A DNA stretch of 64,000 bases from Verrucomicrobium spinosum DSM 4136 = JCM 18804 (GTDB taxonomy: Bacteria > Verrucomicrobiota > Verrucomicrobiia > Verrucomicrobiales > Verrucomicrobiaceae), in contig NZ_ABIZ01000001.1 in the NCBI RefSeq assembly GCF_000172155.1, positions 372,001 through 436,000 on the forward strand, given 5' to 3'. Made by a program: the position numbers and the translations under genes. Below the pieces are notes generated by a model. It was not told the DNA's origin, ran no database searches, and worked only from the letters and a program-made list of their open reading frames with translations. Shown here one piece after another: positions 1 to 64,000 of this stretch (within the stretch, counting starts at the first letter, position 1; each line of letters opens with the position of its first letter).

Positions 1-930
1 AGCCTCTTTGATTTCCTGAACCCGGGGTTGCTGGGTTCTGCGGGCTCCTTTGCCGCCCGGGCACGGCAGATGTCCAAGGCCGGCAGCGGCTACGCTCCGT
101 TGCGCAAGCTGGTGCGTCCCTTCATCCTGCGCCGGGTGAAGACGGATCCTGCCATCGCGCCGGACCTCCCGCGCAAGACGGAGATGACCGCCTTCTGCTC
201 GCTTACCAAGCGGCAGGCCCAGCTTTATCAGCGGGTGGTCACCGCGCTGGCCCGGGAGCTGGGGGATACAGAGGATCAGATCCAGCGGCAGGGCGTGATC
301 CTGGCCGCGCTCATGAAGCTCAAGCAGATTTGCAACCATCCTTCCCAGTGGAGCGGTGACAGCCGCTATCTGCCGGCGGACAGCGGCAAGTTCCAGCGTC
401 TGGAGGAGCTCTGCTCCGGCATTGCCGACCGCCAGGAGAAGGTGATCGTCTTCACCCAGTTTAAGGAAATGACCCTGCCGGTGGCGGACTACCTGGCCAC
501 CGTCTTCGGCAGGCCTGGCCTGGTGCTGCATGGCGGCACGGCGGTGGGGAAGCGCGGCCAGCTGGTGGAGGAGTTTCAGAGCCCCGGTGGGCCGCCGTTC
601 TTTGTCATCTCGGTCAAGGCTGGCGGCACCGGATTGACCCTTACGGCCGCCAGTCATGTGATTCATTTCGACCGCTGGTGGAATCCCGCGGTGGAAGACC
701 AGGCGACTGATCGCGCCTACCGCATCGGCCAGACCAAGGCCGTCATGGTCCACAAGTTTGTCTGCCAGGGCACGCTGGAAGAGAAGATCGACGGCATCAT
801 CCGGGAGAAACGCGCTCTGGCGAACGAGATCCTCGGGGGCGAGGGTGATGGGGCCGTGAAGCTCCTGACCGAGATGAGTGATAAAGATCTTGTCGAGTTC
901 CTGCAGTTCCGTGCTATTGGCGCTGAATAA
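1..930 (+). CDS. SNF2-family DEAD/DEAH-box helicase, C-terminal part (5' end outside window)
   Basis: The frame is open from the first base and ends at TAA 928-930, so only the last 309 residues are seen. They hold the end of the SNF2 N-lobe (a LFDFLNPGLLGS segment, then a PFILRRVKTDP block) and the whole helicase C-lobe: motif IV region KVIVFTQFKEM, motif V-like VKAGGTGLTLTAA, and motif VI DQATDRAYRIGQ with its arginine finger. SNF2 ATPases translocate along double-stranded DNA to remodel protein-DNA complexes. The next gene, 18 bp downstream, encodes a SWIM zinc-finger protein, the usual genomic partner of this bacterial SNF2 type, so the two probably work together. The family call is firm; the cellular target is unknown. 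Confidence 0.93.
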   Translation, partial: SLFDFLNPGLLGSAGSFAARARQMSKAGSGYAPLRKLVRPFILRRVKTDPAIAPDLPRKTEMTAFCSLTKRQAQLYQRVVTALARELGDTEDQIQRQGVILAALMKLKQICNHPSQWSGDSRYLPADSGKFQRLEELCSGIADRQEKVIVFTQFKEMTLPVADYLATVFGRPGLVLHGGTAVGKRGQLVEEFQSPGGPPFFVISVKAGGTGLTLTAASHVIHFDRWWNPAVEDQATDRAYRIGQTKAVMVHKFVCQGTLEEKIDGIIREKRALANEILGGEGDGAVKLLTEMSDKDLVEFLQFRAIGAE

Positions 931-948
931 TCTGCCGCCCGCCTGCTC

Positions 949-1866
949 ATGTCCTGGTACTCCTACAGCTACGACAACTACGAAGATCGCGCCGCCGCCA
1001 AGGCGAGGACGAAACGCAAGGTGGATCAGCGCCGCAAAAAAGGCGAACTCCTGGCACCTGTGGTGCCGAAGGCCAAGCTAGGGCTGAGTATCACCTTCTG
1101 GGGGAAGGCTTGGAATCGCAATCTGGAGGCTTACAGTGACTACTCCAACCGCCTCCCACGGGGGCGTACCTACCTGCGTCAGGGAGCGGTGATGGATCTC
1201 GCCATCGAGCAGGGAGAGATCACCAGCACCGTGATGGGGTCAGATCTCTATGAGGTGCGCATCACCGTCAAACCGCTCTTGAAGAACCGGTGGCAGAGTT
1301 TGAAGGAGGCCTGCACAGGCGGCATTGGCTCGCTGGTGGAACTGCTGGGAGGCAAGCTGAGTGACCAGATCCTGCAGCAGGTGACGGATCCCCAACAGGG
1401 TTTGTTTCCGGCGCCCAAGGAAATTCTCATCACCTGCTCGTGCCCGGACTACGCAGGCCTCTGCAAGCATGCTGCCGCCACTCTTTATGGGGTGAGTTGC
1501 CGGCTTGATGATGACCCTGCACTCTTCTTCAAGTTGCGCGGGGTGGATGCAGCAGAGCTCATTGGCACGAGTGCTGTGGACGCGGTCCATGCGCTGACGG
1601 CAGTGGATGCGGATGCGCAGGAAGGGGTGATTGGTGCTGCGGATTTGTCCGACGTGTTTGGCATCGACTTGGGCAATCTGGAAATCCCCGATGGGCTGCT
1701 GGATGCGGCACCTGCGGCGGGGCCGAGGGCCGGAGCGAAGGTGCCGCCCAAGAAGAAGGTGGAGACCAGGAAAATTGTCAGAAAAAAGGCTGCCAGCAAG
1801 AAAGTGGCGAAAAAAGCAAAAAAAGCCGTCACAAAGAAGAGCGCGGTCAAAAAGAAGAAGGCATAG
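949..1866 (+). CDS. SWIM zinc-finger protein with lysine-rich tail
   Basis: This 305-aa protein carries a SWIM finger of form CxCx6CxH (C163, C165, C172, H174), which binds zinc and is thought to contact DNA or protein. The N-terminal part matches the fold usually found before SWIM fingers in SNF2-linked proteins. The last ~45 residues are almost only Lys, Ala, Val and Arg (KKVAKKAKKAVTKK type), like histone H1 tails, and suggest nonspecific DNA binding. It lies 18 bp after the SNF2 gene and is probably co-transcribed. There is no clear Shine-Dalgarno before the ATG. An alternative start inside is unlikely because conserved aromatic residues begin at the first Met. Confidence 0.88.
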   Translation: MSWYSYSYDNYEDRAAAKARTKRKVDQRRKKGELLAPVVPKAKLGLSITFWGKAWNRNLEAYSDYSNRLPRGRTYLRQGAVMDLAIEQGEITSTVMGSDLYEVRITVKPLLKNRWQSLKEACTGGIGSLVELLGGKLSDQILQQVTDPQQGLFPAPKEILITCSCPDYAGLCKHAAATLYGVSCRLDDDPALFFKLRGVDAAELIGTSAVDAVHALTAVDADAQEGVIGAADLSDVFGIDLGNLEIPDGLLDAAPAAGPRAGAKVPPKKKVETRKIVRKKAASKKVAKKAKKAVTKKSAVKKKKA

Positions 1867-1917
1867 GGACGTGGGCAACTCAGCCCACTCTGCTCCGTAC
1901 TTCTTTTTGATCGTCTT

Positions 1918-2688
1918 ATGAAAGCTCTTCTGTCCGCATGGCTCGGTCTGGTCTTGGCCCCGACATTGTTTGCGGTGGATCCTCCGCCGAAGCTGAGCGT
2001 GGACCTCACAGGCAACGGGATGTCGCAGACTTATACCGTGGAACTGAGCCGGTCGAATCCAGATTCCGATTTCGAATCCGCCGTGCTCAAGGCGGGCAAG
2101 GAATCCATCCCGTTGGGCAAGGATTTTACCGGCTTTACCGTCGCCCTGGAGGCTCACCGTGTCTCGGGGGATCAACCGGCCAAGGTCTTGGAAGTCACGG
2201 CCGAGGGGGACAGCGACTACCTTGTTCGCTACTTCTTCGCCATGGTGAACGGCCAGCTCAAACAAGTGGGCAAGGTGAAAGGCCAGGGGGATCTGAAGGT
2301 GCCGGGGAACGGCACGTTGATCGCCACGGACTGGATGGGTTTCTGGATGAAGACAGAGAAGTACGTCTTTGGCAAGGATCTGACCCTCACCCAGATCCCG
2401 CAGGAGTTTTATTCACTGGCCATTGAGGAAACTTCCGGCATCGAGGGCACGGTGGTGACCTCCTTTCCTGTGTATCAGACGCGCGATGGGAAGACGGTGC
2501 TCGCCAACACTCGCAAGGGCAGCAAGTTCCGCGTGTTGCTCTGGGATCCCTCATCAGCGAAGCCCGGCGATGACATCGAGCTCATGGGGAACCAATGGTA
2601 TTTAATCCGCACGGAAAGCGGTTTCACCGGCTGGGTTCGAGCCAAGTACCTGGAGATGGAGTTTGCCGAGCTGCCTTGGGCAGGGTGA
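1918..2688 (+). CDS. Secreted protein with C-terminal SH3-like domain
   Basis: A 256-aa protein with a Sec signal peptide (MKALLSAWLGLVLAPTLFA, cleavage near residue 19). The middle is a beta-rich region of no recognised family. The last ~75 residues resemble a bacterial SH3 domain: VYQTRDGKTV, a strand pair, then NQWYLIRTESGFTGWVRAKYLE, the typical GWV closing motif. Bacterial SH3 domains often bind cell-wall peptides or other proteins outside the membrane. It starts 51 bp after the SWIM gene, may be in the same transcript, and has no obvious functional link to it. The export and SH3 calls are good; the role is unknown. Confidence 0.75.
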   Translation: MKALLSAWLGLVLAPTLFAVDPPPKLSVDLTGNGMSQTYTVELSRSNPDSDFESAVLKAGKESIPLGKDFTGFTVALEAHRVSGDQPAKVLEVTAEGDSDYLVRYFFAMVNGQLKQVGKVKGQGDLKVPGNGTLIATDWMGFWMKTEKYVFGKDLTLTQIPQEFYSLAIEETSGIEGTVVTSFPVYQTRDGKTVLANTRKGSKFRVLLWDPSSAKPGDDIELMGNQWYLIRTESGFTGWVRAKYLEMEFAELPWAG

Positions 2689-2835
2689 CGCTTTCCCAGA
2701 CAGGATTAACAAGATGAGGGTGGGGAGATTCTTGCCGGGTTGACGCGAAACGCAGTCATGCTGGAGGGTTTCCCCTACGGTTTCGTTGCGCATTCTCCTT
2801 TTCTTCGGTTGTTTTAGGGGGAACTTCTCCCGACA

Positions 2836-3057
2836 ATGCTGACTGCCTTAGCCATCGAATAGGAAGCCCTGGAACTCTCTGAACCCGAGCGTGCTGTGCT
2901 TGCAGGCCGGTTGTTTGCGAGTTTGGCTCTCTCACCGGCGAAACTGAAGAAATCTTGGGCCGCCGAGGCGCAGTTTCGTTTTCAGGCATTCAAAAGAGGT
3001 GAGATGGTCGCTTTAGACGGGCCAGAAACGCTCAACGCCCTCAAGAGGCGGTTTTAA
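2836..3057 (+). pseudogene. Antitoxin of the putative addiction-module family (PF09720-like), premature stop
   Basis: Reading from ATG 2836 gives eight residues, an in-frame TAG at 2860-2862, then 64 further codons without interruption to TAA 3055-3057. The conceptual 73-residue product has the marks of the short unstable-antitoxin family (TIGR02574/PF09720): an N-terminal helix ALELSEPERAVLAGRLFASL, a central SWAAEAQFRFQAFKRGE with the conserved W and E, and a C-terminal LNALKRRF. Family members are about 70-75 residues, so the length fits. The stop codon makes it a likely pseudogene, unless it is read from an internal start. The family call rests on pattern recognition only. Confidence 0.6.
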
Positions 3058-3064
3058 AAATGAG

Positions 3065-3130
3065 ATGGCGGTGATTGGACATTTGAGAGGTGTTCCAGCT
3101 TCGTTGCACGAGCGTGCACCTCAGACTTGA
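3065..3130 (+). pseudogene. Possible C-terminal scrap of a ParE-type toxin
   Basis: Starting 8 bp after the antitoxin pseudogene, one frame encodes MAVIGHLRGVPASLHER and then stops. This resembles the final strand and basic end of ParE/RelE-type toxins (pattern V-A-V-x-H-x-R-x-x-P). In intact loci of this family a toxin of ~95 residues follows the antitoxin. Here about 75 residues appear to be deleted. The match is short, so this is an inference supported mainly by position. Confidence 0.3.
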
Positions 3131-3187
3131 GGCGGATCTGGATCTCTTGCCTGAAGATGGCGGACACAGGCCTACGACGTGATGGGT

Positions 3188-3530
3188 CTACCGCTCCGCG
3201 GTAGAATATCTGGTCTGACTACCATGGGTTGCACTCGCTACGCTCGTTTCACCCATGGCTACTCGTGGCGAACCCTTCGGGTTCAATGCCTATTGGTGAA
3301 TTAGGTAGCGTGGTGTGTTCTCCTCTCTGGGGAATACTGCGAGCAAAGGGAGAAGCTACACTGTTCTCAAAGCATGCGGAATTGAGGTTTTGACCACCGC
3401 CATGCCGACTGCCTGACGCATCACCTGCATTCGAACCCGGAGGGTTCACCCATCCTTAGCCATGGGTCGGCCGAGTGTAGCGAGGACTACCCATGGTGCG
3501 GTCGTCTGTAATTCTACCGCGGAGCGGTAG
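3188..3530. repeat. Three-hairpin repeat cassette, inverted pair (copy 1)
   Basis: The left arm (3188-3284) carries three palindromes in order: CTACCGCTCCGCGGTAG, a CCATGGGT...ACCCATGG stem enclosing CACTCGCTACGCTCG, and GAACCCTTCGGGTTC. The right arm (3433-3530) has the same three in reverse order and on the opposite strand: GAACCCGGAGGGTTC, CCATGGGT...ACCCATGG, CTACCGCGGAGCGGTAG. A ~150-bp spacer separates the arms. A second cassette lies at 29372-29615. The arrangement resembles paired REP/BIME elements, but no associated transposase is in the window. Confidence 0.85.
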
Positions 3531-3671
3531 GCCCATTGCGTTGCTTGCCGCAGACGGTTTTTGCCGATGAAACGTCGCCCGAGGCTTGCTGCATCGCACG
3601 TTCTTGCCGCCACCACTGCCTTGTGCAGCACCCATCATCTATTCGATGATGGGTGCTGTCATGTTGGGAAA

Positions 3672-4367
3672 CTACTTTTTCGCCACGCCCTTGATGCTGA
3701 AGTCATCGTACTGGACGTCCACGGGGTTCGTGGTAAGACTGATCAAGGTCTTGCTTTCGTGGGCGATGCCCTCGGACTTGAACTTGCCCACGGACTTGCC
3801 GTCCAACAGCACTTCGATTTCATCGCCCAGGGTGCGGGCGGTCAGGGTGTGCCAGTCTTGCAGAGTCAGCTTTACGGGGAAGCTCTTGTTCTTGGTCTTG
3901 AGGAACTCTTTTTCCTCGGCGCTCAGGCCGCCTGGCTCTTTCTTCTTGGCGTAGATGTCATTGCGGAAGTTGCCGGTCTTGGCGTCGCCGATGTTCACCG
4001 CAGTGGGGCTCACATTGACGTTGCAGATGTGGCCGGCGTGAGAACCCTTGAAGGTCTTGTCATCGAACCAGAGATTGAAGCTCTTGGCCTTGTCGCTGGT
4101 GTAGCGGAACTTCACGTTCACTTCCAGGTCCTTCTCGGGTTCAATCACCACGTTGTCCACGGCGGAGTGGTCGGAACCCTCGGGCGTGATGCCCTGAAGC
4201 ACGCCGTCTTTCACCACGCTGCCGCTCTTGTAATGACCCCAGCGTTTGCCGAAGCCGTCTTTGGCGAAGTCGTCAGCGAAGATGGTGCGGCTGTAGGTGC
4301 CAGAGTCCTGGGCCAGGGCGGAGGCAGCAGTGAGGGTGGCGAGGAGCAGGGGAAGGCAGGATTTCAT
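3672..4367 (-). CDS. Secreted DUF1080/LamG-like protein
   Basis: A 231-aa protein with a signal peptide (MKSCLPLLLATLTAASALA). After it comes a single jelly-roll-like beta domain: IFADDFAKDGFGKRWGHYKSGSVVKDGVLQ near the N-terminus, a central NLWFDDKTFKG, then LTLQDWHTLTARTLGDEIEVLLDG and a terminal VQYDDFSIKG. This pattern is shared by DUF1080 (3-keto-disaccharide hydrolase) and LamG-like carbohydrate-binding folds, which are very common as secreted proteins in Planctomycetes and Verrucomicrobia. The start at 4367 is chosen because it places the signal peptide at the N-terminus; the longer frame upstream adds 24 residues of no such character. The substrate is unknown. Confidence 0.75.
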   Translation of the reverse strand: MKSCLPLLLATLTAASALAQDSGTYSRTIFADDFAKDGFGKRWGHYKSGSVVKDGVLQGITPEGSDHSAVDNVVIEPEKDLEVNVKFRYTSDKAKSFNLWFDDKTFKGSHAGHICNVNVSPTAVNIGDAKTGNFRNDIYAKKKEPGGLSAEEKEFLKTKNKSFPVKLTLQDWHTLTARTLGDEIEVLLDGKSVGKFKSEGIAHESKTLISLTTNPVDVQYDDFSIKGVAKK

Positions 4368-4493
4368 CTTGAATTGTAGTAGCAGACCTGAAGCTGGATG
4401 TGCGTCGACTGGAGCCATTAACGAGGCGCTCACTGGCAATCCTGCATCGGTCCTCAGATTTAGAGCGCATCCGACAGAGGTCTCGACAGGGCT

Positions 4494-4910
4494 TCAATCT
4501 TCAAAGGGATTGATCACCTGGACTCCCGTGTGTTGAAAGTCTACAGTGTTGCGGGTTACAATATCGAGGCCATGTCGCAAGGCAGTTGCTGCAATTTGGC
4601 CGTCGAGTGACGGCAAGGCCCTCCCAGTTGACTCCATGTTGGCTTTCAATTGCCCCCATATGTGTGCGGTACTGACATTGAATGCCAGAATGCGCCCTTT
4701 CATCGCCTCGCAAACTGCCTGAAGCCAATGATGAAGCTTGGCCTTCTTTGTTCCGTCGGAGAGCCGTTCGATTCCGCGGCGTATCTCCCCAATCGTGACA
4801 GCACTGAGATAGATGCTGGATTCATGTGCGCGCAGCCAAGAAACCACCTTGGGGTCAGGCTTCGCGCGCAGTGGTTCGCAATAGACGTTGGTGTCTACCA
4901 GATAATTCAC
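4494..4910 (-). CDS. vapC: VapC-type PIN-domain ribonuclease toxin
   Basis: A 138-aa PIN domain protein of the FitB/VapC type. It starts MNYLVDTNVYCE with the first metal-binding Asp (D6), followed by TIGEIRRGI (E42), SLDGQIAATAL (D103) and a final acidic residue in TRNTVDFQ (D124). These four acids coordinate Mg in PIN nucleases, which cut RNA, often initiator tRNA or rRNA. Its ATG overlaps the end of the antitoxin gene by 4 bp (ATGA), indicating translational coupling. Base composition is visibly less GC-rich than the neighbours, which fits transfer. All key residues are present, so it is probably active and held in check by VapB. Confidence 0.9.
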   Translation of the reverse strand: MNYLVDTNVYCEPLRAKPDPKVVSWLRAHESSIYLSAVTIGEIRRGIERLSDGTKKAKLHHWLQAVCEAMKGRILAFNVSTAHIWGQLKANMESTGRALPSLDGQIAATALRHGLDIVTRNTVDFQHTGVQVINPFED

Positions 4911-5149
4911 AGTCCAAGCGGTCTCGTGTCGTCTTTGTCCCGGTCGGGAAGTTCAAATTCAGCCGGGCACGCCAACAGTAGGTCGATCAGACCGTGATTG
5001 GCGGGTTTGGAGATGCGTCGGAGGGTGATGGTTTCGGCGTCTTCGATTTCAATCTCAAAATCGTCTCCTGGAGACAGGTGCAATTCTTCCCGGATCGCAG
5101 CAGGAAGTGCGATATGGCCCTTGGGAGACATCACGGTCGTCATGGTCAT
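4907..5149 (-). CDS. vapB: VapB-type antitoxin, AbrB/SpoVT fold
   Basis: An 80-aa protein whose N-terminal half is a swapped-hairpin AbrB DNA-binding domain: VMSPKGHIALPAAIREELHLSPGDDFEIEIEDAETITLR. The C-terminal half (PAEFELPDRDKDDTRPLGL) is acidic and proline-rich, as expected for the flexible segment that wraps the PIN toxin. The start at 5149 is preferred because GAGG lies 9 nt upstream, one of the few clear Shine-Dalgarno sites in the window; an ATG at 5158 directly abuts that sequence. AbrB-type antitoxins repress their own operon, so the operator is probably in the 5150-5190 region. Confidence 0.88.
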   Translation of the reverse strand: MTMTTVMSPKGHIALPAAIREELHLSPGDDFEIEIEDAETITLRRISKPANHGLIDLLLACPAEFELPDRDKDDTRPLGL

Positions 5150-5392
5150 AGGGATCATCCTCTCTACGCTTGATGCCGTCAAGTGCCCAAGGAAGAAGAC
5201 CGGGAGCCCCGGGAGCCGCTTGACGTGTGTCGATCTCGGTTTCTCCCAGAAGTCCGCAACTGCGAAGAAAGGGGCATTCCGACGGGTCCCTTTGACACCC
5301 CTGATTTTTCGTCACCTCGGGACATCCCCGGTTGATAATCTTGCCCCGCCTTGTGCGTATGGGGTAGGCTCTTCATTCACCCATTCCATCGC

Positions 5393-8300
5393 ATGAGAAA
5401 ACTCACTTTCTGGCTGGGAGTGGCTTTGACGGCGTCTCTGACGTCCGCCTTTGCCGCCGACAGCAAATCGAAAACGATCGTCCTGATTGCTGGCAAGCAG
5501 TCCCATGGCCCCGGTCAGCACGAACACAACGCCGGCGTGCAGTTGCTGGCCAAGTGCCTCAAGGACGCAGGCACCCAGGCTGACATCAAGGTGCACCTGA
5601 ATGCTGACTGGCCCTCTTCGGAGGAGCTGGGCAAGGCGGACACCATCCTCATCTACTCGGATGGCGGCGGGGGGCATCCCGCGTTGCAAGGCGATCATCT
5701 TCAACAGCTTGACAAGGAGATGAAGCGTGGCGCGGGCTTTGTGGCGCTGCATTACGCGGTGGAGCCGACCACAGACAAGGGCAACAAGGAGTTCATCGAG
5801 TGGATGGGCGGCTGCTTCGAGACCCATTGGAGCGTGAACCCGCACTGGGACGCGAACTTCAAGGAGTTCCCCAAGCACCCGGTGGCCAATGGGGTGAAGC
5901 CCTTCACCACCAATGACGAGTGGTACTTCCACATGCGCTTCCGCCCGAACATGAAGGGGGTGACCCCGGTGTTGAGCGACATTCCGCCAGACACCACGAT
6001 GAAGCGTCCGGACGGTCCGCACAGCGGCAATCCGACGGTGCGTGAAGAGGTGGCCAACAAGAAACCGCAGCACGTGGCCTGGGCAGCCGAGCGGGATGGC
6101 GGCGGTCGAGGCTTCGGTTTCACCGGCGGTCACTATCACAAGGGCTGGGGCAATGACGACCAGCGCAAGCTGGTGCTCAATGCCATTCTCTGGAGCGCCA
6201 AGATCGATGTCCCCGCCGAGGGCGTGATTTCCAAGGTGACGGAAGAAGATCTCAAAGCCAACCTGGACCCCAAGCCCGGACAGGGCCTGCCGGAAAAAAA
6301 GCCTGAACCCAAGCCAGCCGTAGCACCTGCCAAGCCCGCCGCCACCAGCGCGGTGGAGCCCAAGGCGCTCTTTCGCCGTGAGATCGGCAAGGCGGATGGC
6401 TTGGTGGAAGTGAAGGTGGATCTGAAAGGCGCGAAGGAACTGTATCTGGTGGTCACGGAAGGCTCAGACGGCATTGCCGCTGACTGGACCGACTGGGTGG
6501 AGCCCACCCTGGTGACTGCGGACGGCAAGCGCACCAAGCTCACCGAGGTGAAGATCAAAAAGTCCAGCACCGGCTGGGGGAACATCGGCATCAATCGCAA
6601 TGTCAGCGGCGGCACCCTGCGGCTGGAGAGCACTCCCGCGGGGCAGTCCCTGCAGGGCTTCGGCACCCATTCGAACTCTCTCATCGGATTCGACCTCCCC
6701 GAGGGGACGGTCGCCTTTGAAGGCAAGGTTGGTATTGACGAAGGCGGCACCAAACAAGGCGGGCAAAACAAGATTGTGGCCCGTGTTTTCACCAGCGAGC
6801 CTCCGGCTCCCATGATGGCCAGCAAGGGCACCGGCGGGGCCGAGAAGGAATATGGCGTACAGGACGCTCAGGATCAGATGCGCGGGTTCAAGACCCCTGA
6901 GGGCCTGGAGGCCGCGCTCTTCGCCGTGGAGCCCCAGATCCAGAACCCGACCAACCTCGACATCGATCCGCAGGGCCGCGTGTGGGCGGTGGAATCCGTG
7001 AACTACCGCTCCAGCATGAAGCCCTGGGGCATTCTGCGTGAAGCCGGGGACCGTGTGGTCATCCTGACCCAGCAGAAGGGCGACGGCGTGGCTGGCGAGA
7101 AGACCTTCTACCAGAGCCGTGAGCTCACCAACGCCCTGGGCATCTGCGTGCTCCCCCAGGAAAAGGGCACCAAGGTCATCGTGAGTGCCTCCCCCAACAT
7201 CTGGCTCCTGACCGATGCGGATGGCGACGACGTGGCGGAGAAGGCCGAGAAGATCTTCATGGTCGGCGGAAACTTTGACCACGATCACAATGCGCACGCC
7301 ATCGTCTTCGGACCCGATGGCAAATTCTACTTCAACTTCGGCAACGAAGGGCGCGAGCTCAAGTGGCCCGACGGCTCCCGGGTGAAGGACAATCTGGGCA
7401 ACGACATCTCAGACCAGGGCAAGCCCTACCGTCAGGGCATGATCTTCCGTTGCGATATCGATCTGGGCACGGCCAAGGCCACCAATGTGGAGACGCTCGG
7501 TCACAACTTCCGCAACAACTATGAAGTGTGCGTGGATTCTTTCGGCGGCATGTGGCAGTCCGACAACGATGACGACGGCAACAAGGGCGTCCGCATCAAT
7601 GCCATCCTGGACTATGGCAGCTACGGCTACACCGATGAGATCACCGGTGCCGGGTGGCGCACTCCTCGAACCAACATCGAGACTGAGGTCCCCCTGATGC
7701 ACTGGCACCAGAATGACCCGGGCACCATCCCGAACCTGCTCCAGACCGGCGGCGGTTCCCCCACGGGCATCCTCATCAATGAGGGGAAACTCCTGGGCAA
7801 GACGTTTGAAAACCAGCTCATTCACTGCGACGCTGGCCCCCGCACGGTGCGGGCGTATCCGGTGAAGAAGGTCGGTGCCGGTTACACCGCAGAGATGGTG
7901 GACATCCTCACCACGGACGACAACTGGTACCGCCCTGCGGACGTGGCCATCGCTCCAGACGGTTCCTTGTTTGTCGCTGACTGGTATGACCCGGGTGTGG
8001 GTGGCCACAACATGGGCGACAACGTGGCGGAAAAGATCCGCGGTCGCGTTTACCGCGTGGCCCCGAAGGGCAATGCGTATCAAGTCCCCGCCAAGGTGGA
8101 CTTCAACAGCGCGGTCGGTTGCGCCGAGGCATTGAAGTCGCCGAACAACAGCACCCGCTATGTGGCCTATGTGAAACTGCAAGCTCTGGGTGCCAAGGCG
8201 GAAGATGTCCTGCAGGCTCTCTGGAAATCGGACGACGCGGTGATCCGCGCCCGTGCCTTCCACCTGCTGCTGCGCCTGCCCGGCCAGCATGAAAAATGGC

Positions 8301-9910
8301 TGGCCAAGGGGCTGGAAGACAAGGACGCTGACATCCGGGTGACTGCGGTGCGTGAGCTTCGTCTGGCCAGCGCTACCAATACGCTGACGGCGGGCCTGAA
8401 GGACCTGCCGGCTTACCTGCTGCCCCGCATCAAGAAAGAGGCGGACAAACAGGTGCTGCGTGAGTATGCCGTGACCCTGCGTACGATCATCGAACCCGTG
8501 AAGGAAGGCGGCGCGGATGCCAAGGCTCCAGACACGTTCGCCGAATGCTGGGTGGCGCTGGCCTCCAAGCACGATGGCAAAGACCGCTGGTACCTGGAGG
8601 CCCTCGGCATCGGCTCCATGGGGCGTGAAGACCGCGTCTTCTCCGCCTGGCTCGCCTCGGTGGGAGACAAGTGGGACACGCCCGCTGGTCGCGACATCGT
8701 CTGGCGTGTGCGTAGCACCGCCGCACTGGATTACCTGGCCCGGCTGCTCACCAACAAACAGGCCAATGACGCCGACCTTCCGCGCTACCTGCGTGCTCTG
8801 GACTTCCTCCCTGACAGCGACGTTAAAGGCAACGCCCTGGTGAAGGTCGTCTCCACCTCCACGGATCGCAAGCTGGTGGCCGGTGAGGTCTTGAACCGCC
8901 TGGGCAAGTCCAGCTTCCGTGACAAGCCGGAGGTCAAGTCCGTGCTCGACAAGGTGTTGGAATCCGCCAAGGGCACGCCGGAGTACATTGAGGTGGTGCA
9001 GGGCTTTGGCCTGTCGGGGAAGGATGCTGAGGTGCTGCAGGCCGCTCTGGCCGAGCCTCACAACCCGCTCGCGGTGGAAGCCATCAAGCTGCTTCTGAAG
9101 TCGCCCGGCGGCCGCACCCAGCTCACGAGCGCCCTCACCTCACCCAAAGCGGATGCGGTGGTCGCTCTTCTGGGTGGCAGCGGTGACAAAGGGGCGATCA
9201 ACCTCCTCTCCGAGATCCTGACCAATGCCACCCGCGAGCTTCCTGTGCGGGCTGCCTCGGTGAAGGCTCTCTCCCTGAGTGCTGCTGGTGCGGAAGCGCT
9301 GCTGGCGCTGGCAGAGTCCGGCAAGTTCCCTGAGGAGCTCAAGGCCAACGCTGGCACCGCGCTGAGCATGGTGGCGTATCCCGGCATCAGCGATCGTGTG
9401 GCGAAGACCTTCCCCGCTGCGACTGCGGCCGGTGGCAAAGCGCTGCCCTCCATCGCAGAACTGGTGAAGATCAAAGGCGATGTGGAGAAGGGCAAGGCCA
9501 TCTACGCCAAGGCGGAGAGCACCTGCACCCTCTGCCACCGCGTGGGCAACATCGGGGCGGACTTCGGTCCCGGCCTGACCGAGATCGGCTCCAAGCTGGG
9601 CAAAGAAGTGATCTACGAGTCCATTATCAATCCCAATGCGGGCGTCAGCATGGGCTTCGAGACTTGGCAGATCACGCTGAAGAACGGCACCGTCGCCATG
9701 GGCATCGTGCGCAGCGAGACCAATGACGAACTCGTGCTCGCCCTTCCCGGCGGTGTGGCCAACTCCTTCAACAAGCAGCAGATCGCCGAGCGCAAGAAGC
9801 TGCCGAACACCATGATGCCCTCTGGCCTTCAATCGATGTTCTCCCAGGAAGACCTGGTGAACCTCGTGGAGTACCTGGCCTCCTTGAAGGCACCGGTGGC
9901 GGCGAAGTAG
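5393..9910 (+). CDS. Large secreted ThuA / PVC-type dehydrogenase / cytochrome c fusion protein
   Basis: A 1505-aa protein built from several domains. Residues 1-22 are a signal peptide. Roughly 25-270 is a ThuA-like domain (trehalose-utilisation family, glutamine-amidotransferase fold; DGGGGHPALQGDHL and FVALHYAVEP). About 325-490 resembles an NPCBM carbohydrate-binding module (FRREIGKADGLVEVKVDL...WTDWVEPTL). About 505-900 is a beta-propeller of the PVC-type membrane-bound dehydrogenase family (TIGR02604 style). Next come HEAT-like helical repeats and a TIGR02603-type C-terminal haem domain with CTLCH (C1378, C1381, H1382). It probably oxidises a sugar or alcohol in the periplasm and passes electrons to haem. 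The start at 5393 gives the signal peptide. A terminator follows at 9958. Confidence 0.88.
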   Translation: MRKLTFWLGVALTASLTSAFAADSKSKTIVLIAGKQSHGPGQHEHNAGVQLLAKCLKDAGTQADIKVHLNADWPSSEELGKADTILIYSDGGGGHPALQGDHLQQLDKEMKRGAGFVALHYAVEPTTDKGNKEFIEWMGGCFETHWSVNPHWDANFKEFPKHPVANGVKPFTTNDEWYFHMRFRPNMKGVTPVLSDIPPDTTMKRPDGPHSGNPTVREEVANKKPQHVAWAAERDGGGRGFGFTGGHYHKGWGNDDQRKLVLNAILWSAKIDVPAEGVISKVTEEDLKANLDPKPGQGLPEKKPEPKPAVAPAKPAATSAVEPKALFRREIGKADGLVEVKVDLKGAKELYLVVTEGSDGIAADWTDWVEPTLVTADGKRTKLTEVKIKKSSTGWGNIGINRNVSGGTLRLESTPAGQSLQGFGTHSNSLIGFDLPEGTVAFEGKVGIDEGGTKQGGQNKIVARVFTSEPPAPMMASKGTGGAEKEYGVQDAQDQMRGFKTPEGLEAALFAVEPQIQNPTNLDIDPQGRVWAVESVNYRSSMKPWGILREAGDRVVILTQQKGDGVAGEKTFYQSRELTNALGICVLPQEKGTKVIVSASPNIWLLTDADGDDVAEKAEKIFMVGGNFDHDHNAHAIVFGPDGKFYFNFGNEGRELKWPDGSRVKDNLGNDISDQGKPYRQGMIFRCDIDLGTAKATNVETLGHNFRNNYEVCVDSFGGMWQSDNDDDGNKGVRINAILDYGSYGYTDEITGAGWRTPRTNIETEVPLMHWHQNDPGTIPNLLQTGGGSPTGILINEGKLLGKTFENQLIHCDAGPRTVRAYPVKKVGAGYTAEMVDILTTDDNWYRPADVAIAPDGSLFVADWYDPGVGGHNMGDNVAEKIRGRVYRVAPKGNAYQVPAKVDFNSAVGCAEALKSPNNSTRYVAYVKLQALGAKAEDVLQALWKSDDAVIRARAFHLLLRLPGQHEKWLAKGLEDKDADIRVTAVRELRLASATNTLTAGLKDLPAYLLPRIKKEADKQVLREYAVTLRTIIEPVKEGGADAKAPDTFAECWVALASKHDGKDRWYLEALGIGSMGREDRVFSAWLASVGDKWDTPAGRDIVWRVRSTAALDYLARLLTNKQANDADLPRYLRALDFLPDSDVKGNALVKVVSTSTDRKLVAGEVLNRLGKSSFRDKPEVKSVLDKVLESAKGTPEYIEVVQGFGLSGKDAEVLQAALAEPHNPLAVEAIKLLLKSPGGRTQLTSALTSPKADAVVALLGGSGDKGAINLLSEILTNATRELPVRAASVKALSLSAAGAEALLALAESGKFPEELKANAGTALSMVAYPGISDRVAKTFPAATAAGGKALPSIAELVKIKGDVEKGKAIYAKAESTCTLCHRVGNIGADFGPGLTEIGSKLGKEVIYESIINPNAGVSMGFETWQITLKNGTVAMGIVRSETNDELVLALPGGVANSFNKQQIAERKKLPNTMMPSGLQSMFSQEDLVNLVEYLASLKAPVAAK

Positions 9911-9957
9911 GTTTGTGTAGGTATCGAACCTCAGTCGAGGATCGAGCAATCAAGATC

Positions 9958-9990
9958 ATGCCGGGTGGCTTTGCGCTGCCCGGCATTTTT
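9958..9990 (+). terminator. Intrinsic terminator after the ThuA fusion gene
   Basis: The 8-bp stem ATGCCGGG / CCCGGCAT (9958-9965 with 9979-9986) is followed by a short T run (TTTTT to 9990). It sits 48 bp after the stop codon of the 1505-aa gene, in the right orientation. Confidence 0.75.
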
Positions 9991-10013
9991 GTGTTGAGGG
10001 CGGGTCAGGTGAG

Positions 10014-10061
10014 CGTAGCGCAGATTGGCAATCTGCTGTGCCGCCGATTGGTAATCGGCCG
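10014..10061. repeat. Double-palindrome repeat GTAGCGCAGATTGGCAATC family, copy 1
   Basis: Two adjacent palindromes, GCAGATTGGCAATCTGC (10020-10036) and CCGATTGGTAATCGG (10044-10058), are separated by TGTGCCG. An inverted full copy lies at 41953-42000, and partial copies at 47193-47239 and 52370-52400. Stem bases differ between copies with pairing kept (ATTGGCAAT versus ACTGGCAGT), which points to selection on structure. Confidence 0.8.
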
Positions 10062-10235
10062 TTCGTGAACTCCTTGGGGAGGCGCTTGCGGAAGCCGGAT
10101 GGCATGAAAGACACCTACCGTGATGGCGACCTGAGCCTTCCGCAGGATGCAGAAGGCACCACGCTGGAAGCGTGGGGTCCCCACTGACCGGGAGGCATCG
10201 CAGCAGAGAAACTTGGGGGAGCGAAGGCCGCGCCG

Positions 10236-10312
10236 CCAACTGCCAACTGCCAACTGCCAACTGCCAACCGACGCACTGACGCACTGACGCACTGACGCAC
10301 TGACGCACTGGC
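10236..10312. repeat. Tandem 7-bp and 8-bp repeat tract
   Basis: Five units of CCAACTG (7 bp; the last varies) at 10236-10270 run directly into five units of ACGCACTG (8 bp) at 10271-10310. It lies about 70 bp upstream of miaB, in a 470-bp gap between genes that otherwise holds the terminator and the double palindrome. The CACTGACG unit recurs at 28491-28528 and the CAACTGC unit at 61338-61367. Confidence 0.9.
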
Positions 10313-10382
10313 CACCACCCCTCCACGCACGCCACTTGCCTCCCGACTTCTCCGGGCGTATCCTCCCTGCTCCCCATTCCCC

Positions 10383-11750
10383 ATGCCCAAAGTTTACATC
10401 AAGACCTATGGCTGTCAGATGAACGAGCGCGACTCCGAGCAGGTGTCGCAGATGTTCATCGAGCGCGGCTATACCATGACCCGGGAGGAGCCGGAGGCGG
10501 ATGTCGTGCTCATCAACACCTGCTCCGTGCGTGATCAGGCGGAGCAAAAGGCCATTGGCAAGATGGGCATGCTGCGGAAGATCCACCGCCAGCGCACCCA
10601 TGTGGTGACGGGTTTCATGGGCTGCATGGCCCAGAGCCGCGCCGGGGAACTCCTCAAGACCGCGAAGGTGGACCTCGTGGTGGGTACGCAGAAGTACCAT
10701 CGCGTGGTGGAGTATGTGGAGGAGATCGTCCGCGCCAAGGAAGCGCGCCAGATGGACGACGAGAAATTCTCCATCGTGGACGTGGAGGAGGAAAGCTCCT
10801 CCCAGAACGCGATTCGGGACCACATCCTGAAGGAGAAGCAAGCCTCGGCCTTTGTCAGCATCATGCAGGGCTGCAACATGAAGTGCACCTTCTGCATTGT
10901 GCCCTATACCCGGGGTGGGGAGCGCGGCCGGCCGATTGCGGAGATTGTGGAAGAGGTCAGGCGCCTTGCCGACCAGGGCATCAAGGAAGTCACCCTGCTG
11001 GGCCAAATCGTGAATTTGTACGGCCGCCATGAGTTTCCCATGAAGGACGGCAAGAGCCCCTTCGTCCAGCTGCTGGAAGGCGTGCACGAGGTGCCGGGCA
11101 TCGAGCGCATTCGTTTCACCAGCCCGCACCCGATTGGGTACAAGTCGGACCTGATCAACGCCTTCACCTACCTGCCCAAGCTGGCAGAGCATGTGCACTT
11201 GCCTCTCCAGAGCGGATCGGACGCCATCTTGAAAAAGATGCACCGCCCGTACAGTGCGGCCAAGTTTGAGGACCTTGTGGCCCGCATCCGCGCTGCCCGT
11301 CCAGGGATTGCCGTCAGCACGGACATTATTGTGGGTTTCCCAGGGGAAACGGAAGAGCACTACCAGGAGACCCGCGCGCTCTGTGACCGCGTGCAGTTTG
11401 AGAATGCCTTCATCTTCCGCTACAGCAAGCGCCGTGGCACCCCGGCAGCGGAGATGGATGACGCCCTTCAGCTCTCTGAGCGGGTCAAAGAAGAGCGCAA
11501 CCAGGACCTGCTCGCTCTGGTGAACCAGCATGCCCAGGCCAAGTACGTGCCGCTGATCGGGACCAAGGTGGAGATCCTCTGCGAAGGGCCCAGCAAAACG
11601 GACGCCTCCCGCCTGGTCGGCCGGACCCGCACGAACAAGATTGTCGTCTTCGAGGGCCCGGCAGAACGCCTCACGGGCCAGATCTTTGACGTTCATGTGA
11701 CTGATTTCGCAAACTTCACCCTTTACGGGGAAGCGGTTCTGGCGAACTAG
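10383..11750 (+). CDS. miaB: tRNA-2-methylthio-N6-dimethylallyladenosine synthase
   Basis: A 455-aa radical-SAM methylthiotransferase that adds a methylthio group to i6A37 of tRNAs reading UNN codons. The N-terminal domain (MPKVYIKTYGCQMNERDSE, then CSVRDQAEQK and GCMAQ) supplies three cysteines for the auxiliary Fe-S cluster. The radical-SAM motif is GCNMKCTFCIVPYTRGGERGR (CxxxCxxC). A C-terminal TRAM domain binds RNA. Length and order match MiaB. The usual GQNVNSY-type motif reads GQIVNLYG here, a small deviation. No Shine-Dalgarno precedes the ATG. The TRAM end contains VGRTRTNKIVVFEG, as in the family. Confidence 0.96.
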   Translation: MPKVYIKTYGCQMNERDSEQVSQMFIERGYTMTREEPEADVVLINTCSVRDQAEQKAIGKMGMLRKIHRQRTHVVTGFMGCMAQSRAGELLKTAKVDLVVGTQKYHRVVEYVEEIVRAKEARQMDDEKFSIVDVEEESSSQNAIRDHILKEKQASAFVSIMQGCNMKCTFCIVPYTRGGERGRPIAEIVEEVRRLADQGIKEVTLLGQIVNLYGRHEFPMKDGKSPFVQLLEGVHEVPGIERIRFTSPHPIGYKSDLINAFTYLPKLAEHVHLPLQSGSDAILKKMHRPYSAAKFEDLVARIRAARPGIAVSTDIIVGFPGETEEHYQETRALCDRVQFENAFIFRYSKRRGTPAAEMDDALQLSERVKEERNQDLLALVNQHAQAKYVPLIGTKVEILCEGPSKTDASRLVGRTRTNKIVVFEGPAERLTGQIFDVHVTDFANFTLYGEAVLAN

Positions 11751-11782
11751 ACCGCCCGCCTTCTGCCTTACCGACGCCCCGC

Positions 11783-12379
11783 ATGAATCTTCAGGAGCTC
11801 TACAATTGGATTTTCCATCAGAACCCCGACTTTTCAGGGCTGCCACTGAAGGCTACCGGGATCGTCTTGGGACTGGCGCTGGCCTTGGCCCACCTTTTTG
11901 CCTGGTGGAAGGCTGAGGCCTCGATCGCGATCGCCCGTCGCTTTCCGCGCAACCGCACCTGGGGCGTGGTCATTCTGGGCATTTGCCTGGTCTGGAGCCT
12001 CTTCCTCGCCGCCTATATGGACATGGGCGAGTTCTTCACCTTCCGTCGGTATCTGCTCATGATCCTGCCGGTCACCTTTGCGCTGGTCGTCATGTATGTG
12101 CCGGAGTTTCTGGCCGTGCGCGCTCTTGGCACACTGATGCTCCTGGCCGCCTCTCCAGTGCTGCATGCTGCTTTTCTCCAGCCGCAGATCAGCCGTCTGT
12201 TGCTCCCCATCTTGGCCTACGTCTGGATCATCGTCGGCATGTTCTTCGTGGGCATGCCCTACCTGATGCGCGACTGGATCACCTGGGCGACCAAAACAAC
12301 CGGGCGCTGGAAGCTGGCCTCCCTGGCTGGGGCCGCTTATGGGATCGTGCTGCTGGTTGTGGCGCTGGTGAACTATTGA
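11783..12379 (+). CDS. Integral membrane protein of unknown function
   Basis: A 198-aa hydrophobic protein with about six predicted membrane segments: roughly residues 24-43, 61-80, 92-110, 115-133, 140-160 and 176-196. Short charged loops (KAEASIAIARRFPRNRTW, RDWITWATKTTGRWK) lie between them. No catalytic or transport motif was recognised. It starts 32 bp after miaB and ends about 50 bp before the GT9 glycosyltransferase, so it may belong to a miaB-to-fmt housekeeping transcript. A role in envelope biogenesis would suit the glycosyltransferase neighbour, but this is only context. Confidence 0.7.
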   Translation: MNLQELYNWIFHQNPDFSGLPLKATGIVLGLALALAHLFAWWKAEASIAIARRFPRNRTWGVVILGICLVWSLFLAAYMDMGEFFTFRRYLLMILPVTFALVVMYVPEFLAVRALGTLMLLAASPVLHAAFLQPQISRLLLPILAYVWIIVGMFFVGMPYLMRDWITWATKTTGRWKLASLAGAAYGIVLLVVALVNY

Positions 12380-12431
12380 TTTGAGGCAGAGGAACCTGCT
12401 CCTTCTCAGGGAGTGGAAGTGATCTGTACCC

Positions 12432-13391
12432 ATGGCTGCCCCTCGAGTCCTCGTCATCCGCGGTGGGGCTATTGGGGACTTCATCCTCACGCTGCCAGCC
12501 ATCCGGCTGCTCAGAGAGAGCATCCCGGGCATCCAGCTGGAGATCCTGGGATACAAGCCGATTCTGGACCTCGCACTGGCGGGTGGGCTGGCGGAGGCGA
12601 CCCGGCATCTCGAGCATGTCTCGATGGCCAGGCTCTTCGTACCCAATGCACCCCTGGACGAAGCGCTTCTGGGTTACTTCCGGAGTTTCAATCTCGTCGT
12701 GAGCTACTTGTACGATCCAGACGGCTACTTCCGCGGGAACATGGAGCGCATCGGTGTGAGGACTTTCCTGGAGGCCTCGCATCGCGTGCTACCGGGAGAG
12801 GGCCATGCGGCAGAGCAACTGGCCCGTCCGCTGGAGCGGCTTGCGATGTATCTGGAGGACCCGGCTCCGCGCTTGGACCTGGCTCCCAGCGGGGCGGTGC
12901 CGCAAGACCGCCCCATCTTGGCGGTGCACCCTGGGAGCGGATCGACGAAGAAAAACTGGCCGCTGGACCGTTGGATCGCCACAGGGCGGGAGCTGGCCTC
13001 CCGTTTCCCTCAATGGCGGCTTGCCCTCGTCACGGGGGAAGCGGAACTTGAGCGGGGCACCACCACCGCCATCCTGAGCGGCTGGCAGGGCATCGATTTC
13101 CTGCACTGGGATCAGCTTCCTCTGCCGGAGCTGGGAAACCGTCTTGCTGCCTCGACCGCGTTTCTGGGGCACGACAGCGGGATCGGGCATCTCGCTGCCG
13201 CAGTGGGCTTGCGGTCCTTGTTACTGTTCGGCCCCACCGACCCCGCGATTTGGGCACCGAAGAATGACGGGGTCCGAATTCTTCTGGAGGAGACGGGGGA
13301 TTTGGGCGAGCTGAGCACCGCTCGCGTGTTGGATGAATCGGTCACGCTGCTGGCTGATGCACCGCAGAAAACTGATTCGTCAGCCTTGTGA
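12432..13391 (+). CDS. Glycosyltransferase family 9 (heptosyltransferase-like)
   Basis: A 319-aa GT9 protein. The N-terminal Rossmann start VLVIRGGAIGDFILTLPAIRLLR is the classic GT9 opening. The C-terminal half has HPGSGSTKKNWPLDRW and FLGHDSGIGHLAAAVG...LFGPTDPAIWAP, which form the nucleotide-sugar site. GT9 enzymes transfer ADP-heptose or related sugars onto lipid A core at the inner face of the membrane. This protein is a little short of typical WaaC/WaaF (~320-350 residues) but complete. The donor and acceptor cannot be told from sequence alone. Confidence 0.88.
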   Translation: MAAPRVLVIRGGAIGDFILTLPAIRLLRESIPGIQLEILGYKPILDLALAGGLAEATRHLEHVSMARLFVPNAPLDEALLGYFRSFNLVVSYLYDPDGYFRGNMERIGVRTFLEASHRVLPGEGHAAEQLARPLERLAMYLEDPAPRLDLAPSGAVPQDRPILAVHPGSGSTKKNWPLDRWIATGRELASRFPQWRLALVTGEAELERGTTTAILSGWQGIDFLHWDQLPLPELGNRLAASTAFLGHDSGIGHLAAAVGLRSLLLFGPTDPAIWAPKNDGVRILLEETGDLGELSTARVLDESVTLLADAPQKTDSSAL

Positions 13392-13421
13392 GGAGCATTC
13401 CCGCTGCTACATTTCTGTTCC

Positions 13422-14081
13422 ATGTCAGAGAAAATCGAGAAGCCATTCCAGAAATTCCGCACCTTCCTGATGTTCGGCGCTCCCGGCAGTGGCAAGGGCA
13501 CCCAGGGAAAAGTGTTGGGTACGATTCCTCGATTTTATCATATGGCCTGTGGAGATGTTTTCCGCTCGCTCGATACTCGTACGCCGCTTGGGCAGGAGTT
13601 TGTGAACTACTCCAGCCGTGGGCAGTTGGTGCCAGATGAAACGACCGTCAAACTCTGGCGCGCGAACATCCACGACCACGACAAGACCCACCGCTTCAAG
13701 CCCGACATCGATTTTCTCGTGCTGGATGGCATTCCCCGGAATGTGGAGCAGGCCAAGTTCATGGAGCAGGACATCGAGGTGCTGCAGGTGTTTCACCTGA
13801 GCTGCCCGGACCGTGCAGAGCTGGCCCGCCGCCTGCGCAAGCGGGCGCTCAAGGACAACCGTTTCGATGACGCCAACGATGAGGTCATTCAGAAGCGCAT
13901 CCGCACCTACGAAGAGGAGAGCAAGCCGATCCTGGAATACTACTCCTCCGGCAAGTACAAGGGGCGCAGCATCGTGACCGACATTGATGCTGGCCAACCT
14001 CCGGCGAAGGTGGTGCACCAGATCCTGAGTCGCATCATGGAGTTGGACGCCTGGACCGTCATGCAGAGTCACCGCGTCTAG
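13422..14081 (+). CDS. adk: Adenylate kinase / nucleoside monophosphate kinase
   Basis: A 219-aa P-loop kinase converting AMP and ATP to ADP. It shows Walker A GAPGSGKGT, the AMP-site HMACGDVFR, the VLDGIPRNVEQA motif (usually DGFPRT) and RLRKRALKDNRFDDANDEVIQKRI in the LID/C-terminal region. The LID segment is short and lacks a zinc tetrad. It starts 30 bp after the glycosyltransferase and is followed 24 bp later by fmt, consistent with one operon. A UMP/CMP kinase activity cannot be fully excluded, given the short LID. Confidence 0.88.
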   Translation: MSEKIEKPFQKFRTFLMFGAPGSGKGTQGKVLGTIPRFYHMACGDVFRSLDTRTPLGQEFVNYSSRGQLVPDETTVKLWRANIHDHDKTHRFKPDIDFLVLDGIPRNVEQAKFMEQDIEVLQVFHLSCPDRAELARRLRKRALKDNRFDDANDEVIQKRIRTYEEESKPILEYYSSGKYKGRSIVTDIDAGQPPAKVVHQILSRIMELDAWTVMQSHRV

Positions 14082-14105
14082 GCCGTCCCGTTTTATACCT
14101 GCTGC

Positions 14106-15050
14106 ATGCGCATTGTCTTTCTGGGCACGGGTGATATTGGCCTGCCCTCGCTTGAACATCTCCTCACGGCCACCTCCCATGAGGTGGTGGCCGTGGTCAC
14201 CCAGCCTGACAAGCCCGTGGGGCGCAAGCAGGTGCTCACGCCCCCGGCGGTGAAGGTGCGTGCCCTGGAGGCGGGCATCCCGGTGTTGCAGCCCCAGCGG
14301 CTTCGCACAGCGGAGAATGTGGCCGCGCTGGCTGAGTATCAGGCAGATGTCTTTGTGGTCGTGGCCTATGGTCAGATCCTCTCCCGTCAGGTGCTGGATC
14401 TGCCGCGTCTGGCTTGCTTGAACATTCACGCCTCCATCCTGCCCAGGCATCGAGGGGCCTCGCCCATTCAGGCCGCGATTCGAGAAGGCGACGCAGAGAG
14501 CGGCGTCACCATCATGTGGATGGATGAGGGGCTGGATACGGGTCCCATTCTCCTCCAGGACTGCTTTTCGCTGAACCCGGATGAGACCGGCGGTTCTCTG
14601 CATGACCGTCTGGCCCAGTTGGCTCCTTCATCTCTGGACAAGGCGCTGGCCCTTATTGAGGCCGGGACGGCTCCCAAGATCCCGCAGAACAACGACCTCT
14701 CCACCCACTGCAAGAAGCTGGAACGGGAGGATGGTCATTTGGACTGGCAGCGCCCGGTGGAGGAACTGGAGCGTCTCATCCGTGCCTATCAGCCCTGGCC
14801 CGGAACATTCTCGCGCCTGCCCGTAGGAGACAAGCTCCTGCAATTGAAGGTGCTGCGGGCGCAGGTCGCGGATGCCTCTTCAACCACCGTAGATCCAGGC
14901 GCTCTACAGATCGCTCAGGGCCGGTTGTTCGTGTCTTGTGGAGATGGTGCCCTGGAGCTCTTGGGCGTCCAGTTGGAGGGGCGGAAGCCCATGCCAGCCG
15001 GGGATTTCCTCCGGGGACAGGGGGCGCTGGAGGGCGTCATCTTGAGCTGA
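14106..15050 (+). CDS. fmt: Methionyl-tRNA formyltransferase
   Basis: A 314-aa enzyme that formylates initiator Met-tRNA using 10-formyl-THF. It starts MRIVFLGTGDIGLPSLEHLL and contains the catalytic NIHASILPRHRGASPI segment (Asn-His of the SLLPxxRG-type motif) and SGVTIMWMDEGLDTGPIL with the catalytic Asp. The C-terminal domain (residues ~205-310) is the OB-like tRNA-binding part. Length matches the family. In many bacteria fmt pairs with def; here it follows adk and no def is visible. Confidence 0.94.
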   Translation: MRIVFLGTGDIGLPSLEHLLTATSHEVVAVVTQPDKPVGRKQVLTPPAVKVRALEAGIPVLQPQRLRTAENVAALAEYQADVFVVVAYGQILSRQVLDLPRLACLNIHASILPRHRGASPIQAAIREGDAESGVTIMWMDEGLDTGPILLQDCFSLNPDETGGSLHDRLAQLAPSSLDKALALIEAGTAPKIPQNNDLSTHCKKLEREDGHLDWQRPVEELERLIRAYQPWPGTFSRLPVGDKLLQLKVLRAQVADASSTTVDPGALQIAQGRLFVSCGDGALELLGVQLEGRKPMPAGDFLRGQGALEGVILS

Positions 15051-15151
15051 GTTTTTCTCCCGCCGGGCTGCCGAGCAGGCAGGCTGACTGCTGCTCCCTG
15101 CAAAATCCCAGCCTTGCCCTCAGAAGGCCGTTCCGCTAGCATCCCCAGGAA

Positions 15152-15817
15152 ATGAATTTCCGTCCTTGTACGTTCGCCCCCAGACTTCCGGTGTTGCTCG
15201 CGGGCGTGGCGGGCGCCTGGTTCGCACTCGCCGCAGGGGCGGAGGCCCAGCAGATCGTGGATACCTCCATGCATGCCAAGGCCGTGCTGCACCAGGATGG
15301 CACCCGTACGGACTCGGTGAAGGATTTTACAGGCCGTCAGCTCACGGAGACCACCTATGACTCCCGGAATGTGGCGATCGCGAAGAAGACGTTTTTGCTG
15401 AATGAAAACGGCGATCCGTTGCAGGGGTTGATTCACGACGGGGCGGGGAACCTCATCGCGCGGGTGGAATTCTACTTTGACAGCCTGGGCCGTCTCATTG
15501 AGGAGCGCTGCGTGAACACGCGCAGCGAGGTCTTCCGCCGGGTCATTCGCCAGTATGACGCTTCGGGCAAGGCGCTTGCTCCCAAGGCATTCGACTACGC
15601 CGTAAATGCGCCCAATATGAAGCCGGCGACCTTGAACTTCACCACCGTAGTGCCTGGCCCGGAGCCTGCCAGCACCACCGTGAGTCAGGCACCCGGGTCA
15701 CCGCAGATCATGACGGTGAATCCCACTGGGCGTGCCGCGGTGAAGGCGGATTCCGGTGCCAAACAGGGCACGGAAGAGAAGAAGAAAAAAGGCTGGTTCG
15801 GCTTTGGGAAAAAGTAG
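15152..15817 (+). CDS. Secreted protein of unknown function with Lys/Gly tail
   Basis: A 221-aa protein with a signal peptide (hydrophobic LPVLLAGVAGAWFALAAGAEA near residues 11-31). The body is beta-rich with DGTRTDSVKDFTGRQLTETTYDS and EFYFDSLGRLIEERCVNTRSEV, resembling single YD/RHS-like strands, but no family is certain. The extreme C-terminus is EEKKKKGWFGFGKK, a basic aromatic patch. It lies upstream of the Deg protease gene on the same strand with a 164-bp gap. It could be a substrate or partner of that system, though nothing in the sequence proves this. Confidence 0.65.
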   Translation: MNFRPCTFAPRLPVLLAGVAGAWFALAAGAEAQQIVDTSMHAKAVLHQDGTRTDSVKDFTGRQLTETTYDSRNVAIAKKTFLLNENGDPLQGLIHDGAGNLIARVEFYFDSLGRLIEERCVNTRSEVFRRVIRQYDASGKALAPKAFDYAVNAPNMKPATLNFTTVVPGPEPASTTVSQAPGSPQIMTVNPTGRAAVKADSGAKQGTEEKKKKGWFGFGKK

Positions 15818-15981
15818 TTTCTGGTGGACCGGCGCATTCGACGCAGGTGGGTCCAGCGCGGCGGCGTCTCTGCGAGGCAGGGGGTGCCAGGAATTTTTTC
15901 GCATTCTACAAACAAAACTTTTGGAAGTTCTTGCGCCTCCGTTGTCTGAGACGACTCCTTCCGCGCGTTATCCCCAAGATT

Positions 15982-17508
15982 ATGTCAAGACTCCTGCTTC
16001 TGCCGGCCATCGCTATTGCGGCCATGGTGCTGCCCCTGAAGGGCGAGGAAAAAACCGCCGCACCTCCTCCTCCGACCCCCGATGCGGAGAACCGGACCAA
16101 GCCGGGCGAGACGGACCCATTTGAGGCGATCGTTCGCATCGAGGCGTCATTCCTCCAGCCTGACTACCGTATCCCGTGGCAAGGTGGCCGCCCCTCCAGT
16201 GGCAGCGGCACGGGCTGGCTGGTGGGCAAGAACCGCTTTCTCACCAACGCACACGTGGTGAGCAACAGCACCAAGCTCATCATCCGCACGATGAATGATC
16301 CGGAGCCCTTCGAGGCCCGCATCCTCTTCATCGCGCATGATTGTGACCTCGCCATGATCGAGGCGGTGGATCCCAAGCCGTTCGAGCACCTGAAGCCGTT
16401 CCAGATCGACGGCATTCCCAAGCTCAACACCGAGGTGATCGCGGTCGGGTATCCCATCGGCGGTGACCGCGTCAGCGTGACCCGCGGCGTGGTGTCCCGT
16501 ATCGACTTCCAGAGCTATTCCCACAGTGGCATCGACCAGCACCTGGCCATCCAGGTGGATGCCGCCATCAACCCCGGGAACAGCGGCGGTCCCGTCTTGC
16601 AGAATGGCAAGGTCGTCGGCGTGGCCTTCCAGGGTTACAGCGGCTCTGTGGCCCAGAACGTGGGCTACATGATCCCAGTCCCGGTCATCAACCGCTTCCT
16701 CAAGGATGTAGAAGATGGCAGCTATGATCACTACATGGATCTCGCGGTCACGGACTTCCCAGTGGAAAACCCGGCCCAGATCAAGGCCCTTGGTCTTGAG
16801 GACAATGGCATCGGTGTCATGGTCGCCAATGTGGATGGTGCGAGCTGTGCGGCTGGATTGTTGGAGGTGGGCGATGTCATCCTCTCCCTGGACGGCAGCC
16901 CGGTGTACACCAACGGCCTCATCCGTGTGGATGGCGAGCTGGTGAACATGAACGAAGTGGTCGAGCGCAAGTTCGCCGGTGACAAGATCAAGGCCGAGAT
17001 CCTCCGCAAGGGCGAGAAGAAGTCGGTGGAACTGACGCTCAAGCGGTACCTGCCCTACCTCACCCTGGGTGAGCAGTACAACCAACGGCCCAAGTACGTG
17101 ATGTACGCAGGGATGTTGTTCCAGCCCATGAATCGCAACCTCATGGAGGCCCACTCCATCCGCGATCCGCTGGTGAACTACGTCTTCGACAACTACATGA
17201 CGAAGGAGATCTTCAAGGATCGTCCGGAAGTGGTCATCCTCACCACCATCCTGCCCGATGAAGTGAACAGCTACCTCCAGGGGTATCAGCACAGCATCGT
17301 GGACGAGGTCAATGGCGTGAAGATCAAGACCATGAAGGACCTGGCCGAGGCGCTCAAGAAGAAGGAAGGCGACGGCAAGTTCGTGGTCATCAAGCTTCTG
17401 GAGAAGAACCGTCCGCTCGTGCTCAAGCGCGAACTGGCGGATGCCGCGCATCCAGTGATCATGCAGAAGTATGACGTGAGCGAGGAGAGCTACCTGGGCG
17501 ACGAATAA
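15982..17508 (+). CDS. Deg-type serine protease with PDZ domains
   Basis: A 508-aa exported trypsin-fold protease. A signal peptide covers residues 1-20. The triad is H91 (LTNAHVV), D122 (HDCDLAMIE) and S201 (NPGNSGGPV), with the oxyanion glycines intact. A PDZ domain follows (~285-375), and the last ~120 residues resemble the second, degenerate PDZ of plant/bacterial Deg9-like proteins (VILTTILPDEVNSYLQGYQ...VDEVNGVKIKTMKDL). Such enzymes degrade or refold misfolded envelope proteins. The start at 15982 gives the signal peptide; the longer frame adds 45 basic residues. The next gene is a paralogue with a broken active site, suggesting the two form a mixed complex. Confidence 0.92.
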   Translation: MSRLLLLPAIAIAAMVLPLKGEEKTAAPPPPTPDAENRTKPGETDPFEAIVRIEASFLQPDYRIPWQGGRPSSGSGTGWLVGKNRFLTNAHVVSNSTKLIIRTMNDPEPFEARILFIAHDCDLAMIEAVDPKPFEHLKPFQIDGIPKLNTEVIAVGYPIGGDRVSVTRGVVSRIDFQSYSHSGIDQHLAIQVDAAINPGNSGGPVLQNGKVVGVAFQGYSGSVAQNVGYMIPVPVINRFLKDVEDGSYDHYMDLAVTDFPVENPAQIKALGLEDNGIGVMVANVDGASCAAGLLEVGDVILSLDGSPVYTNGLIRVDGELVNMNEVVERKFAGDKIKAEILRKGEKKSVELTLKRYLPYLTLGEQYNQRPKYVMYAGMLFQPMNRNLMEAHSIRDPLVNYVFDNYMTKEIFKDRPEVVILTTILPDEVNSYLQGYQHSIVDEVNGVKIKTMKDLAEALKKKEGDGKFVVIKLLEKNRPLVLKRELADAAHPVIMQKYDVSEESYLGDE

Positions 17509-17576
17509 GCCTGGCTTTGTTTCCTCGATTCCCCGCTGCCCTTCTTTCTGACAGACCTTTTTCCTCAGAATCCATC

Positions 17577-19178
17577 ATGAATCTTTTTCGCGCTACACTC
17601 ACCTTTACCTCGCTGTCGCTCACGCTGCTGACCAGCGGCGTCTGCCTGGCCCAGGCCGGCCCGGGGGACATGCCCAAGGCCGGCGGTGCTGGCGGCGGTG
17701 CTCCCGCTGCGGCAGAGGAGGCTCCGGTCGCCCCTGCTGGTGGGCCCGCTCCCATCATCGAGGCTGCCGGCAAGAACACCGCCCTCGTGAAGGTGAACGT
17801 CACCTTCCAGCCCTGGAACTACCGCATCCCGTGGCAAAAGTCCTCGCCTGGTGCCCGTCGTGGCCTGGGCGTGCTGCTGGACGGCAATCGCATCCTCGTC
17901 ACCGGCCAGATCGTGGCCGATGCCACCTACATCGAGCTGGAACAGGCCGACACCGGCCGGAAGATTCCCGCCAAGGTGAAGGCTGTGGACTACGAGGCCA
18001 ACCTTGCACTCCTCGAACCCGCCACCGCCGTGAAGGACTTCTTTGAAGACCTCACTCCGCTGAAGGTGGACACGGATTCCCGGGTGGGCGACAAGCTTCA
18101 GACTTGGCAACTCGGCCGGGTGGGGGACCTCATCGTCACCCCGCTGGAGATCAACAAGGTGCTCACCTCCCTCTACAATGTGGAGGGCAGCATGTTCCTT
18201 GTGTACGAGACCATCGGCATCATCCGCAGTGAGGCCAACAGCTTCACCCTTCCGGTCATCCGGGACGGCAAGCTCGCCGGCCTGTTGCTGCGTTATGATT
18301 CCAAGAACCAGACGGCCACGATCCTGCCCGGACCCATCATCCAGCATTTCCTGAAGGACAACGCGGATGGCCAGTACGAAGGGTTTCCCAGCTTGGGAGT
18401 GGAGTTCCAGATCACGTTGGACGACCAGTTCCGCGAGTACCTGGGGCTCAAGAAAGACCAGCAGGGCGTGTATGTCAGCGGTGTGAGCAAGGGCGGCTCT
18501 GCGGAGAAGATCGGCCTCAAAGAAGAGGACATCATCCTGGAGATGAACGGCTTCAAGGTGGACTCCCGTGGCGACTACAAGGATCCCAAGTACGGCACCC
18601 TGAACATGAGTCACATCGTGCGCGGCAGCAGCTATGTGGACGATGAGCTGAAGGTGAAAGTGCTCCGCGAAGGCAAGGAGCAGACTCTGACGGGCAAGCT
18701 CACCCGGAAAAGCCCCAAGGACTTCCTCGTGGCTCCGTATCTGTTCGACCGCGGCACGAACTTCCTCGTCATGGGCGGGCTCATCTTTCAGGAGCTCTCC
18801 ATCCCGTTCCTCCAGAGCTTCGGCAACGACTGGGAAACCAGCGCCCCGCTCCGTCTGGTGCACGTGGCCAAGCACACGGATGACTACGAGAAGGAAGGCA
18901 AGCGCAAGATCGTGATCCTCGCCGCCGCCCTCCCCACCCGCAGCACCCAGGGCTACGAGCGCGTGGGCGGTGCGATTGTGAGTGAGGTGAACGGCCAGCC
19001 CATCAATGACCTGGCGGACCTCGACAAGGTCTTCAAGGAGTCGAAGGAAAGCATCCACACCATCAAGTTGGATGACTTCCCCAAGCTGCTCTATCTCGAT
19101 GCCGTGACTGCCGAGCTGGACAACCAGAAGCTGTTGAATGGTGCTTACCGTTTGGGGTTGCTCAAGCGGATTGAGTAG
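17577..19178 (+). CDS. Catalytically dead Deg-protease paralogue with PDZ domains
   Basis: A 533-aa exported protein with the same layout as the upstream protease: signal peptide (1-26), an Ala/Pro/Gly linker (27-60), trypsin fold (~70-270), PDZ (~285-385) and a terminal PDZ-like domain. Alignment by eye shows the catalytic His replaced by Gln111 (NRILVTGQIV), the Asp by Asn142 (EANLALLE) and GNSGGP by ANSFTLP at 220-226. The fold markers (RIPWQ, NRxL, DGKLAG) are kept, so this is a maintained pseudoprotease rather than a decaying gene. It follows by 68 bp and ends in a strong terminator, so the pair is one operon. Likely roles are regulator, scaffold or substrate adaptor. Confidence 0.88.
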   Translation: MNLFRATLTFTSLSLTLLTSGVCLAQAGPGDMPKAGGAGGGAPAAAEEAPVAPAGGPAPIIEAAGKNTALVKVNVTFQPWNYRIPWQKSSPGARRGLGVLLDGNRILVTGQIVADATYIELEQADTGRKIPAKVKAVDYEANLALLEPATAVKDFFEDLTPLKVDTDSRVGDKLQTWQLGRVGDLIVTPLEINKVLTSLYNVEGSMFLVYETIGIIRSEANSFTLPVIRDGKLAGLLLRYDSKNQTATILPGPIIQHFLKDNADGQYEGFPSLGVEFQITLDDQFREYLGLKKDQQGVYVSGVSKGGSAEKIGLKEEDIILEMNGFKVDSRGDYKDPKYGTLNMSHIVRGSSYVDDELKVKVLREGKEQTLTGKLTRKSPKDFLVAPYLFDRGTNFLVMGGLIFQELSIPFLQSFGNDWETSAPLRLVHVAKHTDDYEKEGKRKIVILAAALPTRSTQGYERVGGAIVSEVNGQPINDLADLDKVFKESKESIHTIKLDDFPKLLYLDAVTAELDNQKLLNGAYRLGLLKRIE

Positions 19179-19222
19179 GTCCGGTTGGCTCCTCGAATTG
19201 GGGAGTTCAGTGAATTGATTGC

Positions 19223-19257
19223 AAGGCGCGTCTGTGAAAGCGGACGCGCCTTTTTTG
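19223..19257 (+). terminator. Intrinsic terminator after the protease pair
   Basis: The stem GGCGCGTC / GACGCGCC is followed by TTTTTT. It starts 45 bp after the stop of the pseudoprotease gene and is among the clearest terminators in the window. Confidence 0.92.
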
Positions 19258-19340
19258 GGTGGGGGAATAGATGAAACAGCTGCGGCGCGGGAGGCTGCAA
19301 CAGCGCGATAGAGCACCTTGTCTACGGATGGGTTTCGCGC

Positions 19341-19456
19341 TGTGATTGAAGTACCGCCTTCAGGCGGCGTATTTGAGAAGCTCTCGCCGAAGATTGATGT
19401 GATAGAGACTTGCGACTGAGCCCACTGAAGGCGGTACTCCAACCCTGGCATGATCG
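19341..19456. repeat. GTTGGAGTACCG paired-hairpin element, copy 1
   Basis: Two outward-facing half-units, each with a short palindrome (CCGCCTTCAGGCGG on the left; TGAAGGCGGTACTCCAACC on the right), flank a ~50-bp core containing GTGATAGAGACTTGCGACTGAG. It is the first of three elements that fill most of the 814-bp gap between the protease pair and the PSD1 cytochrome gene. Confidence 0.85.
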
Positions 19457-19543
19457 TTTGCTCTTTGATTGAGAGCGGCGGGCGCTGCTGGGATTGAATT
19501 CCCAACAGCGTGACTGAGACTTCTATCATTCATTAAATACTCG

Positions 19544-19655
19544 CACCGTGGTTGGAGTTCCGCCTTTAGGCGGGCATTGGAATTGTTGAAGCGAAGCGAC
19601 GTGATGGAGACGCACGACTGAGCCGCGTAAACGCGGAACTCCAACCACGCCACGA
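19544..19655. repeat. GTTGGAGTACCG paired-hairpin element, copy 2
   Basis: Same layout as copy 1, with different palindromes: CCGCCTTTAGGCGG on the left and CCGCGTAAACGCGG on the right. The core is GTGATGGAGACGCACGACTGAG-like and in the same orientation as copy 1. Stem bases differ but still pair, a covariation signature. Confidence 0.85.
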
Positions 19656-19766
19656 GCGCTTTCTCGTGGCGTGGGGACGATGGGCGCTGTTGGCATGTTG
19701 TTGCATGAACCACGAGCTCAAGACTCAACAGGGCGCAGCGCTGCCTATCCTTCATTGAACATCCGC

Positions 19767-19880
19767 AGCGTGGTTGGAGTACCGACTTTAGTCGGCTCAG
19801 TCGCAAATCTCCGTCACGTCAATCTCCGGCGGAAGTTCCCAATACGCCGACTAAAGTCGGTACTCCAACCCTGGCACGGA
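19767..19880. repeat. GTTGGAGTACCG paired-hairpin element, copy 3 (inverted core)
   Basis: The palindromes are CCGACTTTAGTCGG and CCGACTAAAGTCGG. The core (CTCAGTCGCAAATCTCCGTC) is inverted relative to copies 1 and 2. The left flank ACATCCGCAGCGTGGTTGGAG matches that of copy 2, so the repeat extends beyond the hairpins. Half-units recur at 47300-47335, 47827-47871 and 52477-52520. Confidence 0.85.
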
Positions 19881-19992
19881 TACTCTCCGGCAACTCGGTT
19901 GCGCTCACCCCTGCTGGCACTTTTTACCAATCTCGCACCTGTCCCGCGATTGCGTTTCAGAGACCGTCCCTGTCTCCGCCGTTATTGCCTGC

Positions 19993-22900
19993 GTGACATC
20001 GCTTCTGCAACGGCCCTCCGTCCTCGTCCTAAGCTTCCTCAGCGGCGTGGGTCTCTCCGCCGCAGCGACTCCGACCCCGGTGGACTTCATCCGCGACATC
20101 CGGCCGATCCTGGAAAAGCACTGCTACGACTGTCACGGACCGGAGAAACAGAAGAGCGGTTATCGTCTGGACCTGAAGCAGATAGCGCTGCACGAAGGCG
20201 ACAACCACGCACCGAACATCGTGCCGGGTGACAGCGCAGGGAGCCCGCTGTTTCGCTTTATCACGGGGGCGGAGGCCAAGATGTCGATGCCGCCGGTGAA
20301 GTCGTCGGTGCCGAAGTTAACCTCAACAGACCTCGACACGCTCAAACGCTGGATCGATGAAGGCGCGAAGTGGCCAGAGGGAGTGGATGTGGCCAAAACG
20401 GAAAACCGCATGGACTGGTGGGCCTTCAAGCCGTTGCAACAGCCCACGGCCGTGGATCTCTCCGCCACCAGCGATACGCTGGACACGTTCATCGATCGGG
20501 CTCTCTCCGCTAAAGGCCTCTCCCAGGCTCCCTTGGCAGACCGGCGCACCTTGATCCGGCGTCTGTCCTTCGATCTCACCGGGCTGCCGCCTTCACCTGA
20601 AGAGGTGACCGCCTTCCTCCAGGATCCGGACCCTGATGCCCGCGCCTACGAGCATCTGGTGGACCGTCTGCTGGCCTCGCCCCGCTACGGCGAACGCTGG
20701 GCGCGGCACTGGCTGGACGTGGCGCACTACGGGGAGACGCACGGGTACGACAAGGACAAGCCTCGCAACAACGCGTGGCCGTACCGCGACTACGTGATCC
20801 GCTCCTTCAACGAGGACAAGCCGTACGCACGGTTCGCGGAAGAACAGATCGCGGGTGACGTCCTGTTTCCTGGCTCTCGCGACGGCATGGAGGCGCTGGG
20901 GTTCATCGCGGCAGGGCCGTGGGATCTCATTGGCCACGCGGAGGTGCCGGAGTCAAAGATCGATGGCAAGATCGCCCGGCACCTGGACCGGGATGACATG
21001 GTGCAGAACACCCTGGGCACCTTCATGAGCCTGACGGTGGGTTGTGCGCAGTGCCACAACCACAAGTTCGATCCCATTACGCAGGAGGACTACTACTCTC
21101 TCCAGGCGGTGTTTGCCGCGCTGGACCGGGCAGACAAGAAATACTACGCGGATCCCGTGCTGACTCAGAAGCGAGCGGAACTGGAGTTCCAACAGCGGCA
21201 GCTGAGCGATCGGCAGAAAAAGCTGGAGAAGAGCCTCCAAGACAAGGCCGGGCCGGAGCTCGCCACACTGGATGCCCGGATCTCCGAGGCACGCAAGGCC
21301 ACCAAGGGGAATGCGAGCCCGAAGTTTGGTTATCACAGCGCGCTGGCAGCATCCCGTGACGAGGTGAAATGGGTGCAGGTGGACCTGGGGCGCTCCACGG
21401 CGGTGGACCGCGTGGTGCTGGCACCTTGCTATGATGACTTCAACGGCATCGGCGCTGGGTTTGGATTCCCGGTGCGGTATCGCGTGGAGATCAGTGATGA
21501 TCCTGCCTTTGCCGCAGGTCAGGTGACGGCGGCGGCGCATCGCGATGCGGAAGATCAGCCGCGTCCTGGAACGGCCTTGCAGACGCTCAAGCTGGAGAGT
21601 GCCAAAGGGCGCTACGTCCGCTTCACCGCCACAAGACTGGCGGAGCGGAAGCAGGACTACATGCTGGCGCTGGCGGAACTCCAGGTGCTGGATGAGCAAG
21701 GAAACAACCTCGCCACTGGGGGGGCGATCACCTCACGGGATGTCATTGAGGCACCGCCGCGCTGGGCCAGGGCGAATCTGATCGACGGCGTCGCCCCGGG
21801 GTTCGAGCCCGGCAACGATCCGCGGCTGCTGGCGGATCTGGAGGCGCAGCGCAAAGCCCTTCTGGCCAAGCATGCCAAGCCGGAGGAACTGAAGGAGCTG
21901 GCAGTGACGCGGGAAAAGGTGGGGGGCATCAACCGGGAACTGGCCGCCATGCCCGCGCCGCAGGTGGTCTATGCCGGGACCGTGCACTACGGGACTGGCA
22001 CGTTTACCGGGACGGGGCCTTCTGGCGGCAAACCCCGGCCCATTGCTCTGCTGAAGCGCGGGGATGTGAAGACACCGGACAAGCTGATGGCACCGGGCGG
22101 CATCGCGGCATTCGATGCTCTGGCGGGCAAGTTCGCCTGTGCCGATGCGGATGACGAAGGAGCCCGGCGGGTGGCTCTGGCGCAATGGATCACGAGCCGG
22201 GACAATGCCCTCTTTTGGCGCAGCATGGTGAACCGGGTCTGGCAGTATCACTTTGGCCGCGGTCTGGTGGATACGCCCAATGACTTCGGTCGCATGGGGG
22301 GCACGCCCAGCCATCCGGAATTGCTGGACTGGCTGGCGCGCACCTTCCGCGATGACTTGAAGGGTTCTGTGAAATCACTTCACAAGCTCATCGTCATGAG
22401 CCGCACCTACCGGCAGCAGAGTGATGCCACGCCGGACGTTGCAGAGCGGGCGACCACGGTGGATGCGGACAACCGGCTGCTCTGGCGGCAGAACCGGCGC
22501 AAGCTGGAGGCGGAGGCAGTGCGGGATGCCATCCTCTCCGTGAGCGGACGGCTGGATCTGACGATGGGCGGACCGTCGTTCCAGGACTTCGTGATCGAGA
22601 AGCCGGAGCACTCGCCGCACTATCAGTATCATCTGCATGATCCCAATGATCCGCGCAGCCATCGGCGCAGCATCTACCGCTTCATCGTGCGCAGCCAGCA
22701 GCAGCCCTTCATGACGGTGCTGGACTGCGCGGATCCCTCCATGCGGGTGGACAAGCGCAACGAGAGTCTTTCTCCGTTGCAGGCGCTGGCCATGCTCAAC
22801 AACGGGCTGACGGTGGCGATGGCGGAGCACTTCGCTGGGCGGGTGACCAGGGAGGCAAAGGACCCTGATCAACAGGTGAGCCGTGCTTTTGTGCTGGCGC

Positions 22901-23019
22901 TGGGTCGCGAACCCACCGGCGAGGAGGTGACGGCACTGGTGTCTCACGCGACTCAACATGGCCTGCCCAACACCTGCCGCCTTATCTTGAACCTGAATGA
23001 GTTCACGTTCGTGGATTGA
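19993..23019 (+). CDS. PSD1/PSCyt1/PSCyt2 planctomycete-type cytochrome protein
   Basis: A 1008-aa exported protein with a GTG start. Order of parts: signal peptide (1-25), PSCyt1 haem site CYDCH (C44, C47, H48), DUF1549/PSCyt2 (~150-380) with CAQCHNHKFDP (C351, C354, H355), a coiled stretch (residues ~395-430), a discoidin-like insert (~440-580), then DUF1553/PSD1 (~690-1000) with FGRMGGTPSHPELLDWLA. Proteins of this family are coupled to DUF1501 partners, as here 18 bp downstream. They are thought to act in periplasmic polysaccharide metabolism and electron transfer, but the biochemistry is unproven. Both haem motifs are intact. Confidence 0.92.
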   Translation: MTSLLQRPSVLVLSFLSGVGLSAAATPTPVDFIRDIRPILEKHCYDCHGPEKQKSGYRLDLKQIALHEGDNHAPNIVPGDSAGSPLFRFITGAEAKMSMPPVKSSVPKLTSTDLDTLKRWIDEGAKWPEGVDVAKTENRMDWWAFKPLQQPTAVDLSATSDTLDTFIDRALSAKGLSQAPLADRRTLIRRLSFDLTGLPPSPEEVTAFLQDPDPDARAYEHLVDRLLASPRYGERWARHWLDVAHYGETHGYDKDKPRNNAWPYRDYVIRSFNEDKPYARFAEEQIAGDVLFPGSRDGMEALGFIAAGPWDLIGHAEVPESKIDGKIARHLDRDDMVQNTLGTFMSLTVGCAQCHNHKFDPITQEDYYSLQAVFAALDRADKKYYADPVLTQKRAELEFQQRQLSDRQKKLEKSLQDKAGPELATLDARISEARKATKGNASPKFGYHSALAASRDEVKWVQVDLGRSTAVDRVVLAPCYDDFNGIGAGFGFPVRYRVEISDDPAFAAGQVTAAAHRDAEDQPRPGTALQTLKLESAKGRYVRFTATRLAERKQDYMLALAELQVLDEQGNNLATGGAITSRDVIEAPPRWARANLIDGVAPGFEPGNDPRLLADLEAQRKALLAKHAKPEELKELAVTREKVGGINRELAAMPAPQVVYAGTVHYGTGTFTGTGPSGGKPRPIALLKRGDVKTPDKLMAPGGIAAFDALAGKFACADADDEGARRVALAQWITSRDNALFWRSMVNRVWQYHFGRGLVDTPNDFGRMGGTPSHPELLDWLARTFRDDLKGSVKSLHKLIVMSRTYRQQSDATPDVAERATTVDADNRLLWRQNRRKLEAEAVRDAILSVSGRLDLTMGGPSFQDFVIEKPEHSPHYQYHLHDPNDPRSHRRSIYRFIVRSQQQPFMTVLDCADPSMRVDKRNESLSPLQALAMLNNGLTVAMAEHFAGRVTREAKDPDQQVSRAFVLALGREPTGEEVTALVSHATQHGLPNTCRLILNLNEFTFVD

Positions 23020-23037
23020 TCCCTTTATGCAACGCCC

Positions 23038-24522
23038 ATGAAGAAGCCATCGATGTTATCACCAAGAACTCTGAGCCGCCGGGATCTGCTGGCGGCCAGT
23101 GGGCAGGGGTTCGGTCTGCTGGCGCTGGGATCGCTCCTGCAGAGTGAGTCGCTTCACGCAAAAGCGTCGGCAGAAGGGCGGGCACCCATGCGTGCCCCGC
23201 GGGCGAAGCGGGTGGTGCAGCTCTTCATGGCGGGGGCCGCGAGCCACATCGATCTTTTTGACTACAAGCCCGCGCTCATCAAGCACCACGGCGAAGCCTC
23301 GGACTTTGGCGAGCCGGTGGAGGCGTTTCAAAATGGTCTGGGTCCCTGGAAGAAGCCGGTGTGGGACTTCAAGCCCTACGGCGGAAGCGGCAAGATGCTG
23401 AGTGAGGCGGTGGCCCCGCTGGGGGCCTGCGTGGATGACATGGCGTTTGTGCACAATCTGGTGGGCAAGACAGGGGTGCACTCGCAGGGCACACTGCTCC
23501 AGGCCACGGGATTCAACCTGCCGGGATTTCCCGGCATGGGCTCGTGGGTGAGTTACGGACTGGGATCGCTTAGCGAGAACCTGCCCTCCTTTGTGGTGCT
23601 GCCGGATCATCGCGGGTTCGCTTCCAACGGGCCCAAGAACTGGGATGCGGCGTTCCTTCCTTCCCAGCATGCGGGCACCATCATCTATCCCGGTGCCGAG
23701 GTGCCCATTGCGGATCTCTATCCGCACAAGTCGGGAACTTATGTCAGCGCCCGGTCCGAGGTGGCGGGGCAGGATCTGTTAAGCCGCTTGAACCGTCAGC
23801 ATGCGGCGCTGCATGGTGGGGACCCGCGTCTGGACTCCCGCATCCGCAGCTATGAACTGGCGGCGAAGATGCAACTGGCCGCCCCTGAGGCGCTCGATAT
23901 CTCGGGCGAGCCTACGCGGATCAAGGAAATGTACGGCATCCAGGAGCATCGCAAGGTGTGGCCCACGGAGATCAATCCTGCCGAGGAGGCCGACTGCATG
24001 GGGCGCAAGTGTCTCACGGCGCGTCGCCTGCTGGAGCGCGGCGTCCGTTTTGTGCAGATCTGGAGCGGCAACGACAATGGCTTTCCACGACGCAACTGGG
24101 ACAGCCATGAAGACGTCGAGCGGGATCATGGGCCGCTGGCTTGGGGCATGGCCAAGGCGGTGAGCGCCCTCATCCTGGATCTCAAACAACGTGGCCTGCT
24201 GGAGGATACACTGATCCTCTGGACCACCGAGTTTGGCCGTATGCCCTCCACGCAAGGCGGCTCAGGGCGGGATCACAATCCGTACTGTTTCACCAACTGG
24301 CTCTGCGGTGGCGGCATTCAGGGCGGCGTGACCTATGGCGAAAGCGATCAATGGGGCTACAAGCCGCTGGACCGGGATCACCCCACGCAGGTGTATGACA
24401 TCCACGCCACCATGCTGCACCTGCTGGGCATCGATCACGAAAGACTGACCGTCCGCCACAACGGCATCGACCGCCGTCTGACCGACGTGCACGGCCATGT
24501 GATCAAGGAAATACTGGGGTGA
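23038..24522 (+). CDS. DUF1501 family Tat-exported protein
   Basis: A 494-aa protein with a twin-arginine signal (LSRRDLLAASGQGFGLLALG, RR at residues 14-15). The body is the DUF1501 fold, a sulfatase/alkaline-phosphatase-like superfamily member: VVQLFMAGAASHIDLFDYKP near the start, GKTGVHSQGTLLQATG, and WTTEFGRMPSTQGGSGRDHNP near the end, which supplies probable metal ligands. It follows the PSD1 gene by 18 bp and is clearly its operon partner. Tat export suggests the protein folds with a cofactor or metal before leaving the cytoplasm. Substrate unknown. Confidence 0.93.
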   Translation: MKKPSMLSPRTLSRRDLLAASGQGFGLLALGSLLQSESLHAKASAEGRAPMRAPRAKRVVQLFMAGAASHIDLFDYKPALIKHHGEASDFGEPVEAFQNGLGPWKKPVWDFKPYGGSGKMLSEAVAPLGACVDDMAFVHNLVGKTGVHSQGTLLQATGFNLPGFPGMGSWVSYGLGSLSENLPSFVVLPDHRGFASNGPKNWDAAFLPSQHAGTIIYPGAEVPIADLYPHKSGTYVSARSEVAGQDLLSRLNRQHAALHGGDPRLDSRIRSYELAAKMQLAAPEALDISGEPTRIKEMYGIQEHRKVWPTEINPAEEADCMGRKCLTARRLLERGVRFVQIWSGNDNGFPRRNWDSHEDVERDHGPLAWGMAKAVSALILDLKQRGLLEDTLILWTTEFGRMPSTQGGSGRDHNPYCFTNWLCGGGIQGGVTYGESDQWGYKPLDRDHPTQVYDIHATMLHLLGIDHERLTVRHNGIDRRLTDVHGHVIKEILG

Positions 24523-24540
24523 GGGAGGACGGCTTATTTA

Positions 24541-24721
24541 AACCACAGAGGCACAGAGAACACAGAGGGAATGCAACTGAGGTTTAGACAGAATTAACAG
24601 AATTAACGGAATTAGGGTTCAGCTTCTGATTGGCGGAGCTGAACTCAAAAACCAATTTTGTAAATTTTGTTAATTCTGTCTAAAAAATCATTCCCTCTGT
24701 GTTCTCTGTGCCTCTGTGGTT
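24541..24721. repeat. Large nested inverted repeat between convergent genes
   Basis: Outer arms of 33 bp are perfect complements (24541-24573 with 24689-24721), built from the CACAGAGGCACAGAGAACAC-type sequence. A middle pair (TTAGACAGAATTAAC / GTTAATTCTGTCTAA) and an inner hairpin (GTTCAGCT / AGCTGAAC) nest inside. The element lies between the ends of the DUF1501 and accD genes, where it could stop transcription from both sides. A similar element without a convergent gene pair is at 52614-52777. Confidence 0.9.
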
Positions 24722-24745
24722 AAACAGAATGGCCCTCTTGCCCGC

Positions 24746-25591
24746 CTACGCCGCCTTCTTCTCCTGCTGCACGTACTTGAGCAGCTTGGCGAGGGTCTCG
24801 CGCATGACGGGGCGCTGAACGATCATGTCCACGAGGCCGTGTTCCATCATGAACTCGGCGGTCTGGAAGCCGGGCGGGAGGTCGCTGTGGGTGGTTTCCT
24901 TGACCACGCGCGGACCGGCGAAGCCGATCATGCACTTGGGTTCGGCCAGGATAAGGTCGCCCACGGTGGCGAAGCTGGCGGTCACGCCCCCGGTGGTGGG
25001 GTGGGTGAGTACGGAGATGTAGGGCAGTTTGGCCTCGCCATGGCGGGCCAGGGCACCGCAGGTCTTGGCCATCTGCATGAGGCTGAGAATGCCCTCATGC
25101 ATACGGGCACCGCCGGAGGCGCTGAAGATGATGACGGAGCACTTCTCGCGGGTGGCAGTCTCGATGGCACGGGTGATCTTTTCCCCCACCACGCTGCCCA
25201 TGCTGGCACCGAGGAAGCGGAAGTCCATGATGGCCAGCACCACGGGGGTGCCTTCGATCTTGGCCCGGCCGGTGACGACGGCCTCCTTGAGACCGGTCTT
25301 GACCTGGTAGGCCTTCACTTTGGCGAGGTAGTCCTTGAAACCAAGGGCGTTGACGGAGTCGAGGTTGGCGTCGATTTCTTCGAACGTGCCGTCATCGACG
25401 AGTGCAGCGATGCGCTCCCCTGAGCTCATCGTGAAATGATGGCCGCAATGCGTGCAGACCCGGAGATTCTTGGCCAGGGCGGATTCGTAGAGGCTCTCTC
25501 CGCAGGAAGGGCACTTCACCCACAATCCCTCAGGCATGTCCTTCTTCTTCTCACCGAGGTCACTGACTGAGCGTTTGCTGAAAAGTCCCAT
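24746..25591 (-). CDS. accD: Acetyl-CoA carboxylase carboxyltransferase subunit beta
   Basis: A 281-aa subunit that, with AccA, transfers the carboxyl group from biotin to acetyl-CoA, the first step in fatty-acid synthesis. The N-terminal zinc ribbon is C27-x2-C30...C46-x2-C49 (VKCPSCGESL, RVCTHCGHHF). The carboxyltransferase domain holds VVLAIMDFRFLGASMGSVVG and FSASGGARMHEG, the oxyanion glycines. Length and order match AccD. No accA or biotin genes are adjacent. It is transcribed towards the nested inverted repeat at 24541-24721. Confidence 0.96.
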   Translation of the reverse strand: MGLFSKRSVSDLGEKKKDMPEGLWVKCPSCGESLYESALAKNLRVCTHCGHHFTMSSGERIAALVDDGTFEEIDANLDSVNALGFKDYLAKVKAYQVKTGLKEAVVTGRAKIEGTPVVLAIMDFRFLGASMGSVVGEKITRAIETATREKCSVIIFSASGGARMHEGILSLMQMAKTCGALARHGEAKLPYISVLTHPTTGGVTASFATVGDLILAEPKCMIGFAGPRVVKETTHSDLPPGFQTAEFMMEHGLVDMIVQRPVMRETLAKLLKYVQQEKKAA

Positions 25592-25728
25592 GTAGTTAGA
25601 GTTTGGCGTTGGAGGGGCAGCTTAGCAGGGGATGGGGGAAACCGCAACCCCTGGTCACAAAGCGACAGGGAGGCTAGGCACCGGAGCGCCTGCCTCCCTG
25701 AGGGGAATTCTGGAGAATTGACCGGCAA

Positions 25729-27135
25729 CTAGGCCAGCGAGAGCTGGGTCGCGGAGACTCCGGCGGCCTCGGCAATGGCTTGATCGGTGGCGGCGGCGAG
25801 AACTTCCAAGCCCTCCTCCAGCGCTTCCTGCGGGATGGAGAGGGGCGGGGAAATCTTGACCGTCTGCCCCCAGGCACCCACCGGGGCGAAGAGGAGCAGG
25901 CCGCGCTGGTAGCACAGCTCGATGATGCGGTGGGCCAGATCGTGATCCGGCTCCGAGGTGCCAGGTTTCACAGTCTGCATGCCAGCGACCAGCCCCTTGG
26001 CCGAGACGTGACCGACCACGAGCGGGTGCTTGGCCTTGATCTTCTCCAGCCCAAAGAGGAGGACGGGCTCCAGTTCGGCGGCATTTTCCGTGAGGTGGTC
26101 ACGCAGGAGCTTGTTGATCGCGGCGGTGGCGGCGGCGCAGCACACTGGGTTGCCGGTGTGGGTGCTGGTCATCGAGCCAGGGCCAAACTGGTCCATGATC
26201 TCGCTCTTACCCAGGACGGCCGAGAGGGGGAGGGAGCTGCTGATGCCCTTGCCGCAGCAGATGATGTCTGGAGTGACGCCGTAGTGCTCGAACGCCCAGA
26301 ATTTGCCCGTGCGACCGAATCCGGCCTGCACTTCGTCGAAGGTGAGCACGATCTGATGCTGGCGGCACCAGGCGGCGAGCTCGGCCACGTACTCCACCGG
26401 GGCGAAGTCAGGGCCTACGCCCTGATAGGTCTCCATAATGACGCCGGCGATGTCTGAGGGCTTCATCCCCTGCTTGGCGAGCGAGTCGAGGAAGCAGTCA
26501 AATGACACATCCTGCTGCCAGTAGCCATCGGGGAAGGGGACATTGATGATGGCGGGATCTTCATTGACGATCCAGTTCTTCTGCCCGGCCATGCCGCCTG
26601 CCTGCTGGGAGCCCATGGTGCGACCGTGGAAGCCGCGTTCAAAGCCGACGATGCCGATCTTGCCGCGACCGCCGACCTTGATGCCGTGAGCGCGCGAGAG
26701 TTTGATGGCGCACTCGGTGGCTTCTGAGCCGGTGGTGAGAAGGAAAACCTTGTTGAGCTCCGCCGGGGCAAGTGAGGCAAGGAGGCCCACCAGTTCGGCA
26801 CGTTCTTCGCTAGGGAAAACGTAGTTATGAAGCAGCCCGCTGTTCACCTGGTCAATGATGGCCTGCCGCACCTCTGCCACGCCGTGGCCGGCATTCGTCA
26901 CGAGCACGCCGCTGCTCCAGTCGAGCCAGCGGTTGCCGTATTTATCATAGACAAAAATGTCTTCGGCCCGCTCCCAGACGATGGGCGGCATGCCGCGCAT
27001 CGACGTGGGTTCCAGCGTTCGCAATCGCTCCAGGGTGGACAAGGAGTCCGGATGGGGCAAAGCGGTGGCGATGTGACGGTACTTGGTCGCGACTGGCGGG
27101 ACGTTGACTGGTGAAATATTGAACTCTTTGCCCAT
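25729..27135 (-). CDS. Class III PLP-dependent aminotransferase (GabT/ArgD-like)
   Basis: A 468-aa fold-type I aminotransferase. PLP binding is shown by TTGSEATE (phosphate clamp, ~135-141), FDEVQAGFGRTG (D267 pairs with the pyridine N) and K296 in CCGKGISSSLP (Schiff base). The HTGNPVCCAAA motif is typical of class III. Likely substrates are omega-amino acids such as 4-aminobutyrate, but related enzymes act on acetylornithine or aminoethylphosphonate. It is divergent from an AraC regulator with a 71-bp shared gap, which suggests substrate-induced control. The true substrate cannot be fixed from sequence. Confidence 0.9.
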   Translation of the reverse strand: MGKEFNISPVNVPPVATKYRHIATALPHPDSLSTLERLRTLEPTSMRGMPPIVWERAEDIFVYDKYGNRWLDWSSGVLVTNAGHGVAEVRQAIIDQVNSGLLHNYVFPSEERAELVGLLASLAPAELNKVFLLTTGSEATECAIKLSRAHGIKVGGRGKIGIVGFERGFHGRTMGSQQAGGMAGQKNWIVNEDPAIINVPFPDGYWQQDVSFDCFLDSLAKQGMKPSDIAGVIMETYQGVGPDFAPVEYVAELAAWCRQHQIVLTFDEVQAGFGRTGKFWAFEHYGVTPDIICCGKGISSSLPLSAVLGKSEIMDQFGPGSMTSTHTGNPVCCAAATAAINKLLRDHLTENAAELEPVLLFGLEKIKAKHPLVVGHVSAKGLVAGMQTVKPGTSEPDHDLAHRIIELCYQRGLLLFAPVGAWGQTVKISPPLSIPQEALEEGLEVLAAATDQAIAEAAGVSATQLSLA

Positions 27136-27206
27136 GTAAAGAAGCTATCACCTCGGCATTGCACCCTCCACGCCGTGTGTCATGATTTCCGGTACTTTTG
27201 TCACAG

Positions 27207-28100
27207 ATGAAGCCTGCCAACCAAGTCAGAAAACCGATCCGGGAAACCGTCCCGTTGTCTGAACATGAGTCATTTCACTGCGAAGAAGTGCAGGGGCCAA
27301 ATTACGGCGCCCAATGGCATTTTCATCCGGAACATCAACTGACGCTCGTGCTGAAGAGCCGTGGTTACAGGGTTGTAGGCGACAGCCTGGCTCCCTTGAC
27401 CGCCGGTGATCTCGTCCTGGTCGGGTCAAATTTGCCCCACGTCTGGCATCAAGATGAGAGTGCTGGCCGTTCCCGAAAAGCGGTTCATGCCATCATCATC
27501 CGCTTTCTGGACAACTTCATGGGCGATGACTTTTTGCAAAGACCGGAGCTCGAAAACGTCCGTCAGCTGCTCAAACGGGCGAGTCGCGGACTGCATTTCA
27601 CCGGAAAAACCCGGAACGAGGTGGCGGAGCGTTTGCGCCGTCTGGCGGACAATCAGGGCCTGCCCCGTGTGATTGAGCTGTTGAGCATTCTGGACCTGCT
27701 GTCCCACTCGAAGGACGTGAAGTCCCTGGCCAGCCCGCAGTATGCGCCAGAACTCAAGGGATCTGACCAGGGGAGGATGGAGCGGGCGATCCGCTACATT
27801 CATGGGAATCTCCTGGAGACGGTGGACCGCGACGAAGCCGCCGCTCACGCCAGCCTCAGCCCCGGGGCCTTCAGCCGGTTCTTCCGCACCCGCACTGGCA
27901 AGACCCTGCCGCAGTATGTGAATGAGTTGCGCATTGGACGCGCCTGCTCCCGCCTGGTGGAGGAGGATATCAAGATTGCAGATCTCGCCCTGGATTGCGG
28001 GTTTGGGAATCTGGCGAATTTCAACCGCCAATTCCAGCGCGTGATGGGGATGACGCCGAAGGCGTACCGGCGGGAGTTCCAGAGGAATGCTGTTTTGTAG
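27207..28100 (+). CDS. AraC-family transcriptional regulator with cupin sensor
   Basis: A 297-aa regulator. The N-terminal half is a cupin-type sensor (QWHFHPEHQLTLVLKSRGYR, then LTAGDLVLVGSNLPHVWH). The C-terminal ~100 residues form two helix-turn-helix motifs: DRDEAAAHASLSPGAFSRFFRTRTGKTLPQYVNELRI and IADLALDCGFGNLANFNRQFQRVMGMTPKAYRR. The GF.N.ANFNRQF pattern is diagnostic. ATG 27207 is chosen over the in-frame TTG at 27198. It is divergent from the aminotransferase and is the likely regulator of that gene. Base composition is slightly lower in GC than the neighbours. Confidence 0.92.
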   Translation: MKPANQVRKPIRETVPLSEHESFHCEEVQGPNYGAQWHFHPEHQLTLVLKSRGYRVVGDSLAPLTAGDLVLVGSNLPHVWHQDESAGRSRKAVHAIIIRFLDNFMGDDFLQRPELENVRQLLKRASRGLHFTGKTRNEVAERLRRLADNQGLPRVIELLSILDLLSHSKDVKSLASPQYAPELKGSDQGRMERAIRYIHGNLLETVDRDEAAAHASLSPGAFSRFFRTRTGKTLPQYVNELRIGRACSRLVEEDIKIADLALDCGFGNLANFNRQFQRVMGMTPKAYRREFQRNAVL

Positions 28101-28102
28101 GA

Positions 28103-28136
28103 AGTAAAAAGTTGAGAGTAAAAAGTGAAAAGTGGG
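28103..28136 (+). repeat. Heptad tract after AraC stop (AGTAAAA/AGTGAAA units)
   Basis: A 34-bp purine-rich tract with a 7-bp period begins 3 bp after the AraC stop codon. A near-identical tract starts at the stop of the lipoprotein gene (47013-47044). Confidence 0.85.
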
Positions 28137-28490
28137 GGGCGCTTCGGGGTACGGGCGGTCAGTAAAGGGAGTGAGGGACATTCTTGTCCCGGTCCCTGCC
28201 AGATGTCCCATGCGGAGCGCTTGCTATTGGCTGCACATGGGATTGCTGTAGGGCGGGCGCTCCGCCTGCCACAAATGTCTCCTGATGAGGCAACCGAAGC
28301 GGTCGCCCTACAACCCAAGGGGGTTGGGGCAGGAAGGGGAAATGGGTGTCTGAGGGCGAGGCAGCTGATGGGAGGCCTGGGAGGGAGATCCTCTGTCAGC
28401 AGGCGAAAGCGGCGTCGAGCCGCCAGCACTCCAAGACGCTTCGCGACAACGGATGTGCTGGGTGGGGTTGGGCGTCCTGCGCGGGAGAGA

Positions 28491-28528
28491 ATTACTGACG
28501 CACTGACGTACCGCCCACTGACGCACTG
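28491..28528 (-). repeat. CACTGACG tract abutting the OsmC stop
   Basis: Units of CACTGACG, some imperfect, end 2 bp before the stop codon of the OsmC gene (on the other strand, so 3' of it). The same unit occurs five times at 10271-10310. Confidence 0.85.
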
Positions 28529-28530
28529 GT

Positions 28531-29001
28531 TTACGGAGTCACCGGCTTCACCAAAATCTCCGTCTTCACGGAGTTGGCGATGTAGCACTGCTCGTGAGCC
28601 TCGTGATGGAGGTGGTCTTCCTCTTCGGGTGACGGGGCGTTGGGGCCGTACTGGATGCGGACGTTCAGGGTGATGTGGCTGACCCAGGGGACCCCAGTGT
28701 CGTTCTTGGTCATGACGCCGACGGCTTCATCTTGATAGCGCTCAACCTGGAAGCCTTTTCGCCCCGCGAGGAAGAGATAGGTCAGCATGTGGCAGCTGGA
28801 GATGGCGGCGACAAAGGCTTCCTCCGGGTCCACGCAGTCGGGATTGGAGAACGGCGGGCGCACCACGGAAGGCGAGGGTGAGGCCGGGACGGTGACGCCG
28901 CCGTCGAATTTCCAGGTGTGCTCCCGCGAATAGCGTCCCTTGGTGAACTCTCCCTCGGCACTGGTGTTTTCCCACAGGATGAAGGCTTTGTGTTCGGACA
29001 T
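28531..29001 (-). CDS. OsmC/Ohr-family thiol peroxidase-like protein
   Basis: A 156-aa OsmC-fold protein. It has GEFTKGRYSREHTWKFDGG near the N-terminus, CVDPEEAFVAAISSCHMLTYLFLA with the resolving/peroxidatic Cys in SSCHM, and a C-terminal HEQCYIANSVKTEILV with the second Cys. This two-Cys pattern marks OsmC-type organic hydroperoxide reductases, which protect against lipid peroxides. The start at 29001 (MSEHKAF) is chosen because family members are 140-160 residues; the open frame extends 75 codons upstream without homology. Confidence 0.9.
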   Translation of the reverse strand: MSEHKAFILWENTSAEGEFTKGRYSREHTWKFDGGVTVPASPSPSVVRPPFSNPDCVDPEEAFVAAISSCHMLTYLFLAGRKGFQVERYQDEAVGVMTKNDTGVPWVSHITLNVRIQYGPNAPSPEEEDHLHHEAHEQCYIANSVKTEILVKPVTP

Positions 29002-29070
29002 GGGCGGAGGGCGTGTGGGAGAGGGTTGTGCTGGAGCCAGGAGGAACGTGTGGTAGGATTGATCCTCAAT

Positions 29071-29298
29071 ATGTCTGGTCCATTGGTTACGGATTCGACC
29101 TCCGATATGGCGATGCCAATTTCGGGGCGTGTCGGGTGTGATGGAGGCTTGGCGATAATTATGCGCCCAGTTCCTCGTCGGTGCACTGGAGCCGACCTCC
29201 TTGCAGCTTGGAAGCGGATGCTCCATCTTGATGCGGCTGAGGCTGAATTGTTCGAGGCAGAACTGGCCTCGGCACGGAAAAACCTGCGGTTGCTATAG
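29071..29298 (+). CDS. Small protein, possible orphan antitoxin
   Basis: A 75-aa reading frame from ATG 29071. The C-terminal half (VPRRCTGADLLAAWKRMLHL, then an Ala/Glu/Leu-rich helix) looks like the toxin-wrapping tail of VapB/Phd-type antitoxins, and the N-terminal part could be the end of a short beta domain. No toxin gene follows; within 75 bp a repeat cassette begins. It may be a leftover of a toxin-antitoxin locus broken by repeat insertion. No clear ribosome-binding site was seen. It could also be spurious. Confidence 0.35.
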   Translation: MSGPLVTDSTSDMAMPISGRVGCDGGLAIIMRPVPRRCTGADLLAAWKRMLHLDAAEAELFEAELASARKNLRLL

Positions 29299-29371
29299 GC
29301 TGACTTCGTGGACTGATCGCGACTAAGGGGCACCTCCTGCTCGGTAGATCGCTTGACTAGAGGGCGTTTCC

Positions 29372-29615
29372 GAACCCGAAGGGTTCATCATGCGTAGCCA
29401 CGGGTTAGGCGAGTTTAGCGAGCCAAACCCGTGGAAAGCGTCAACGCCGTGCTACCGCAGAGCGGTAGGCCTTGGGCGGGGGTGCCTGCTTGGGAGGTAT
29501 GACCGCCGTGATGGCCTACCGCTCCGCGGTAGGGTTTCTGCGCAACGTTTTCCATGGGTTGCACTCGCTCCGCTCGTTTCACCGCATGGCTATTCATGGT
29601 GAACCCTCCGGGTTC
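29372..29615. repeat. Three-hairpin repeat cassette, inverted pair (copy 2)
   Basis: The left arm (29372-29468) runs GAACCCGAAGGGTTC, an ACGGGTT...AACCCGT stem, CTACCGCAGAGCGGTAG. The right arm (29516-29615) is the inverted order, ending in GAACCCTCCGGGTTC. It is the same family as 3188-3530, with the arms in the opposite order and a spacer of only ~47 bp. Both copies sit next to toxin-antitoxin debris. Confidence 0.85.
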
Positions 29616-29794
29616 GAGTGCGCGGGGGGGGGCACCTCGCAGCGGGAGGTTCGTTAGCGGTCTGTTGGTTTGAGTCGGGACTCCGCAAGTGAGCCCGTTG
29701 ACGCCAAAGGCGTCAGGAGCCCACTTCGCGCCCCTTCGGCGAGCCCCTGTCATGCGGGACAGGGCTCGCCAATGCTGGAGGCTTGTCCTCCCCA

Positions 29795-31459
29795 TTACTT
29801 CTTCGTCACCTTCTTCTGCTCCTTCACGAACTTCTCGGGTTGGCCTTCGATGAAGTCGATGACCTGGCCCTGGTCGCGGAGGCGTTCCTGGAGGTTCTCG
29901 ATGATGAGGTCCTGCACGGTCTTGTTCCAGAGTGCGGCGCGGGCGGCGGCGACTCCGGCGGCATGGCCGGTCTTCATCCAGGTGCTTTCCAGGCGGTAAG
30001 TGCAGAAGGCCACATGGGAGAAGCTGGCGGCGCCGGGAACGAGGAGGTTGGTGCATTCCTCGGCCTTGGGCTGGATGGCGCGGAAGGGAATCTGATACAC
30101 CTGACCCTCCTCCCAGATGCGGCCTTCGTTCACGAACTCCGTGGGGGAGAGGGCGAGGCGCTGCACATGGTGGCTGTCGATGAAGTGGCTGCCCATGGCG
30201 ATGCTGTCGGGCTTGCGGCGGTCCTCGGTGATGTCCTTCTGCGTCACCACATAGAGACCTTTCATACGGCGGGCCTCGCGGACATAAGGCTGGTAGGGCC
30301 AGTTGTCGTTGTTGGTGAACTCGTCCTTGGCCAGGCCCCACTGCTTGGTCTCGGTGCGCAGTGATTCCGGCACAGTCTCATCGGTGGCGAGGAAGTGGAA
30401 CATGCCCAGGGTGTAGTCCGTGTGGTCGGCGATGATCCGGTCCCGTGTGGCGTAGTCGCCATCCGGGTAGTCGAACTGCCCGCCGAAATGGCCCACGGAA
30501 ATAACGGCGGCCTGCTTGTTGTTGACCTCCTTCTTGTCCTTGCGACCGGGGGCGTGGGAGTAGAGGTCGATGATGTCGAGGAGCTTCACCGGTTCATTGG
30601 CGGCGGTCTTTTCCTTGATCCAGTTTTCCAGCACCTTGTAGCGGGCGCGGTCATAGCGCTTGGGCTGGGGGAAGGGCACGCTCTTTTCCGGGGCGTTGGA
30701 GAGGCAGAGGCGCCAGTTGTAGTTCATCACCTTTTTGTCGGCGGCACCTTCCGTCACGTCCTTGGCCCAGCCGCTGATGCCGGGGAGCAGGTTGCCGTTC
30801 TCATCCACCGTCGCGGCCTTGCGCGGTGTCTTGTCCAGACGGATGCCGGCGAGGGACTCGCCATACTCTTCGATCGACTCACGGCCCCAGGTGTAGCTCA
30901 CGCCGCTGCGGGCCATGAGATCGCCTTCATACCCGGCGTCCACAAAAGTCTTGGCGGTGATCTTGGAGCCATCGCTGAGGGTGATGCTCTTGATGGTGGC
31001 GCCTTCTTTCTCCACCTTCTCCACTCGCACGCCGTACTTCACCTCCACCTTGGCCTCATCCAGCATGGCGTGGAAGACCTTGGCGGCGACTTTGGATTCA
31101 AAGTAGTACACCGGGTTCCAGCGGCCGTATTCCCAGCCCATGCGCTGATAGGCCTCCTGGGCCACGCCGCCGAAGGTCCACTTCAGCATGTGTTCGGTTT
31201 CGGCGGTGTTCAGCCCGCTGGTATTGAGGCCGCCCACCTCCTTGGTGGGCTCGATGAGCAGGGTCTTAGCCCCTTCGCGAGCGGCCGCCACGGAGGCCGC
31301 GACCCCACAGGGAACGCCGCTGTAAACCACGACGTCATAGGCCGGGGCATCTGCAGGTAGGGCCGCGACGGCGGGCGGGGTGGCAGTGGGTTCCTGGGCC
31401 AGGCCTGGGTGCAAGGCGGTGGCGGCAAACAGTGCGGCGACAAAGAAGCGGCGGTGCAT
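29795..31459 (-). CDS. Exported FAD-dependent oxidoreductase
   Basis: A 554-aa protein with a signal peptide (MHRRFFVAALFAATALHPGLA). An FAD-binding Rossmann fold starts at YDVVVYSGVPCGVAASVAAARE, a variant of GxGxxG typical of the PF12831 FAD_oxidored family. The second FAD segment is KTFVDAGYEGDLMARSGV, and the C-terminal part contains LLVPGAASFSHVAFCTYRLESTWMKTGHAAG, also an FAD contact. PF12831 proteins in these phyla are exported and probably oxidise sugars or sugar acids. No partner cytochrome is adjacent. The 5' side faces a repeat-rich gap. Confidence 0.88.
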   Translation of the reverse strand: MHRRFFVAALFAATALHPGLAQEPTATPPAVAALPADAPAYDVVVYSGVPCGVAASVAAAREGAKTLLIEPTKEVGGLNTSGLNTAETEHMLKWTFGGVAQEAYQRMGWEYGRWNPVYYFESKVAAKVFHAMLDEAKVEVKYGVRVEKVEKEGATIKSITLSDGSKITAKTFVDAGYEGDLMARSGVSYTWGRESIEEYGESLAGIRLDKTPRKAATVDENGNLLPGISGWAKDVTEGAADKKVMNYNWRLCLSNAPEKSVPFPQPKRYDRARYKVLENWIKEKTAANEPVKLLDIIDLYSHAPGRKDKKEVNNKQAAVISVGHFGGQFDYPDGDYATRDRIIADHTDYTLGMFHFLATDETVPESLRTETKQWGLAKDEFTNNDNWPYQPYVREARRMKGLYVVTQKDITEDRRKPDSIAMGSHFIDSHHVQRLALSPTEFVNEGRIWEEGQVYQIPFRAIQPKAEECTNLLVPGAASFSHVAFCTYRLESTWMKTGHAAGVAAARAALWNKTVQDLIIENLQERLRDQGQVIDFIEGQPEKFVKEQKKVTKK

Positions 31460-31767
31460 CGTGTGAGGAAGGGAGGGAGGGTGAGGATCGCCAGCGAGGG
31501 GCCGGCAGTGGAATAAGTCAGGACCAGGGAGGATTGGACATGAGGATTTTTGGGCGGGGGTGGATAACGAAACTACTCCGAAGGAGTTGAGGCGGCCGGG
31601 TCTGGGCGTTGGCCCTTGCGGCGACTGAGCGGATGGGGACCATCGGACGACGCCTGTGGCGGGGCCTCGGGAGTAGTCCGACGGTCCCCGGCGGGTGGTG
31701 AGCAGAGGGGTTGAGCGGGGAATGCGGTGAGTGTGCCGATCGTATGGTGCGTCAGTCGCGGGATATC

Positions 31768-31972
31768 TGCTGCAGACGCTTCAGTTAGTGCCTCCTCACG
31801 TCGACAACCACGCCCGGTGTTGGGGGGTGGTTCGGCAGAGGGAACGACGCCATTGCCAATGGGAGATCGGGCAGGCTGAGGCGTGTGGCGAGGCTCTGTT
31901 TGTTGTTCAAACTTTAGTTTGCTCAGTTATTCAATCGAGGACTGAGCAAACTAAAGTTTGAACTACAAACAG
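31768..31972. repeat. Composite repeat: CCTCCTCACGTCGACAACC module plus TTCAAACTTTAGTTTGC hairpin
   Basis: The module starting GCAGACGCTTCAGTTAGTGC recurs at 40180-40235 (inverted), 40570-40640 and 41780-41850. The hairpin at 31896-31972 has ~30-bp arms built on TTCAAACTTTAGTTTGCTCA and its complement. The same hairpin occurs at 34809-34915 and 40674-40750, and at 40674 it again follows the module, so the two travel together. Confidence 0.85.
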
Positions 31973-32004
31973 TATCCAATAGCGCCCCCAAACCGTGCGG
32001 GAGC

Positions 32005-32054
32005 TCAAGTCTTGCGTCTTCTGTCTTCTAGTCTTCTGTCTCCCGCAACGCGGG
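32005..32054 (-). repeat. Hairpin plus AGAC heptads abutting the Gfo/Idh stop
   Basis: Read in the sense of the Gfo/Idh gene, the stop codon is followed at once by the hairpin CCCGCGTTGCGGG and then by AGACAGA AGACTAG AAGACAGA AGACGCA AGACTTG. The same order (stop, hairpin, AGAC heptads) recurs at the M28 peptidase and 254-aa protein genes. Confidence 0.88.
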
Positions 32055-33338
32055 CTACACCGCCCGGTCATAAAGCTTCTCGAACACCTTTTCCGGACCT
32101 TCGGCGGCGCGCATGGGATCGACGATGGTGATGCCATCTGGGCCAAAGCGGGCGGTCACCGGGGCACCGTTGCCTTCGTTGAGGTACTTGAAGTTAAGGT
32201 CGCGAACCACGGCGGCGGCGTGCACAATCGCGGTGGTGATGCGGGCGTCTTCAGCGGTGGGGTAGATGGAGGCCACGTCATCCAGGGTGGATCCGTGGAA
32301 CTTCACACGGCAGATGGCAGCGAGGCCGACGGTGAGGCTGTCCACGCCGTAGCCCAGGTAGCCGCTGGTGCCATCGGGGCGGGCTACTTCGCGGGTAAAG
32401 TGGTTGTTGCTGGTGCGGGAGCCGCCGCCAGCGTTCCAGAAGCGGAAGCCGCGGTACTGCTGATCGCTTTCCACCTTGCCATCGGCGCCGACGATCTCGT
32501 GGCCCTGGTTCACGGGCGCTTCGAAGTCGGCGGGCGTGATCCAGTTGTTGTGGAAGTTGATGCTCATGCCGTTCTCGAACTCCACGCGCACCTGCACGGC
32601 GTCGTAGGCATTGATGCCATCGCGCACAAGGCGCTTCTTCTGGCCGACGGCGGAGAGGGAGACGGGCTTGCTGCGGTAGTAGCTGTAGATCAGGTCCGTC
32701 CAGTGCGGGCCCACGTAGCTGAAGGGATCGCTGCTTTCCACCCACTTGAAGGTGCTGGTGCTGACCTCCAGCGGCTCTTCCAGATAAGCGGTGCCGTAGA
32801 GCGGAGCGCCGATGCGATTCTGAATGTCGTTCTTGATGCGCAGGTGGTCGGGATCGTAGCGCTTGTGCATGTCCACCGCGACCACGCAGTTCTTTTCCCG
32901 GGCGAGATCGATGATCTGATCCGCCTCATGAATGCTCAAGCACATGGGCTTCTCCGTCATCACGTGCACGCCCTTGGCCAGGGCGGCGAGGATGGGCTCA
33001 GTGTGGAGATGGTCCGGCGTGGCCACGGCCATCACGTCCAGATCCGGGAAGTCGCGCAGGATGTCATCCCACGGGGCTTCACCGTGATAAGCCTTGGGTT
33101 CGCGTCCGGTCATTTCCTTGAAACTGGCCGCAGCCTTGGCGGCGGAGCCGGGCGAGCGGGTGGCCACGGCCACGAGGTCAAAACGGATGAGGGCAAAGTC
33201 GCGGCTCCACGCATCCAGTCCCACGCGGGCGAGCTGGCCGGCGATGCCAAAGCGCTGGAGATCGGCATAGGCACGGGCATGCACGTCACCGCCGAACATG
33301 CCGGCGCCGACCAGGGCGATCTTGATGGTAGTTTCCAT
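32055..33338 (-). CDS. Gfo/Idh/MocA-family oxidoreductase
   Basis: A 427-aa NAD(P)-dependent sugar oxidoreductase. The N-terminal Rossmann fold is IKIALVGAGMFGGDVHARAY. The EKPMCLSIHEADQI motif (catalytic Lys of the EKP signature) and the VVAVDMHKRYDPDHLRIK segment mark the substrate site. A ~20-residue insert after GAGMFG replaces the usual short loop. No signal peptide is present from the chosen start (33338), which directly precedes the Rossmann strand; the frame upstream is open but has no family character. Likely substrates are inositol- or glucose-type sugars. Confidence 0.88.
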   Translation of the reverse strand: METTIKIALVGAGMFGGDVHARAYADLQRFGIAGQLARVGLDAWSRDFALIRFDLVAVATRSPGSAAKAAASFKEMTGREPKAYHGEAPWDDILRDFPDLDVMAVATPDHLHTEPILAALAKGVHVMTEKPMCLSIHEADQIIDLAREKNCVVAVDMHKRYDPDHLRIKNDIQNRIGAPLYGTAYLEEPLEVSTSTFKWVESSDPFSYVGPHWTDLIYSYYRSKPVSLSAVGQKKRLVRDGINAYDAVQVRVEFENGMSINFHNNWITPADFEAPVNQGHEIVGADGKVESDQQYRGFRFWNAGGGSRTSNNHFTREVARPDGTSGYLGYGVDSLTVGLAAICRVKFHGSTLDDVASIYPTAEDARITTAIVHAAAVVRDLNFKYLNEGNGAPVTARFGPDGITIVDPMRAAEGPEKVFEKLYDRAV

Positions 33339-33586
33339 GAACGTGAGGGAAATGCGGATGGGGAAAGGATGCGACCCAGGAGGGGGACGGTGCGGCATCT
33401 TCGATGAACTTGTGGCGGATTGCTCCTCGTTTCCTCCCGACTTCAGATACAATTGTACCAGCCCGTTGTCATCCGGGCTCTTCGGCAAAACCGCGTTCCG
33501 GGGGAAATCTGCACGACTTTTTTCATTAGGCCGGGTTTTACCCGCCATGGCCCAGTCGGGCCGCGTTCACCCTCCCTGCCACCTCC

Positions 33587-34756
33587 ATGCACCTCGTCAC
33601 CTCGCGCACCCTTGCCACCCGTCGGCGTATCCTGGCCCAGCTTGCTGCCGGGGGCGCATTCTCCACCGTGAGCGGCCTCTTCGCGGAGGCGCTGACGGTC
33701 ACCGCCAAGCTGACGGAGGGGCCCTACTACCCGGCCAACACCCCGTTCAACAACATCCCTCTGGACAAGGACAACGACCTCGTCCTGCTCAACGACAGTC
33801 TGACACCCGCGACGGGTCTGGTCACCCATGTGGCAGGGCGGGTGCTGGATCGCAACGGCAACGCGGTGCGCGGGGCCCTGGTGGAGATCTGGCATGCGGA
33901 TCACCATGGCGAGTACATCCAGAGCACGACGGCGGTGCGCAATCCCAAGTCCGACCCGAATTTCGCGGGCTTTGGCCAGTACCTCACCGGCAAGGACGGT
34001 GCCTACCGCTTCCGCACCATCAAGGCCGGGCTCTATCGCGGGCGCACGCGGCACATTCATGCGGCGGTGACGCTGCCCGGCGAGAAGATCCGTACCTGCA
34101 CGCAGCTCTTCTGGGATGAGCCTTCCTATGATCTGAATGGGAAGCTCTGGGCCCAGCAGAATGACAACGACGGCGTGCTGGGCGGGGTGCGCGATGCCTC
34201 ACAACGGGCGGCACTGATCCGGAAGTTCAGCAAGGTGGCCGGAGCGGCGGGGGACGAGGAAAGCACGGTATGGGACATCGTCATGGGCAGTGCGGCCATG
34301 GAGCCGTCCTATCCCAACACCCCCGGTGGTGAACTCATTGTTCCCGGTGAAGCCGTGGGTTCGGATTCAGGTTCGGCGAAATCACGCTGGAAGATCGCCG
34401 TGCCCGCCTATCCCGGATATGCCTATGAGGTCTATGCCAACCCCACGCACGGCACGCCGGGTTATGCGGCCCTGCCCTTTGCCCTCACGGCGGAAGGCAA
34501 GGTGGACCGCAACATCACCGTGGCGGAGAAGGAGGGGACGCTGACGCTCTATGTGGACAAGCCCTCGGTGAAGGGGGCGTATCTCGTAGGGTATCGAGTT
34601 CCCGGAGCCAACCTCGGCACGCCATCCGGCCGTGGCATGGGGCCCGGGGGTGGCAGACGGCCTGGTCAGGGGCAAGGACCGGGGCCGCAGGGGGAGGGCG
34701 CCGGGCGTCCGGGTGGAGAGGTCGGGGAGTTGTTGTTTGGGAATGGGCCTTTTTAG
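33587..34756 (+). CDS. Exported intradiol ring-cleavage dioxygenase-like protein
   Basis: A 389-aa protein with a Tat-like leader (ATRRRILAQLAAGGAFSTV). The catalytic domain (~40-190) has LTEGPYYPANTPF, the GRVLDRNGNAVRGALVEIWHAD core, and DGAYRFRTIKAGLYRGRTRHIH, where Tyr and His residues match the Fe(III) ligands of protocatechuate 3,4-dioxygenase. Residues ~200-345 are a beta-rich extension, and the last ~45 residues are Gly/Pro/Arg-rich (GMGPGGGRRPGQGQGPGPQG). Exported dioxygenases of this type are common in these phyla; the natural substrate is unknown. It is divergent from the Gfo/Idh gene. Confidence 0.85.
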   Translation: MHLVTSRTLATRRRILAQLAAGGAFSTVSGLFAEALTVTAKLTEGPYYPANTPFNNIPLDKDNDLVLLNDSLTPATGLVTHVAGRVLDRNGNAVRGALVEIWHADHHGEYIQSTTAVRNPKSDPNFAGFGQYLTGKDGAYRFRTIKAGLYRGRTRHIHAAVTLPGEKIRTCTQLFWDEPSYDLNGKLWAQQNDNDGVLGGVRDASQRAALIRKFSKVAGAAGDEESTVWDIVMGSAAMEPSYPNTPGGELIVPGEAVGSDSGSAKSRWKIAVPAYPGYAYEVYANPTHGTPGYAALPFALTAEGKVDRNITVAEKEGTLTLYVDKPSVKGAYLVGYRVPGANLGTPSGRGMGPGGGRRPGQGQGPGPQGEGAGRPGGEVGELLFGNGPF

Positions 34757-34808
34757 GGGCACAAGACGCAAGGGCGCACGCGCAGGATTGCTGTTGGAAG
34801 CTGTTATA

Positions 34809-34915
34809 AGTTCAAACTTTAGTTTGCCTCAGTTGTTCCATGGAGGACTGAGCGGGCTGAAGCCTCAGTACGCTTTATTCCAGATGCACTGAGGCAAACT
34901 AAAGTTTGAACTACG
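34809..34915. repeat. TTCAAACTTTAGTTTGC hairpin, copy 2 with nested insert
   Basis: The outer arms match those at 31896 and 40674, but the loop is longer and contains a second inverted pair (ACTGAGCGGGCTGAAGCCTC-type). It lies 53 bp after the dioxygenase stop codon. Confidence 0.88.
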
Positions 34916-34938
34916 AACAATCTCCCGCTGCCGAATTA

Positions 34939-35002
34939 ACCAAGCACCAAGCACTAAGCACTAAGCACCAAGCACTAAGCACTAAGCACTAAGCACTAAG
35001 AA
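34939..35002 (-). repeat. ACTAAGC heptad tract
   Basis: About nine units of ACTAAGC or ACCAAGC with strict 7-bp spacing. It ends 19 bp from the stop codon of the triple-repeat protein gene and so lies 3' of it, reading CTTAGTG in the sense of that gene. Confidence 0.92.
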
Positions 35003-35021
35003 CCAACAAACCCTTCCCCCC

Positions 35022-36155
35022 CTATTTCACCTCGAACGTCCTGCCATCCACGAGGCGTTCGTCTTGGAACAACTCGACCTTGAACTTGCCCTTGGGCAGG
35101 CCGTTTTTGGCTTTGAGGGTGGTGCTGATGGATTGATGAATCGTGGAGGGGATGGTGGCGGTGGCGATGACCTGATCCTTGGCGGAGCCGGCCTCGATGG
35201 CGGTCCAGACGAAGCGGATGCCTTTCACCATGGTGGGCTGTTTGAGCTCCCAGCCGGCGTGCAGCACCTTGTCCTGCGGGGTGAAGGCGCTCACGGTGGT
35301 TCCGGGGCCCCCGCGGCCGTCGTCTGAGGAGAGCTTGAAGGAGGTGGTCTCCACCGTCTGGGTGAGGGCGGGGCCGTTCTTGATGGTGAACTTCTCCCGG
35401 GACACTTCGCGGCCGTTCATGAGCAGCACGGCTTCATGCGTGCCGGCAGGCCAGCCGCCGTTGGGGATAAAGGAAAAACGGAAGGGGCAGCCGGTCTTGT
35501 TCTCCTTCAGCGTGATGCTGCGGGTTCCCTCCGAGTCGGTCATGCCGCCCAGCACCCAGCCCACTTCGATCCAGGTGCCCAGGCCAAGGTCGGCGATGCC
35601 GCTGAAGACCACCTTGTCCTTCGTGTCGAACTCCCGGGTCACGTCCACGGGCTGATTCTTGTCATCCAGCCCTTTTGAAAGCGTGACGGACTTCAGCTCA
35701 CTGACGATGGCATCCTTGGGCGGGCTTACGCGGAAGGGGAAGGTGCCCAGAGGCTGGCCGTCCAGGGTGACCACGGCGCTGTAGCAGTCACCCACCGGCA
35801 GAGGTTGGTCGTGCGTGAGGTTGAAGCCTGCGAATGTGTTCTGCCCGGCGGAGAGCAGGATGCCCTTGTTCACCGCGGCCACATCCACCTCGGCCTCGGC
35901 AATGACGTTGTCACGAAAGAGGAACTGTGTGGCCACCTTGCCTGTCTTTGGCCGGCCCTTGAGCTCTACAGAGAGGTAGATCGTCTCGTCCGGGTAGAAG
36001 GCTTCCGCCTTGTCTTTGGGAGCTTGTGAATCCAGGAGCCCATGGCAAAACGTAGCTGATTTGAATGGAGACTCATCCCCAGAGGCAGCACCGGCGGCTC
36101 CCCACATCAATATTGCGGCAAGGACGGGCAAAAAGCTGCCATGGAGATTTTTCAT
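35022..36155 (-). CDS. Secreted protein with three tandem Ig-like repeats
   Basis: A 377-aa protein with a signal peptide (residues 1-26, ILMWGAAGAASG). The mature part splits into three ~110-residue units starting near FKSATFCHGL, LKSVTLSKGL and TTSFKLSSDD. Each has an acidic FxxxDxV/I segment (AFYPDETIYLSV, EFDTKDKVVFSG, AFTPQDKVLHAG) and ends in a strand such as GTFPFRV, REKFTI or GRTFEV. This looks like a triplicated beta-sandwich. No catalytic motif was recognised, so it may bind polysaccharide or protein at the cell surface. Confidence 0.75.
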   Translation of the reverse strand: MKNLHGSFLPVLAAILMWGAAGAASGDESPFKSATFCHGLLDSQAPKDKAEAFYPDETIYLSVELKGRPKTGKVATQFLFRDNVIAEAEVDVAAVNKGILLSAGQNTFAGFNLTHDQPLPVGDCYSAVVTLDGQPLGTFPFRVSPPKDAIVSELKSVTLSKGLDDKNQPVDVTREFDTKDKVVFSGIADLGLGTWIEVGWVLGGMTDSEGTRSITLKENKTGCPFRFSFIPNGGWPAGTHEAVLLMNGREVSREKFTIKNGPALTQTVETTSFKLSSDDGRGGPGTTVSAFTPQDKVLHAGWELKQPTMVKGIRFVWTAIEAGSAKDQVIATATIPSTIHQSISTTLKAKNGLPKGKFKVELFQDERLVDGRTFEVK

Positions 36156-36252
36156 GATCCGTTGTAATCACAAATTCGGCCTGCTGACAACTGACAAAGG
36201 CTTGTCCAAGTGCCGGGCGCGATTCGGCCCTGGAAATGCTAAGACCCACTGA

Positions 36253-37536
36253 ATGAATCTCACGGAAGAACCATCCCCACCCCAGCCTCGTGTCGTCATC
36301 ATCGGGGGTGGTTTTGGCGGGCTTGCCGCCGCCAAGGCCCTGGACAAGGCTCCGGTGAAAGTGACGCTGCTGGACCGGACGAACCACCACCTCTTTCAGC
36401 CACTGCTTTATCAAGTTGCCACGGCGGCACTCTCCCCGGCCAACATTGCCCAGCCCGTGCGCTCCATCCTGCATCACGCCAAGAACACGGAGACCATCAT
36501 GGCCGATGTGACCAACATCGACGTCAGGCAGAAGGTGGTCACCGCCGGTGGGCAAAAGTTCCCCTTTGACTACCTGATCGTCGCCACCGGGGCACGGCAC
36601 TCCTACTTTGGCCACCCGGAGTGGGAGGCCTCCGCGCCTGGGCTGAAGACGCTGGACGATGCCCTGAACATCCGCCGTCGTCTGCTACTGGCCTTTGAGC
36701 TGGCTGAGGCGACCACGGATGCCGTCGAGCGGGAAAAGCTCCTCACCTTTGTGGTGGTGGGCGCTGGTCCCACCGGGGTGGAAATGGCGGGCGCGATCAG
36801 TGAGATCGCCCGTGAGACGATGGTGCGTGACTTCCGCCACATCGATCCCCGCGAGGCCAAGGTGATCCTGCTGGATGCGGCAGACCGGGTGCTGCCCGTG
36901 TTTGACCCAACGCTCTCAGGCAAGGCCCTGGCCCAACTGCGTGATCTGGGTGTGGAAGTGAAGCTGGGCGTGGCGGTCCAGGGGCTGGATGAAAACGGCG
37001 TCACCATCCCTGGAGGCTATATTCCCTCCCGCACGGTGATCTGGGCGGCGGGAAATGCGGCGTCTCCGCTCGTGAAGCAGCTCCCGGGTGAATTCGACCG
37101 TAGTGGTCGCGTCATCGTACAACCGGAGTTGAACCTGAAGGAACAAGCAAACATATATGTCATCGGCGATACCGCCCACTGCTTGGGCAAGGACGGCAAG
37201 CCCCTGCCCGGGGTGTCCCCCGTAGCCATGCAGCAGGGGAAGCTGGCGGCGGCCAACATCCTGGCCCAAATCGCCGGACAACCGCTCAAGCCCTTCAAGT
37301 ATTGGGACCGGGGCAGCATGGCGACCATCGGTCGGCATCGTGCGGTGGCAGATCTGCATTTTGTGAAGTTCAGCGGCTGGGTGGCGTGGATGGCTTGGGT
37401 CTTTGTTCACCTGATCTTCCTCATCGGGCTGCGGAGTCGCGTCTCGGTCTTCCTGATTTGGGTGTGGTCCTACTTCACCCGCTACCAGGGGGCGCGGCTT
37501 ATCACGGGGCAAAAGGGAGGCGACGCCAATTCCTGA
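36253..37536 (+). CDS. ndh: Type II NADH dehydrogenase (NDH-2)
   Basis: A 427-aa single-subunit NADH:quinone oxidoreductase. FAD binding: VVIIGGGFGGLAAAKAL; NADH binding: FVVVGAGPTGVEMAGAISE; a further FAD contact: NIYVIGDTAHC, and the quinone-side SPVAMQQGKLAAANI. The C-terminal ~60 residues are hydrophobic (WVAWMAWVFVHLIFLIG) with a basic end, giving membrane attachment. It feeds electrons from cytosolic NADH into the quinone pool without proton pumping. It is divergent from the triple-repeat gene with a 97-bp shared gap. Confidence 0.94.
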   Translation: MNLTEEPSPPQPRVVIIGGGFGGLAAAKALDKAPVKVTLLDRTNHHLFQPLLYQVATAALSPANIAQPVRSILHHAKNTETIMADVTNIDVRQKVVTAGGQKFPFDYLIVATGARHSYFGHPEWEASAPGLKTLDDALNIRRRLLLAFELAEATTDAVEREKLLTFVVVGAGPTGVEMAGAISEIARETMVRDFRHIDPREAKVILLDAADRVLPVFDPTLSGKALAQLRDLGVEVKLGVAVQGLDENGVTIPGGYIPSRTVIWAAGNAASPLVKQLPGEFDRSGRVIVQPELNLKEQANIYVIGDTAHCLGKDGKPLPGVSPVAMQQGKLAAANILAQIAGQPLKPFKYWDRGSMATIGRHRAVADLHFVKFSGWVAWMAWVFVHLIFLIGLRSRVSVFLIWVWSYFTRYQGARLITGQKGGDANS

Positions 37537-37591
37537 GGTGATGGGGCAGCTGGAGCGGAGGAGCCCACACCTCTGCACTCGTTCCTGGAGC

Positions 37592-37628
37592 GGCAGGCGT
37601 AGTTCTTTATAGTAAAAGAACTCCTGCC
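37592..37628 (+). promoter_or_regulatory. Hairpin directly before the LLM oxidoreductase start codon
   Basis: Arms GGCAGG / CCTGCC (37592-37597, 37623-37628) and AGTTCTTT / AAAGAACT nest to form one stem, ending 6 nt before ATG 37635. It could hide the start in the mRNA, or be the terminator of ndh without a T run. The function is inferred from position only. Confidence 0.4.
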
Positions 37629-37634
37629 TCCTGC

Positions 37635-38639
37635 ATGCCTTCCCTTTCTGACCTGCCGTTTTCTGTTCTCGATCTCTCACCAGTCCTCCAGGGAGGCACG
37701 GTGGCGGAAGCTCTGGGCCGCAGTGCGGACCTGGCCCGCCATGTGGAGGGCTGGGGCTTCCAGCGCTACTGGCTGGCAGAACACCACAACATGCCTGGCA
37801 TCGCGTCCGCAGCCACGGCAGTCGTGATCGGCCATGTGGCGGCTGCCACCAAGACCATCCGCGTGGGTGCCGGTGGCATCATGCTGGCCAATCATGCCCC
37901 GCTGGTGATTGCCGAGCAGTTTGGCACTTTGGACGCGCTTTTTCCGGGCCGGATCGACTTGGGGCTGGGCCGTGCGCCGGGCACGGATCAGGTGACGATG
38001 CGGGCTCTGCGGCAGAACCACGGCAGCCATGGCGAGGACTTCCCGCAGGAGTTGGAGGTGCTGCGCAGCTTCCTGCGCCCGGTGCTGCCGGGACAGAAGG
38101 TGCGGGCTGTACCGGGAGCGGGCTCGCACATACCCCTGTGGCTGCTAGGCTCAGGCGGCTTCAGTGCCCAGCTCGCCGGGCAGCAGGGGTTGCCCTTTGG
38201 ATCCGCCGGCCATTTCTCCCCGGACAACGTCCTGCCGGGGCTGGAGATCTACCGGAGCCACTTCCGACCTTCGGGCACGCTCGAAAAGCCCTACGCCCTG
38301 GTGTGTGTGAACGTCTTTGCCGCCGAGACGGTGGCGGAGGCCGAGCGACTGGCCACTTCCCAGTACCAGGCGCACTTGCATCTGGCCCGCGGCATGCCCA
38401 TGCCACTGCCGCCCCCGCTGGAGAATCGTGAGGAGGTGGATCTCGTGATGGGTACGCTGGACAGCAATCCCTTCCTGCGCGGCTCCATCATCGGCGATGC
38501 GACCACGGTGAAGGAAAAGCTCATCGAGTATGCGGAGGTCACTCAGGCGGACGAGATCATGGTGCACTCTATGATCTTCAGCCATGAGGCACGTCTGCGG
38601 TCCTACGAGATCGTGCACAGGGTCCGCCAGTCTCTGTGA
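37635..38639 (+). CDS. Luciferase-like (LLM class) flavin-dependent oxidoreductase
   Basis: A 334-aa TIM-barrel flavoprotein. It has the family opening [21 protein letters not shown], then [15 protein letters not shown], the LLM core [26 protein letters not shown] and [15 protein letters not shown], and a final [20 protein letters not shown]. These sequences define the MsnO8-type/LuxA-like group, which uses FMNH2 or F420 to oxidise an unidentified substrate. Length matches the family. It follows ndh by ~100 bp on the same strand, but a hairpin intervenes. Confidence 0.92.
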
Positions 38640-38691
38640 TGGCTCAGAGATGGGGCGGTCTCTCGCACAGGAGAGTTTTTGCGAAAAGGAT

Positions 38692-38726
38692 AGTGCCGCA
38701 TTGGAGACCCCCTCCAATGCGGCACT
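38692..38726. terminator. Bidirectional hairpin between LLM and EF-hand genes
   Basis: A perfect 15-bp stem (AGTGCCGCATTGGAG / CTCCAATGCGGCACT) with a 5-nt loop lies between two convergent genes. T runs are weak on both sides (CCTTTTC on the minus side). Confidence 0.75.
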
Positions 38727-38802
38727 TCTCACACAACCGGCAGCTCACCTGCCAGTGATCTCCTTTGGCCAGGCCGGATGAACGCCGACCCGACTGACGG
38801 AA

Positions 38803-39726
38803 TCAGTTGGCCTCGCCTTCTGGGCGCTGCGGACGGGGGCGGGCCCCGCCTTCGGCACCAGCACCGGCCCCGCCAGGGCCACCAGCTCCACCTTCGGGGC
38901 GACGGAAACCTTCGCCGCGCTGGCCGCCTTCACCACGACCACCGCCGAACTGCTCGCGCAGACGCTGGGCTGCGGCATCGGCTTCTTCCTTGGTCACCTT
39001 GCCGTCCTTGTCGGCATCCAGTTGCTCAAAGCGCTCCATGTTGCCGGCCACATACTCGTCCTTGGAGACGATGCCGTCCTTGTTGGTGTCCATGCGCAGG
39101 AGGAAGTCACCCATGCCCATGCCGCCGCGGCCGCCACGACCCCCACCGGATTCACCGGGGGAGCGCTGACCCAGGCCAGGACCACCTTGGGGGCCGCCTT
39201 CAGGGCCACCCTGCTGCGGGCGGCGGAAACCTTCGGGGCGGTCGCCGGGGCCGGGAGGTGTGCCTTCCGGCGGGCGGCCTCCTTCAGGGCGGGGGCGGTT
39301 GCCTTCCGGGCCTGCTCCGGGACCGCCGGTGCGGCCAGCCATGCGCTCGCGTTCCTCACGCAGACGACGCCCGGCCTGTTCGGCCTCTTCTTTCTCCACG
39401 GAGCCGTCGCTGTTGGCGTCCATCTTGCCGAAGCGGTCTTCCGCTTCCTTCACGGCGTTGGTGGTGAACTCTTCCTTGGAAATCTTGCCGTCGCCGTTGA
39501 GGTCCATCTTCTTCCAGGCCTCTTCCAAGCGGGCGCGAGAATCTCCACCAGGGCCTCCGGGACCACCAGGACCTCCTGGGCCGCCGGGTCCACCAGGGGG
39601 GCGGCCTTGGCCTTCACCTGCGGGCGGCGGGGGTGCATCCTGTGCATGGGCCATCGTGAGGCTGAAGCTGAACGTGCAGCCCACGGCTGCGATCGCACTG
39701 AGAAGAATCTGTTTTGTCAGGGTCAT
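38803..39726 (-). CDS. Secreted EF-hand protein with Gly/Pro-rich linkers
   Basis: A 307-aa protein with a signal peptide (residues 1-28). It has four canonical EF-hand loops: DLNGDGKISKEE, DANSDGSVEKEE, DTNKDGIVSKDE and DADKDGKVTKEE, each with D at 1, 3 and 5 and E/D at 12. They form two pairs separated by a ~100-residue Gly/Pro/Arg/Gln-rich linker, and GGPGGPGGP-type repeats follow the signal peptide. It should bind four Ca ions outside the cytoplasm. Similar proteins are abundant in Planctomycetes and Verrucomicrobia; the role is unknown. Confidence 0.9.
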   Translation of the reverse strand: MTLTKQILLSAIAAVGCTFSFSLTMAHAQDAPPPPAGEGQGRPPGGPGGPGGPGGPGGPGGDSRARLEEAWKKMDLNGDGKISKEEFTTNAVKEAEDRFGKMDANSDGSVEKEEAEQAGRRLREERERMAGRTGGPGAGPEGNRPRPEGGRPPEGTPPGPGDRPEGFRRPQQGGPEGGPQGGPGLGQRSPGESGGGRGGRGGMGMGDFLLRMDTNKDGIVSKDEYVAGNMERFEQLDADKDGKVTKEEADAAAQRLREQFGGGRGEGGQRGEGFRRPEGGAGGPGGAGAGAEGGARPRPQRPEGEAN

Positions 39727-40352
39727 CGTCTTCGTTGGTTTGATTTCGGTGTACAGGGGGTGAAACAGATCCCCGCATAAAAAGTTGCACCGGGTTGCGT
39801 GAGGTTTTTTGGGAATCGCAGCCCGTGTTGCGGGCAGACACAAGATTTTAAGACAGAAGACCCAAGACTTGAGGGGAGAGGAGCTTGATTTGGATGAGAC
39901 GGGTGTCGGGGGAGATGGTAGAAGAGCCGTCCCGGCTCTTGGGGGGCTCAGCAGGCTGGCGAGAAGGTTTAGGGGGGCAGGACGATTATCCGGCAGGCGA
40001 AAGCCGCGTCGAGCCGCCTGGCACCTTCGATCTGCACGACAGTGTCTTGGTGCCGGTGGTTTGACACCGTTTTTGCACCCCTGGTGATGACCTAGAACCG
40101 GAGGACGGTAGCAGCGCGGGTGGGGCTCTTCTGGCTTTCAGCCTGCCTCAGCGGAGAAAGGTTCAGCGTTATTCCTTCTGCCTGAGCGCAACCAAAGCCG
40201 GTCGTAGTTGTCGACGTGAGGAGGCACAAATTTCCCGGCATGTGGCGATGTGGCCGGGAAGAGGATCAAGGAGCCAAGGTGGGCGTGCGGAGGTTCGTCA
40301 CGGGATTCACGCCGCAGACGCTTCAGTTTGTGCCTGCCAAGGAACCTGGGGG

Positions 40353-40556
40353 CTGACGTGGGGGTGTTGATGGAGGTGCGGAGAAAGGGAATGCCGTCCG
40401 CCTTCCCACCTGATCATCTCCTGCGACGTTACCCAAGGTTGACTCGCTCAAGGCTCGTCCAACCTTGGGCTGTGCTAAAGATCCCATACTGGGATCAACT
40501 TCGGTCTGAGGCGGGTACTTCCAGGTGATTCCTTGGCGGCCACCCCAAAAAGCGCG
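40353..40556. repeat. Long inverted repeat arm A flanking the orphan membrane gene
   Basis: About 200 bp beginning CTGACGTGGGGGTGTTGATG and ending in TCCTTGGCGGCCACCCC. It is the inverse of 41308-41507. Internal hairpins are CCCAAGGTTGACT...CCAACCTTGGG and GATCCCATACTGGGATC; in the other arm these read with compensating changes (CCCAACGTTGACT, GATCCCCAGTGGGGATC). Confidence 0.85.
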
Positions 40557-40673
40557 CGGTTGGTCCGTTCTCCTCACGTTGACAACTACGACCGGTGTTG
40601 GAGGTGGATTGGCAGAAGGGGAGATGGTGTTGCCAATGAGAGATTGGGCAGGCTGATGGCGCAGGGACGTGCC

Positions 40674-40750
40674 TTTGTTTGTTCAAACTTTAGTTTGCTT
40701 CAGTTTGCGACGGACATCCTGAGGCAAACTAAAGTTTGAACTACAAGCAG
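40674..40750. repeat. TTCAAACTTTAGTTTGC hairpin, copy 3
   Basis: Arms of ~25 bp with a short loop. It follows a copy of the CCTCACGTTGACAACTACG module (40570-40640), as in the copy at 31768-31972, and ends 24 bp before the likely start of the membrane protein gene. Confidence 0.88.
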
Positions 40751-40774
40751 CTTCCGTCAGCGTGTCGCCCCACC

Positions 40775-41248
40775 ATGAACATGGTCCTCCTATTGCCCTG
40801 GCATCTAATTGAAATCATGGGAGAGTCTTTTGATGACCCCTCGATGGATGAGCCGTTCTCACCGATGCTGCTCATGCTTTTGTTCACGCTGTTCCTGGCA
40901 ATACTCGTCGTCCTCGCCCTGGCGATCATCGTCATCATGGTGACGGTATTGACGGCGCTGGGGATCGTGTCGTCCTCGGCGCTGGTGGGTGTTTTTCGCC
41001 GACGCTGGTCAACGGCGTTGCGAGCCTTTCATTATCAGCTTTGCGTGGCGCTTGGCGTGGCCTGCGGGATCGGATTGACCTGGAGTGTTGCCCGGCTGAG
41101 CAATGTGCAACTCAGCGTGCGTGAGGTGTTTGCTGTAGGAGCTCTCGCAGGTCTGTGCGGCGGCACGTTGGTGGCTTGGGCGATGGACCGGCTGGTCTGC
41201 ATGATGCATCGCCGCAACTTCCCGGCGATGCCGCCCGATGATCGATGA
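40775..41248 (+). CDS. Orphan small membrane protein embedded in repeats
   Basis: A 157-aa protein with three or four hydrophobic segments: roughly residues 29-60 (MLLMLLFTLFLAILVVLALA and following), 82-102 (YQLCVALGVACGIGLTWSVA) and 115-137 (VFAVGALAGLCGGTLVAWAM). The first two segments may be one long hairpin. No family was recognised. ATG 40775 is preferred; the open frame continues upstream into the hairpin repeat. The gene is isolated, with repeat arms A (40353-40556) and B (41308-41507) as an inverted pair on its two sides. It may be cargo of a mobile element or a bystander. Confidence 0.6.
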   Translation: MNMVLLLPWHLIEIMGESFDDPSMDEPFSPMLLMLLFTLFLAILVVLALAIIVIMVTVLTALGIVSSSALVGVFRRRWSTALRAFHYQLCVALGVACGIGLTWSVARLSNVQLSVREVFAVGALAGLCGGTLVAWAMDRLVCMMHRRNFPAMPPDDR

Positions 41249-41307
41249 TTTGATACGCCCGGCGCTGGCGGATCTCGTGATGATCTGGAGCCGGAGGACG
41301 GTAGCAG

Positions 41308-41507
41308 CGTGGTTGGGGTGGATGCCAAGGAACCAGCCTTGAGGCGGCCGCCCCAGATCGAAGCTGATCCCCAGTGGGGATCTCTAACACAGCCCAACGT
41401 TGGACGAGCCCTAAGCGAGTCAACGTTGGGTGCCTCCCAGGACGATGATCAGGTGGGAAGGCCGACCGCATCTGCTTTCTCCCCACCGCCATCAACACCC
41501 CCACGTC
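41308..41507. repeat. Long inverted repeat arm B
   Basis: The inverse of 40353-40556, roughly 80% similar by eye. It lies 60 bp after the stop codon of the orphan membrane protein gene. Confidence 0.85.
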
Positions 41508-41952
41508 AGTTGGACCTGATGTCATTCGCTGACTGACGTTTGCGGCAAGATGCCGCAAACAGCACGCAGGATGCGTGCGCTCCCCGAGCTTCCCAGGCAC
41601 AGGCCATCTGAAGCCTGTCGGCCTATGCTTCATCACCCCTCACCACCCCAGGTTCCTTGGGAGGCACAAATTTTGGTCTATGGCGATGTCGCCGGGAAGA
41701 GGGTCAAGGAGCCAAAGTGGGCGCTCGGGAGGATGGGAGCGGGGTGTTGGGTAGGTGGGAGGTTTGTGGCGGGATGATCGTTGCAGACGCTTCAGCTAGT
41801 GTCTCCTCACGTCGTCAGCTACAACCGGCTTTGCTCGAGCTCAGGCAGAAGGAAACGTGCTGGGCCAAACGTAGGCGTAGGCAAGCTGATGGGACGTGGC
41901 GTTGATTGGAATTCTAAGGGATGGCCTCGTGATGGGACGCTTGGGGCGGAGC

Positions 41953-42000
41953 GGTCGATTGCCAATCGGCGGCACAGCAGACTGCCAGTCTGCGCTACAA
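41953..42000. repeat. Double-palindrome repeat, copy 2 (inverted)
   Basis: CGATTGCCAATCG and GCAGACTGCCAGTCTGC separated by GCGGCACA. This is the same family as 10014-10061, in the opposite orientation. Confidence 0.8.
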
Positions 42001-42036
42001 TGAGCGCTCCGCTGGGCATGTCCTCTCATACGACAG

Positions 42037-42088
42037 CTCAGGTCTGAAGTCTTGTGTCTGGCAGTCTGGCGTCTGCTGCGAAGCAGCT
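42037..42088 (-). repeat. Hairpin plus AGAC heptads abutting the M28 stop
   Basis: In the sense of the peptidase gene, TGA is followed directly by the hairpin GCTGCTTCGCAGC, then AGACGCC AGACTGCC AGACACA AGACTTC AGACCTG. Confidence 0.88.
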
Positions 42089-45000
42089 TCAATCCCTCGA
42101 ACCGGGTGTCAATTTCATCTCGACGGTCTGACCGTTGCGCTGCACCACGATGGTGGTCTGCTCGCCGATCTTCAGCTCGCCCATGATGTAGGTGTAGTCA
42201 TAGATGTTCTGAATGTCCTTGTTGCCGAGCTTCACGATGATGTCCCCGGCCTGGACGCCGGCTTTGGCAGCGGGGCCCACGGGGGAGACGCCGCTGAGCT
42301 TCACGCCTTTGATGTCGCCTTGGGCGTAGTCGGGGATGGTGCCGAGATACACGCGCAGGCCGGTTCGGGTGCCCTGGTTCTTGGGTGCCTCCATGGCGAT
42401 GTAGTCCGGCACCTCATGCGTGGTGGAGAGGGAACGGGCGACCAGCCCCATGAACTTGGCGATCTGCGCCGCCTTGTCGTAGTTGATCTTGTCCGCGGTG
42501 TCGGTGGGCATGTGGTAGTCCTCATGCGCGCCGGTGAAGGCGTTCAGCGTGGGGATGCCGCGGGTGTAGAAGGTGGTTGAGTCCGTGGCCAGGTGGGCGT
42601 CCGCCTGGGCGCTGATGGGCAGGCCCAGGGGGGCGTTGCGTTTCTCTATTTCCTTGGTCCACACGCTGCTGCTGCCCACGCCCTGGAGGACGAGCGTCTT
42701 GTTGAAGCGGCCGATCATGTCCATGTTCAGGCACGCGGCGATCATGCCGGTAAGCTTGGCATTGGGGTCACCCTTGATCATCTTGGCCAGGCTTTCCACG
42801 AAGTGGCTGGAGCCCAGCAGGCCCAGTTCCTCACCGGACCAGGCGGCGAAGAGGATGTCGCGTTTCATGTCCAGCTTACCCTGCTTTTTCAGGTCCACCA
42901 GCCACTGGGCGATCTCCATCATGCCGGCGGTGCCGGAGGCGTTGTCGTCTGCGCCGAAGTGGATTTTGCGCAGGTCGTCGCCCTTGGCGCGGGAGTTGGA
43001 ACCCCCGCCGGAGCCGAGGTGGTCGATGTGCGCGCCGATGATGAGCGGGGCGATGTGGAAGTCGGGCTCGCTGCCCTTGCAGAGCATGCCCAGCACGTTG
43101 CGGCCGGTCTTCTTTTCCTGGGCGATGGCGATGTTCACGCCGAGCTTGAAGCCCTCGCAATTGATGCCGCCCATGAGGTCGCCGGTGTCCAGCTTGTCCT
43201 GCAGGGCCTTGAGCGTCTTGCCCGCGCCGGAGAGGAGCTTGTCACCCACGGCGTCTGAGATGCTGATGGCGGCGAGGCCGGAATCGGCCATGGAGGCGTC
43301 AAAGGTGAGCGGAGCGAGCTGCTCCACCACCTTGCTGTTGGGACCGCTCACCACCAGGATGCCACGCGCGCCTTTTTCACGGGCCGTTAGTGCCTTGAAC
43401 CGCAGGCTGGCAAAGCGCATCAGCTCATTGCGACGGTCCTGGGCCATGCCCTCCGGCAGGTAGCGGAAGACGAGCACCCATTTGTCCTTCACATCCAGGT
43501 GAGCGTAGCTGCTGTACGTCTCCAGCTTTTTGCCATCGCTGGTGGTGGCGTTGTCCGGTGTCTCAATGCCGTACCCGGCGAAGACTACGTCAGCGGGATC
43601 GAACGCGCCGGTCTTGGAGAAGGAGAGGGGCCGCCAGTCCTGGTCCGCGGTGAATTCTACCGGGCCGTCCTTGCCGGTGAGGGTGAACTTGTTGCCCGGG
43701 GCCAATGCCACGCCAGCGGTGAACTCAAAGTTGTCGTACCAGCTGTCCTTGTCGCCAAAGGGCATCAGGCCGATCTTCTGGAACACCTCCGCCACATACT
43801 CGGTAGCCAGGCGCTCACCCTCCGTGCCGGTCATGCGGCCGCCCAGCTCGCGGCTGGCAAGGTAGGTCACATGTTGTTTCATATCCTCGGGGTTGATGTC
43901 CCCGGTGGTGGTGGAGAGGTCCGGCTTGTTGGCAGGAGCGGCTCCGGCTTCATCTTTGGCGGCGACCGGGGCTTTGTTTCCTAAATCCAGCGCCTTGCGG
44001 GCAGCTGCGTCATTCCAGTCGGCCAGGAAGATCTGGCTCGCGCCGCCGGAGGTGCGGCCGCTGGTCCAGCTCAGCTTTTTGCCATCGGGGGAGAAGACGG
44101 GCAGCCCGTCGAACCCGTCCGTGGTGGTGATGCGCACCGGTTCGTGCTTGCCCGCAGCGTCCACCGCGTACAGCTCGAAGTTGGCAAAGCCGTTCACATT
44201 GTTCGTGAAGATCAGGTAGTCCCCGCTGGGGTGGAAGTACGGGGCCCAGGACATGGCGCCCAGCTTGGTGATCTGCTTCTGGTCACTGCCGTCGGCGTTC
44301 ATCGTGTAGATCTCCGCGATGTCGCCTTTTTCATTGAACCGCCGCCAGCAGATCTTGCTGCCGTCGTGGCTGAAGAACGGGCCGCCGTCATAGCCCGGTG
44401 TGGTGGTGAGGCGCTTCACGTCGGTGCCGTCCACGTTCATGGTGTAGATCTCCATGAAGTACTGTTTGTCGATCTTCAGACGCTCCGTGTCAGCGGGGCT
44501 GAGGGGCTCGCTGTAGGCGGCGCGGTTCGAGGCAAACACAACGCGCTTGCCGTCCGGGGAGATCGCGCCCTCGGCGTCATAGCCCTCCTCCCTGGTGATC
44601 TGCTTGAGCGACTTGTCTTTCAGTGAGTAGAGGAAGAGGTCATAGCGCTGGTCATAGTCCCAGGAATAGCGGCGCACGCGGCTGCTTTCGCGCTCCTTGT
44701 ACTCCGCGTCTTGCTTGGCCTTGGACTCCGGGTCGAGGTGTGTGGAGGCGAAGAGGATGTGGTCATTGTCCGGGTGGATCCACGCACAGGTCGTCTTGCC
44801 TGAGCCCGGGGAGATGCGCTCCTGGTCACCGGTCTCCAGGTCCATGAGATAGATCTGGTAGAACGGGTTCCCCGGCTCGCGCTCGCTCTGAAAGATCATC
44901 TTTGAGCCGTCCGCGTTGAAATAACCCTCCCCGGAGCGTTTCCCCTCAAAGGTGAGCTGCCGGATGTTCGTGACGTAAGTGGACTCCGGGATGGCGGGGG

Positions 45001-45118
45001 CGGCAGGTGCGGCGGCTGCGGCCGGGGGCTGCTGGGCCTCTGAGAGGGCCGTGACGGCGAGCGTGGCGGCGACTGTGACTGCGGGCAGGAGGAGGACAGC
45101 GGGGGAGATTTTTTTCAT
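42089..45118 (-). CDS. Secreted M28-family peptidase with PD40 propeller and PDZ domain
   Basis: A 1009-aa exported protein. After a signal peptide (residues 1-27) comes a TolB/PD40 beta-propeller (~45-375) with repeats such as NPFYQIYLMDLETGDQERIS and QIFLADWNDAA. Then follow an M28 zinc aminopeptidase region (~420-900) with a PA-like insert, and a C-terminal PDZ domain (~905-1005: GVKLSGVSPVGPAAKAGVQAGDIIVKLG). Zinc ligands fit GAHIDHLG (His, Asp), ADDNASGTAG (Asp), WSGEELGLLG (Glu pair) and the late EDYHMPTDT (His). The start at 45118 provides the signal peptide. It likely trims peptides in the periplasm. Confidence 0.92.
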   Translation of the reverse strand: MKKISPAVLLLPAVTVAATLAVTALSEAQQPPAAAAAPAAPAIPESTYVTNIRQLTFEGKRSGEGYFNADGSKMIFQSEREPGNPFYQIYLMDLETGDQERISPGSGKTTCAWIHPDNDHILFASTHLDPESKAKQDAEYKERESSRVRRYSWDYDQRYDLFLYSLKDKSLKQITREEGYDAEGAISPDGKRVVFASNRAAYSEPLSPADTERLKIDKQYFMEIYTMNVDGTDVKRLTTTPGYDGGPFFSHDGSKICWRRFNEKGDIAEIYTMNADGSDQKQITKLGAMSWAPYFHPSGDYLIFTNNVNGFANFELYAVDAAGKHEPVRITTTDGFDGLPVFSPDGKKLSWTSGRTSGGASQIFLADWNDAAARKALDLGNKAPVAAKDEAGAAPANKPDLSTTTGDINPEDMKQHVTYLASRELGGRMTGTEGERLATEYVAEVFQKIGLMPFGDKDSWYDNFEFTAGVALAPGNKFTLTGKDGPVEFTADQDWRPLSFSKTGAFDPADVVFAGYGIETPDNATTSDGKKLETYSSYAHLDVKDKWVLVFRYLPEGMAQDRRNELMRFASLRFKALTAREKGARGILVVSGPNSKVVEQLAPLTFDASMADSGLAAISISDAVGDKLLSGAGKTLKALQDKLDTGDLMGGINCEGFKLGVNIAIAQEKKTGRNVLGMLCKGSEPDFHIAPLIIGAHIDHLGSGGGSNSRAKGDDLRKIHFGADDNASGTAGMMEIAQWLVDLKKQGKLDMKRDILFAAWSGEELGLLGSSHFVESLAKMIKGDPNAKLTGMIAACLNMDMIGRFNKTLVLQGVGSSSVWTKEIEKRNAPLGLPISAQADAHLATDSTTFYTRGIPTLNAFTGAHEDYHMPTDTADKINYDKAAQIAKFMGLVARSLSTTHEVPDYIAMEAPKNQGTRTGLRVYLGTIPDYAQGDIKGVKLSGVSPVGPAAKAGVQAGDIIVKLGNKDIQNIYDYTYIMGELKIGEQTTIVVQRNGQTVEMKLTPGSRD

Positions 45119-45852
45119 GCTCGGCAGGTGGGGAAAGGGAAGAGGGCGGAGAGAGGGGTAAGGGAAAAGGGAAGAGTGGGGGAATTCTGAAAGTACAAGT
45201 ACGCAGAGACAACGATCAACTCCGCGATGTTTGGCCAGAAAAGACGCAAGATTAGAAGGCACAAGACGGAAGGCACGAGGACAGGGGGCCAGCCGGGGTT
45301 AAGGTAGGGGGCGTCGGAGAATGTAGAAGAGCCGTCCCGGCTCTTGGGTGCGCTGGGTGATGCGGGAACAAGAACCGGCAAGCTCCATGCGGAGGGGAGC
45401 GCAGGCGGCCCGCCTGCTCAGACCGGCGGGCCGCCGGTCTTTGTTGATGGATGGCCAAAGGGAAGGGACTGGCAAATAGAGGAGTGGGTCGCTAAGAGCG
45501 ACGTGCTGCGCGGGAGGGCCGCCCTTGCGGCAGGCGGGCCGCCTGCGCTCCCCAATGACAGAGGCTTGTGGGCTCTCAGGTCTTTCGTCTTCTATCTTGC
45601 TTAAACGGATCAACTTGGTTGGCCAGCTGCTGCTGGTGCTCACCCACACGGCGGATCCAGCCAGGGTCGGCAATGCCCTCTGGCGTGCTCGGTGATCTCG
45701 CGTAGGCGGAGGAGAGAGCCGTAAGCGTCAACAAGGTCCCCATCAACCGCCAGCTCAGGTCTTGTGTCTTGCGTCTTCCAGTCTGGTGTCTCCCGCGCAG
45801 CGGGTTCAAAATCCATTGGCACCCCACTCGCATCCCGCCAGTATGCTGGCCC
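45119..45852. other. 730-bp gap with heptad tracts and GC-rich inverted repeats
   Basis: Holds a polypurine heptad tract (45130-45180), an AAGACGC/AAGGCAC tract (45238-45286), the GTAGAAGAGCCGTCCCGG hairpin (45323-45347), a 24-bp inverted pair (45394-45417 with 45530-45553, core GCAGGCGGCCCGCCTGC) and two further AGAC-type tracts (45574-45602 and 45753-45804). No gene was seen. Confidence 0.75.
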
Positions 45853-46338
45853 ATGCGCTACTGGCTACTGAAATCCGAACCGGACGTTTTCTCTTTCGAC
45901 GACCTCAAAAATCGCCCCCAGCGCACCGAGCCTTGGAACGGGGTGCGTAATTATCAGGTGCGCAACATGATGCGCGATAACATGAAGGTGGGAGATCTCG
46001 GCTTTTTCTACCATTCGAGCTGCCCGGAGCCTGGGGTGGCGGGCGTGATCAAGATCGCCTCCGAGGCGCGGCCAGATCCCACGCAGTTCGAGGTGGGTGG
46101 TGAGTATCACGACCCCAAAAGCAAGCCGGAGAATCCCGCGTGGCTGCTGGTGGACGTGGCCTGGGAGGCGGACCTGAAGGGTTTTGTGAGCCTGGATGCC
46201 CTGCGCGAGGAGCCCCGGTTGGCGGACCTGCTCATCCTGCGCCGGGGCAACCGGCTCTCCGTCACGGAAGTGAGCAAGAAGGATTTCGACCTCATCTGCA
46301 AGATGGGCGGGGGCCTCAAAAAGGCCGCTGCATCATAG
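45853..46338 (+). CDS. EVE-domain protein
   Basis: A 161-aa protein consisting of one EVE domain (PUA-like fold): YWLLKSEPDVFSFDDLKN at the start, WNGVRNYQVRNMM, VGDLGFFYHSSCPEPGVAGVIKI, and PAWLLVDVAWEADL. EVE domains bind modified bases in DNA or RNA and occur both as lone proteins and next to restriction systems. No restriction genes are nearby. Length and order match stand-alone EVE proteins (~150-160 residues). A lipoprotein gene follows after 11 bp. Confidence 0.94.
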   Translation: MRYWLLKSEPDVFSFDDLKNRPQRTEPWNGVRNYQVRNMMRDNMKVGDLGFFYHSSCPEPGVAGVIKIASEARPDPTQFEVGGEYHDPKSKPENPAWLLVDVAWEADLKGFVSLDALREEPRLADLLILRRGNRLSVTEVSKKDFDLICKMGGGLKKAAAS

Positions 46339-46349
46339 GCATCAACGTC

Positions 46350-47015
46350 ATGAAACGCCCCGGGCTGCCGCTGGTCTCCTTGCTGTCGCTGTCGCTCGCC
46401 CTCATGGCCTGTGACAGCCCGGACCACGCGGAGGCCCTGGCTCCGGGCTGGATCCTTTTTGCCGCGCCGCATCTGGAGCGCTGGAGTGAGGCGGACATGG
46501 CCCACAGCGGCGGTTTCACCCGGGATACCGATCGCTTTGTCCTGAAGGCGGGCCATCCTATGACCGGCGTGGTTTACCGCCACTGGCAGGCCGATGGGCT
46601 GCCCGTCATCGACTACGCCATCAGCTATGAGGCCAGGCGGGTGAGCGGCGCTGACTTCTTTGGCACCGTGACGTTCCCCGTGGGCAGCGTGGACCGCTGC
46701 GTGAGCTTCGTCCTCGGCGGTTGGGGCGGCTCACAGGTCGGCATCTCTTCCATCGACGGCTACGATGCCTCCGAGAACCTCACCGGCAGCCGCCAGACGC
46801 TGGAAAACGGGCACTGGTACCACATCCGCATCGAGGTCCGGGAGAAATCCCTCCAGGTCTGGCTGGACGGTCGCCCCATCATCAACACCAACATCGCTGG
46901 CCGCCAGCTCAGCATGCGAGCGGGGGAGATCGATCGTTGCATGCCGTTTGGGTTCGCGTCGTTTCGGACGGAGGCGCAGCTGAGGAACTTGCGGGTGGAG
47001 AAGCTTCCGGAGTGA
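46350..47015 (+). CDS. Lipoprotein with DUF1080/LamG-like domain
   Basis: A 221-aa lipoprotein with a clear lipobox (LALMAC, Cys at residue 21). The mature part is one jelly-roll domain: IDYAISYEARRVSGADFFGTVTFPVG, SFVLGGWGGSQVGISSIDGYDASEN, and GHWYHIRIEVREKSLQVWLDG near the end. This is the DUF1080/3-keto-disaccharide hydrolase or LamG type, similar in plan to the protein at 3672-4367. It lies 11 bp after the EVE gene, so is probably co-transcribed. The stop codon is immediately followed by a heptad tract. Confidence 0.82.
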   Translation: MKRPGLPLVSLLSLSLALMACDSPDHAEALAPGWILFAAPHLERWSEADMAHSGGFTRDTDRFVLKAGHPMTGVVYRHWQADGLPVIDYAISYEARRVSGADFFGTVTFPVGSVDRCVSFVLGGWGGSQVGISSIDGYDASENLTGSRQTLENGHWYHIRIEVREKSLQVWLDGRPIINTNIAGRQLSMRAGEIDRCMPFGFASFRTEAQLRNLRVEKLPE

Positions 47016-47089
47016 AAAGTGGAGAGTAAAAAGTGAAAAGTGGGGGAGACACCAGACTGCCAGACGCCAGACATCAGACTTGATCTGGC
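47013..47089 (+). repeat. Two heptad tracts fused at the lipoprotein stop
   Basis: The stop TGA itself starts the tract (TGAAAAGTGGAGAGTAAAAA), which passes into CACCAGACTGCCAGACGCCA and further AGAC units. The second part is nearly identical to 52298-52338. Confidence 0.9.
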
Positions 47090-48101
47090 GCTTGGGCAGC
47101 TGCCCAAAGGAATTGAACGTCAGGGGTAAGGCGCGGCAAGCGGAGCGCTTGCCCTACAGCCCGGGGTGGTTGGAGGTTGGGTCGGATGCAGCGTCATGGG
47201 ACGCTTGGAGCGCAGCGGTCGTTGCCAATCTGCGCTGCCCTTTCGCTAGCCCATCTGTCTCCTTCCCGCCTGGCGCAGCCAAATCACCGCCCCCGTTCCG
47301 CAGCAGGGTTGGAGTGCCGCTTTTAAGCGGAATCACACCCCGCACGTCTCATGACGTCCGTCCATCCCCCAGACACCCAAGCCGTCGTTGGCCGGTCGGG
47401 CGTTTTCCACCTGGGCAAAATCAAGGAATCCGCGAAACCTGATTCCGCTTTTAAGCCAATGCCATCAGGGAAAAGCTGGTGAGGTCGATGATTCGCCTTT
47501 GGCGAACGAGCTGAGGGCTGAAAGCCCGGCATGATAGCAGCCTTGGGCAACGCCCAAGGTTGGCGTTGGTTATAGAGGTTGAGGGCTGTAGGCCCGACGT
47601 CATTCAGGGATGCTCGTCATAGGCAGACTTGTTGACACCGGGCCTACAGCCCTCATGGGTAGTTTGGCCATCTATCCCTGGGGCGTTGCCCCAGGCTGGT
47701 ATGAACCCGGACCTTCGGCCCTTCTGAAAGGGGCTCACCAGTTACAGTCGTGGCGGTTGCGCCATCGCGGCTCCGGGGCGCGCCAAGGCAAAACAGCAAG
47801 ACGATGCGTTTTCCCTGATGGCATTGGTCCCGCATGCGGGACGGCACTCCAACCCCGGCGCGGACCTTTTGCAGACACAAGTTCCTCACGCCGCCCTGCT
47901 GCCATACTACAACACACAGCCAGTGCCCCCTCCGGCGAGGATTTCCTCCATTGCGTCAGCTCAAGTCCGGTGTCTGGAGTCTTCTAGTCTGGCGTCTGCT
48001 GGCGAAGCCGGCCCAAAGATTACACTTTCCCCCCGCACCTTCCGTGTTAAACTCCGTTCCCCCGGTCCGTCCCGGTCTGGGCCACACACGTACTGAAGCA
48101 A
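47090..48101. other. 1-kb gap: hairpin repeats and a MITE-like element before leuC
   Basis: In order: a GGCAAGCGGAGCGCTTGCC hairpin within a 60-bp repeat (47114-47174, inverse of 52554-52618); part of the double-palindrome family (47193-47239); a GTTGGAGTGCCGC half-unit (47300-47335); the MITE-like element (47458-47825); an inverted GTTGGAGTGCCG half-unit (47827-47871); and an AGAC-type tract (47959-48010). No gene was recognised. Confidence 0.75.
47458..47825. mobile_element. MITE-like element with 17-bp terminal inverted repeats, copy 1
   Basis: The 368-bp element is bounded by AATGCCATCAGGGAAAA and its exact complement. Inside are several hairpins: GGGCTGAAAGCCC, CCTTGGGCAACGCCCAAGG and a GGACCTTCGGCCC/GAAAGGGGCTC segment. 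No coding capacity was seen. A shorter inverted copy lies at 56636-56868; the extra ~110 bp here carry duplicate hairpins. It sits just inside a GTTGGAGTGCCG repeat pair, as if inserted into it. Confidence 0.85.
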
Positions 48102-49517
48102 ATGGGCAAGACACTCTTCCAGAAAGTTTGGGAATCTCACTCGGTCGCCACGCTCTCCAATGGGCAGACGCAGCTCCTTATTGATACCCACCTGATTCAC
48201 GAGGTCACCAGCCCCCAGGCGTTCGGCATGTTGCGGGATCTTGGCCTGAAAGTGGCTTATCCCCAGCGCACGTTCGCGACCGTGGACCACATCGTCCCCA
48301 CCGACCAGCGTGAGGAGCCATTCTCGGACTCCTTGGCGGATGCGATGATCAAGGAACTCAACCGCAACGCCAAGGAATTCGGCGTCACCTATTTCGACCT
48401 GCGCAGCGGCAAGCAGGGCATTGTGCATGTGGTCGGACCGGAGCAGGGCATCACCCAGCCGGGCACCACCATCGCTTGTGGCGATTCCCACACCGCCACG
48501 CACGGAGCCTTCGGCGCCATCGCGTTCGGCATCGGCACCACCCAAGTGCGCGACATTCTGGCCACCCAGACCATGGCCCTCAGCCCCATGAAGGTGCGTC
48601 GCATCAACGTGGACGGCGAGCTTCGCCCCGGCGTGTATGCGAAGGACGTCATCCTTCACATCATCCGCCTCCTCGGCGCAGGTGGTGGCAAGGGCTACGC
48701 GTACGAGTACGGCGGCAGCATCTTCGACGGCTTCACGATGGAAGAGCGCATGACCGTGTGCAACATGTCCATCGAGGGCGGTGCCCGTGCTGGCTACGTC
48801 AACCCGGACGAAAAGACCTTTGAGTACCTGAAAGGCCGCCCGTACTCGCCCAAGGGCGAGGAGTGGGACAAGGCTGTCGCCGCCTGGCGCGCCGTCGCCT
48901 CCGATGCCGATGCCGTCTATGACGACGTGGTGAACATCCGCGCTGAGGACGTGCCGCCCACCGTGACCTGGGGCGTGAGCCCGGACCAGGCCATCGCCGT
49001 GAATGAGCAGGTGCCCACCGTGGAAAGCGGTACCAATGCCGAACAGCGCATCTCCATCCAGGAAGCGCTGGAGTACATGAAGCTGGAAGGTGGTGCCCCC
49101 ATCAAGGGCACCAAGATCGATGTCGCCTTCGTTGGCAGCTGCACCAACGGCCGTCTCTCCGACTTCCGCGAAGTGGCCCGCTTCCTGAAGGGCAAGAAAG
49201 TCGCTGGCCACGTGAAGGCCATCGCCGTTCCCGGCTCCCAGATTGTGGACGTCCTGGCCCGCCAGGAAGGCATCGATCAGGTCTTCACCGACGCTGGGTT
49301 TGAATGGCGCGGCGCTGGCTGCTCCATGTGCCTGGCCATGAACCCCGACAAGCTCGTGGGCGATCAGCTCTGCGCCAGCTCCAGCAACCGCAACTTCAAG
49401 GGCCGCCAGGGCAGCCCCACCGGACGCACCATCCTCATGTCCCCGCTCATGGTGGCCGCCGCTGCCGTCACCGGTGAGGTGGCCGACGCCCGTGAGGTCT
49501 TTGCCCTCTCCGCATAA
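48102..49517 (+). CDS. leuC: 3-isopropylmalate dehydratase large subunit
   Basis: A 471-aa aconitase-family subunit of leucine synthesis; it isomerises 2- to 3-isopropylmalate with LeuD. It starts [25 protein letters not shown] and contains [43 protein letters not shown] with one cluster Cys, and [16 protein letters not shown] with the other two, for the [4Fe-4S] cluster. Length and motifs match LeuC. leuD follows 48 bp downstream with a heptad tract between them. The operon is complete for this step, but leuA and leuB are not in the window. Confidence 0.97.
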
Positions 49518-49526
49518 AGTTTGGGC

Positions 49527-49564
49527 CTTCTCCCTCTTCCCTTACCCCTTTTCCCTCTTTCACC
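49527..49564 (+). repeat. TCCCTTA/TCCCTCT heptad tract between leuC and leuD
   Basis: A pyrimidine-rich 7-bp-period tract fills the leuC-leuD gap and ends just before the leuD ATG, where a ribosome-binding site would be. Its complement type occurs at 45130-45180. Confidence 0.8.
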
Positions 49565-49565
49565 C

Positions 49566-50165
49566 ATGGCCCTTACGAAAGTCACGCAGATCGCCGGCAC
49601 CGCCGTTCACGTTCCCGGCACCGACATCGATACCGACCGCATCATCCCCGCGCGCTTCATGAAGTGCGTCACCTTTGACGGTCTGGGCGAGTTCGCCTTC
49701 TACGATGTGCGGAAGAACCCCGATGGCACGGACAAGCCCCACCCGCTCAATGACGAGCGTTTCAAGGGGGCAAACATCCTCCTCTCTGGTGCCAACTTTG
49801 GCTGCGGAAGCTCCCGTGAGCACGCCCCTCAGGCCCTCTACCGCTTCGGCTTTCGCGCCGTCATCGCCGAGAGCTTCGCGGAGATCTTCTTTGGCAACTG
49901 CACCACCCTCGGCATCCCCTGCGCCGTGGCCGCCCACAACGACATCGTCGCCCTGGCGAAAGAGGTGGAGCGCAACCCGAAGCTGGAAGTGACCGTGGAC
50001 CTCCTCGAGGGCAAGGTCTTCTTTGAGGATCAGGAGTTCGCCATCATCGTGCCCCACACCGCTCGTGAGGCGCTCACCACCGGACAGTGGGACCCCATTG
50101 CCGAGCTGCTGGAGAACAAGGACGCCGTGGACGCAAAGATCCGCGAGCTGGCCGTGGTGGCTTAA
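49566..50165 (+). CDS. leuD: 3-isopropylmalate dehydratase small subunit
   Basis: A 199-aa swivel-domain subunit that completes the isopropylmalate isomerase active site of LeuC. It has TDIDTDRIIPARFMKCVTF, the invariant GANFGCGSSREHAPQAL, and GFRAVIAESFAEIFFGNCTTLGIPC. The start at 49566 is chosen because the upstream in-frame codons encode low-complexity residues from the heptad tract. No Shine-Dalgarno is possible in that tract, so initiation must rely on coupling to leuC or another route. Confidence 0.96.
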   Translation: MALTKVTQIAGTAVHVPGTDIDTDRIIPARFMKCVTFDGLGEFAFYDVRKNPDGTDKPHPLNDERFKGANILLSGANFGCGSSREHAPQALYRFGFRAVIAESFAEIFFGNCTTLGIPCAVAAHNDIVALAKEVERNPKLEVTVDLLEGKVFFEDQEFAIIVPHTAREALTTGQWDPIAELLENKDAVDAKIRELAVVA

Positions 50166-50235
50166 GAGGCTTGGAGTTTCAAGGGACTTGTGGCTTCCCA
50201 AGCGGAGCGCCACAAGCTCCCGATAGAGAGCCCTT

Positions 50236-50577
50236 ATGCGACCGGTGGTGTTAGCCTATCCCAGAGCGGCCGGAACGCTTCTGGTTCTCATCGGCATAGG
50301 CTTGCTGTATTTTCGCCTCGTGCTGCCGTTGTTGAATGCTGAGCGGGGTGTGGGGCCCATCGTCACATCGGTGACCTCCACTTTGGTCGGAGTGATAGGG
50401 CTAATTGTTGGGCTGATCTATCTCATTTTGGGAAGCGCAGGCGTCATGATAGCTTGGCCGGAGCCTCACGAACCCCGGGTTCGACGCTGGGCGCTGCCAG
50501 TCATTTTGGGGACCATTGGTTTGGCAATCCACTTTCTTGCGACGGAGTACATCAAGTCACTGGGTTACACCTTCTGA
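50236..50577 (+). CDS. Small membrane protein of unknown function
   Basis: A 113-aa protein with three predicted membrane segments: residues ~12-33 (GTLLVLIGIGLLYFRLVLPLL), ~46-72 (TLVGVIGLIVGLIYLILGSAG) and ~87-105 (ALPVILGTIGLAIHFLATEYI), joined by short polar loops including PEPHEPRVRR. No family was recognised. It lies between leuD (70 bp upstream) and the DHH pyrophosphatase (18 bp downstream), all on the same strand. It could be a passenger in that transcript. Confidence 0.65.
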   Translation: MRPVVLAYPRAAGTLLVLIGIGLLYFRLVLPLLNAERGVGPIVTSVTSTLVGVIGLIVGLIYLILGSAGVMIAWPEPHEPRVRRWALPVILGTIGLAIHFLATEYIKSLGYTF

Positions 50578-50595
50578 CCTTCACGTTTTTATTCC

Positions 50596-52272
50596 ATGGG
50601 CGATATTATCCACGTCATCGGGCACCGCAATCCGGATACGGACGCCATCTGCTCCGCCATCGGGTACGCCGCCTTCTTGCGCGCCTCGCGCGGGGTGGAT
50701 GCCCGTCCTGCCTGCTGCGGGGAGATCAACGTGCGGACGAACTGGGTGCTCAGCGAGGCCGGGGTGGAGGCCCCGCGCCTGCTCATGGACGTGCGCCCCA
50801 CCGCCGCCTCTGTCTGTCGGCGGGACGTGGTCACCGCCTGCCAGGACGAGACCTTCCTCTCCGTGTACCGGAAGATGGTCGAGCATGGGTTCCGCGGCAT
50901 CCCTGTGGTGAATCACGAAGGCGTGCTCGCTGGCATGCCCACCCTGCAGGAGCTCGCCCAGCTCTTCATGCCTGCCACGGCCAATGACGACGATGCGAAC
51001 CGTCATGTCCGCACCAGCGAGGCCAATATGGTCGCCGCGCTTGATGGCGGTTTCCCCAACGGCCGCGCCCCGCGTGAGACGGTGGAGAATCTCATCCTCA
51101 TGGTCGCCGGGTCCAGCCTGGAGACCTCCTCCACGCGCATGAAGCGCTTCCCCTCCCGCACGGTCATCATGATGGTGGGGGACCGCCCGGACGTGCAGCG
51201 CATGGCCATCCTCGCCGGAGTCGGCTGCCTCGTCATCACCGGCGGCTTCTCCGTGGGTGAGGAAATTGGCAAACTCGCTCGGGAGCAGGGCGTGCCCGTC
51301 ATCGAGACCCGGTACGACACCGCCAGCGCCGCCCAGCTCGTGCGTTTCTCCCGCCCCATCGCCGATGCGCTGGACGAGACGTTCCTGAAGTTCAGCAGCA
51401 AGACCCCGCTCAAGGAGCTCATCGCCAGCGTGCATGACTCTCATCAGCCGCTTTTCCCCGTCGTGGATGACGAGACTGGCAAGCTGCTCGGCGTCTTCTC
51501 CAAGTCCGACCTTGTGGACGTGCCGCGTACTAAACTCGCGCTTGTGGACCACAACGAGTTCTCCCAGGCCGTGACCGGGGCCGATGAGGCGGACATCCTG
51601 GAGGTCATCGACCACCACCGCCTCAGCGGGAACCTCCGCAGCAAGGAGCCGATCCGCTTCATCAACGAGCCCGTGGGCAGCACCAGCACCATCGTGGCCA
51701 TGATGTTCCGTATGAGGAACCTGGCCCCCGACAAGGCGACTGCCATCTGCCTCTGCGCCGGGATGATTTCGGACACGCTGAACCTCACCTCGCCCACCAC
51801 GACCAATACCGACCGCGAGATCCTCTCCTGGCTCGCCGAGCTCGGCGGCATCGATGTCGCCGCCTTCACCGCCGGGTTCTTCGCCGCCGGGTCCATGCTC
51901 CGCGACCGCCCCGCCGAGCTCGCCCTGGAGTCCGACCGCAAGGAGTTCGAGGAGAACGGCTGGCGTCTCAGCATTTCCCAGATCGAGGAACTCGGCCTGG
52001 ATGAGTTCTGGAAACAGGAGGCCGCCCTCCAGGAAGCTCTGGAGAAGATCGTCGTCCAGCGCAAGATGCACTTCGCCTGCCTCCTGGTGACGGATATCAC
52101 GGAGCACGACAGCGTCCTCATCACCGCCGGCAACGACCGTGTGGACGACGCCATCGAGTACCCCAGGCTGAAGCAACATGTCTTCGAGCTCGCCGGCGTG
52201 GTGAGCCGGAAAAAGCAGCTTTTCCCGTACTTGAGCCGGGTGGTGGGCAAACTGACTGCCCCTACTTTGTAA
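50596..52272 (+). CDS. ppaC: Manganese-dependent inorganic pyrophosphatase, CBS-DRTGG form
   Basis: A 558-aa family II pyrophosphatase. The DHH domain is split: an N-terminal VIGHRNPDTDAICSAIGYA and C-terminal EVIDHHRLSG plus GMISDTLNLTSPTTTNTD carry the Mn ligands. DHHA2 ends the protein. Between them (~70-320) lie a CBS domain (RRDVVTACQDETFLSVYRKM), a DRTGG-like region (~125-240) and a second CBS. Family II enzymes with these inserts hydrolyse PPi and are switched by adenine nucleotides and Ap4A. All ligands are present. The stop is followed by a heptad tract at 52298. Confidence 0.93.
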   Translation: MGDIIHVIGHRNPDTDAICSAIGYAAFLRASRGVDARPACCGEINVRTNWVLSEAGVEAPRLLMDVRPTAASVCRRDVVTACQDETFLSVYRKMVEHGFRGIPVVNHEGVLAGMPTLQELAQLFMPATANDDDANRHVRTSEANMVAALDGGFPNGRAPRETVENLILMVAGSSLETSSTRMKRFPSRTVIMMVGDRPDVQRMAILAGVGCLVITGGFSVGEEIGKLAREQGVPVIETRYDTASAAQLVRFSRPIADALDETFLKFSSKTPLKELIASVHDSHQPLFPVVDDETGKLLGVFSKSDLVDVPRTKLALVDHNEFSQAVTGADEADILEVIDHHRLSGNLRSKEPIRFINEPVGSTSTIVAMMFRMRNLAPDKATAICLCAGMISDTLNLTSPTTTNTDREILSWLAELGGIDVAAFTAGFFAAGSMLRDRPAELALESDRKEFEENGWRLSISQIEELGLDEFWKQEAALQEALEKIVVQRKMHFACLLVTDITEHDSVLITAGNDRVDDAIEYPRLKQHVFELAGVVSRKKQLFPYLSRVVGKLTAPTL

Positions 52273-52297
52273 GGGAGTCAGGGGGAGGCGGGCCGTA

Positions 52298-52338
52298 GAC
52301 ACCAGACTGCCAGACGCCAGACATCAGACTTGAGCTGG
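52298..52338 (+). repeat. AGAC heptad tract after ppaC
   Basis: Units CACCAGA CTGCCAG ACGCCAG ACATCAG ACTTGAG with a 7-bp period, starting 26 bp after the ppaC stop. Nearly identical to the second half of the tract at 47013-47089. Confidence 0.88.
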
Positions 52339-52613
52339 CGCACGGGGAGGACGTCCTCGCCGGGAGCGGACCCTGTAGCGCAGATTGGCCATCGGCATCA
52401 GTCGCCGGAGAGGGCCTTGGCTGTGGGTTCCAAGACATCAGCAGGGCGTTGTGAGGAACTTGAGACTGTAGAAGGTCCGCGCCGGGGTTGGAGTACCGCT
52501 TTTAAGCGGAATCACTCCGCAAGCGTCTCACGACGACACCCTCCGCCCCAACGCCCAACCACCCCGGCGACGCTGTAGGGCAAGCGCCCCGCTTGCCACG
52601 CCATACCCCTGAC

Positions 52614-52777
52614 GATTCATTCTCACACAAAGGCACGAAGACACAAAGATTTCCGCCTGCCTAAAGGAGGCGGGGGTTCCCAGCCCCGCTCAGTCCGAAG
52701 CTGTTCGTACTACAAACAGAGCCCCGCCAGCACATCCCGAGCTCCTCTTTGTGCCTTCGTGCCTTTGAGTGAGAATC
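52614..52777. repeat. Large inverted repeat of the CACAAAGGCACGAAGACAC type
   Basis: Arms of ~32 bp (52614-52650 with 52746-52777) are near-perfect complements, with an inner CCGCCTGCCTAAAGGAGGCGG hairpin. It resembles the nested repeat at 24541-24721 in plan but differs in sequence. Confidence 0.85.
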
Positions 52778-52910
52778 GAGAAGCCGCGCAGTGGCTCCCA
52801 CTTATCCCTTATCCCTCGTTTGTCCTTTTCCCTTCACCTTGATTGAATGAACATCCTCCCAGTGCGTCGAAGTCTCAGAGAAACTCCCTCCTTTCCTTCT
52901 CCCCTCAGGC

Positions 52911-52948
52911 CCGTCTAATGTTTAACACATAACGTCTAACCTCTCACC
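52911..52948. repeat. GTCTAAC/GTTTAAC heptad tract
   Basis: A 7-bp-period tract that ends 4 bp before the ATG of the 254-aa protein gene, in the ribosome-binding region. Confidence 0.8.
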
Positions 52949-52952
52949 GAAC

Positions 52953-53717
52953 ATGCCCCTCGCTCCCTCTCCGGCACCGGCCCACGCGCTGGCAGCGGCC
53001 ACGCTCGCGCTGGCACTCACGCTCGCGTTTCCCCCAGCCACCGCCTCCGCCCAGAGCAGCAGCTTGGGCAATCGCTCCCGTCTGGCGGCAAATACCGAGC
53101 CTGGGGCCATATACATCGAGGACATCCTGCCCAAGCCTGTGCGTCTGACCGTCGCTGGCGAGTCTGTCATCTACTACCAGCTTGATCTCCAGCGTCCCCT
53201 GGGGGCGATGGCTCCCGGTACCCTGGTGCAGCTCGTTGCCATGGCGGAAAATCTCTACAAGGTCCGCGGTCGCGCCCGCCACGGCGATGTCGCCGGCTGG
53301 ATGAAGATGGACGATCTCAAGTCTGCCGACCCGAAACTGGCTGAGAAACTGAAGGCCTTTTTTGAACGCCAGAAGGCTGTGGATGAGGTCATCGCCAACA
53401 AACAAGTCGCCCTGGGCATGACCGTGGATGAGGTCAAAACCTCCCTCGGCAATCCCAGCCGCAAGTCCTCCAAAATCACCGCCGCGGGTCGGGAGGAAGC
53501 CCTGGAGTACAGCATCTTCGACCGCGTCCCCCAGATCACCACCGGTCGCGATGCCGAAGGCAACCTCGTCCAGCGCACCATTTATGTGAAGGTCGAAGTG
53601 GGCCGCCTCACCGTCAGCTTCAAGGACAACATCGTCACCGAGATCCAGGAGACCATGGGCAATCCACTGGGGCCTGGGGGAGTCAGGATCATTCCGGGGC
53701 CGATTACCGTTTACTAG
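52953..53717 (+). CDS. Secreted protein with SH3-like and BamE/SmpA-like parts
   Basis: A 254-aa protein with a long signal peptide (residues 1-34, LAAATLALALTLAFPPATASA). Residues ~60-115 look like an SH3 domain (PLGAMAPGTLVQLVAMAENLYKVRGRARHGDVAGWMKMDDL). Residues ~150-190 carry LGMTVDEVKTSLGNPSRKSSK...EALEYSIF, the pattern seen in BamE/SmpA-fold proteins (GMT-x-x-x-V-x-x-x-L-G-x-P). The combination suggests an envelope adaptor. The stop TAG is followed by a hairpin and AGAC heptads, then directly by a MITE-like element. Confidence 0.75.
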   Translation: MPLAPSPAPAHALAAATLALALTLAFPPATASAQSSSLGNRSRLAANTEPGAIYIEDILPKPVRLTVAGESVIYYQLDLQRPLGAMAPGTLVQLVAMAENLYKVRGRARHGDVAGWMKMDDLKSADPKLAEKLKAFFERQKAVDEVIANKQVALGMTVDEVKTSLGNPSRKSSKITAAGREEALEYSIFDRVPQITTGRDAEGNLVQRTIYVKVEVGRLTVSFKDNIVTEIQETMGNPLGPGGVRIIPGPITVY

Positions 53718-53744
53718 CTCGCTGCGCGGGAGACATAAGACCTT

Positions 53745-53969
53745 AGAACCTGTTTGGATAAAAGCGCTGGGTGTGTTGCGAGGCGTTTTGAGTCTGGACA
53801 AGGCGCGAAGAGGGCGTGAATCGTGATTCACAACCGATGAGCCATGCCGTCCAGGCTCAAAAGGGCCGCCCCAACACGGAGGGGCAGATTCAGCCTCGGC
53901 CAGGCCTCTCTTATCTTAATCCCTTAATTTACCGTGCCACACCCAGATGTTTTTGTCCAAACAGGTTCT
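53745..53969. mobile_element. MITE-like element with AGAACCTGTTTGG termini
   Basis: A ~225-bp element bounded by AGAACCTGTTTGGATAAAA and its near-complement TTTTTGTCCAAACAGGTTCT, with a second arm pair (CTGGGTGTG / CACACCCAG) just inside. An inner inverted pair is TTTTGAGTCTGGAC / GTCCAGGCTCAAAA. There is no coding capacity. It interrupts the AGAC heptad tract that follows the 254-aa gene, so it inserted after that tract formed. Confidence 0.8.
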
Positions 53970-54103
53970 TAGCAGAAACCCAAGCCGACGTCCAACAAGG
54001 TGGGCATTTCATAAAGGAGGCGGGGTGAAGGCCTTTCATCTTCCCGTCCGAGCTCCCTTCATGAGCAGGCCCAGCTGCGAAGCCAGTGAGCCATGCTCCC
54101 GAT

Positions 54104-54131
54104 TTGACAAAATGCTTTTTTTCCATACGCT
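54104..54131 (+). promoter_or_regulatory. Possible sigma-70 promoter
   Basis: TTGACA (54104-54109), a 16-bp spacer and TACGCT (54126-54131). The -35 is perfect, the -10 weak. It would start RNA near 54138 and produce a ~160-nt transcript that ends at the terminator at 54268-54297. Confidence 0.4.
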
Positions 54132-54141
54132 CTAAACCTCG

Positions 54142-54234
54142 ATGTCCCCGCAGCCCAAAATGCACCTCACCTCCAAGCGTCACGACTTCGCTCGTGCCGT
54201 CATTGGTACCGTGTGGGCCTGCTGCGCAAGTTGA
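54142..54234 (+). CDS. Short ORF, possible leader peptide
   Basis: A 30-codon frame: MSPQPKMHLTSKRHDFARAV and then IGTVWACCAS. It lies between a possible promoter and an intrinsic terminator that precedes the MFS gene by 64 nt. The Trp and tandem Cys codons near its end are what one would expect of an attenuation leader that senses a charged tRNA, perhaps Cys. There is no Shine-Dalgarno. It may be chance. Confidence 0.35.
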   Translation: MSPQPKMHLTSKRHDFARAVIGTVWACCAS

Positions 54235-54267
54235 CGTCGTTTTCATCCCTGTCTCCCGTCTCTTGCA

Positions 54268-54300
54268 CCCGCCCACGACCTCGTGAGCGGGTTTTTTGTT
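54268..54300 (+). terminator. Intrinsic terminator upstream of the MFS gene
   Basis: The stem CCCGCCCACG / CGTGAGCGGG (one mismatch) is followed by TTTTTT (54292-54297). It sits 64 bp before the MFS start codon and ends no recognised gene, so it may terminate a small RNA or act as an attenuator. Confidence 0.8.
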
Positions 54301-54361
54301 TTCAGCTCATCATGCCAGTCGCTCCTCCATCGCCCTCGTCGTCCGCTTCCCGCTCCCAGTC

Positions 54362-55597
54362 ATGTCCTCGCCTCCCACCTTTAGAGAGAGTTTAAGAGCC
54401 TTTCCGCCCGCCTTCTGGGCCCTGATCGGGGCTACGTTCGTGAACAAGTTCGGTGTCTTTGTGGTGCCGTTCCTCACGATCTTCATGACGCGCAGTGGAT
54501 TCACGCCGGCGCAGGCGGGATTGACGGTGGCGGCTTATGCTGCGGGAGGTTTTCTGGCCGCAGGTCTGGGAGGATGGATGGCGGACCGGGTGGGAAGAAA
54601 CATCACCATGGCCACAGCGTCATTCACCGGAGCGGCGGCGATGATGTTGCTTTCCCAGGTGCACACGTTCCCGTTGCTGGTCTTGCTCGCTTTTCTCACG
54701 GGGTTGTTCATGGAAGCGGGGAATCCCGCGACGAGCGCCCTGGTGCAGGACATCATCCCGGTGGAACACCGGCTGGCCGCGTATGCGGTGATGAGATTCT
54801 CGGTCAATCTGGGCTGGGCGGTGGGCCCCATGGCTGCGGGTTTCCTGGCGGAGCACTCCTTCTTCTGGCTCTTCGCCGGGGACGCCGCCACCGCGGTGTT
54901 CTTTGGTCTGGTGGCCCTGATTTTGTTGCCGAAGGGCAACCGAGGCACCCGTCAGACCAGTGGATGGGGGCACGCGCTGGCTTCCATCCGGCGCAACCGG
55001 CCGTTTCTGGCGCTGGCGGCGGCTTGCGTGACGATCTCCATCGTCTTTCGTCAGCTCACCACCACCTTTGCCCTGCACTTCGAGAACAGTGTGCCCGCGC
55101 TGGACTGGCATGGTTTCCAATTCAAGCCCCTCGAGCTCTATGGCTTCGTCATGGCGGTGAATGGGATGATGATCTGCCTTATGGAGATGCCGTTGACGGC
55201 AGTCACGCGGGCCTGGCCGGTGCGGAACTGCATTGCCATGGGCTATATCGGTATGAGCGTGAGTTTTCTGGTGCTCTCGTTTGGGGCAGGGTTGGGGGCG
55301 TTTCTTCTGGCCATGGTGGTTTTCACCTTTGGTGAGATGATGGCCTTCTCCCGTCAGCAGGCCTATGCCGCCAGTCTGGCCCCGGATGACATGCGTGGCA
55401 GGTATTCGGGCTTTTTGAGCTGGGCGTGGAGTCTGGGGAACATTTCTGCGTCCGCATTCAGCCTGGGAATGTACCAGTATTCACCGAATTTGGTCTGGCT
55501 GTCGTCGGTGGTGTTGGGCGTGCTGGGTGCCTTGCTCATTGCGGGCCGCATCAGCCGCCCGGTGCCAACCGCAACCCCGGCCGTCAGCATTTCGTAG
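54362..55597 (+). CDS. MFS transporter
   Basis: A 411-aa major-facilitator protein with about 12 membrane segments. The MFS signature between segments 2 and 3 is GGWMADRVGRNITM, and a related AGFLAEHSFFWLF-type turn lies at the end of the first half. Segments 7-12 start near RNRPFLALAAACVTISIVF. The group resembles drug or sugar exporters (YdhP/MdtH-like). The start at 54362 places the first polar helix correctly; the upstream frame is open but encodes unlike residues. An EamA-type transporter gene follows after 18 bp, so the two may be one operon. Confidence 0.9.
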   Translation: MSSPPTFRESLRAFPPAFWALIGATFVNKFGVFVVPFLTIFMTRSGFTPAQAGLTVAAYAAGGFLAAGLGGWMADRVGRNITMATASFTGAAAMMLLSQVHTFPLLVLLAFLTGLFMEAGNPATSALVQDIIPVEHRLAAYAVMRFSVNLGWAVGPMAAGFLAEHSFFWLFAGDAATAVFFGLVALILLPKGNRGTRQTSGWGHALASIRRNRPFLALAAACVTISIVFRQLTTTFALHFENSVPALDWHGFQFKPLELYGFVMAVNGMMICLMEMPLTAVTRAWPVRNCIAMGYIGMSVSFLVLSFGAGLGAFLLAMVVFTFGEMMAFSRQQAYAASLAPDDMRGRYSGFLSWAWSLGNISASAFSLGMYQYSPNLVWLSSVVLGVLGALLIAGRISRPVPTATPAVSIS

Positions 55598-55615
55598 TCA
55601 GCGGGGCGGACTGTG

Positions 55616-56581
55616 ATGTCTGCTCGTATTCCTTCACCTCCAGTCGTTGTGTCCTCCCTTCCTGCCAACTCTTCCTCACCATCCGCCAGTTGGGCCAACT
55701 GGCTCCAGCTTCACCTGGTGGTGCTGGCATGGGGCTTTACCGGGCCCTTGGGCCGGCTCATCTCCCTGCCCCCGGTGGAGACCGTGGCCTGGCGCACAGG
55801 AATGGCAGCCTTGGGGCTGGCCGTGGTGGCCCGGATGTTGAGGGCGGGGTTGAACGTGGGTGGCCACACCGCGCTGAAGCTGCTGGGCAACGGGCTTCTC
55901 GTGGGTGGGCACTGGATGCTCTTCTTCCTGGCGGTCAAGCTGGGCAACGTGTCTGTGGCCATGGCGGCCCTGCCCACCACCATGATCTGGTGTTCCCTCC
56001 TCGAACCCCTGTTTGAGAAAGGCCGTCGCATCAGCCGGCTGGAGCTGGGCATGGGAGTGCTCATGGTGCTGGCGGTGGGGCTGATCTTCCGGGTGGAGTT
56101 CGCCTACTGGCAGGGGTTTGCCGCCGGGCTGGGCTGTGCGTTTGTGGGGGCACTGTTTGCCGTCATCAACAAGCACCTGGTGGCGCGGGAGCATTTCGCG
56201 GTGATTTCCTGTTACCAGATGGCCGGGGCGTGTGTTGGGGCGGTGGCAGTGCTGGTGGGTCAGTGGCTTCTGGGCACCTCTCCGCAATCACCCCAAACGG
56301 CGGACTGGGTGTGGCTCCTCGTGCTCTCCCAGGTCTGCACCGTCGGGGCCTATGCCGCCTACATGAACGTGCTCCGCCACCTGTCTGTGTTCTCCATCAA
56401 CGTGGTGTATAACCTCGAACCTGTGTATGGCATCGTGCTCGCGGCCCTGTTGTTTGGGGACAAGGAGCGGATGAGCGGAGGGTTCTACCTCGGAACCGGG
56501 ATCATTCTCATGGCGGTGGTGGTGACACCGTGGTTGCAGGCCAGGGCCCGCTCCGCGGGAGACACAAGACGCAAGACCTGA
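55616..56581 (+). CDS. EamA/DMT-family transporter
   Basis: A 321-aa protein with ten predicted membrane segments in two repeated EamA halves (~25-160 and ~170-310). Each half has the DMT-type pattern of five helices: LVVLAWGFTGPLGRLISLPPVET, LLGNGLLVGGHWMLFFLAVKLG and NVVYNLEPVYGIVLAALLFGD, with the conserved E/P in the late segment. The last residues (RSAGDTRRKT and stop) are encoded by an AGAC heptad repeat, so the natural C-terminus was probably replaced by the insertion. The substrate is unknown; the family exports amino acids and other small metabolites. Confidence 0.9.
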   Translation: MSARIPSPPVVVSSLPANSSSPSASWANWLQLHLVVLAWGFTGPLGRLISLPPVETVAWRTGMAALGLAVVARMLRAGLNVGGHTALKLLGNGLLVGGHWMLFFLAVKLGNVSVAMAALPTTMIWCSLLEPLFEKGRRISRLELGMGVLMVLAVGLIFRVEFAYWQGFAAGLGCAFVGALFAVINKHLVAREHFAVISCYQMAGACVGAVAVLVGQWLLGTSPQSPQTADWVWLLVLSQVCTVGAYAAYMNVLRHLSVFSINVVYNLEPVYGIVLAALLFGDKERMSGGFYLGTGIILMAVVVTPWLQARARSAGDTRRKT

Positions 56582-56587
56582 GGGGGT
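56549..56587 (+). repeat. Hairpin plus AGAC heptads overlapping the EamA stop
   Basis: CCCGCTCCGCGGG is followed by AGACACA AGACGCA AGACCTG, and the TGA stop lies inside the last unit. Same order as at 32005-32054 and 42037-42088. Confidence 0.85.
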
Positions 56588-57036
56588 GGGGAGTGAGGCA
56601 TCCGGGGTTCTTTGGCAGAGGAGATTCACCGTACAAATGCCATCAGGGAAACGGAGAGTGTTGCCGCTTGTCCTTGGTGAGTCCCGGAATCGCGATGTTG
56701 CATCCTCGCTATGCAGGAGGCCGCAATGCCCCTTCAGAAGGGCCGAAGGTGCGGCTTCAATCCAGCGTTGGGCAACACCCAAGGCTGGGATTACTCCGGG
56801 CCTGCAGCCCTCAGCTCGTTCGTAAAAAGGGAAATCATCGGCCTGGTTATCTTTTGCCTGATGGCCTTGGCATAAATGCGGTAAAGACGCAAAGATCCAC
56901 AGTGTCCGAAAATGCAGCACTCGTTCGAGGCTGAAGATACGTTCTCGGTCACGTCAAAAGGCTGCCTGTTCCGGCAGCTTTGGGGTTGGGTGGGCCTGTT
57001 CAAGAGGGGTAGAGCATGCTGCCGGCCAGAAAGGTT
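56582..57036. other. 455-bp gap with a MITE-like element
   Basis: Most of it is the MITE-like element (56636-56868). The remaining ~170 bp before the next gene end show a GGCTGCCTGTTCCGGCAGC hairpin at 56961-56979 (possibly a terminator of the minus-strand gene) and nothing else. Confidence 0.7.
56636..56868. mobile_element. MITE-like element, copy 2 (inverted, shorter)
   Basis: It begins AATGCCATCAGGGAAA and ends TTTTGCCTGATGGCC, an imperfect complement. The sequence is the inverse of 47458-47825 with shared CCTTCAGAAGGGCCGAAGGT, TTGGGCAACACCCAAGG and CTGCAGCCCTCAGCTCGTTC, and it lacks ~110 bp of the first copy. Confidence 0.82.
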
Positions 57037-57543
57037 TCATTCATCATTCGCAAGCAGCCCAAGATCCTCCAAAGTCTGCTTTACCGTCGGAGTGTAGTCC
57101 GACCGGCGCAGATACAGGCTTTGCCCCTTGCTCGAACTGCTGGAAATCACTGTGGGAAAATTGAACTGCGAGGCGATTTTTCTTTGCTCCTGCTGGGTGA
57201 GCTTTGGCTTGAGGGGGATTTCCACCGCACTGCATTTCAAGATGATCACGGGCGAAATCAGGCAGACGATGCCGAGGAGGTGAGGGAGAAATCTCAGCAG
57301 TCGTGCTCGCCAGCCTGAAACTATCAGGGGAAGGATGAGGAAACAGAACACCATCCACACATGTGAGGTGATGGCAAAGCTCGCGAAGGGTAGCCCCAAA
57401 GTCTGCACTTGCCCGCCGTAATGCGAGGCTGCGAAAGACGCGGGGAAAAACAACAACAAGGATGACAACCAGTCCATTCGACCGGTGCTCGTGGTGGTCG
57501 GATGATCGAGGGGGGACGCAGTGCTCATGTGGCTCGAGGTCAT
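57037..57543 (-). CDS. Small membrane protein of unknown function
   Basis: A 168-aa protein (163 if the second ATG at 57528 is used). Three hydrophobic segments lie at ~25-45 (LSSLLLFFPASFAASHYG), ~52-75 (LPFASFAITSHVWMVFCFLILPLIV) and ~85-103 (FLPHLLGIVCLISPVIILK). After these comes a soluble tail (~60 residues) with EIPLKPKLTQQEQRKIASQF and a Ser run. No family was recognised. GC content looks lower than the neighbours. It is divergent from the first sulfatase gene. Confidence 0.6.
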   Translation of the reverse strand: MTSSHMSTASPLDHPTTTSTGRMDWLSSLLLFFPASFAASHYGGQVQTLGLPFASFAITSHVWMVFCFLILPLIVSGWRARLLRFLPHLLGIVCLISPVIILKCSAVEIPLKPKLTQQEQRKIASQFNFPTVISSSSSKGQSLYLRRSDYTPTVKQTLEDLGLLANDE

Positions 57544-57871
57544 CGAGAGATCCGATTCGCCACCCAGAGGATCAGCCCACCTTTGATTGTCTCAGGCACG
57601 TGCTTGGTTGGAATTTCCCCAACGCAATTTCTCCCCTGCGAAGCTGGCCCCCATCCGTCCTGCCCTGAAGGAAGGTGTCGTTTTGGGCAAAGCCCTTGAA
57701 GATGGATCATTTGTGCTATTGAAACACCAGCAGGCTTCCTTGGCAATCGCCACGTCACTCGGGTCCCATTTCCGATCCAGAGCGCATCACTTTGTGAGGG
57801 GTTTGTTCAAACTCGGATCCTGGCCTGACAAAAGACTTCGTCACAAGATTCGCGCAAACCCTTCGTTCCCC
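57544..57871. other. 328-bp divergent gap before the first sulfatase
   Basis: No repeat or site was recognised. The sulfatase frame stays open for 95 codons upstream of the chosen start, but without family features. Confidence 0.6.
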
Positions 57872-59296
57872 ATGTCCATGTTTCTGCGCCACCTCCTCTT
57901 TCTCTGCATCGGTGTTGCCATGCTCTCAGCGAATCAGGCTGCGGCGCACGCCGCACCGCCCAATATCATCTACATCCTCAGCGATGACCTGGCCCAAGGG
58001 GACTTGGGGTGTTACGGCCAGAAGCTGATCAAGACGCCGAACTTGGATCGGATGGCGGCGGAGGGAACGCGGTTCACGCAGGCCTATTGCGGCACCAGCG
58101 TGTGTGCTCCTTCGCGGTCTTCGCTGATGACGGGGCTTCATATGGGGCACTGCCCCATCCGTGCCAACCGTGAGATCAAGCCGGAAGGGCAGATGCCACT
58201 GCCTGCCGACACGCTGACGGTGGCGCAGGTGCTCAAAGGCGCGGGCTATGCCACGGCCTGTGTGGGCAAGTGGGGGATGGGCATGTTCGACACCACGGGC
58301 AGTCCGTTGAAAAAGGGGTTCGACCATTTCTATGGCCACAATTGCCAGCGCAAGGCGCACAACTACTTTCCGCCTTACATCTGGAACGATGACCAGCAGG
58401 TGGCGCTGGATGGCAAAACGTATGTGCAGGATCTGTTTGCCAACGAGAGTCTGAAATGGGTGCGCGAGCAGAAGCGCAAGGCTCCGGACCAGCCGTTCTT
58501 CCTGTTCTATGCCATCACATTGCCACATGGCGACTACCAGACCGACAACCTGGGCATCTATGCCGATCAGAAAGACTGGACGCCCACGCAGAAGGCGTAT
58601 GCCGCGATGGTGACGCGGTTGGACAGTGATGTGGGGCGTCTTCTGGACCTGCTCAAGGAGCTCAAGATTGATGAGAACACGCTGGTCATGACCTCTGGAG
58701 ACAACGGCTCTTCCTTCCCGCCGGATTCGGAGCTGGGCCGCCTGTTTGACCAGGCTATGGGCGGCAAGCTGCGCGGGTTCAAGCGCGGTATGTATGAAGG
58801 CGGGCTGCGCCAGGCTTCGATCGCCCGCTGGCCCGGCGCGATTCCGGCAGGCCGGGTTTCGGATGAGCCCTGGGCATTCTGGGATTTTCTTCCCACGGCG
58901 GCTGATCTGGCGGGGGCCAAGCTGCCATCCGGGTACAAGCCTGACGGTCTGTCGCTCGTATCCTTCCTCAAAGGGGGCCCTGCCCCGCGGCGGGAGTACT
59001 TCTACTGGGAGCTCCATGAGAATGCGTCCCTCCAGGCGTTGCGCTTTGACCAGAACTGGAAGGCCGTGCGCAATGGGCCCAACCAGCCGGTGGAGCTCTA
59101 CGACCTGGCGACGGATGAGAGCGAGGCGCACAACGTGGCGGCGGCGCATCCAGACCGGGTGACCCGGGCACTGGAGTTGATGAAGAGCGCCCGGGTGGAC
59201 TCTGCGGACTTCCCCATGAGAGGGGCCCGCGCTGGGGGCGGCAACAAAAAGACCGGCAACAAAGCTCCGGCTGCCGACGTTCCCAATGCGAACTGA
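57872..59296 (+). CDS. Secreted sulfatase (type I, Cys-type)
   Basis: A 474-aa arylsulfatase-family enzyme. The signal peptide is at residues ~1-27 ([20 protein letters not shown]). The active site has the metal pair DD38-39 ([18 protein letters not shown]) and the formylglycine motif C78-A-P-S-R82, to be modified to formylglycine by an FGE or anSME that is not in the window. Further family residues are [13 protein letters not shown] and MTSGDNGSS. It resembles sulfatases that act on polysaccharides. The start at 57872 gives the signal peptide (an ATG at 57878 is also possible). Confidence 0.94.
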
Positions 59297-59371
59297 CCGC
59301 CCGTCTCTGCATGGAAAGCTGAGCGAGAGGACAGCCCGAACTCCTCATTGCCTGCCTGCGTGCTCCCTGCC

Positions 59372-60739
59372 ATGCGTCATCATCTGTCCGTCCTCCTCCT
59401 GTCATTGATCGCTTTGTGGACTTTGCCCCGACTGGGGGCAGCGGAGGCCGGGCCTTTAAATGTGGTGGTGCTCTATGCCGATGACTGGCGCTTCGACACG
59501 CTTTCCTGCGCCGGGAATCCAGTGGTGAAGACGCCGAATCTGGATCGACTGGCCGCAGAGGGCACGCGGTTCACGCGGTCCTGCGTGACCACCTCCATCT
59601 GCGGTGTGAGCCGGGCCACACTGTTCACGGGTCAGTGGATGTCGCGGCATGGGAATCCCGCATTCCAAATGTTCAAGACTCCCCTGAGCGAGACCTATCC
59701 GGGCTTGCTGCGTGACCAGGGCTACTGGGTGGGGCACGTGGGCAAGTGGCACAATGGCAAGTTTCCTCAAGAGGCCTTCGATTTTGGCCGCTCGTACAGC
59801 GGGAGGCATTTCATCAAGGAGCCCGACGGGAGCATGGTGCACGTGACGCAGAAGAATCAGAAAGACGCCTTGGAGTTCCTCGATACGCGACCAAAGGATA
59901 AACCCTTCTGCCTCACCCTGGCCTTCTTTGCCACCCATGCAGAGGACCAGAATCCGAAGCAGTATCTCTACCAGCCGGAGAGTGAGAGCTTGTACAAGGA
60001 CGTGAAGATCACCGTGCCGGCCACCGGGTCGGATGAGCATTTCAAGAAACTGCCTGCCTTCATCGCCAACGAGAAGAACGAAGGTCGCAATCGCTGGCAC
60101 TGGCGCTTCGACACGCCGGAGAAATACCAGGAGTACATGAAGGCTTACTACCGCATGGCCACGGAGGTGGACACTGCCTGTGGCAGGGTGCTGGAGGCGC
60201 TCAAGTCGCAAGGCGTGCTGGACCGCACCCTGGTGATCTTTACCACAGACAATGGCTACTTCCATGGGGAGCATGGTCTGGCAGACAAGTGGTACCCGTA
60301 TGAGGAGAGCATTCGTGTGCCGTTGATCGTACGGGATCCCCGCACCCCGGAGGCCCGCCGGGGCGGTACGAATGACGAGTTCGTCCTCAATGTGGATCTG
60401 GCCCCCACCATCCTGGCGGCCACCGGAGTGAAGGCCCCCGCCACCATGCAGGGGCAGGACTTTGCCCCGCTGTATCTTGCTGCTGCTCCGCCGGCGTGGC
60501 GGCAGGAGTTCTTCTACGAACATGCCACCATCAAGAGTGTGGACTTCATCCCTTCATCCGAGGCGCTCGTGCGGAAGGAGGTGAAGTATCTCTTCTGGCC
60601 TGACTTCAAGCACGAGGAGCTCTTCGATCTGAAAACTGATGCCCAAGAGGAGCACAACCTCGCCGCGGACCCAGCCCGTGCAGCCCAACTGGTGGAGCTG
60701 CGGAAGCGGTTCGAGGAACTGAAATCAGCAGCCCGCTGA
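59372..60739 (+). CDS. Secreted sulfatase with variant C-G-V-S-R motif
   Basis: A 455-aa sulfatase-family protein with a signal peptide (residues 1-25). Metal pair DD37-38 ([20 protein letters not shown]); modification site C77-G-V-S-R81, where Pro of the usual CxPSR is replaced by Val. The rest fits: [44 protein letters not shown] and [16 protein letters not shown] variants occur in other marine sulfatases and are probably still modified. It follows the first sulfatase by 75 bp, and its last 15 bp overlap the end of mgsA on the other strand. Confidence 0.92.
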
Positions 60740-61189
60740 GGTGGAGGCGCGCAAGCTTTCAGCCTGGAGTTCCCGGACGGCACGATAGTTCGTGTGGTCC
60801 GGGATGAACCGCTGGTAGGTTCCTTGCGCAAGGCCGATCAACAGAAGGTCGGCACCAGCCTCATTCATGGCCACCGGCACGTTCCACAGGACGGCCACGC
60901 GCAGCAGGGCTTTCACATCCGGATCATGCGGCTGGGCGGAGAGGGGATCCCAGAAGAAGATCAGGAGGTCCATGCGGCCCTCGGCGATCTCCGTGCCAAT
61001 TTGAAGGTCGCCCCCGAGCGGCCCGCTCAGGAAGCGGCGCACAGGCAGCCCCAGTTCCTTTTCCAGAAGACTTCCCGTAGTGCCCGTGGCGCAGAGGGTC
61101 CAGCCCTGGAGCTGCTCCCGGTGCTTCTGCGCCCAGGCGAGCAGGTTGTCCTTGCAGTGATCATGAGCGACGAGACCGATGGTTGGCAT
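60725..61189 (-). CDS. mgsA: Methylglyoxal synthase
   Basis: A 154-aa enzyme converting dihydroxyacetone phosphate to methylglyoxal and phosphate, a bypass of lower glycolysis. It has [16 protein letters not shown] (the His and Asp near the start), [17 protein letters not shown] (phosphate-binding loop), [29 protein letters not shown] (the catalytic Asp) and [12 protein letters not shown]. Length matches the family. The gene is convergent with the sulfatase and overlaps it by 15 bp, so the ends of both are constrained by the same bases. Confidence 0.95.
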
Positions 61190-61195
61190 GGGGGA

Positions 61196-61367
61196 AAAGT
61201 GGGCAGTGGGCAGTTATCAGTAGGCAGTAATCTGGCGCGGAGATCTAGGGCAAGAACGGGGTCAACAGGCTGAAGGGAAGGCAGTTTTCGAAGGCTGGCA
61301 ACACGTGGAAATCAATCGGAGCGGCTCCAACACCTTGACCACTGCCAACTGCTTACTGCCCACTGGT
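61196..61367. repeat. Inverted pair of GCAGT-type heptad tracts between mgsA and the ABC exporter
   Basis: The left tract (61196-61235) has units GTGGGCA, GTTATCA, GTAGGCA with a 7-bp period. The right tract (61338-61367), CCACTGC CAACTGC TTACTGC CCACTGG, is its complement type and ends 1 bp from the exporter stop codon. The ~100 bp between them show no clear feature. Confidence 0.85.
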
Positions 61368-61368
61368 T

Positions 61369-64000
61369 CTACTTCCCTTTCTGCTTCCCGATGAGGCCGA
61401 AGATGGTGATGCTGTAGCAGGCGACAATCCAGCCGCCGAGCACGAGGAAGGAGCTGATGGCGGGGTCGGCGAAGCGGAAGAGGGTGCCCATTTCGTAGCG
61501 AACATCGTTGCGTTGCTCGGTGGACTGGTCATACACCTTCACCCCACGGCGCATGGCGAAGAGGTGGTGGTGCTGGCCCACGCGATTTGGGAAGACGACG
61601 AGGTTCTGCCAGCTCACGTTCCAGTCGGAGACCTTGTCATACTTCTCCGTGTATTCCTTGCCGGCCTCTGTCCAGGTGACGGACTCCTGCTCGCCGGTGG
61701 GAGTGAGGAAGACGGGATACTTCGTGCGGTTGCTGATGCGCGGTGTGGTCTGGCCGTAGATGCCAGCTACGTCCATCATGCGCTGGGCGCAGTAGCTGGG
61801 GACGATGGTGCTGGCGATCCGCACGCTGGCGGTCATCTCCGGCCGGGTGACGACGAATCCGCCAAAGAGGATTTGAGGAATCAACACCAGGGGCACCCAC
61901 ATGACGGCCTGGGTGCTGTTCCGCACGAGCGCAGAGATGGCGAGGCCGATGGCTACGCCCACAAAGGCGGCGGCGAACAGTGCAAACAGTTTCAAGAGCA
62001 TGACGGTGATGCCAATGCCCAGCATCTTGATGCCCGTGTCTGGCCCTGGAGGTTTGCCCTCGCCGGGATCAGTGGTGTCCAGAAGGTTCTGGCCGAACTC
62101 GAAGAAGTGGGCGGCACGCAGGAGCGTGGTGGTGATGAAACCGGGACCTTGGGGGGCGGCAGGTGGCTCGATGGCCACGGCTGGAGCCGGGGCTGCTGAG
62201 GCACTGTTGGCCGTGTCCTTGGTCTCCTCGGTGACGATCTCGAACTCATCCAGAGAGACAGCGGGGGCCTGGCCGCCACCAGCTTCGGGTGCCTGGGAGG
62301 CCGTGACCTTGGGAGTGACCCGTTCGGTCGCCTTTTTCAGGAAGTCCTCCGCTTTCAGGTCAGACGGGTTCAGGAGATGACCCACCCCCAGCGTGACGAC
62401 GAAGAGCACAATGGCCTGCAGGACGGTGACGAAGGTGAGGAAGGCGTATTTGCTCTGCAGGTAGGCATTGAGCCCCAGGCCGCAGACGCGCTCGCGACGG
62501 AAGATGGAGATCTCCCGCACGATTTGCTGGGCACCGTTGCTGCAGCCGAACCAGAGCGTGGCCACGATGCACAGGAACATCCGCAGCACGGCGTCATCTG
62601 CCACCCAGCCAACCAGCACGGCGATGATGACCGGCTGGGCGAGGAGGAAGAGCAGGTTGAGCAGGTCCGCCTTGAGGATGCTCCACTGGCGGCGCAACTG
62701 GATGAAAAGGGTGGGCAGCCAGCCTGGGCCCAGTTTGGGCCGGCTCTGCTGGAGGGGATCATCCTGGGCCGGGGGCAGATAGGCCAGGGGCTTGGCCTCG
62801 GGACGTGAGCCCTCGAACTCCTGACGCCACTGGGCGGCGGTGCGGGTCTCATCACCGCCCACCTTCAGGTAGATTTCATCCAGCCCGCGCTCGACTTTGA
62901 AGTAGCGCTCTGCCTCGTCCGGCGTACCGTTGAAAATGACGTGTCCGCCGTGGACGAAGAGCAACTGGTCAAAGAGGTAGGCACGACCCAGCACATGGGT
63001 GGTGCAGATGACGGTGCAGTCCGTGCCCGCCAGCCGGCGAAGGAGGGACATGAGGTCAAACTCCGTCTTCGGATCGAGGCCGCTGGAAGGTTCATCCAGG
63101 AAAAGCACGCTGGGCTTGGCCAGCAGCTCGGTGGCGATGCTGACGCGCTTGCGCTGTCCCCCCGAGAGCATGGAGATGCGCTTTTCCTTGTGCTCGGCCA
63201 GGCCCAGGCGGTCGATGGTCTCCTCCACAAGATCACGCACCGCTTTGCGTGGGGTGCCGGAGGGGAGCTTCAACTGGGCGCTGTAGGTGATGGCCTCGGT
63301 AACGGTGAGCTCCTGGTGCACGATGTCATCCTGCGGCACATAGCCAATGCCTGAGGCCGCCATCTGGCGCGGATCGCCCAGCCGGGCCCCGTTGATGTAC
63401 ACCTCGCCTGCGCTGGCGGGGTTCACCCCGCAGAGGGCGTTCATCAGGGTGCTCTTGCCCTGTCCCGACCCACCCAGGATGCCCACAAAGGAGCAGGGGG
63501 TGACGTCGAGTGAGACGTCATTGAGGATGTTGCGTCCGTTCGGCAGTGTGAAGGTGAGATGCCGGGATTCGACCTTGGCACCGCCGAAGGCGGAAACCTG
63601 GCGGAGGGAGGTGCCGGTGAACTCAAAGGTGTAGCTGCCGAGCTTCAGGCGATCCCCCACGATGAGCTGGCGGCGGTCAAAGCGCTGTCCGTTGAGGAGG
63701 GTGCCGGTCTGACTTTTGTCAGATGCGAAAGCTACGCCAGACTCGGGTTGTTCGATCTCCAGGTGGACGCGGGAAACGCGTGAATCTTCGGCATCGAGGT
63801 CCACTTTAGGGTCACCGGGAGCATCCCCACTGGCGCGGCCCATCACCAGCTTGCGCAGCCCTTTGAGAGGGATTTCAGCCGTCGTCACGCCACGGAAAAC
63901 GGGCTGTGCTGAGGTCAGGCCAAAGCGGATCAAAACGTCCGGCATCTCAATGATGTCGCCATCTTCCAGAGGGGCCACCGTCGAGAGGGACTGGCCGTTT
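61369..64000 (-). CDS. FHA-domain ABC exporter (ABCG-like), 5' end outside window
   Basis: Partial, 876 residues seen; the frame runs to the window edge. It has the end of one FHA domain (NGQSLSTVAPLEDGDIIEM), a second FHA domain (~50-130: KLVMGRASGD, SRVSRVHLEI, TGTLLNGQRF), then an ABC ATPase with Walker A GGSGQGKST, signature LSGGQRKRVSIA, Walker B VLFLDEPSSGLD and an H-loop TTH. A hydrophobic region follows with an Ala/Pro/Glu-rich insert (~560-640) and an ABC2-type membrane domain. FHA domains read phosphothreonine, so export may be controlled by a Ser/Thr kinase. The call is firm; the substrate is unknown. Confidence 0.92.
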   Translation of the reverse strand, partial: NGQSLSTVAPLEDGDIIEMPDVLIRFGLTSAQPVFRGVTTAEIPLKGLRKLVMGRASGDAPGDPKVDLDAEDSRVSRVHLEIEQPESGVAFASDKSQTGTLLNGQRFDRRQLIVGDRLKLGSYTFEFTGTSLRQVSAFGGAKVESRHLTFTLPNGRNILNDVSLDVTPCSFVGILGGSGQGKSTLMNALCGVNPASAGEVYINGARLGDPRQMAASGIGYVPQDDIVHQELTVTEAITYSAQLKLPSGTPRKAVRDLVEETIDRLGLAEHKEKRISMLSGGQRKRVSIATELLAKPSVLFLDEPSSGLDPKTEFDLMSLLRRLAGTDCTVICTTHVLGRAYLFDQLLFVHGGHVIFNGTPDEAERYFKVERGLDEIYLKVGGDETRTAAQWRQEFEGSRPEAKPLAYLPPAQDDPLQQSRPKLGPGWLPTLFIQLRRQWSILKADLLNLLFLLAQPVIIAVLVGWVADDAVLRMFLCIVATLWFGCSNGAQQIVREISIFRRERVCGLGLNAYLQSKYAFLTFVTVLQAIVLFVVTLGVGHLLNPSDLKAEDFLKKATERVTPKVTASQAPEAGGGQAPAVSLDEFEIVTEETKDTANSASAAPAPAVAIEPPAAPQGPGFITTTLLRAAHFFEFGQNLLDTTDPGEGKPPGPDTGIKMLGIGITVMLLKLFALFAAAFVGVAIGLAISALVRNSTQAVMWVPLVLIPQILFGGFVVTRPEMTASVRIASTIVPSYCAQRMMDVAGIYGQTTPRISNRTKYPVFLTPTGEQESVTWTEAGKEYTEKYDKVSDWNVSWQNLVVFPNRVGQHHHLFAMRRGVKVYDQSTEQRNDVRYEMGTLFRFADPAISSFLVLGGWIVACYSITIFGLIGKQKGK

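Follow-up and report, generated by a model that had tools for sequence, protein, structure and literature searches.

An array made up of three pairs of facing hairpins, which are 101, 97, and 99 nt long, lies between two genes of Verrucomicrobium spinosum within the 64,000-nucleotide stretch of DNA analyzed here (the window; Table 1). The locus raises the question of what these units are, whether it is the shape or the letters of their hairpins that is conserved, and what could have spread them.

The array and its neighborhood

Each half-unit is built from a GGAG foot, 2 nt, a 5-bp stem, and a TTNA loop. An earlier note on this DNA had described every half as a fixed sequence followed by a palindrome that always pairs. 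The three facing pairs are real, but the exact 13-mer GGTTGGAGTACCG occurs in only three of the six array halves, with GGTTGGAGTTCCG in two and GATTGAAGTACCG in one, and a perfect 5-bp stem is present in five of the six, the exception being the right half of unit 1. With up to two mismatches allowed, GGTTGGAGTACCG has 9 matches in the window compared with 1.21 expected, a number reached by none of 100 shuffled sequences. The further copies placed by the note near 47318 and 52496 are also genuine, and the first of them proved to be a doublet at 47307-47854 with its right hairpin split by a 372-bp element.

The core of the third copy had been described as inverted. The inversion itself is supported by 87% complementarity over 60 nt between 19385-19444 and 19772-19831, but it is not limited to the core: since the unit ends are inverted repeats and the interior is asymmetric (CTCAG after one half, CGTATT or GCATTGG after the other), it is the entire unit that is flipped. 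Spacer-containing repeats also run through the array, one of 99 nt with 71% identity at a step of 202, and others of 51 nt with 61 and 82% identity at steps of 206 and 222. Because the spacers are repeated too, the array looks, from its letters, like a tandem cluster of units together with their flanks.

Core sites of integron attC elements read GTTRRRY and RYYYAAC. An attC identity was considered for the repeats and rejected, as their conserved letters, GTTGGAG, end in G.

All three family sites in the window (the array, 47307-47854, and 52486-52509) are located between long ORFs, with the hairpins downstream of genes, and this placement would suit a function in RNA, such as that of a terminator, an attenuator, or a 3'-end stabilizer. 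Such a role is nonetheless highly improbable, given that an Rfam search of the window gave no match, that family copies occur on both strands, and that wobble is rare at the top two stem pairs (2 and 1 of 152 copies). A weaker point against it is that the array comes after a terminator-like hairpin; a terminator scan around that hairpin (19223..19252) found one, which is not above shuffled sequences (mean 1.0). As single-stranded DNA, units 1-3 are predicted to fold better than their shuffled counterparts (z of -4.50, -6.95, and -8.95). The predicted fold of each whole unit is one long hairpin between its halves and not two small ones; the small hairpins alone are predicted at -5.6, -5.4, and -4.4 kcal/mol.

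Table 1. Features of the window that relate to the hairpin family; positions count from the first letter of the window.
Feature	Position	Strand	Description
Upstream neighbor of array	ends 19178		PDZ-domain ORF
Terminator-like hairpin	19223..19252	+	13 pairs then T run; after upstream gene, before array
Unit 1	19344..19444	.	101 nt; inverted hairpin pair
Unit 1 left half	19344-19367	plus	Perfect stem, apex CC, loop TTCA
Unit 1 right half	19421-19444	minus	Reads CCGCCTTCAGTGGG; broken stem, 3/5 pairs
Unit 2	19550..19646	.	97 nt; inverted hairpin pair
Unit 2 left half	19550-19573	plus	Apex CC
Unit 2 right half	19623-19646	minus	Apex CG
Unit 3	19772..19870	.	99 nt; orientation opposite to units 1 and 2
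Unit 3 left half	19772-19795	plus	Apex AC
Unit 3 right half	19847-19870	minus	Apex AC
Downstream neighbor of array	starts 19993		PSCyt/PSD1 ORF
Fourth doublet	47307..47854	.	Right hairpin split by 372-bp element
Fourth doublet left half	47307-47330	plus	Apex CT
Fourth doublet right half, hairpin top	47438-47455		Split from guide by insertion
Non-autonomous IS4-family copy	47456..47827	.	372 bp; inside right hairpin of fourth doublet
14-bp apex TCCCGCATGCGGGA	47828-47841		Directly after 372-bp IS4-family copy
Fourth doublet right half, guide GGTTGGAGTGCCG	47842-47854	minus	
Single half-unit	52486..52509	+	Apex CT; long ORFs end 52272, start 52953

Size and distribution of the family

The genome was searched as a single contig of 8,220,857 bases (8.22 Mb), in which the window covers bases 372001-436000. 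It holds 107 exact copies of GGTTGGAGTACCG, 58 forward and 49 reverse, compared with 1 for the reversed-pattern control, and the 24-mer GGTTGGAGTACCGCCTTTAGGCGG was found at 186 sites with up to three mismatches (control 0). Copies were sampled in 51 stretches around listed copies, together with others (~822 kb), a sample that omits some copies, for example those at 23542 and 1104726. Among the sampled copies are 35 facing doublets of 74-252 nt, which account for 70 of the 182 half-units, the other 112 being unpaired under the detection rule. In the genome at large, 58 of 174 sampled family copies lie within 1.5-2.0 Mb, which is in part an effect of the sampling.

A unit has inverted repeats at its outer ends, as would be the case in a double-stranded MITE of a cut-and-paste transposon with the terminal repeats GGTTGGAG and CTCCAACC. 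This explanation is very unlikely: each half has a covarying hairpin of its own and a fixed loop rule, neither of which terminal repeats need, and halves also occur singly or in outward pairs ~33 nt apart.

Of 68 genomes from the taxonomic family, 9 contain TTGGAGTNCCGNNTTNANNCGG, as do 13 of 386 genomes drawn from the order, several of them with a single copy. One of these genomes, G089, has 14 family sites, 10 of which are among those listed, and a lone match in G375, which is not a hairpin, is probably due to chance. Literature searches on REP, RAYT, and REPIN repeats and Verrucomicrobia did not reveal the GGAG hairpin family among the papers listed, and a full-text search for Verrucomicrobium spinosum together with repetitive extragenic palindromic repeats found no paper. 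GGAG is absent from the main text of PMC3733652, PMC8266576, and PMC6006769.

Conservation of pairing in the hairpins

For the analysis of covariation, copies were selected with GGTTGGAGTNCC, a pattern that specifies pairs 1 and 2 on their left side and is blind to pairs 3-5. This gave 174 copies, and removal of 22 with TCCCGCAT after CCG left 152. Watson-Crick pairing is seen at pair 4 in 143 of these (CG 120, AT 20, TA 3), with 2 wobbles and 7 mismatches, and likewise at pair 5 in 143 (CG 81, TA 38, GC 20, AT 4), with 1 wobble and 8 mismatches. A TTNA loop is also found in 143 copies (TTTA 126, TTCA 15, TTAA 1, TTGA 1). All five stem pairs are formed in 132 copies, among which the apex types are CC (55), CT (34), AC (19), CG (19), CA (3), and TC (2), and 105 of these perfect copies (95 of 118 distinct ones) have a TCA 0-2 nt 3' of the hairpin.

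When 6 copies interrupted by an IS4-type element were set aside and 45 identical 32-mers collapsed, 101 distinct rows remained. In these rows pairs 1-3 are nearly invariant, and Watson-Crick pairing is found in 93 at pair 4 (65.4 expected) and in 94 at pair 5 (42.8 expected), values not reached in any of 20000 shuffles, which ignore kinship. Paired cells amount to 94.7% compared with 81.6 when shuffled (0 of 500 shuffles reach this), and the covariation score is 0.308 compared with 0.069 when shuffled (0 of 500) and 0.085 for the best slid alignment, with controls that again ignore kinship. Two of the five measures, pairs changed on both sides (2) and further pair types (7), were not above shuffles. 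The proposal that the palindromes vary and still pair is thereby upheld at both pairs 4 and 5, and the data support conservation of the hairpin and not of its letters. The note saw in such compensation the hallmark of selection for a hairpin, but a like pattern could arise if whole hairpins were exchanged or amplified. The GGAG foot is invariant in the 101 rows, which were themselves chosen by GGTTGGAGTNCC; a looser set is also mostly GGAG.

Outside the genus, both top pairs are Watson-Crick in 51 of 55 copies listed from ten genomes, and G-C is common at pair 4 (20 of the 55). This count excludes the congeners G065 and G066, whose listed copies include several wobble or mismatched tops. Within V. 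spinosum the top pairs are identical in both halves of 23 of the 35 units. Over all 35 units, top pairs are Watson-Crick within halves at 138 of 140 positions and complementary between halves at 115 of 140, a comparison that favors the within-half figure, as the halves had been preselected for at least three paired positions. The long fold between halves that is predicted for whole units could be an alternative conserved pairing.

An IS4-family element at hairpin tops

The element that splits the fourth doublet is one of many. Ends like CCAATGCCATCAGGGAAA, with up to two mismatches, occur at 51 forward and 51 reverse sites in the genome (control 0). A 382-aa ORF is present in two copies (1688 and 1734 bp long), and the one in L208 scores 177.7 bits against the IS4 model NF033592 (cut-off 115), and there are many non-autonomous derivatives of 325 and 371 bp. 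The GGAG-repeat guide is found on at least one side in 31 of 39 paired element copies sampled, and on neither in 8. The 8-bp repeats that flank the element are hairpin tops: 12 of the 17 copies without the 14-bp top have such repeats on their two sides, differing by no more than one mismatch. Furthermore, the hairpin is intact in G065 at sites where V. spinosum has the element (L259/L225 and L268/L084). On this comparison of sequences, the element appears to insert at REP-like hairpin tops with 8-bp target duplications.

An IS4-family element is likewise located at the axis of a REP palindrome in the case of ISRm22 from Sinorhizobium meliloti, as described in excerpts of PMC1525189. The direct repeats of ISRm22 are 6 bp, compared with 8 bp for the element here, and the many 325- and 371-bp derivatives are a further point of contrast.

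Several minor observations concern the same element. A degenerate 237-bp copy lies at 56634-56870 in the window. The 14-bp apex TCCCGCATGCGGGA takes the place of the 8-bp top at 22 of the 32 junctions on the guide side, compared with 2 of 46 on the opposite side, and this replacement occurs beside either end of the element. A 2.1-kb copy at 3874-6006 of L046 (genome 1516601-1518733) contains a match to the group II intron family RF00029 (49 bits), together with putative ORFs resembling reverse transcriptase, apparently in two frames.

Orthologous sites and exchange of hairpin tops

Between the two genes that flank the array, V. spinosum has three doublets; between their orthologs G066 has one, and G065 has about two, the second of which is split across a contig break; in both congeners one hairpin at this site is interrupted by an IS4-type element. 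This difference among three congeners and the many dispersed copies support the suggestion that the family behaves like mobile DNA.

Matching of individual halves between congeners gave 26 pairs, under a filter loose enough for one V. spinosum half (L039:6215) to be used three times. The same top pairs are kept in 20 of them. In L273/L049, pair 5 differs on both sides (G-C versus T-A). Both top pairs are changed in L197/L039, a match that is ambiguous because another G065 half matches the same V. spinosum half with its stem unchanged. One-sided changes are found in two matches (one G.T wobble, one mismatch), and two more are shifted, apparently by a small insertion. The match between L296 and L061 is probably a repeat. 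Two other cases that look compensatory, L293/L072 (CC versus TC) and L294/L073 (CT versus CC), fall outside the 26 filtered matches.

These comparisons bear on the idea that the hairpin top is swapped as a block, through gene conversion, template switching, or strand transfer by a transposase, or that a few palindromic variants have been amplified, so that compensation would arise without selection on each copy. In keeping with this, few apex types account for nearly all of the 132 perfect copies, the top pairs are unchanged in most matched halves, and the 14-bp top stands in place of the 8-bp one at most guide-side junctions of the IS4-family element. However, several apex types are found on each of several flank backgrounds, and the one-sided changes look like intermediates. 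Since its clearest case, L197/L039, the sole match with both pairs changed, is ambiguous, block exchange is considered rather unlikely.

Relation to known palindromic repeats

The inverted, spacered doublets and the dispersed, high copy number of the family are features of REPINs, which in Pseudomonas consist of inverted doublets and have been proposed to move as units (PMC3116915). Excerpts of the same source show further likeness between the REPINs of Pseudomonas fluorescens SBW25 and the doublets described here, in spacers, in tandem clusters that include flanks, in compensatory changes, and in singlets as likely remnants. In contrast, the GGAG family has another sequence, a GGAG foot, and no adjacent RAYT gene. 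A RAYT or Y1 gene flanked by the repeat itself, which is a further mark of REPINs, was not found within 1.5 kb of 30 Y1 loci of V. spinosum; only a sister repeat flanks such a gene, at the locus L011 described below.

With regard to the hairpin, the family has the short perfect palindrome, the foot 2 nt away, and the TTNA loop of group 3 (Mb type). The example of this group is REP-Mb of Marinomonas sp. MWYL1, which consists of GTAG, 2 nt, a perfect 5-bp stem, and TTTA, and the two families are alike in having a tetranucleotide foot, a 2-nt gap, the TTNA loop rule, and stem letters that are partly free (excerpts of PMC8266576). In vitro, TnpA-REP Mb needed loop bases 1, 2, and 4, with base 3 free; a stem mismatch strongly reduced cutting, stem positions 2 and 3 could be changed without effect, and a change at position 4 led to less cutting (PMC8266576). 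The cut sites were CT and CA, and on CT substrates it was the final two foot letters that came under selection (PMC8266576). The feet differ, GTAG there and GGAG here, with the last letters AG common to both; stem position 4 is sensitive in REP-Mb but variable in the GGAG family, and no RAYT gene was found linked to the GGAG family.

GTAG repeats have been reported from PVC bacteria and are abundant in Opitutus terrae (excerpts of PMC3733652). Like the GTAG and CGTC palindromic superfamilies, the GGAG family consists of short, tagged palindromes in many copies, but its tag is neither of these, with GGAG in place of the GTAG foot that defines the first superfamily. The repeats look like a known kind of mobile repeat with an unusual tag and no enzyme gene alongside.

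We think it likely that they are a REPIN-like miniature family spread by a Y1 single-strand (HUH) transposase, the enzyme itself being inferred. What is observed of this is the build, the copy number, the covariation, and the number of doublets that differs at one site in congeners. The mechanism proposed is that a Y1 HUH transposase from the IS200/REP group would bind foot, stem, and loop in single-stranded DNA and cut beside the hairpin, with the TCA 0-2 nt 3' of it as a guessed cut site, and the doublet would then be re-inserted elsewhere. Because a copy with a broken hairpin could no longer be copied, the copies in circulation would be those that pair, with the top two pairs free to vary in their letters. 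Counting against this reading are the lack of a Y1 gene beside the family at the loci scanned, the GGAG foot in place of GTAG, the variability of stem position 4 despite its sensitivity in Marinomonas, and the prediction that the single-stranded DNA of a whole unit forms one long hairpin. Further points against it are the 112 of 182 half-units that stand outside doublets, the two covariation measures no higher than in shuffles, the missing sister repeat at the G066 ortholog of the candidate gene L011, and the much wider occurrence of L011 relatives than of the repeat (both described below). Natural variation in more than 100 copies matches much of the in-vitro selection from Marinomonas (loop T, T, and A with a free third base, and a perfect stem) and departs from it at stem position 4. 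If the proposal is true, the preference of single-strand REP transposases for structure over sequence extends to another phylum.

Search for the transposase

The genome of V. spinosum has 39 Y1_Tnp matches, 11 of which were taken by position as second halves of listed frames. Scans of Y1 loci looked for the motif, or for the foot plus a 5-bp stem and TTNA, and covered 30 loci of this genome (L009-L038) with 1.5 kb on either side. The earlier note had envisaged a RAYT or Y1 gene bounded by these hairpins. No such gene was encountered: GGTTGGAGTNCCG is absent from all 30 loci within 1.5 kb on each side, and 28 Y1 sites are no closer to sampled family copies than random points are (median distance of 39 kb to the nearest copy compared with 16 kb), the closest being 3.7 kb away. 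No family member was found alongside a Y1 gene at the loci scanned from V. spinosum, G009, G065, G066, G067, G089, G339, and G077, and in G009 no listed Y1 site is within 7 kb of a listed family copy. Three other matches (L142, L146, and L162) were obtained when foot gaps of 0, 1, and 3 nt were also allowed.

A sister repeat, GGAG-TA-CAGGC-TTCA-GCCTG, has 32 sites in the genome with up to two mismatches. Inverted copies of it bracket L011, an IS200-type tnpA gene, the upstream one with 2 mismatches; they also bracket the ortholog of L011 in G065, and were not found at the locus of the G066 ortholog. The L011 protein scores 74.9 bits against the IS200 model NF033573 (cut-off 55), which it passes, and 19.4 bits against the RAYT model NF047646 (cut-off 80), which it does not. 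Four of the five proteins of L009-L013 pass the IS200 model, L013 failing at 53.5 versus 55, and a Y-x-x-x-Q motif was read in them by eye; the RAYT model is passed by only one of 11 V. spinosum proteins tested, L017 (81.9 versus 80). Orthologs of L011 with 97% identity occur only in the high-copy congeners G065 and G066, which supports its candidacy, and the best relative in G009, a genome with 30 family copies, has only 54% identity. A TnpA of the L011 type would be the best candidate for the transposase of the GGAG family, as yet unproven.

To take L011 as the proven enzyme was rejected on several grounds. Other hairpin repeats lie closer to the gene, its relatives in the g9 genomes have GTAG-CCAGGGGTC hairpins on their flanks, and relatives occur in 59 of 68 genomes compared with 9 of 68 for the repeat.

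The copies might instead be relics of a family that was spread by a Y1 enzyme and no longer moves, the enzyme having since been lost or its own flanking repeats having changed class. Both routes have precedents in excerpts of PMC3686654, in which repeat classes with no linked transposase are common, gene loss is known for other REP classes, and a change of class in the repeats that flank a transposase is termed an 'orthoswitch'. The lack of a Y1 gene beside the family is consistent with this, as is the bracketing of L011 by a sister repeat that shares foot, spacing, and loop class with the family and has a different stem. We regard it as doubtful, however, in that perfect 5-bp stems are still present in 132 of 152 copies and the difference in doublet number at one site among congeners fits a fairly recent spread. 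Relics and block exchange would each fit a REPIN-like origin, and the rival explanations are not all exclusive of one another.

A more specific possibility is that the repeats are a GGAG-tagged class of REPIN for whose movement an IS200-type (YxxxQ) TnpA acts in trans, recognizing shape and the TTNA loop and not the letters of the stem, so that several Watson-Crick tops, including the 14-bp one, would coexist and swap as cassettes. In this detailed form the proposal is speculative and unlikely.

The short IS200-like tnpA genes L009, L010, L011, L012, and L013 are each flanked by different inverted hairpin repeats. With several stem types and five repeat-flanked short TnpA genes present together, the question of which enzyme moves which repeat can be tested in this genome. 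A variant of the sister repeat with CAAGC is itself clustered, with about eleven copies at genome positions 1547720-1549380, mostly ~150 nt apart.
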